Positions 1 through 22,208 of a stretch of 22,208 nucleotides of DNA are shown piece by piece. Within the stretch, counting starts at the first letter, position 1; the number at the start of each line of letters is the position of its first letter. The notes under the pieces are model-generated. The model worked only from the letters and a program-made list of their open reading frames with translations, was not told the origin of the DNA and ran no database searches. The position numbers and the translations under genes were made by a program. This DNA comes from a virus: the IMG/VR virus record IMGVR_UViG_3300050821_002901, positions 1 through 22,208 of that record; one strand, written 5' to 3'.

Positions 1-1
1 G

Positions 2-337
2 CTAACGCTTACGGCAACGGTTGGTCCAGCTTCTGGCAACTTCTACATCCAGGTGGAAAACGAAGTCCAGTTGGTTACGGGCGGTCAGGGCACGACCCTT
101 GCTACCGTGACGCGCGGTGCTCTCGGCTCCTCTGCCGTTGCTCACGCGATTGGTGCAGTTGTCACGTCCGGTGCCGACGGTCTTGCAAACACCAACGCCT
201 CCTTGGGCGGCCAAACGGCGACCTATGCGAACACCACGGCAAAGGGTGGCAGCATGTTCGCTCACGCGGACTTCGCTGGTATCGCATTGGCTGTTAACGA
301 CTCGATCGCGTTTACCTGGAAAGACCAGCTTACCTAA
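2..337 (+). CDS. Phage structural protein, 3' part only (5' end outside window)
   Basis: The frame is open from the first bases of the window and ends at TAA 335-337, so only the C-terminal 111 residues are visible and the start lies upstream. The visible part begins with a beta-rich stretch (LTATVGPASGNFYIQVENE) followed by TLATVTRGALGSSAVAHAIGA. This pattern recurs in phage head and tail proteins as a small beta-domain. The end, SIAFTWKDQLT, resembles the C-termini of phage appendage or decoration proteins that finish in a beta strand with an aromatic. A GTG at 53 could be misread as a start, but it falls inside the conserved domain. The exact role (decoration, head fibre or tail appendage) cannot be decided from the fragment. 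Downstream are fibre-type genes on the same strand. Confidence 0.6.
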   Translation, partial: LTLTATVGPASGNFYIQVENEVQLVTGGQGTTLATVTRGALGSSAVAHAIGAVVTSGADGLANTNASLGGQTATYANTTAKGGSMFAHADFAGIALAVNDSIAFTWKDQLT

Positions 338-349
338 AAATAGACTACA

Positions 350-367
350 AAAAATAATGAGGCGTAA
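350..367 (+). promoter_or_regulatory. Relic-like copy of the GGAGGCGTAA leader
   Basis: This A-rich stretch followed by TGAGGCGTAA (358-367) closely matches the leaders directly before the genes at 7473 (7462-7471) and 9493 (9483-9492). Here no start codon follows. The next gene starts 29 bases later with its own GGAG site at about 384-387. It looks like a displaced or decayed ribosome-binding leader. That interpretation is inference; the sequence match is direct. Confidence 0.4.
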
Positions 368-396
368 CAGCCCGTCTAGAGATTGGAGAACCATCC

Positions 397-1020
397 ATGA
401 CGGTAGCATCCTATGATCCCGGAGTATTTGACGTAGCCACTCTTGAAGAGGCTAAGGATATCATCCTCTGTCCTGAAGAGGGGCAATCGGTCGAAGCGCG
501 GTGGCGCCGCGAAACTCCGTATCTTGTCGAACTGATCCAACAGCATTTGCCTATCACCAAAGATAGCGTGCTGTTGGATTACGGCTGTGGGATTGGGCGA
601 CTCTCCCGCGAGCTGATTTTGAAAACGGGTTGCAAAGCGATTGGTGTTGACTTCTCAGTCAATATGCGCGCCTTTGCTGCCAACTACGTCGCACTTCACC
701 ATTTTTATGCTTGTGACAAGGCGATGCTCAATCCGGGCTGCGCTGATTTTGCGCTGTCTGTCTGGGTGCTTCAGCATTGCCTGTTTCCGGCTGACGATAT
801 CCTCGCAATCAAGAATGCGCTCAAACCTGGTGCGCTGTTCTTCGTTGTGGACGATCGCAGGGTCGTGCCTACCAATTTGGGTTGGGTTAAAGATACAGCT
901 GATGTGCAGGCATTGCTACGCGAACATTTTGTGTTCGTGAAGAAAATAGAATTGTCAGGTGATCACATCACGCATCACCTTGCTGCGCGCACAACCTGTT
1001 CCGTATTCCAGAAGCTTTAA
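397..1020 (+). CDS. Class I SAM-dependent methyltransferase
   Basis: The 207-residue protein is predicted to transfer a methyl group from S-adenosylmethionine; the acceptor is unknown. The SAM-binding motif I is clear at residues 60-67 (LDYGCGIG), and the acidic residue ending strand 2 is D85 in GVDFS. A motif IV-like region lies around residues 117-127 (DFALSVWVLQH), and LKPGALFFVVD at 142-152 matches the strand after the late helix of this fold. The length is that of a minimal Rossmann methyltransferase without accessory domains. The ATG is preceded by GGAG at a normal distance. It is the first complete gene of the fibre cassette, and the next gene starts immediately after its stop codon. 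It lacks the sequence features of DNA methyltransferases (no DPPY or PC motif), so a small-molecule, glycan or protein acceptor is more likely. That last point is inference. Confidence 0.75.
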   Translation: MTVASYDPGVFDVATLEEAKDIILCPEEGQSVEARWRRETPYLVELIQQHLPITKDSVLLDYGCGIGRLSRELILKTGCKAIGVDFSVNMRAFAANYVALHHFYACDKAMLNPGCADFALSVWVLQHCLFPADDILAIKNALKPGALFFVVDDRRVVPTNLGWVKDTADVQALLREHFVFVKKIELSGDHITHHLAARTTCSVFQKL

Positions 1021-1863
1021 ATGCAGCTTTCTCTACCATGGAGGTACGGTCAGTCCAAACCGTTCGGATCAATTCCACGGATAAACTGGTCGCATCCGAT
1101 TACTAACAACCTTTGGTCATGCATCCTGCCTGCCTCAAATGGCGATCCGCAGTTAAATGCGCAGCAGCAGCAGAGTTCATGGACTAAACCTGCGATAGTC
1201 GGTTCTTTTATTTTTGGCACAACGCCTGTAGGGCTTGGGCTTAGGACAAATTACGGCGGTACTCACGGCTCAGTAGGAAACGTTTGGACTAAGACAAGCA
1301 TCCCCGGCACCGGAGCTGGTGACTTCACAACCTGCTGTTTGGTTTATGTCAATACTACGACCGTCGTTAATGGTGGCGCTCCAATCCTTGGCGATTTTTT
1401 CGGGCAGACAGCTTCAGATGCATCGCCTGATCACGGATATTTCATACAGGGCGCGACTCCTACTTTTACCGCTTATACGCAGGGAACAAACTTTACAACA
1501 TCGCCGACTATCGTGGCGGGCAAAGTGTATGCCCTGATGTTCACAAGGTTGGGAACCGCCTGCACGTTCTACATTAATGGCATTTCGCGTTCGACTGGAA
1601 CTAGTAGCCTTGCGGTATATTCATCCGCAACAAGTCGTTACTATTTTGGCGTCTATGACGCTGACGGCACCACCAATCAATCCGACGTTACAATTCTTTT
1701 TGCGGGAGGATGGAACAGGGCGCTGACGGCAACAGAAGCGATGTCTTGGGCACAAGACCCTTACGGCTTCCTGATCTATCCTGAGGACGAGATGTTCCTG
1801 CTGGGCCGCGTCCCGCCTTTCAAACTAGATACGCAAAAAGACCTAATCATCAGCATGCACTAA
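1021..1863 (+). CDS. LamG/concanavalin-like jelly-roll phage surface protein
   Basis: The 280-residue protein has an N-terminus with RINWSHPITNNLWSCILPA, a typical opening of phage LamG-like proteins. A beta-sandwich of roughly residues 60-240 follows, containing AGKVYALMFTRLGTACTFYINGI and then SDVTILFAGGWNRALTATE, a recognisable LamG signature. The end, DPYGFLIYPEDEMFLLGRVPP, is also characteristic of this group. Such domains usually bind carbohydrate or form tips of virion surface proteins. The ATG directly abuts the methyltransferase stop codon (TAAATG), indicating translational coupling, with only a weak AGAAG upstream. No signal peptide or membrane segment is seen. It could decorate the head or be part of a tail fibre; the sequence does not distinguish these. 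Confidence 0.7.
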   Translation: MQLSLPWRYGQSKPFGSIPRINWSHPITNNLWSCILPASNGDPQLNAQQQQSSWTKPAIVGSFIFGTTPVGLGLRTNYGGTHGSVGNVWTKTSIPGTGAGDFTTCCLVYVNTTTVVNGGAPILGDFFGQTASDASPDHGYFIQGATPTFTAYTQGTNFTTSPTIVAGKVYALMFTRLGTACTFYINGISRSTGTSSLAVYSSATSRYYFGVYDADGTTNQSDVTILFAGGWNRALTATEAMSWAQDPYGFLIYPEDEMFLLGRVPPFKLDTQKDLIISMH

Positions 1864-1875
1864 AAGGAGATATGA

Positions 1876-2319
1876 ATGGCCTATTATGACACGCTGATCA
1901 GCGCGTGGAATGGAGGGACGCAGCCACCCGCCGGCGTGACAGGTACGGCGCTGACCGCACAAATGACTACCGCGCAAAAACTCGCCGCGATAAATGGATG
2001 GACTGTTACGGGAGCATCTAAACCGGCTGTCTTGTCACCATCTCAAATTCTCAACGCCATCGTGTTCGCTGACCTTGCTGCACTAACGCAGTTGCAGGTA
2101 TCGCAGTTGACCTTGCTTCTCGCAGGCAGTTCAATTGATGCGTCAGTAGGTACACCGATCCGAGCTGGCATTCAAGCCCTATTCGCTGGCAAGACCACGA
2201 CATTGGCGCAACTCGGCACATTGGTGGCACCCTTCGACTCACCGACGATCAGTTGGACTAGTTCGCACGGCTATCCAAATTTGACACAAATAGATGCGAC
2301 CAATGCGGGGCTGACCTGA
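1876..2319 (+). CDS. Conserved phage structural-module protein
   Basis: This 147-residue protein belongs to a recognisable family of short phage proteins that begin with a YDTLISAWNGG-like motif, continue with PPAGVTGTALTAQMTTAQKLAAINGWTV, and end with SWTSSHGYP and a short tail. These are found among structural and fibre genes of siphophages and podophages; no biochemical role is established that I know of. It is largely helical in appearance, with no membrane segment. The start at 1876 has a strong AGGAGA at 1865-1870. The stop overlaps the start of the next gene (TGATG). Pairing with the downstream gene is common, and I infer that the two products act together in the virion. Confidence 0.65.
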   Translation: MAYYDTLISAWNGGTQPPAGVTGTALTAQMTTAQKLAAINGWTVTGASKPAVLSPSQILNAIVFADLAALTQLQVSQLTLLLAGSSIDASVGTPIRAGIQALFAGKTTTLAQLGTLVAPFDSPTISWTSSHGYPNLTQIDATNAGLT

Positions 2320-2792
2320 TGCCTACAAATTTTCTAGAAGCAAGTAGCTTCCTCGTTAGCCCGTTCAACTTGATGACGACGGAGCTAAACACGCTCGCCG
2401 ATGCCAACAGCGCCACATCGTCCGTTGGCGGCTCGTCTGGTGTGTTTAACCAAGGCAACACATCGCAAGGCATCTGGGGTGTCGCCCACTTCAAATCAGG
2501 AGGAGCGTTTACTCCTGCCGCAGGTGGTTATATCGCGGGATGGTTCCTGTATTCGCCAGATGGTGGTTCGACGTTTGAAAAAGTGGTGTCAAATACGGAC
2601 ATGCCGAGGTCTCCAGACTTCACCATACCACTGTTCAACAGCGCCTATGCCTCGTCCGATATTTCGCAATCGTCGGGCATCATTCGATTGCCATGGTGGT
2701 CGTGGAAGCTATTCGTTATGAGCCACGCCGGCGCGAGCATGCCGTCATCTGGCAACGTCATTCAACTTGGTTCGTTGGCAATTCAGTATTGA
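2319..2792 (+). CDS. Conserved phage structural-module protein, beta-rich
   Basis: This 157-residue protein resembles a common phage family with ELNTLADANSATSSVGGSSGVF near the N-terminus and GGYIAGWFLYSPDGG in the middle. It also has the phrase PRSPDFTIPLFNSAYASS and ends with LPWWSWKLFV and NVIQLGSLAIQY. The pattern suggests a beta-sandwich. The family is usually annotated as a hypothetical or structural protein next to fibre genes; its function is not defined. The ATG overlaps the stop of the preceding gene, so translation is probably coupled. The following giant fibre gene begins 10 bases after its stop codon. Confidence 0.65.
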   Translation: MPTNFLEASSFLVSPFNLMTTELNTLADANSATSSVGGSSGVFNQGNTSQGIWGVAHFKSGGAFTPAAGGYIAGWFLYSPDGGSTFEKVVSNTDMPRSPDFTIPLFNSAYASSDISQSSGIIRLPWWSWKLFVMSHAGASMPSSGNVIQLGSLAIQY

Positions 2793-2801
2793 TGCACACT
2801 A

Positions 2802-5800
2802 ATGTGGCAACAGCCAGACTGGAGAAATCGAAACAAGGTATACACCGATCTGGGGTTGCTCGGTCGGGTGGGCTTGCTTTGGGTTGATGAGAAGAGAGAT
2901 TTTGGTTGGGCTCGCGATTGGTATCTGTACCATATCCTTGATGATGGTCAAGTTGAAACGCAAATCTACCTCAAGCAAAATTTCCTTGAGGCAACGACAG
3001 GTTCTAACCAGACCTACACGTCGGATTCAACGTGGAACAATTCGAGTAACACGGTTGAAACAGTAGGAGCGGGTGCGGCGGGGGCGCACGGCGCCTCAAC
3101 AACGACTGGCGGTGGCGGTGGTGGCGGTGGTGCTTATAACAAGATAACGAACTTCAGCTTTGCCACACCTGGTACAACGACCGCGACATATCAGGTCGGA
3201 ACGGCTGGCGTCCATGGTGGCACCTTTCCGCAAAACGGCGGGGACACATGGTTTAATGGTACCACGCTTGCGGGTTCGTCGGTCGGATCAAAAGGTGGCG
3301 CATCGCCTGCGACGAATACGACGGCGACGGGAGGCACAGCGGGGCTTGCATCAGCAGGTATTCCCACCACATCTCCACCAGCGCGTGATGGTGGCGCGGG
3401 TGCGGCAGGCGCCAGTGCTACGGCGGGTGGTGGTGGAGGCGGTGCCGGAGGACCAACTGGTGTTGGAGGCGCGGCATCGGGTACAACAGGCGGCACAGGT
3501 GACGGTGGTACAGTAACGGCTGGCGCCGCAGGTAATCCGGGTACCTCATTCAAGGGATCACAATTTACCGGTTCTGTTGCAGGCGGTATTGGTGGTGGAG
3601 CAGGAGGGTCAAACGCATCTGGTGGTACGGGCGGTACTGCGATCGGCTATGGCGGCGGTGGCGGCGGTGGATCGCGAAGCACTGGAACGGGCGGTGACGG
3701 CTTTAAGGGCATAGTGGTCCTGACATGGGTCGCGACCAACCTTAAGGCAATAACCACTATTAGCTCTGCAAGTAGCGTCAAAGCGACAAAGCAGATAACA
3801 GCGGCGCGTGCTATTAGTCCAATATCGTCCGCTAGCGCCGTTACCTCTGCAAAGAAAATCAGCGCCGCGCGTGCAGTTGGTTTATTTTCGTCAGCGCAAT
3901 CTGTATCGTTGCTTAAGACCGTAACGAAGTTTTTATCAGTCGCGTTTGGTGAGGGTGTATCATTAGCAAGGTCAGTAAGCCATTTAAAGAGCATAGCCCT
4001 GTCCATGCCTTCTGTAAATACCGGCGTGATGACGCTGACCAGGTCCGTTTCAGGTACAGGCAATGCGCAAAGCGTATCCCTACTGAAACAGGTTGGTCAT
4101 ATCATCGCTGTCGCTTGGACAGAATTGGTTACGCTCGCGCACACGTTCATAAGCGGAGGAGGAGCGCACTCACAGGCGATTAACATATCTAGTCCATCTG
4201 TCGTGTCGTTGATGCGTAGCATCGCACACATCATTTCCGTTTCTAGTGCTGAGGTTATAACGCTAGCACGCTCTATCGCGCACGCAATCTCGCTGATTAT
4301 GGCTGAGGCCGTGACGAAGATCGTGAGCGTATTTAAGACCCTAAGTCTATCAAATGCACAGACGGTGACGCTAGCACTAATAATGGCTTACGCTCGTACC
4401 ATCACAATAACGATGTCTGAGTCTGTGACGCTAACGCGGCTCATGGCCTATCTGCGAACTATTACAGTCAGCATTGGTGAAACGGTTACGCTAGCCAAGC
4501 TAACGGCCCATCTACGAACGATCGCAGTCAACATCGGCGAAACGATAACGCTGACGCGTCTAAGTTCGTTCCTTCGCACTATCACGATTGCGATGGCCGA
4601 GTCCGTGACGTTAAGCAAGGTCCTTACCTTTCTCCGCACGATCCAGGTCAATATCGGGCAGAGCATAACGTTAGCTAGCCTCGCGACGCATCTTCGAACG
4701 TTGACTGTGAGTATTGGAGAAACAGTCACGCTGGCGAAGGTTGCGGCGCATCTGAAAACCTTGACGGTCAATATCGGTGAGACTGTAACGCTCACCCGTA
4801 TCATGGCCTATCTGCGAACTTTAAATGTTTCGATTGGTGAAACTGTCACGCTGTCCCGCGTCAGTGCCTACCTTAGAACCATTATCGTCAGCATTGGCGA
4901 AACGGTAACACTATCGGCAACGAGAGCATTCCTGCGAACTATCTCGGTTACGCAATCGCAGCTTGTGTCGCTGATCCGATCGACTGCCCATGCAATATCT
5001 GTTGCGTTGAGTGAAGCGGTAACACTCTCTCGCGCTACCGCGTATCTGCGAACATTGACTGTGTCTATCGGCGAGGTGGTGACACTAACGCGCGTCATGT
5101 CTTACCTTCGGACGATCACAGTCAACATAGGAGAAACTGTAACGCTGACGCGTGTCGTGGCTTACCTTCGTACCTTGAGTGTGTCGATTGGTGAGGTTGT
5201 CACGTTAGCGCGTGCCGCGACAAAGCTAAAAACGTTGACCGTGTCAATCGGCGAAACTGTAACGCTAACCCGCATCATGTCGTACTTGCGGACGCTGCTT
5301 GTGTCGATTGGTGAAACTGTCACACTGACACGCATTAACGCCTATCTGCGAACGTTGACCGTAAACTTCGGTGAAACGGTCACACTGATTAAATCAATTG
5401 GCCATGCCATTGCAGTTAGTAGCGCGGAGTCCGTGACGCTATCCGCATTGAAGGCCTTCTTGCGAACAATAACCCTGAGTATCGGCGAAACGGTCACGTT
5501 AACCCGCATCATGGCATATCTTCGCACCATCACAATAACGATGGCTGAAGTTGTAACGTTGGCGCGTATCATGGCCTACCTGCGGACGTTGACCGTAAGC
5601 ATCGGTCAGACTGTGACGTTAATGCGATCGATCGCGCACGCCATATCTATCGCGCAATCGCAACTAGTTTCTTTGACCAAATCAGTCGCGCACGCTATCT
5701 CGATAATCAGTGCATCTTTGGTGACGCTCATCCATACGCCTGTGAAGGCATTCACTGTATTGTGGAGTGAAGTCGTAACACTTAGGAATTCGATTGCGCA

Positions 5801-7061
5801 TATCGTGAACGTAGCACAAGCGCAGGCGTTGTCGCTTATTCGATCGATTGCGCACACCATCACGCTGACGATAAATGAAGCTGTTCTAGCGTTAACAAAG
5901 GCACCAAACCCTAAAACAATTTTGATCTCGTCAGCCGAGTTGGTCACGCTTGCACATCTCAAGATAAAATTGCAGGCGATCACGATAACGCTTGGATCAT
6001 TGGTAACACTGATCCGCTCTGTTGCGCATAACATCGCATTGAGCACTGCCCCACTTGTGACGCTAACCCGGTCTGTGGGCCATGCAATTTCCGTTGCCTG
6101 GTCTCAATTGGTCACATTGAGCCGCATTGCCGCCCACCTTCGTACCATCACAGTAACGATGGGCGAAACGGTTACGTTAACGAAGCTCAAGGCGAAACTA
6201 CAATCGATCAATATCACGCAAGCGTCGATTGTAACCCTTATTCGTTCCATTGCGCACGCTATCACTGTTCAATCATCGTCGATCGTGACCCTGATGCGAT
6301 CGGTTGGTCATAACATCAGCATGACCTCGGCTGAAATCGTCACCCTGACGCGGCAACGCCTTGCTACGATACTGATCAGCTCTGCACAACTCGTGACGTT
6401 GCTCCGATCGACCAGACATCTTGTAAACCTGACAACATCTAGTCTCGTATCGCTCAGGCGTTCAGTTGCGCACATCATAACCACGCTGATCTCGCAACTA
6501 GTTTCATTGTCAACGGGATCGCAGAATAGGCAACAACAAATCAATGTGGCGATTGGCGAGTTGGTATCACTTACAAAGCGCATTCCGCAAGATATCGCGG
6601 TTGCTCTGAACCAATTGGTGACGTTGACCAAGATCGTTGGCTCACATCTTTCGACGTTCATTGGTCAGACTGTCACGCTTAGTTTTACAAAGGCAGCACG
6701 GAAGACACTGAACATTCTATCTGGTCAATTGATCACGCTAAGGCGTACTTCTGCACACCTGATCTCGTTTGTGTCCCCCCTTGTTCAGTCATTCACAGCA
6801 GGTTCTGCACAAACGTTTGAGTTTATTATCGGCTCTGGGCAGTCCGTTCGTATCGCCTTTACCAAGTTCCCGCCGATCGTATTGCGCGCGATCGTGCAAT
6901 CGCTGTTCACGTTGTCTAGCTACATCCAGTCCAATTTCACACTGCAGGCATCAGTGCCTGACGAGAACGTGGAATTGAAAGGCAGTGTTGCTGATACACC
7001 GCAACTTCGTGCCGAAGTTCCTGATCCGAATTTTCCACTTAGGGGCGAGGAGGCTCCATAA
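2802..7061 (+). CDS. Giant repeat fibre protein with glycine-rich N-terminal domain
   Basis: The protein is 1419 residues long. Residues 1-85 are a Trp/Tyr-containing head of unknown role. Residues about 85-308 form a glycine-rich domain, with YTSDSTWNNSSNTVETVGAG at its start, runs of six to eight glycines, and IVVLTW at its end. This resembles glycine-rich domains of phage tail proteins. From residue 314 to about 1355, roughly 50 short repeats follow the pattern AYLRTLTVSIGETVTLTRIM (20 residues) or GHAISVAWSQLVTLSRIA (18 residues). Each repeat reads as two short beta strands, suggesting a beta-solenoid or stacked-hairpin shaft. A distinct tail (about 1356-1419) is richer in Pro, Glu and Asp. 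There is no signal peptide. The start lacks a clear Shine-Dalgarno and depends on closeness to the previous gene, so the first 80 residues are less certain than the rest. It is probably a long virion fibre or adhesin shaft. Confidence 0.7.
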   Translation: MWQQPDWRNRNKVYTDLGLLGRVGLLWVDEKRDFGWARDWYLYHILDDGQVETQIYLKQNFLEATTGSNQTYTSDSTWNNSSNTVETVGAGAAGAHGASTTTGGGGGGGGAYNKITNFSFATPGTTTATYQVGTAGVHGGTFPQNGGDTWFNGTTLAGSSVGSKGGASPATNTTATGGTAGLASAGIPTTSPPARDGGAGAAGASATAGGGGGGAGGPTGVGGAASGTTGGTGDGGTVTAGAAGNPGTSFKGSQFTGSVAGGIGGGAGGSNASGGTGGTAIGYGGGGGGGSRSTGTGGDGFKGIVVLTWVATNLKAITTISSASSVKATKQITAARAISPISSASAVTSAKKISAARAVGLFSSAQSVSLLKTVTKFLSVAFGEGVSLARSVSHLKSIALSMPSVNTGVMTLTRSVSGTGNAQSVSLLKQVGHIIAVAWTELVTLAHTFISGGGAHSQAINISSPSVVSLMRSIAHIISVSSAEVITLARSIAHAISLIMAEAVTKIVSVFKTLSLSNAQTVTLALIMAYARTITITMSESVTLTRLMAYLRTITVSIGETVTLAKLTAHLRTIAVNIGETITLTRLSSFLRTITIAMAESVTLSKVLTFLRTIQVNIGQSITLASLATHLRTLTVSIGETVTLAKVAAHLKTLTVNIGETVTLTRIMAYLRTLNVSIGETVTLSRVSAYLRTIIVSIGETVTLSATRAFLRTISVTQSQLVSLIRSTAHAISVALSEAVTLSRATAYLRTLTVSIGEVVTLTRVMSYLRTITVNIGETVTLTRVVAYLRTLSVSIGEVVTLARAATKLKTLTVSIGETVTLTRIMSYLRTLLVSIGETVTLTRINAYLRTLTVNFGETVTLIKSIGHAIAVSSAESVTLSALKAFLRTITLSIGETVTLTRIMAYLRTITITMAEVVTLARIMAYLRTLTVSIGQTVTLMRSIAHAISIAQSQLVSLTKSVAHAISIISASLVTLIHTPVKAFTVLWSEVVTLRNSIAHIVNVAQAQALSLIRSIAHTITLTINEAVLALTKAPNPKTILISSAELVTLAHLKIKLQAITITLGSLVTLIRSVAHNIALSTAPLVTLTRSVGHAISVAWSQLVTLSRIAAHLRTITVTMGETVTLTKLKAKLQSINITQASIVTLIRSIAHAITVQSSSIVTLMRSVGHNISMTSAEIVTLTRQRLATILISSAQLVTLLRSTRHLVNLTTSSLVSLRRSVAHIITTLISQLVSLSTGSQNRQQQINVAIGELVSLTKRIPQDIAVALNQLVTLTKIVGSHLSTFIGQTVTLSFTKAARKTLNILSGQLITLRRTSAHLISFVSPLVQSFTAGSAQTFEFIIGSGQSVRIAFTKFPPIVLRAIVQSLFTLSSYIQSNFTLQASVPDENVELKGSVADTPQLRAEVPDPNFPLRGEEAP
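3741..6866 (+). repeat. About 50 tandem coding repeats, 54 or 60 bp each
   Basis: The repeats encode the shaft of the giant fibre. I divided the protein by eye into about 54 units: the first eleven and the last seven or so are divergent, and the middle (about 4380-6360) is regular. The consensus 20-residue unit is AYLRTLTVSIGETVTLTRIM. The 18-residue unit lacks two residues after the AH/AY pair and reads AHAISV..S..VTL.RSI. The protein motif is conserved but codon choice differs from copy to copy, so the DNA is not an exact repeat. Confidence 0.85.
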
Positions 7062-7441
7062 TGCCCGCACTAGCACAAGACGTCACGCTGTGGCAGGGTG
7101 ACACGCACGTTCTAACATTCAAGGTTGACGATGGCAACAACAATCCGATTGACCTGACGGGTGCAACAGGTCGTTGGTGGGCTGCTAAGAAGGCAACGTC
7201 AACGGGCTTGGATATCTTCATCGAGAAGGGAACCGCTGCGCATACCATGTCATTCTCATTCAACGGAGGCGATGGCTTCTGGTACGCGATTGTGCCAATC
7301 AATCCTCCCGATACACAGAACATTCCTCCAGGCAAATGGTATCACGAGTCAGAGATCATCACGCAAGGTGGTGTCGTGGCCCGTGGCTCGATTGGTAAAT
7401 TCAATGTCAATCCGTCGTTGATTCCCGCGAGCCTTGGCTGA
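7061..7441 (+). CDS. BppU-like N-terminal beta-domain phage protein
   Basis: This 126-residue protein has the pattern of small phage beta-domains seen at the N-terminus of baseplate upper proteins and in stand-alone form: VTLWQGDTHVLTFKV, then NPIDLTGATGRWWAAKKA, then GKWYHESEI, and a final strand IGKFNVNPSLIP. In that family the domain acts as an anchor or adaptor connecting receptor-binding parts to the virion. Its start codon overlaps the stop of the giant fibre (TAATG), so the two are likely produced together. I infer a partnership with the fibre, possibly as its attachment adaptor. There is no membrane segment or enzymatic motif. Confidence 0.6.
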   Translation: MPALAQDVTLWQGDTHVLTFKVDDGNNNPIDLTGATGRWWAAKKATSTGLDIFIEKGTAAHTMSFSFNGGDGFWYAIVPINPPDTQNIPPGKWYHESEIITQGGVVARGSIGKFNVNPSLIPASLG

Positions 7442-7461
7442 AGTATGATTATAAAAACAAC

Positions 7462-7471
7462 GGAGGCGTAA
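7462..7471 (+). promoter_or_regulatory. Strong ribosome-binding leader GGAGGCGTAA
   Basis: A GGAGG core precedes the ATG at 7473, with an A-rich stretch upstream (7451-7460). The same ten bases occur immediately before the start at 9493, and a near copy lies at 358-367. Confidence 0.7.
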
Positions 7472-7472
7472 A

Positions 7473-7784
7473 ATGGAAAACAGAAAGTCTTGTGGGTTTT
7501 GTGATGCGTGGTCGGAAATTCCCGGACATCCCGATGTTGGTGTTTGCAGGGCGAAGTCCCCGACACCGTATGTCGTGGGCATGCAGCAGGGATCAGTGAA
7601 AGGTCTCGGCGGGCAACGAACGGCTAGTCCTGTTGTCGCGACGGTCTTCCCTGAGATGCCGCGATCGGGTTGGTGCAGGGATTACATAATGGACATGTCC
7701 AAAGTCCCTCTTACTACGCCTACCCTAAAGCCATTTTCGTTTGAACTAGGGGAACAAAAAATTGGCGATCCCATCATACCCTGA
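7473..7784 (+). CDS. Small four-cysteine protein, metal-binding candidate
   Basis: This 103-residue protein has CGFCDAW (Cys 8 and 11), GVCRA (Cys 25) and GWCRDY (Cys 68). The spacing CxxC-x13-C-x42-C and the aromatic or charged residues after each pair recall small phage and bacterial proteins with CxxCxxW...GxCRxxPP...WCGE(F/W). These are presumed to bind zinc or an iron-sulphur cluster; I know of no established function in phage. A strong ribosome-binding leader precedes the ATG. It lies at the head-tail junction genes, between the fibre cassette and the tail terminator gene, which it overlaps by 23 bases. Metal binding is inference from the cysteine pattern only. Confidence 0.55.
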   Translation: MENRKSCGFCDAWSEIPGHPDVGVCRAKSPTPYVVGMQQGSVKGLGGQRTASPVVATVFPEMPRSGWCRDYIMDMSKVPLTTPTLKPFSFELGEQKIGDPIIP

Positions 7785-8217
7785 TCTGGCTATTCCAATT
7801 CGGACGGCGATTATCAACAACGCCGCCATCATGACGAATATGCCTGATTACAATGGTAACGATAATGTGTTCTCGAGGCGCCCGATACCCGTCGATGCGC
7901 CCTCGCCACAAATCGTCATCGGACCAGATATCTCGAATATAGACAGCGGCGGTCTGATTGATCAGCATCTGTTCATCAAGCGCGATATTGCGATTTATGG
8001 TACAAATGACACGGCCGAACGTTATCGATTGACAGAGGCCGTCGCATTTGCTGTGAGGAACTTATTCCATCGCAATAAGAAAGCCATCACGGTTTCAGGA
8101 TGGAATGTTGTCAACATTTGGACCGTAGGGCCTACGTTCGCGCCAGTCGATACTCCTGACAAGGACGTAGCCCGGAACGTCAGGCTGACAATCGAGCTGA
8201 TTGCCGCTAGTTTCTAA
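7762..8217 (+). CDS. Tail terminator / tail completion-like protein
   Basis: This 151-residue protein begins with SYPDLAIPIRTAIINN and continues with PSPQIVIGPDI, IYGTNDTAERYRLTEAVAFAVRNLF and a final beta strand VRLTIELIA. The order resembles DUF3168-type tail terminator proteins, which form the ring that ends tail polymerisation and joins the head. The start is TTG at 7762, preceded by AGGGGA at 7748-7753 with 8 bases spacing. It lies inside the end of the four-cysteine gene. A later ATG (7831) would remove the conserved N-terminal helix, so I prefer TTG. The next gene is the gp10-like protein, the usual neighbour. The fold assignment is by pattern and position and is moderately sure. Confidence 0.6.
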   Translation: MAIPSYPDLAIPIRTAIINNAAIMTNMPDYNGNDNVFSRRPIPVDAPSPQIVIGPDISNIDSGGLIDQHLFIKRDIAIYGTNDTAERYRLTEAVAFAVRNLFHRNKKAITVSGWNVVNIWTVGPTFAPVDTPDKDVARNVRLTIELIAASF

Positions 8218-8222
8218 AGTAA

Positions 8223-8247
8223 ACCCGGTCCTCGTTGGTGACCGGGT
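8223..8247 (+). terminator. Perfect 8-bp hairpin between neck genes
   Basis: ACCCGGTC (8223-8230) pairs with GACCGGGT (8240-8247) around a 9-base loop, just after the stop at 8217. No U-run follows (GTTCTGT), so it may be an attenuator or an mRNA-stability or processing element, not an efficient terminator. A second short stem, CCCC (8256-8259) with GGGG (8266-8269), sits before the next start. Confidence 0.45.
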
Positions 8248-8289
8248 GTTCTGTGCCCCGATGTAGGGGTAGCGAAGGTTACCAAGCAA

Positions 8290-8730
8290 ATGCTGACGAT
8301 TGAGATGAGCTCAATGGACGAGATGATCAGGCTGGCTCGCGTTAGTGCGAATGACTTCAGCTCTGAGTTCATCCAAGACCTCAATAACGAGATCATCATG
8401 ACCACGCCTGTGGACCTTGGTCATTTGCGGGGTTCGTGGGTCGCGTCCCTGAATGAACCTCCGGAAGAGGTTGGACTTGGCCCCGCGGATCCGTCTGGTG
8501 GTGCGACAATGGCGAATGTCAATGCTGTCGCCACAACGATGACGCTGGGCGACATCTACTACCTCGTCAATACGGCCGCCTATGCGGCGCGCCTCGAATA
8601 TGGATTTTTTGGCACTGACAAGTTAGGCCGAAAATATTCACAAGCTGGGCGGGGCTGGGTAGCCGCTGCTGTCGCAAGGGCACAAGACATCGCGTTAGCT
8701 GCGATTGCAAAGATCAAAGCACGCGGATGA
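8290..8730 (+). CDS. HK97 gp10-like head-tail joining / tail completion protein
   Basis: This 146-residue protein shows the hallmark pattern of the HK97 gp10 family: TPVDLGHLRGSW in the first third, then IYYLVNTAAYAARLEYGF, and a final AGRGWVAAAVARA helix. The family bridges the connector and the tail tube or helps complete the tail. The ATG at 8290 follows a GAAGG at 8273-8277. A second ATG (8305) is also possible. The gene lies between the presumed tail terminator and the tail tube, the expected position. Its stop overlaps the next start (ATGA). Confidence 0.75.
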   Translation: MLTIEMSSMDEMIRLARVSANDFSSEFIQDLNNEIIMTTPVDLGHLRGSWVASLNEPPEEVGLGPADPSGGATMANVNAVATTMTLGDIYYLVNTAAYAARLEYGFFGTDKLGRKYSQAGRGWVAAAVARAQDIALAAIAKIKARG

Positions 8731-8936
8731 CCTACATTGAAATTTTCATTCTAGTCTTTGCGGGCTCGGGTTTGACCGGCTTAGCAATGCGGATTAATTG
8801 GCTTCGGATTGGCGTCGAAACTGATGTGAAGATCCTGAGCCAACGTGTCGAAACGTTGCAAAAACGTCTCGACGCACTGGAACGGAAATCTGCACTTCCA
8901 AAACATGACCCATTGAAGAGTTTTTTGACTCTCTAA
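8727..8936 (+). CDS. Small membrane protein with coiled coil
   Basis: This 69-residue protein has one hydrophobic segment at about residues 4-21 (IEIFILVFAGSGLTGLAM). A heptad-like helix follows, VETDVKILSQRVETLQKRLDALE written as two adjoining stretches at about 30-52, with L, V and L at core positions. I do not recognise the family. Its ATG overlaps the stop of the gp10-like gene, and a probable terminator lies directly after it. A membrane protein here is not part of the standard neck-tail set. It could be an exclusion or membrane-anchoring accessory, or an early lysis-related peptide; no evidence decides between these. Coding reality is supported by the tight overlap and the coherent amphipathic pattern. 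Confidence 0.5.
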   Translation: MTYIEIFILVFAGSGLTGLAMRINWLRIGVETDVKILSQRVETLQKRLDALERKSALPKHDPLKSFLTL

Positions 8937-8940
8937 GCTT

Positions 8941-8966
8941 GGTGGGGCAACCACCTCACCTTTTCT
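8941..8966 (+). terminator. Probable Rho-independent terminator
   Basis: GGTGGGG (8941-8947) pairs with CCTCACC (8954-8960) over 7 bp with one G-U pair and a 6-base loop, followed by TTTTCT. It separates the neck genes from the abundantly needed tail tube gene. A following short stem, GTGCC (8967-8971) with GGCAC (8977-8981), precedes the ribosome-binding site. Confidence 0.6.
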
Positions 8967-9002
8967 GTGCCCCAAAGGCACGCAACGAAGGAGATAGGGC
9001 AC

Positions 9003-9461
9003 ATGCCTGTTAATACGTCATCTGGTAGTAAAATCTACATCGGTCAGGACAACGTCGTCCATCCCAATGCGCAAACGGACTCCGATTACGTTCTGATCGG
9101 TTTCGTTGCGAACATGGGTGAGTTCGGACGCGTGTTTGGTTTGATCACGTTCGATGATCTTCCCACTCGTGCAACCCTGAAGTTCAAAGGCCAGATCAAC
9201 GACGGTAAGCTGTCGTTGGACATCGGCCGCGCTCCTGAAGACGTTGGTCAGGCCGCGTGCCGCACGGCGCTCGCCTCTGACCACGACTACAACTTCAAGG
9301 TCACGCTCAACGATGCGATCACCACGACTCCCACGACCTTCTACTTCCCGGCGAAGGTCATGACCTACACGGCCAACGTTGGCGGCCCGACCCAGGTCGT
9401 GCGCGCCCGCATGGACGTGGAAATCAAGTCGAACTCGATTATCGAGATCGCTGCAAGCTAA
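9003..9461 (+). CDS. Major tail tube protein
   Basis: The protein is 152 residues from the ATG at 9003, which has AAGGAG at 8988-8993. An in-frame GTG at 8967 would add 12 residues but lies inside the leader hairpin region, so I reject it. The N-terminus SGSKIYIGQD, the phrase FDDLPTRATLKFKGQINDGKLSLDIGRAPEDVGQ, and the closing beta strands VVRARMDVEIKSNSIIEIA fit tail tube proteins of siphophages, which stack as hexameric rings around the tape measure. Local G/C-ending codon use around 9225-9430 looks stronger than in neighbouring genes, as expected for a highly expressed protein. It is followed by the two tail-assembly chaperone frames, the standard order. Confidence 0.75.
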   Translation: MPVNTSSGSKIYIGQDNVVHPNAQTDSDYVLIGFVANMGEFGRVFGLITFDDLPTRATLKFKGQINDGKLSLDIGRAPEDVGQAACRTALASDHDYNFKVTLNDAITTTPTTFYFPAKVMTYTANVGGPTQVVRARMDVEIKSNSIIEIAAS

Positions 9462-9482
9462 TAGTCCAAAACAAAAACATAT

Positions 9483-9492
9483 GGAGGCGTAA
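9483..9492 (+). promoter_or_regulatory. Strong ribosome-binding leader GGAGGCGTAA
   Basis: Identical in ten bases to the leader at 7462-7471, and directly followed by the ATG at 9493. The upstream context is again A-rich (9467-9479). Confidence 0.7.
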
Positions 9493-9891
9493 ATGGACTT
9501 GAGTGCATTCGAAAAAGCTGCTGAAGAAGGCTCCTTGCTGTCGCTGAAGGATCCGGCGGGCAAGGCCCTTCTTCAGGATAATGGTAACCCCGTGACCATC
9601 ATGCTCGCTGGCACGGAGTCACCGCGTTGGACCAAGGCGATGGACAATTTGCAAAATCGTCTGATGGCCTCGAAAGAAAAACGGGACGCGCATGATTTGC
9701 GCAACGATCGCGCAAGTCTACTTGCCGCAGTGACGTTGGATTGGGATGGCATTGTCGTTGATGGCAAACCATTGCAGTACACGCCTGCTGAGGCAAAGAA
9801 GCTTTACATTCGTTTCAAATGGTTGGCAGATCAGGTTGATTCCTTTATCGCAGCCAAGGAAAATTTCTTACCGGCCTCGTCTGCAGATTGA
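9493..9891 (+). CDS. Tail assembly chaperone, first frame (gpG-like)
   Basis: This 132-residue protein is acidic to mixed and helical, with no membrane segment. It sits between the tail tube and the tape measure, where the lambda gpG equivalent is found. It contains a small beta-region (LQDNGNPVTIMLAGTESPRW) and helices up to FIAAKENF, a common layout for this class. Its final residues include an in-frame AAATTTC slippery site (9861-9867), after which the -1 frame continues into the next coding segment without a stop. The unshifted product would be made in excess over the fused form, as in lambda. The start has a strong ribosome-binding leader. Confidence 0.7.
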   Translation: MDLSAFEKAAEEGSLLSLKDPAGKALLQDNGNPVTIMLAGTESPRWTKAMDNLQNRLMASKEKRDAHDLRNDRASLLAAVTLDWDGIVVDGKPLQYTPAEAKKLYIRFKWLADQVDSFIAAKENFLPASSAD

Positions 9892-9908
9892 TTGATGTAG
9901 CCGAGGCC
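9861..9908 (+). promoter_or_regulatory. Programmed -1 ribosomal frameshift signal
   Basis: The heptamer A AAT TTC (9861-9867) is in the correct phase relative to the gpG-like frame (codons AAT and TTC). Five bases later, GGCCTCG (9873-9879) pairs perfectly with CGAGGCC (9902-9908) across a 22-base loop that holds the zero-frame stop. Slippery heptamer, spacer and stem are the three parts expected of such a signal. Confidence 0.65.
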
Positions 9909-10352
9909 AATTTCCGTTTGGACATATCTGACGATAAGGGCATAACCCGGCGGCAACAATTGCAGGACGCGGAGGCCCTAGGAAGGTCCGATGGCTCAGA
10001 CTGGAAGCCCGAAGAACCACCATACCAATTGGTCTACATTTGGAAGTGGTTTTTAGAACTTCATATCGGCAGGCATTTTGGCCCACATGGTGCCGAGCCG
10101 ATTTCCTATCACGACATGCTTGCGTGGTCGAAGCTCACTGATCGTATTCTCGGTCCATTCGAGATTAAAACGATCAGACAGCTCGACCAACGTTATTTTT
10201 ATGTGCTGCGCAATCCTGATGCTGCAGGACCGCTAGACAATAATCAAGGCACTGAGCAACAACTTGCGGACGCTCTGCGTTCAATGGCTAAGCGTGGCAA
10301 TGCAAACGAAAGTAAGGGCGGGGTTCAGGCCCTTACCGTGGGAAACAAATAA
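9888..10352 (+). CDS. Tail assembly chaperone, second frame (gpT-like)
   Basis: This is the downstream frame of the chaperone pair. The only near-start codon is TTG at 9888, with no Shine-Dalgarno, and the first in-frame ATG comes far inside, so it is probably read only after a -1 frameshift. The segment LVYIWKWFLELHIGRHFG...PISYHDMLAWSKLTDRILGPFEIKTIRQLDQRYF is typical of gpT-like chaperones and related proteins in alphaproteobacterial phages. The C-terminal part is polar and probably disordered. The tape measure starts immediately after its TAA (10350-10352). Confidence 0.65.
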   Translation: MIDVAEANFRLDISDDKGITRRQQLQDAEALGRSDGSDWKPEEPPYQLVYIWKWFLELHIGRHFGPHGAEPISYHDMLAWSKLTDRILGPFEIKTIRQLDQRYFYVLRNPDAAGPLDNNQGTEQQLADALRSMAKRGNANESKGGVQALTVGNK

Positions 10353-13300
10353 ATGGTCGATCTCGCAACAGTTGGCGTAGCATACGATTCCGGGCCGCTT
10401 AAGCAGCTTGGTGCTGACCTTGATGCTGTTGACGCAAAGAACAAACAGGTTTCGGCATCGGCAAAGGATATGGCGGCGTCAAATGATGCCGTCACTGCGA
10501 GTCTTGGTCGTGCAACAACGGCGATGGCTGCGCGCACCAATCAAGATCCAGACGCATTGTTGGGTAATCTTAAGCCCGCATCTGAGGCTTTAAAGAACCT
10601 GACGGTCCAGAATGGGCAAATCGTACCCGCACTTAAGGCTACGACAGATGCTCACGCCAAACTAGGTGAAGAAGCGCAAAAGACGGGTGGAGCCCTGTCA
10701 TTTCTCAAGAACCTGTTGCCTGGATATGGTTCCGATCATTCTGAGGCAGCGGGCCATGTAACGGAACACGCAGCAGCGCACGGTGCGCTGTCCCACGCGT
10801 CAACAGAATTCAGGCACGCAATTCATGCATTGCATCCTGTGCTCGCGACCGCAGGTGTGGGCATGGGCGAACTTGGCGCCTTCGCAACCGTCGCGCGTGG
10901 TGGTATCGGTGCTCTTGCTGCTGCGATTGGTGGCACGTTTGTCGCTGAACTGCTCAAGACTGGTGAAGAGCTTCGCAAGCTCAAGGAAGAGTTTCAAGCG
11001 ACGTTCGGTGAACAAGCCGGGGCCTCCATGTTTAAGGAGGCCGAAGAAGACGCAAAGAAATTAGGAACAACGGTTCAAAACGTATTTCCTGCGATGGAGG
11101 CTGGCTATCGTTCCCTGCAGAAGGGTCGCTTTGAAGCCCAGCAGGATATGCGCAAGTCGCTGCAAGAATCCGGCACCTTGACGTTTGCTCCCGGCCAGGC
11201 TGGTCAGGATGCGATGTGGAATATGGCCCAAAGGCAGGGCTATCAATTTGATGCTAGTTCCAAGACCGGCAAAGATATTCAAGCGCTGATCGATCTGTTC
11301 AAAGCACTTGGCATGAATGAGGATGAAGCAGGTCGTAAGGCGGCTGACTTCTTCCTGGCTCTACCAAAGTCTGCAGAACAGTCCCGCGCCGCAACGAAAG
11401 AGGCAACAAACGATCTAATCAAGCTATATGAAATTGGTGGCAAGGGTGGCGACGATGCTGCGAAAGCAACGCAGCAGATGTTCACAGAATTGAAGAAGGG
11501 TGGACTTTCGTCTGAAGCCTTTGACAAGATTGCCGAAGAGTCCAAAACGGTCGGACAAAACATTGCTGAAGCGTTTGGATTCAAAGGTCCGGAAGCGATC
11601 GATAAGTTCTCTGTTGCGCTCGAGGGTGGCGCCGTTTCATTGAAAGATGTCATCGTTGCACTAAATGCAGTGCATATGAAGACCGATGAGATGGAGGTGC
11701 CTCCTGGCGTCGCAAAGAGTTGGTCGGATCTTAAGACTGAGTTCAAACACGCCTTTGACGTTATGGCAGAGGCGATGGACGAGAACTCTGCCAAGGGTTC
11801 AGGCTTTGCGGGCGTCCTTGATCAAATCACAGGCGCAATTAAAAAATTGGAGCCGGTGCTTGCGTCTGCAGTTGCAGGTGGGATAAAGCAGTTTAATGAT
11901 GAGATAAAGGACCTTAAACAATGGGGCGAAGATCTTTCCAAGTTCTTCGACACTCTTCAAGCGAAGATTGACGCCTTCAGCGCCTCTTTACCGAGTTGGA
12001 TGAAGCCGGGTGAAAACGGCGTGGGTGCATCGCTGCCGTCGATACCAGCACCGTGGTGGCTAGATTCCCTCAAGAACGTTTTCACAGGCATGGCCAATGG
12101 TCCCGGTGGCACGCCAACGGAAGGCGAGCATGGAGGGCATGGTGGCGAACACGCATCTGAACAGGTTAGCCATTTTGAAAGCAGCGTAAAGGATACAGGA
12201 GAAGCGGCAGATCATTCCAAGGAACCTGTTTACCAATTCCAGACTGGCGTCGCAACGATTGGCGCGAAGAGCGTTGATGCGACGGCGCAGCTAAACAATT
12301 TCGCTGCCTCAATCCAAAATGTTCAGAGCGCCGCGGGATCAGGTGGTGGTTCGGGTACTGGTGCGTCAGGTAGCAGCCCTGCTGCAGGTGCTACATCATC
12401 TGCTGCACCTCAACCCAGCCTGCCCAGCCCAGACATAACAACGCCAGCTCCAAGTGATACGGCTGATACCAGCGCCACAGCAGACGTAGGCGCAAACGCT
12501 GGTGGTGGTGTATATATGATTGGCGCCTCGGGTGGGGCCAACGTTGTAAACAACAACACGAGCGGAACCGATAGCATCGCATTGAGAGGGACTGTCTCTC
12601 CTGGCGAAGTTGTTGCCGTCATTCCATCGGCTCAAGCCAATTCATCTACGATGAGTGCTCTCCAGAACATTATCGGAGGCACTCCTGTAAGTATCGGCGG
12701 AGGTTCTGTATCGGGTGGCGTTGCTCCTGCGGCTGCGGCGCCAGTTGTTGCTCCCACAACGGCGCTTGATCAAACGGCGGCAGGGCTTATCTCCTCGCTA
12801 CCAGTAAGTCCTTTCGTCACAGCCTTGTCTGGTTACATGCAGGCGATTTCGCCAAGCATCATCGGCATGGCCACGAACATTATGAACCAACTGCATAACC
12901 TCACGATCCCATTTACGTCACTGGGCGGGGGTGTGTTTGCAAATCTCAGCGGCCTTGGTGGCTTGGGTAGTTTCGGGGGCGGTAGTGGTGGTAAGCTAGG
13001 GGCTCAATCAGGTGGTGTGTCATTTCCGAAAGACAGCCAGTTTGATCCAAACTACCAACCCAAGTCCGATCAAGGCGGTGGTGGCAGCAGTAAAAACAAC
13101 GGTCCGCATCTTGATGCGGAAACGATGGGCGCCGCGCAGGAGTCCCGCGCTGCCGCAAAGGGTACAGATCAGCCCTCGGTCTTTAGAATTAATGCAAAGG
13201 GAACGTTAGACCCGTTCAAGCAAGATCAAACGAACACCCCGACGACTCCACAGCCCGACGTTTCGGCTACGGCGGCCGCGAACGTGCAATCTATTCTAGA

Positions 13301-16265
13301 CAGCCAAACACCAACAGCTCCAGATAATTCGTTTAGTCCATTCACAGCCAACGCAAGCGATTATTATTTCAATCAAGACACATACGCATCCTCTCAGCCA
13401 ACTCAATCATCTGATCAAGCGACTTACAGTCCATTCCAGGATAACAGTTATGTAGACACGGCATTTAATTCTGACACCTATGCACCATCGCAGGATGTTG
13501 CGCCTGCACAGGATGTGGTCGATATTGGTGCAAACGCAACGGGCGGTGTCTATACGATCGGTGGTTCGGGTACTACAACCAAATCCTCAGGTGCAACTGG
13601 TACTGATAGCCTATCGTTGTCGGGAACCGTGTCACCTGGTGAAATCGTTGCAGTCATTCCTCCCGATAAAGCCAATCAAGCAACGATGGATCAGCTTCAG
13701 ACGCTGATCAACACGTCACCCGTTAGTATCGGCGGTGGCAACGTCACAGGCGTTGGCTTAAACGAAAGCGAGCTTGCAGCAGCTGTTGCAGGGCCTGCTG
13801 GTCCTACGCCGGCGGGTCTTGATCCGACCATTCGCGCAATGATGGCGCAACTTGCGGTAATTGCATCGCCGGCATTTCAGGCTGCCGCAGGTCTGCTTGG
13901 CCAGCACCCGACACAACAAGCAACGGGTGGTGGCGGTGGTGGATCTGGCGGTGGCGGCAAAGGAGATCAACAGCCCAAGCCGCAACAGCAGGAAGACAAT
14001 ACGCCCGCTCAGGGCGCGGCACAGACATCGCGCGGTGCGGCGTCGTCTGGAAAATCGTCTGGCGCAAACGTCATCAAATTAACTGGTACGCCGCCAGCAG
14101 AGACGCCTACCACTGGTGGGTTCAACCCAAACAGTTACAATTTCTTGGACAATGCGCTTGCAGCTAACACTGATTATTCGCAATTTGCGCCAATGCCAGA
14201 GAGTCCGTTCACGAGCGGAGAATCTGATTATGCTTTCGACCCTAACAGCTACGCACCATCACAGGACACTGCCTACAGCGGATTTAGTCAATCCGATTAT
14301 GTAAGTCAGGCCTTTGATCCTGCTTCATACGCCCCATCGCAGGATTATGCAACGGCAGACTCCATGGCAGGCGCTGCAGACGCAGCTGCGCAAATGGATA
14401 ACTCTACAGTTGACATTGGCGACAACGCAACAGGCGGTGTATATACGGTTGGGGGTCCCGGCCCCGGGAATTCGGGAGATACAATCAAGCTTGTGGGCAA
14501 CGTATCGCCTGGTGAGGTTGTCGCAGTTATTCCAGGCAACAATGCGACATCACAGACCAAGCAAAAATTGTCGGCGCTCGTTTCAGGTGGCGGAGGAGGT
14601 CCGCAAGGACTTGGCGTCACCAACGACCAACTTCAGTCCCTTCTATCGCGTATTATGTCGCTATACGCGGTTTCTAAAATTCAAGCTCCTTCGCAACAGC
14701 CGCAGGCAACGGGTGGTGGAGGTGGTGGCGGCTCGAAAGGTGGTGGCGATCAGAAGCCACAGCAACAACAACAGCAGCCAGAACCCCAGAAAGGAGCTAG
14801 TCAGGCGTCAAGAGGGTCTAGATCAACCTCAAGGAACCTAACGCCAAATCCTTCGCCGCCAAATCCATTTCAAAATCTTAACAGCGCTTACAGTGGCATC
14901 AACAACTCTGATTTCAATTACCTAGACGCTGCCAACGCCAATGGCGGTCAGTTCGGGCCGTTTGGGCCAACTGATTCCAATCTGTTCGATCCGTTCGGTG
15001 GAACCTACGGCGACTATGGTAATGGAACGTCGAATTTCTATGACCCTTACAGCGCGATCAATCCAACCACGTCGCAAGAACTTGGATTGGACAATCCATA
15101 TTTTAACCCCTACGGCGTTGGACCCTATGCTGGAGATCCTGCTGGCTACACAGGAGCCGCTTTCGACACGAGTAATCTAAATTACGACACCAACTCGTTG
15201 TTCTCACAGTTGACCTATGGTCCACAAAGCCCATATGACACGAGCAACATTTACAACGATGTTAACTCTTCTTTCGGTGACATAAATCCCGTAGACACGT
15301 CAGCGCCAATCGATTACTCGGCACCTTACAACACCACGGGTGATTTCAACAGTGGTGGTGATTTCAGCGGCGGTGATGTATCGGCTGCAACGGGAGGTAC
15401 CTTCGAAGTTCAGAACACGGACGGAGGTGGCACAGACTCGGTTGGCGTCAATATGCATGTCAACGCAGGCGAGCTCATCAGCGTTTATTCACAAGATCAG
15501 TTGCGGGCAATGTCTGGCGGTGGCGATCCACTAGGCACGATGACCTTCCCGACGAAGGGAAACAAGTTCGCAACGGGAGGTTCTGGCTATGTCATCAATG
15601 GCCAATTTATCTCCTCGCCGCAGGTCATTCCTGCAGCAGGTTATCAAACACAAGCGGAGAAGGCTGGAAGTCCATACACAGCGGCAATACAAACTGGCAA
15701 CTATCAGATTATCAATGGCAACATCATACCGAATAGCCAAGCTGAACTTGCGTCACTGCAAGCACCGACAAGTCCATACTTCATCGGCCCTGCTTCTGCG
15801 AAGGGTCCAGCCGGCTTCACCCCATCGTATGAGTTCGCAACACCGCCACCTGCATTACCGGGGTTGGTGTTGCCTGGTACGGGAACACCTGCGTCATTAG
15901 GTGTGGACACATTCGCGACGGATCAAGGCGGTCATGGTGTTAAGACTCCGTTGACGCCAACTCCTGTGACAGAGCATGATCCTGGTCCTGCTGCAACGAA
16001 CAGCCTTGGGCCCATGATTATGAGTGATCCTGGGCCCTCTACAAACATCAGTAGTGGCCCAACGGCTAGTGCGGGTGCAGGCTCCACAAGGCCCTTCGCA
16101 GCGCCGACAACACCACCAGTTCCCCTTGGTGCGCCGGCTGACGGTAACGTGAGTAGCACAACCAGTGGCACCAAATCAGTTAACGTCAACGTGTTTGGTG
16201 TAAGTAATCCAGCACAGTTTGTGCAATCTAGAATGGCAATCAACCGCGCAATGAGATATGCATAA
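10353..16265 (+). CDS. Tail tape measure protein, very long, with repeated C-terminal modules
   Basis: At 1970 residues this is the longest gene of the window and sits directly after the chaperones. Residues 1-500 are helical and start with SGPLKQLGADLDAVDAKNKQ. A hydrophobic Gly/Ala-rich segment lies at about 165-205 (VARGGIGALAAAIGGTFVAE) and may insert in the membrane during DNA entry. Helical stretches run to about 540, then His/Gly-rich linkers. From 713 on, four copies of a GG-V-GG...DS...PGE.V.V module occur at about 713-790, 1059-1135, 1356-1425 and 1675-1725, separated by Gly runs and Tyr/Gln/Ser/Pro-rich stretches with repeated YAPSQD. The last 30 residues (VNVNVFGVSNPAQFVQSRM then AINRAM) match tape measure C-termini. 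The protein sets tail length. The unusual feature is that more than half of it is low-complexity, not helical. Confidence 0.8.
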   Translation: MVDLATVGVAYDSGPLKQLGADLDAVDAKNKQVSASAKDMAASNDAVTASLGRATTAMAARTNQDPDALLGNLKPASEALKNLTVQNGQIVPALKATTDAHAKLGEEAQKTGGALSFLKNLLPGYGSDHSEAAGHVTEHAAAHGALSHASTEFRHAIHALHPVLATAGVGMGELGAFATVARGGIGALAAAIGGTFVAELLKTGEELRKLKEEFQATFGEQAGASMFKEAEEDAKKLGTTVQNVFPAMEAGYRSLQKGRFEAQQDMRKSLQESGTLTFAPGQAGQDAMWNMAQRQGYQFDASSKTGKDIQALIDLFKALGMNEDEAGRKAADFFLALPKSAEQSRAATKEATNDLIKLYEIGGKGGDDAAKATQQMFTELKKGGLSSEAFDKIAEESKTVGQNIAEAFGFKGPEAIDKFSVALEGGAVSLKDVIVALNAVHMKTDEMEVPPGVAKSWSDLKTEFKHAFDVMAEAMDENSAKGSGFAGVLDQITGAIKKLEPVLASAVAGGIKQFNDEIKDLKQWGEDLSKFFDTLQAKIDAFSASLPSWMKPGENGVGASLPSIPAPWWLDSLKNVFTGMANGPGGTPTEGEHGGHGGEHASEQVSHFESSVKDTGEAADHSKEPVYQFQTGVATIGAKSVDATAQLNNFAASIQNVQSAAGSGGGSGTGASGSSPAAGATSSAAPQPSLPSPDITTPAPSDTADTSATADVGANAGGGVYMIGASGGANVVNNNTSGTDSIALRGTVSPGEVVAVIPSAQANSSTMSALQNIIGGTPVSIGGGSVSGGVAPAAAAPVVAPTTALDQTAAGLISSLPVSPFVTALSGYMQAISPSIIGMATNIMNQLHNLTIPFTSLGGGVFANLSGLGGLGSFGGGSGGKLGAQSGGVSFPKDSQFDPNYQPKSDQGGGGSSKNNGPHLDAETMGAAQESRAAAKGTDQPSVFRINAKGTLDPFKQDQTNTPTTPQPDVSATAAANVQSILDSQTPTAPDNSFSPFTANASDYYFNQDTYASSQPTQSSDQATYSPFQDNSYVDTAFNSDTYAPSQDVAPAQDVVDIGANATGGVYTIGGSGTTTKSSGATGTDSLSLSGTVSPGEIVAVIPPDKANQATMDQLQTLINTSPVSIGGGNVTGVGLNESELAAAVAGPAGPTPAGLDPTIRAMMAQLAVIASPAFQAAAGLLGQHPTQQATGGGGGGSGGGGKGDQQPKPQQQEDNTPAQGAAQTSRGAASSGKSSGANVIKLTGTPPAETPTTGGFNPNSYNFLDNALAANTDYSQFAPMPESPFTSGESDYAFDPNSYAPSQDTAYSGFSQSDYVSQAFDPASYAPSQDYATADSMAGAADAAAQMDNSTVDIGDNATGGVYTVGGPGPGNSGDTIKLVGNVSPGEVVAVIPGNNATSQTKQKLSALVSGGGGGPQGLGVTNDQLQSLLSRIMSLYAVSKIQAPSQQPQATGGGGGGGSKGGGDQKPQQQQQQPEPQKGASQASRGSRSTSRNLTPNPSPPNPFQNLNSAYSGINNSDFNYLDAANANGGQFGPFGPTDSNLFDPFGGTYGDYGNGTSNFYDPYSAINPTTSQELGLDNPYFNPYGVGPYAGDPAGYTGAAFDTSNLNYDTNSLFSQLTYGPQSPYDTSNIYNDVNSSFGDINPVDTSAPIDYSAPYNTTGDFNSGGDFSGGDVSAATGGTFEVQNTDGGGTDSVGVNMHVNAGELISVYSQDQLRAMSGGGDPLGTMTFPTKGNKFATGGSGYVINGQFISSPQVIPAAGYQTQAEKAGSPYTAAIQTGNYQIINGNIIPNSQAELASLQAPTSPYFIGPASAKGPAGFTPSYEFATPPPALPGLVLPGTGTPASLGVDTFATDQGGHGVKTPLTPTPVTEHDPGPAATNSLGPMIMSDPGPSTNISSGPTASAGAGSTRPFAAPTTPPVPLGAPADGNVSSTTSGTKSVNVNVFGVSNPAQFVQSRMAINRAMRYA
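12489..15530 (+). repeat. Four diverged coding modules within the tape measure
   Basis: The modules begin near 12489, 13527, 14418 and 15375, about 300-345 codons apart. Modules 1 to 3 share G.NA.GGVY.IG, then a linker, TDSI.L.GTVSPGEVVAVIP, and a short segment ending SIGGG or SGGGG. Module 4 is more diverged (ATGGTFEV...GTDSVGV...NAGELISVY). Modules 2 and 3 are the closest pair. Between them are glycine runs (for example 13926-13965 and 14713-14748) and the YAPSQD peptides (around 13482, 14251 and 14329). Confidence 0.75.
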
Positions 16266-16927
16266 TGGTATCAATTCCTGTAATACCAAACTCCGTGGCG
16301 GTTGGAGCCGAGGTCGATATTATATCGGTAACGGCTGTCAATCCAAACGTCGGCGGTATATCGGGCCGACTTGCGGTTCGTGTGCCCAAGCGTCAATTCA
16401 ATTGTACGGTAGGACCAAATGATACGCCTTCAGTTCGGGCAATCCATTACACTCATCGAAGGCGTTGGCCTGTTGCTATTCGTGACTGGGGTGATTTTGT
16501 ATTCGAAGATGAGGACCTAGTTTACTCGGCTGGCGGTTCCGGATTCCTCGCGCCCCTACGTCGCTTAATTCAGCCAGGCGTAGGCACGCGTTATTTGCAC
16601 CAACGTGTGTTGCTCCCTGACGAAGAGGATGTGCCCGTCGTTATCAAGGTCAATGGTACGCCGCTTTTACGCAGCGATTGGACATTCGACAATTTCGGCA
16701 TCGCTGATATTCCATCGGCACATTTATCGTCTGGTTCGACGGTAACATGGTCCGGACGTGCGTTTGTCCCAGTATGTTTTATGGATGACACGTTAAGTGT
16801 CACCATAAACGTGCAGCAACAGGACACAACCAACTATGGAGTACAATCGATCCAGCAAGTCCGTTTCGAAGAAATATTCGAAGAAGAGCTCAACGCACTC
16901 ATGGCAGAGACGGACGACAGCATCTAA
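16265..16927 (+). CDS. Distal tail protein, DUF2460-like
   Basis: This 220-residue protein fits the DUF2460 pattern: VHYTHRRRWPVAIRDW-like block (visible as YTHRRRWPVAIRDWGDFVF), then a beta-rich region with RYLHQRVLLPDEEDVPVVIKVNGTPL, WTFDNFGIADIPSAHLSSGSTVTWSG, and FVPVCFMDDTLSVTIN. In the Rhodobacter gene transfer agent and related siphophages this family is the distal tail protein that connects the tube to the baseplate hub. The start overlaps the tape measure stop (TAATG), and its own stop overlaps the next start in the same way. The position immediately after the tape measure agrees with the assignment. Confidence 0.7.
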   Translation: MVSIPVIPNSVAVGAEVDIISVTAVNPNVGGISGRLAVRVPKRQFNCTVGPNDTPSVRAIHYTHRRRWPVAIRDWGDFVFEDEDLVYSAGGSGFLAPLRRLIQPGVGTRYLHQRVLLPDEEDVPVVIKVNGTPLLRSDWTFDNFGIADIPSAHLSSGSTVTWSGRAFVPVCFMDDTLSVTINVQQQDTTNYGVQSIQQVRFEEIFEEELNALMAETDDSI

Positions 16928-18048
16928 TGGTTAGGCAGTTCCCATTTGATCCAACGGTCGCAGTTGCGTTACCTGCGTTGGTAACGATATTGCAGGGCGA
17001 CATTACTATTCGCTTCACGACATGGGGTCACACCGTGATCGTTGAAGATGGATCTACGGGTGTACTGTACGAACCATGGCCGGGCTCTGACATTACGGGC
17101 ATACAGGTTCCATCTGACGGCACGCCGCTCAATGCTGACGTGGTATTGATGGCTCAACTCGGTTCACCTATCCAACCAGGTGATGCGACAAGGGGCATGC
17201 TCGACAATTGGCCCATATCGATTGAGCTGTTTGATCCAGGCAATCTTGCCGCTGGTACTTTCCTTATCATGACGGGCACGATCGGATCAGTTGAGGAGGA
17301 CTCCCTCAATAAAGTGACGATCGCGGCTAACGGACAACTCCGTTTGGCTGCTGAACGTGCAATGAATGAGAAGTACTCATTGACGGGTCGCGAATCCCTT
17401 GGCGATGATCGTTGTAAGATTCCGATTTGCCTTGGTCAACAGATTGACTTCTACGACATTGCACGAAGTTCAGACTATGTTCCCAAAACCTTCAATGATG
17501 GGACAACAGGCCTAATCAAGGTGACGGACTGCTACGGTCGCGTCAGGACTGGAGTGTCGGGTAACGTTGAGGATTATGCCAACGTCTATTATGAGTGCAC
17601 GACCCAAGGCACGACCGCATCAGTTGCCCCGACATACAATCCAGCGCTTGGTGCAACGACAACAGATGGCAGTGCCGTTTTCACAGCGAAAAATTCATGG
17701 GGTAGATACGCTCGAGGTTTTGCGGCCGATCCGTTCAATATTGTCTTTACCTCGCTGCCCGACACCCGCGCAAGCGATGACACATGGTATAAATTGGGTG
17801 GACTATTCATTCGTAGTGGCGCCTACAATGCGTTTCCCGTGATGGTAATCAACACATGGGATCATGCGACGTTAACGGTGACACTGTTCCTTCCGATACA
17901 GCCCGACCTTGTTCCTGCAAATACACAATTCGAAATTTATCCGGGCTGCGATTTGACGTACCAGATGTGTCAATCGCGCTTTGCGAATATTGCGAATATA
18001 CGCGCTGAATACCTCGTCCCACCACCCGAGGCGATCACAGGCCTATGA
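16927..18048 (+). CDS. Baseplate hub/tail-tip protein, DUF2163-like with BR0599-type C-terminus
   Basis: This 373-residue protein shows the DUF2163 order: an N-terminal beta-domain with IRFTTWGHTVIVEDG and LYEPWPGSDITGIQVPSD, then DNWPISIELFD, GTFLIMTGTIGSVEEDSLNKV and a conserved Cys in LGDDRCKIP. The C-terminus has YPGCDLTYQMCQSRFANIANIRAEYL, resembling the Phage_BR0599 domain with its conserved cysteine-containing tail. In gene transfer agents this gene is part of the tail-tip hub, between the distal tail protein and a cell-wall peptidase. No peptidase gene follows here. Its start and stop overlap the neighbouring genes (TAATG and ATGA), so expression is coupled. Confidence 0.7.
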   Translation: MVRQFPFDPTVAVALPALVTILQGDITIRFTTWGHTVIVEDGSTGVLYEPWPGSDITGIQVPSDGTPLNADVVLMAQLGSPIQPGDATRGMLDNWPISIELFDPGNLAAGTFLIMTGTIGSVEEDSLNKVTIAANGQLRLAAERAMNEKYSLTGRESLGDDRCKIPICLGQQIDFYDIARSSDYVPKTFNDGTTGLIKVTDCYGRVRTGVSGNVEDYANVYYECTTQGTTASVAPTYNPALGATTTDGSAVFTAKNSWGRYARGFAADPFNIVFTSLPDTRASDDTWYKLGGLFIRSGAYNAFPVMVINTWDHATLTVTLFLPIQPDLVPANTQFEIYPGCDLTYQMCQSRFANIANIRAEYLVPPPEAITGL

Positions 18049-18824
18049 CCGACACGTACAACTATTATACCCAAATTGCATCGGCCGCAGCAGCGGGAGG
18101 CATCCAAGCGCCTTTTGCTGCACCGAATGGTTATCATTGGGAAAGCGGTGGCGTAGGACCGAATGGTCTGCCGATCCCTGTGCTCGTCGGCAACACGCAA
18201 CAAATATCGGGCTCAGTACTGCCTGGCATTCCACCATCGATTGGTTCGAATGTCCCCAACCTGCAAACGATGATTGCACCTCACCAGGTGATCACGTTTG
18301 ATACGATCGGTCAAACGATCTATTCCACATTGGGTCATTGTCGTTTGCCCTTCCGTTACATTTGGGTTCAGGGCCTTGATGCATTCGGTGACGTGCTCAC
18401 AAGTGACAGCTTGACGTTTGCTGCAGCATTATGCGAGCCGATTGATCCTCTCGAGGATGGAGAGTCCTTTTCAATATTCGAGGGTGCGCAGCAAGTCTTC
18501 AACCTTGTGGATGGCATCACGCCTCCCGTCAATTGGGACCCACTCAGGCAGGCGCTTTTGTTGGCCGCTCTTGCAACGGCCGTCATCTATCCCGGAACAG
18601 AGGGGCAGGACCCTGATCCGACGATTACGGCAGACAAGGGCGCAGACGTCGTGTCTGCCAATCGCGGTCTGCGCTATATCGTCATTCAGGATTATCCTAG
18701 CATCGGTCTTCCTGCCTTGTCGCTCGTGTGGCAGCGCACGAATGACAATAGTGGCGGAGGAAGTGGTAAGAAGCCTAAACCATCATCGGGTGGTGCCGTA
18801 GAATTCCTTCCGGGTTCAAGCTGA
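18045..18824 (+). CDS. Tail hub, N-terminal half as separate gene
   Basis: This 259-residue protein has NGLPIPVLVGNTQQISGSVL near residue 40 and SLTFAAALCEPIDPLEDGE near residue 120. Further on come YPGTEGQDPDPTITADKGA and NRGLRYIVIQDYPSIGLPALSLVW. The order matches the N-terminal region of the large hub (host-specificity) protein of alphaproteobacterial siphophages and gene transfer agents, where IPV.YG..R..G and ALCEGPI are hallmarks. In those proteins it continues into a large hub of over 1000 residues. Here it stops at TGA 18822-18824 after a Gly/Ser/Lys/Pro-rich tail, and the next gene carries the following domain. The split seems natural, because starts overlap stops and no relic frame is visible. 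Confidence 0.65.
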   Translation: MTDTYNYYTQIASAAAAGGIQAPFAAPNGYHWESGGVGPNGLPIPVLVGNTQQISGSVLPGIPPSIGSNVPNLQTMIAPHQVITFDTIGQTIYSTLGHCRLPFRYIWVQGLDAFGDVLTSDSLTFAAALCEPIDPLEDGESFSIFEGAQQVFNLVDGITPPVNWDPLRQALLLAALATAVIYPGTEGQDPDPTITADKGADVVSANRGLRYIVIQDYPSIGLPALSLVWQRTNDNSGGGSGKKPKPSSGGAVEFLPGSS

Positions 18825-20596
18825 TGTCCATTCAGTTTTTCGTTGCAGGAATTTTTGAACAGCTGGGGCAGCGCTTCAGTATCAACGTTGGTACGGACGG
18901 CTTAGAAAGCGATCTGTGCTGGGGAGTAGTCCTAAACAGTCAGGCTGTCTATTCGCAGTTCCTGACCAAGCATGCTGGCCCCTATAACTATCTGATCATG
19001 GACGACATTGTAAACGGTGCGCCTATGATCAGGCTTATCCGTCGCGCCGTCAATGCAGGTATTGAAATAGACGCGGCCGTCAATCAAAAGGATTGCATAT
19101 TTAGATCACCTGATCAACCTGTCATCAAGTACAATCGCGTCGATCCATCCTCGCTGCCTCGTACCGTTGAGTTGCAGTACATTTCGTTTGATCGCGACTT
19201 TGCCGTCAACACGCAATATGCAAGGAACGAAGGCGCACGCGTCCAACAGAACATTTTATCATCTGCGATCGATTTCATTTTGTCAGACGATCAAGCCAGA
19301 GACATGGCTTATGATTTGCTCTGGCGCATTTGGATGCAGCAGCTTTCGGTCACGTTCGAACATCCGGACCTGACGCTTGAGCCTGGCGACATTGTCCAAA
19401 TGCAGACGGACAATGGCGTTTATGTCGTCCAGATCACAACGAGTCTGATAACAAAAGAGCCAATGAATTCGAGCGATTTCGGTCGCACAAATCAACTCAA
19501 TGCTAATCTGTTGTTGACGCGACGTGGCGCGACGGTTCCTCCTGGTCAGGTCAATCAAAGTTCTGCATCATCTGGCACGTTCGTTATCACTGCTGGCGCC
19601 ACTGTTTTGGGTGTTGGTGATCCGCCTGTCGTTGATGGTGAGTTTACGATTACGGCTGGAGCTACAGTTGCCGGTGTTGGTGATTTAGGGCACGTGCATA
19701 GCCATACGATCACGATAAGCGAAGGGCAGAGTGTCAGCCTCATTGAAACAAAAGGCACTAATCATAGCAAGGCAATCAATATTTCGCAATCTGAGGCAGT
19801 CACACGAACTGGTGTGGTTGGTAAGCGTAAGACCATCAACATCTCGTCGCCTGAAACTGTTACGCGAACGGGGATAAAGTTAAAAGGCAAGGCTATCAAC
19901 ATTTCACAATCTGAAACCGTTACCAGAACTGGCGTACCAAACAAGGTCTTCGGTATCTCGCAGGCCGAAACTCTCACACTTGTACCTGCTAGACCACCGA
20001 CCACGCTCAACACCAGCGACAAATCGTCTAACATCACGTTGTCTAACGGCAACCTGACCGCGACCTTCGGTAGCGCTAGTGACGGCGGTGTACGTTCGGT
20101 TTCATCGAAGACCAGTGGAAAGTATTATGTCGAATTTACTCCGGGTGCCACTTGGTCCGGTGGCGACTGTTGTTTAGGAATTGCGCTAGGTAGTGCTACG
20201 ATCAGTCCACCCGGCACTACTACGTTCCCCTTCACAGCGGCAGGAATAGCGGCTGTCTTTGCTGGGTCCAATCCGGCTATTTGGTTCAACGGCGCATTTA
20301 CAGGCGACAATCTGCAAGCCACAGGCATTGGCTCACTTCTCCGCATGGCTGTTGACTTGGACAATAAGAAGATTTGGTTTAACAACCCGGACAACGGTAC
20401 GCGATGGAATGAAAACGCCACCTTCAATCCAGCTACTAATACAGGCGGTCTCGACATATCTGCGCTATTCCCCGGCGCTGGTGCGTTTGTGGCAGTCGGT
20501 GCAAACCAGAACGGCGCTTCAGCTACAGTCAATTTTGGTGGCTCAGCCTTTATCGGAGCCGTACCGTCGGGCTTCACAGCAGGATGGCCTGCCTAA
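18824..20596 (+). CDS. Tail hub, Phage-tail_3 part fused to beta repeats and a SPRY-like tip
   Basis: This 590-residue protein begins with a Phage-tail_3-like domain (about 40-235): NYLIMDDIVNGAPMIRLIRR, SSLPRTVELQYISFDRDFAV, LSDDQARDMAYDLLWRIWM and LEPGDIVQMQTDNG. Residues 250-290 hold two copies of G.F.ITAGATV.GVGD. Residues 294-390 hold five short repeats (INISQSETVTRTG type) resembling the giant fibre repeat. The end, about 400-590, has RSVSSKTSGKYYVEF, LGIALGSA, WFNGAF, and ends ASATVNFGGSAF, a SPRY/concanavalin-like pattern found on phage adhesins. It is probably the tip protein that contacts the cell surface. The start overlaps the previous stop (TGATG). Confidence 0.7.
   Translation: MSIQFFVAGIFEQLGQRFSINVGTDGLESDLCWGVVLNSQAVYSQFLTKHAGPYNYLIMDDIVNGAPMIRLIRRAVNAGIEIDAAVNQKDCIFRSPDQPVIKYNRVDPSSLPRTVELQYISFDRDFAVNTQYARNEGARVQQNILSSAIDFILSDDQARDMAYDLLWRIWMQQLSVTFEHPDLTLEPGDIVQMQTDNGVYVVQITTSLITKEPMNSSDFGRTNQLNANLLLTRRGATVPPGQVNQSSASSGTFVITAGATVLGVGDPPVVDGEFTITAGATVAGVGDLGHVHSHTITISEGQSVSLIETKGTNHSKAINISQSEAVTRTGVVGKRKTINISSPETVTRTGIKLKGKAINISQSETVTRTGVPNKVFGISQAETLTLVPARPPTTLNTSDKSSNITLSNGNLTATFGSASDGGVRSVSSKTSGKYYVEFTPGATWSGGDCCLGIALGSATISPPGTTTFPFTAAGIAAVFAGSNPAIWFNGAFTGDNLQATGIGSLLRMAVDLDNKKIWFNNPDNGTRWNENATFNPATNTGGLDISALFPGAGAFVAVGANQNGASATVNFGGSAFIGAVPSGFTAGWPA
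19703..19990 (+). repeat. Five beta-strand repeats in the tail hub
   Basis: The units read HTITISEGQSVSLIETKG, SKAINISQSEAVTRTGV, KTINISSPETVTRTGI, KAINISQSETVTRTGV and KVFGISQAETLTLV. The spacing is about 18-22 residues. They resemble the 18-residue units of the giant fibre, such as QAINISSPSVVSLMRSI (near 4177). Confidence 0.75.
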
Positions 20597-20612
20597 CGAA
20601 TAAGGAAACAAA

Positions 20613-21041
20613 ATGTCGGGAACTGGTTCAACGTTTGCCAACGATTTAATGAAGCTGATTTTTCAGGCGGCTGCGATTGCAAACATCGCCGACAACGCAG
20701 GCTCCAGTCCGCTGACCAATCTGTATGTTGCACTTCATACTGCAGACCCTGCCGCGGGCGATCAAACGACGAGCGAAGCAGCATACACGGGTTATGCAAG
20801 AACAGCAGTTGCCCGCACGTCGGGTGGCTGGTCAGTGTCGGGGCGTGTCCTCAGTCCTGCGGCTGACGTTGTATTCCCATCCTGTACGGGTGGATCAGAG
20901 ATTGAAACATTCTTCTCGGTCGGAGTAGCGTCATCGGGCACCAGCAAGATTTTGTATTCGGGACCCTTGTCGCCAACCATTTCAGTCGCAAGTGGCGTTA
21001 CACCGCGCGTGAAAGCGGCGAGCACTATAACGGAGAACTGA
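20613..21041 (+). CDS. Small phage appendage/tail structural protein
   Basis: This 142-residue protein begins with FANDLMKLIFQAAAIANIAD and has the recognisable phage phrase LYVALHTADPAAGDQTTSEAA. It continues with YTGYARTAVARTSGGWSVSG, FPSCTGG and KILYSGPLSPTISVASGVTP. The family is widespread in phages next to tail tip or fibre genes and is presumed structural; I know of no assigned activity. The start has an AAGGA at about 20602-20606. The end lies one base before the endolysin ATG. It may be a virion surface protein, perhaps with a carbohydrate-binding beta-sandwich; that last point is inference. Confidence 0.65.
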   Translation: MSGTGSTFANDLMKLIFQAAAIANIADNAGSSPLTNLYVALHTADPAAGDQTTSEAAYTGYARTAVARTSGGWSVSGRVLSPAADVVFPSCTGGSEIETFFSVGVASSGTSKILYSGPLSPTISVASGVTPRVKAASTITEN

Positions 21042-21042
21042 C

Positions 21043-21888
21043 ATGCTCCAGATATCGCAAGACGCCCTAACCTTGATTGTAAACGAAGAGATCGGATCTC
21101 CAGCCCTTTATACAAAACGGTACCAACGTCCCGAATGGCCGGAAGGTGCATCAGGCATAACAATTGGCATTGGTTATGATTGTGGCTACCAAACAGCTAA
21201 TGGAATCGTGCAGGATTGGACGGGAGTAATCCCTAACGAGATGATCCTTGCACTAGAAATGTGCGCTGGCAGAACGGGATCAAGCGCGGAAGCGCGTCTA
21301 TCGTGGATACGACCACAGGTGCTTGTTCCATTAGATGCGGCTATGCATGTTTTCAGTAATGTGGACATGCCGCGATGGATAACAAGGACTGCAAATGCAC
21401 TACCAAATTGCGAATTGCTCCATCCCGATTGCTTAGGCGCCTTGGTATCGTTGTCCTACAATCGGGGATGCTCGTATGACTTAATAGGGTCACGTTATCG
21501 CGAGATGAACAATATCAAGCGGCACATGATCGCAAAGGAATTTGACAAGATACCGGCAGAGTTTCGTTCCATGAAGCGTTTATGGAATAATGGATTGGTT
21601 GGTCGCAGAGAACGCGAGGCTCAACTCTTTGAGAAAGGCCTTGCACAGATGGCGGGTAACAAGCCCCTTGCCCTATTGGCACCGCACAAGCAAACAAACC
21701 AGGACGCGCTGGTGTTAGGCGGTGGTGCGGGTGCGTCAGTAATGTTTGGCGCACTCACGTCGAGCTCTCCTCATGATACGACTTTCTACATCATCGTTGG
21801 ACTTGCAGCGGTCCTGTGCTTCGTCACGGGCTGGTCATCAATCCAATGGTTGTGTCGTTTCAAACGTTCACCTAAAGCAGACCCATAA
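21043..21888 (+). CDS. Endolysin (lysozyme-like) with C-terminal membrane segment
   Basis: This 281-residue protein carries the pattern of phage lysozymes related to the T4 group: helix with E15/E16 (IVNEEIGS), then WPEGASGITIGIGYDCGY at 32-49. The conserved LVSLSYNRG is at 134-142, and a MKRLWNNGLVGRREREA block is at 177-193. The general acid is probably E15 or E16; Asp or Thr in the GITIGIGYD region would complete the site. It should cut the glycan backbone of peptidoglycan. Residues 224-243 are a Gly/Ser-rich linker, and 247-271 form one hydrophobic segment followed by CRFKRSPK, so the protein may be membrane-tethered by its C-terminus. GGAG precedes the ATG. The holin-like gene follows. 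Confidence 0.75.
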   Translation: MLQISQDALTLIVNEEIGSPALYTKRYQRPEWPEGASGITIGIGYDCGYQTANGIVQDWTGVIPNEMILALEMCAGRTGSSAEARLSWIRPQVLVPLDAAMHVFSNVDMPRWITRTANALPNCELLHPDCLGALVSLSYNRGCSYDLIGSRYREMNNIKRHMIAKEFDKIPAEFRSMKRLWNNGLVGRREREAQLFEKGLAQMAGNKPLALLAPHKQTNQDALVLGGGAGASVMFGALTSSSPHDTTFYIIVGLAAVLCFVTGWSSIQWLCRFKRSPKADP

Positions 21889-21904
21889 CAAAGGAGTTTT
21901 CACT

Positions 21905-22087
21905 ATGAGCTTTCTTACGACGAACTGGAAAACGACGGCTGGCGGGATTGTGCTCATTGGTCTTGCGCTGTGCAAGGTCTTCGGCATCAACGTGGCTGGC
22001 ATCTCCCTTCCCGATCTTCCGACCGCGCTAACGGCCGGCCTTGCGTTGATCTTCGCAAGTGACGCAACCACGCCGCCCGCCGCGTGA
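21905..22087 (+). CDS. Holin-like small membrane protein
   Basis: This 60-residue protein starts at 21905 with AAGGAG at 21891-21896. It matches a common short phage protein that opens with SFLTTNWKTTAGGIV and has a hydrophobic segment (about 12-31), a short loop with PDLPTA, and a second hydrophobic segment (about 40-51) ending in ALIFASDA. It is usually annotated as holin-like or a phage membrane protein and sits next to the endolysin, so a role in timing lysis is plausible. The function is inferred from context and topology. The stop overlaps the next start (GTGA). Confidence 0.6.
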   Translation: MSFLTTNWKTTAGGIVLIGLALCKVFGINVAGISLPDLPTALTAGLALIFASDATTPPAA

Positions 22088-22208
22088 CAGCCGCAACCAT
22101 CATAAGCATTATCTCTGGACTCCTTGCGTTAGTCAAGGCGTTGGTTGGCATTGCGCAAGAGCGCCAATGGATCGACGCAGGAGTCGCAGAGGCCATGCAG
22201 AACGCTCT
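22084..22208 (+). CDS. Small membrane protein, 5' part only (cut by window end)
   Basis: Starting from GTG at 22084, which overlaps the previous stop, the frame stays open for 41 codons to the window end. A hydrophobic segment (IISIISGLLALVKALVGIA) is followed by a polar helix (QERQWIDAGVAEAMQNA). This is the layout of small phage lysis-cassette proteins that follow holins, sometimes inner-membrane spanin-like. The start has no Shine-Dalgarno and probably relies on coupling. The rest of the gene is outside the window. Confidence 0.5.
   Translation, partial: MTAATIISIISGLLALVKALVGIAQERQWIDAGVAEAMQNA

Follow-up and report, generated by a model that had tools for sequence, protein, structure and literature searches.

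The tail tape measure protein encoded in the window, by which we mean the whole stretch of DNA analysed here (a complete IMG/VR record of 22,208 bases that may be a fragment of a genome), carries four copies of a module that is usually present once. This module of about 37 residues (consensus GG.F.VGG.GG.DS..V.F.ATPGE.V.V) is an ordinary and widespread C-terminal signature of tape measure proteins. In the usual arrangement a single copy lies 32–95 residues from the C-terminus. This arrangement is broken here by four copies, the last of which ends 259 residues before the end, and the protein is thus an outlier among tape measures through an unusual enlargement of a known part. The features and the evidence for each are listed in Table 1.

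Table 1. Features of the tape measure gene and of the neighbouring hub gene in the window.
Feature	Residues	Position	Strand	Evidence
Tail tape measure protein gene, 1970 aa		10353..16265	+	PF20155 TMP_3 and gene neighbourhood
Helical ruler part (predicted)	~14-580	10392..12092	+	AlphaFold2 secondary structure (low pLDDT); high helix propensity and charge
Coil before module 1 (predicted)	581-714	12093..12494	+	model without secondary structure
Module copy 1	715-759	12495..12629	+	42.8 bits; model beta hairpin 719-724/741-746, low pLDDT
Linker 1	760-1060	12630..13532	+	homologous to linker 2, z 8.7 against block shuffles
Module copy 2	1061-1105	13533..13667	+	47.3 bits; model beta hairpin and helix, pLDDT ~57-81
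Linker 2	1106-1357	13668..14423	+	homologous to linkers 1 and 3; model pLDDT mostly <50
Module copy 3	1358-1395	14424..14537	+	43.3 bits; model helix after it, pLDDT 64-78; hairpin unassigned by DSSP
Linker 3, highest Tyr/Asn/Gln	1396-1678	14538..15386	+	homologous to linker 2, z 5.5; composition
Module copy 4, diverged	1679-1711	15387..15485	+	15.1 bits; 25-31% identical to copies 1-3
Pro/Gly/Ser/Thr-rich extension between copy 4 and conserved C-terminus	1712-1940	15486..16172	+	missing in L002, L005, L008
Conserved C-terminal strand and helix, end VNVNVFGVSNPAQFVQSRMAINRAMRYA	1941-1970	16173..16262	+	alignment with L002, L005, L008
Baseplate hub protein, neighbour used for finding relatives		16927..18048	+	PF09931 E=2.5e-11, PF09356 E=3e-11

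The open reading frame matches the family TMP_3 (PF20155) at residues 308–469 (E=5e-8, 33 bits, below the curated cut-off of 41) and aligns to the tape measure of a related contig, L002, at 6e-26 without composition correction. On its 5′ side lie the gene of the major tail protein (phrog_158) and then two genes for tail assembly chaperones (phrog_313, PF23812); on its 3′ side follow a weakly DUF2460-like gene, the baseplate hub gene, one further gene and a Phage-tail_3 gene. This order is that of siphophages resembling gene transfer agents (GTA), such as R4C, RDJL and the Rhodobacter phages. The TMP_3 match and the shared gene order, with the position after the tail assembly chaperones and before the baseplate genes, identify the frame on sequence grounds as the tape measure of a GTA-like siphophage tail cluster, in agreement with the original prediction.

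Some other genes of the window deserve mention in their own right. Upstream of the tail cluster, a gene for a SAM-dependent methyltransferase (397–1020; PF13489, E=7e-11) adjoins one for a lectin-like protein (1021–1863; PF13385, E=2e-4). In a 1419-residue protein, also encoded upstream of the tail genes (2802–7061), the N-terminus is Gly_rich_2-like (PF21722, E=2e-4) and about 45 tandem repeats come after it, mostly of 18 or 20 residues (LRTITVSIGETVTLTRIMAY). A similar motif (INISQSEAVTRTG) recurs a few times at residues ~295–400 of the Phage-tail_3 protein (18824–20596), as if a repeat were common to both proteins. The gene at 18045–18824 occupies the slot of the cell wall peptidase in GTA-like phages and is without a Pfam match.

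Modules were detected with a profile HMM built from 22 copies; copies 1–3 were among them, which makes their scores partly circular, and copy 4 was not. The best score in 500 block shuffles of the same C-terminal region was 8.7 bits, so that copy 4, the weakest at 15.1 bits, lies above chance. Four copies had been proposed at this place at spacings of about 300–345 residues, and the measured spacings are 346, 297 and 321 residues.

An independent set of viral contigs was searched with a DNA pattern for the motif, which favours canonical copies and would leave further copies of less than 15 bits undetected. Among the 63 complete reading frames at the 80 loci found, 62 hold a single copy, which always lies 32–95 residues from the C-terminus, independent of protein length (271–1358 aa), and one holds two. 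A single copy near the C-terminus is thus the norm, as had been assumed. The same holds for 15 of the 16 named phages in which the module was detected (R4C included), the exception being RDJL3 with two, and the three matches among 398 Pseudomonadota genomes have one copy each. Several PHROG tape measure families include the module, and none was detected by the HMM in the tape measure of phiCbK, a protein of nearly equal length (1964 aa). Two copies were found in L002, L005, L008, RDJL3 and L052; no other protein with three or four was found in the viral contigs, named phages and Pseudomonadota genomes sampled. The original prediction had set against its own reading the case that homologues carry the modules as a normal feature: the module is indeed normal and the three nearest relatives carry two each, but the copy number is odd here.

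Searches with the whole protein in viral contigs, named phages and genomes returned no relatives, module 1 alone gave no match among named phages, and the window's own module variant as query found no other tape measure. The nearest relatives were instead reached through neighbouring genes, L002 and L005 through the hub protein (51% and 49% identity) and L008 through the gene after the hub. All three share the tail genes and encode tape measures of 931–1150 residues with two modules, the last ending 39–63 residues from the C-terminus; the linker of L005 is likewise rich in Gly, Ser and Tyr. Since module 1 starts at residue 610–717 in all four genomes while total length ranges from 931 to 1970 residues, the ruler appears roughly constant and the C-terminal part variable. 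The record of a fourth relative, L004, contains no module and may not reach the tape measure; there, a frame of 443 residues (511–1839) precedes the hub gene, starts with Ser/Thr/Ala-rich repeats (STEALDTAAFSAAEIYSGDLASTEAADIAAF) and has no evident tape measure end. An open-ended frame at the start of L002 (1–909) contains what appears by eye to be an intein-like segment (CFPADTLVQFGD ... GVFVSNCRCW).

The repeats themselves give indications of their history. Copies 1–3 share 54–59% identity with each other and 25–31% with copy 4. In comparison with composition-preserving block shuffles, the alignment of linker 1 to linker 2 reaches z=8.7 and that of linker 2 to linker 3 reaches z=5.5; no linker aligns with the sequence that follows copy 4. 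Copies 1–3 with their linkers are best described as one unit of about 300 residues that was triplicated in this lineage, and copy 4 may be the old terminal copy, now diverged. The simplest history would start from an ancestor with two copies, as in L002, L005 and L008, and involve a tripling of its first copy together with the linker. In DNA, copies 1–3 are 56–69% identical over the best-conserved 78 bases and their third codon positions are largely randomised (7–13 of 26 identical), so the triplication appears to be old and the module protein to have been kept. The strong DNA divergence between copies led us to reject an assembly or strain-mixture artefact as well as a recent origin by slippage. 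A search for tandem repeats, with a longest period of 500 bases, detected none spanning the units.

An AlphaFold2 model of the N-terminal part, built from four aligned sequences and of low confidence, is helical at residues 14–580, coiled up to 718 and forms a hairpin at 719–746. Where modelled, the other two thirds of the protein are not helical. The model agrees, at low pLDDT, with the proposal that the first part is a helical ruler, which would comprise about 570 residues and hence 85 nm at 0.15 nm per residue. In a model of modules 2–3, module 2 forms a beta hairpin followed by a helix with pLDDT up to ~80, and a helix of similar confidence follows module 3. Solved structures, searched by profile with the whole protein and with the module as queries, yielded chance-level matches only, and Foldseek returned no fold match.

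Residues 715–1970, about 64% of the chain, are rich in Gly, Pro, Ser and Asn, low in charge and, where modelled, predicted to be unstructured outside the modules. The disorder expected for the linkers is matched by the models, which show coil with pLDDT mostly <50 in linker 2. Of the sequence features described before, glycine runs are present between the modules, as are three YAPSQD peptides (1043, 1300, 1326) plus one YASSQ (1011). Stretches of the QQQQ type do occur, but are fewer than implied (one QQQQQQ at 1470, one QQQ at 1211), and the statement that more than half of the protein is of low complexity does not hold, as only 19% of 25-residue windows have an entropy <3 bits.

Comparison with characterised tails gives a possible context for the module. 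In JBD30, the last 33 residues of the tape measure lie in the baseplate core as a coiled coil; the prediction is an unstructured stretch for residues 930–1021 and, for residues 1022–1066, a hook composed of two helices and one short hairpin (PMC11445458). According to the same proposal, this hook holds the tape measure to the baseplate once the C-terminal part has been expelled (PMC11445458), as described for T5 (PMC10038345). The module described here resembles the hook of JBD30 gp46 in being a predicted hairpin after an unstructured stretch and before a hub-bound C-terminus. It differs in that the hook is present in a single copy. Of the two helices and short beta hairpin of the JBD30/T5-type hook, the models of the module show a hairpin and one following helix. 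The pattern GPGTGTSDSIP within residues 1022–1066 of JBD30 resembles the module, yet scores 6.7 bits with the module HMM, which is not significant, and we regard homology as a lead only. In R4C, studied by cryo-EM, the module (520–554 of 598) directly follows a predicted helix of 517 residues (PMC10276861), and the RcGTA tape measure consists of a helical part of 113 residues, a part of 83 residues made up of strands and loops, and a C-terminal helix of 20 residues (PMC7296036). From its place in these three comparisons, the module probably lies at the junction of ruler and hub.

Closest in organisation are the tape measures of Dinoroseobacter phage R4C and of the Rhodobacter phages RcRudolph and RcSimone-Hastad, which share the ruler, a C-terminal module and a similar C-terminal segment; downstream of their genes come those of the minor tail protein, hub, peptidase and megatron, of GTA-like type. 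They differ in having a single module, 44–45 residues from the C-terminus, and lack long linkers. Ends similar to residues 1941–1970 were found in R4C, RcRudolph and phiCbK. The Roseobacter phage RDJL3 has two modules in one tape measure, but the spacer of ~150 residues between them is helix-like and not a Tyr-rich linker. Growth by duplication is known from tape measure repeats of 11 and 18 residues (PMC3271669, PMC5099701); those are short repeats of the ruler, whereas the unit described here has ~300 residues and is C-terminal.

The explanation we favour, to which we give about an even chance, is that the C-terminal region is a multiplied anchor-and-spacer between the ruler and a hub-bound C-terminal helix, used at the tail tip or in ejection. 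Residues up to ~570–714 would form the helical ruler and the last ~30 residues a conserved segment that presumably docks in the hub. By analogy to JBD30, the single hairpin module of most such tape measures would be a hook anchoring the protein in the opened baseplate. Tandem duplication of the module with its flexible linker has produced three similar units before the diverged fourth copy. The expanded region would then lie in the distal tail tube or the baseplate, adding limited length; on ejection it would be released ahead of the rest, as a long and flexible chain offering several anchor points, which could keep the tape measure tied to the tail while the helical part crosses the envelope. 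Such a role is plausible by analogy to JBD30 and T5 and is the most likely reading.

Its main and serious rival, to which we attach distinctly less but still appreciable probability, is neutral expansion, in which tandem duplication and drift lengthened a tolerant, disordered linker and the additional modules have no specific task beyond that of a single one. The linkers do evolve fast, those of the relatives mostly failing to align to the window's above shuffles, copy number differs among relatives and copy 4 has decayed. However, copies 1–3 keep the SPGE.VAVIP core in spite of their diverged third codon positions, which points to selection on the module protein.

A further alternative concerns tail length. 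The original prediction gave 295 nm if all residues counted as helix and about 100 nm if only the helical part did; the lower figure ignores the volume of the C-terminal 1256 residues. Assuming a trimer, 0.1345 nm3 per residue and a lumen of 4 nm, residues 715–1970 occupy ~507 nm3 and fill at least ~40 nm of the tube, unless this region sits in the baseplate or is cleaved off. If it remains in the tube, the tail should measure at least ~125 nm, with the full-helix 295 nm as the other end of the range. A full-length ruler, in which the C-terminal 1256 residues count as well and the tail measures close to 295 nm, seems unlikely to us. It is in keeping with phiCbK, where a tape measure of 1964 residues predicts 295 nm and 300 nm were measured (PMC3556154), although its last ~360 residues are also rich in Gly and Pro, and with JBD30 (1158 aa; tail of 180 nm). 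Against it, the linkers are predicted to be unstructured, so that a fixed rise per residue has no basis, and the C-terminal region is exactly the part that varies while the ruler is similar in relatives. In TP901-1, deletions shorten the tail with the residues removed, and ~127 residues do not count (PMC5099701). R4C, with a tail of 88 nm and a tape measure of 598 residues, agrees with either view: 0.15 × 598 gives 90 nm, which matches the tail as a whole, and 0.15 × 520 gives 78 nm, which matches the 80 nm of tube made up by 20 rings of 4 nm.

Cleavage of tape measure proteins is known, for example from lambda. We consider it improbable that the C-terminal part is likewise cut off in assembly, as in lambda and T5, to act as a separate tip or ejected protein: a cleaved part of the T5 tape measure does remain in the tip (PMC10038345), but the relatives have only 39–63 residues after the last module.

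Returning to the multiplied anchor-and-spacer, a more specific version, which we rate as a long shot, is that the hairpins act in series as stops that catch in the opened hub, with a copy number tuned to the host and not to tail length. If true, the chain would be paid out stepwise through the envelope of a host in which this layer is thick or unusual.

With its expanded C-terminal region, a proposed anchor, this tape measure shows the enlargement of a known part and not a new kind of system. Its module is widespread, yet unnamed and without a solved structure in the literature and libraries searched. From the one- and two-copy relatives to the four-copy protein, copy number forms a series in which the number of anchors changes separately from the length of the ruler. 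Such a series would allow one to ask directly which residues contribute to tail length and what part the module plays in DNA ejection.
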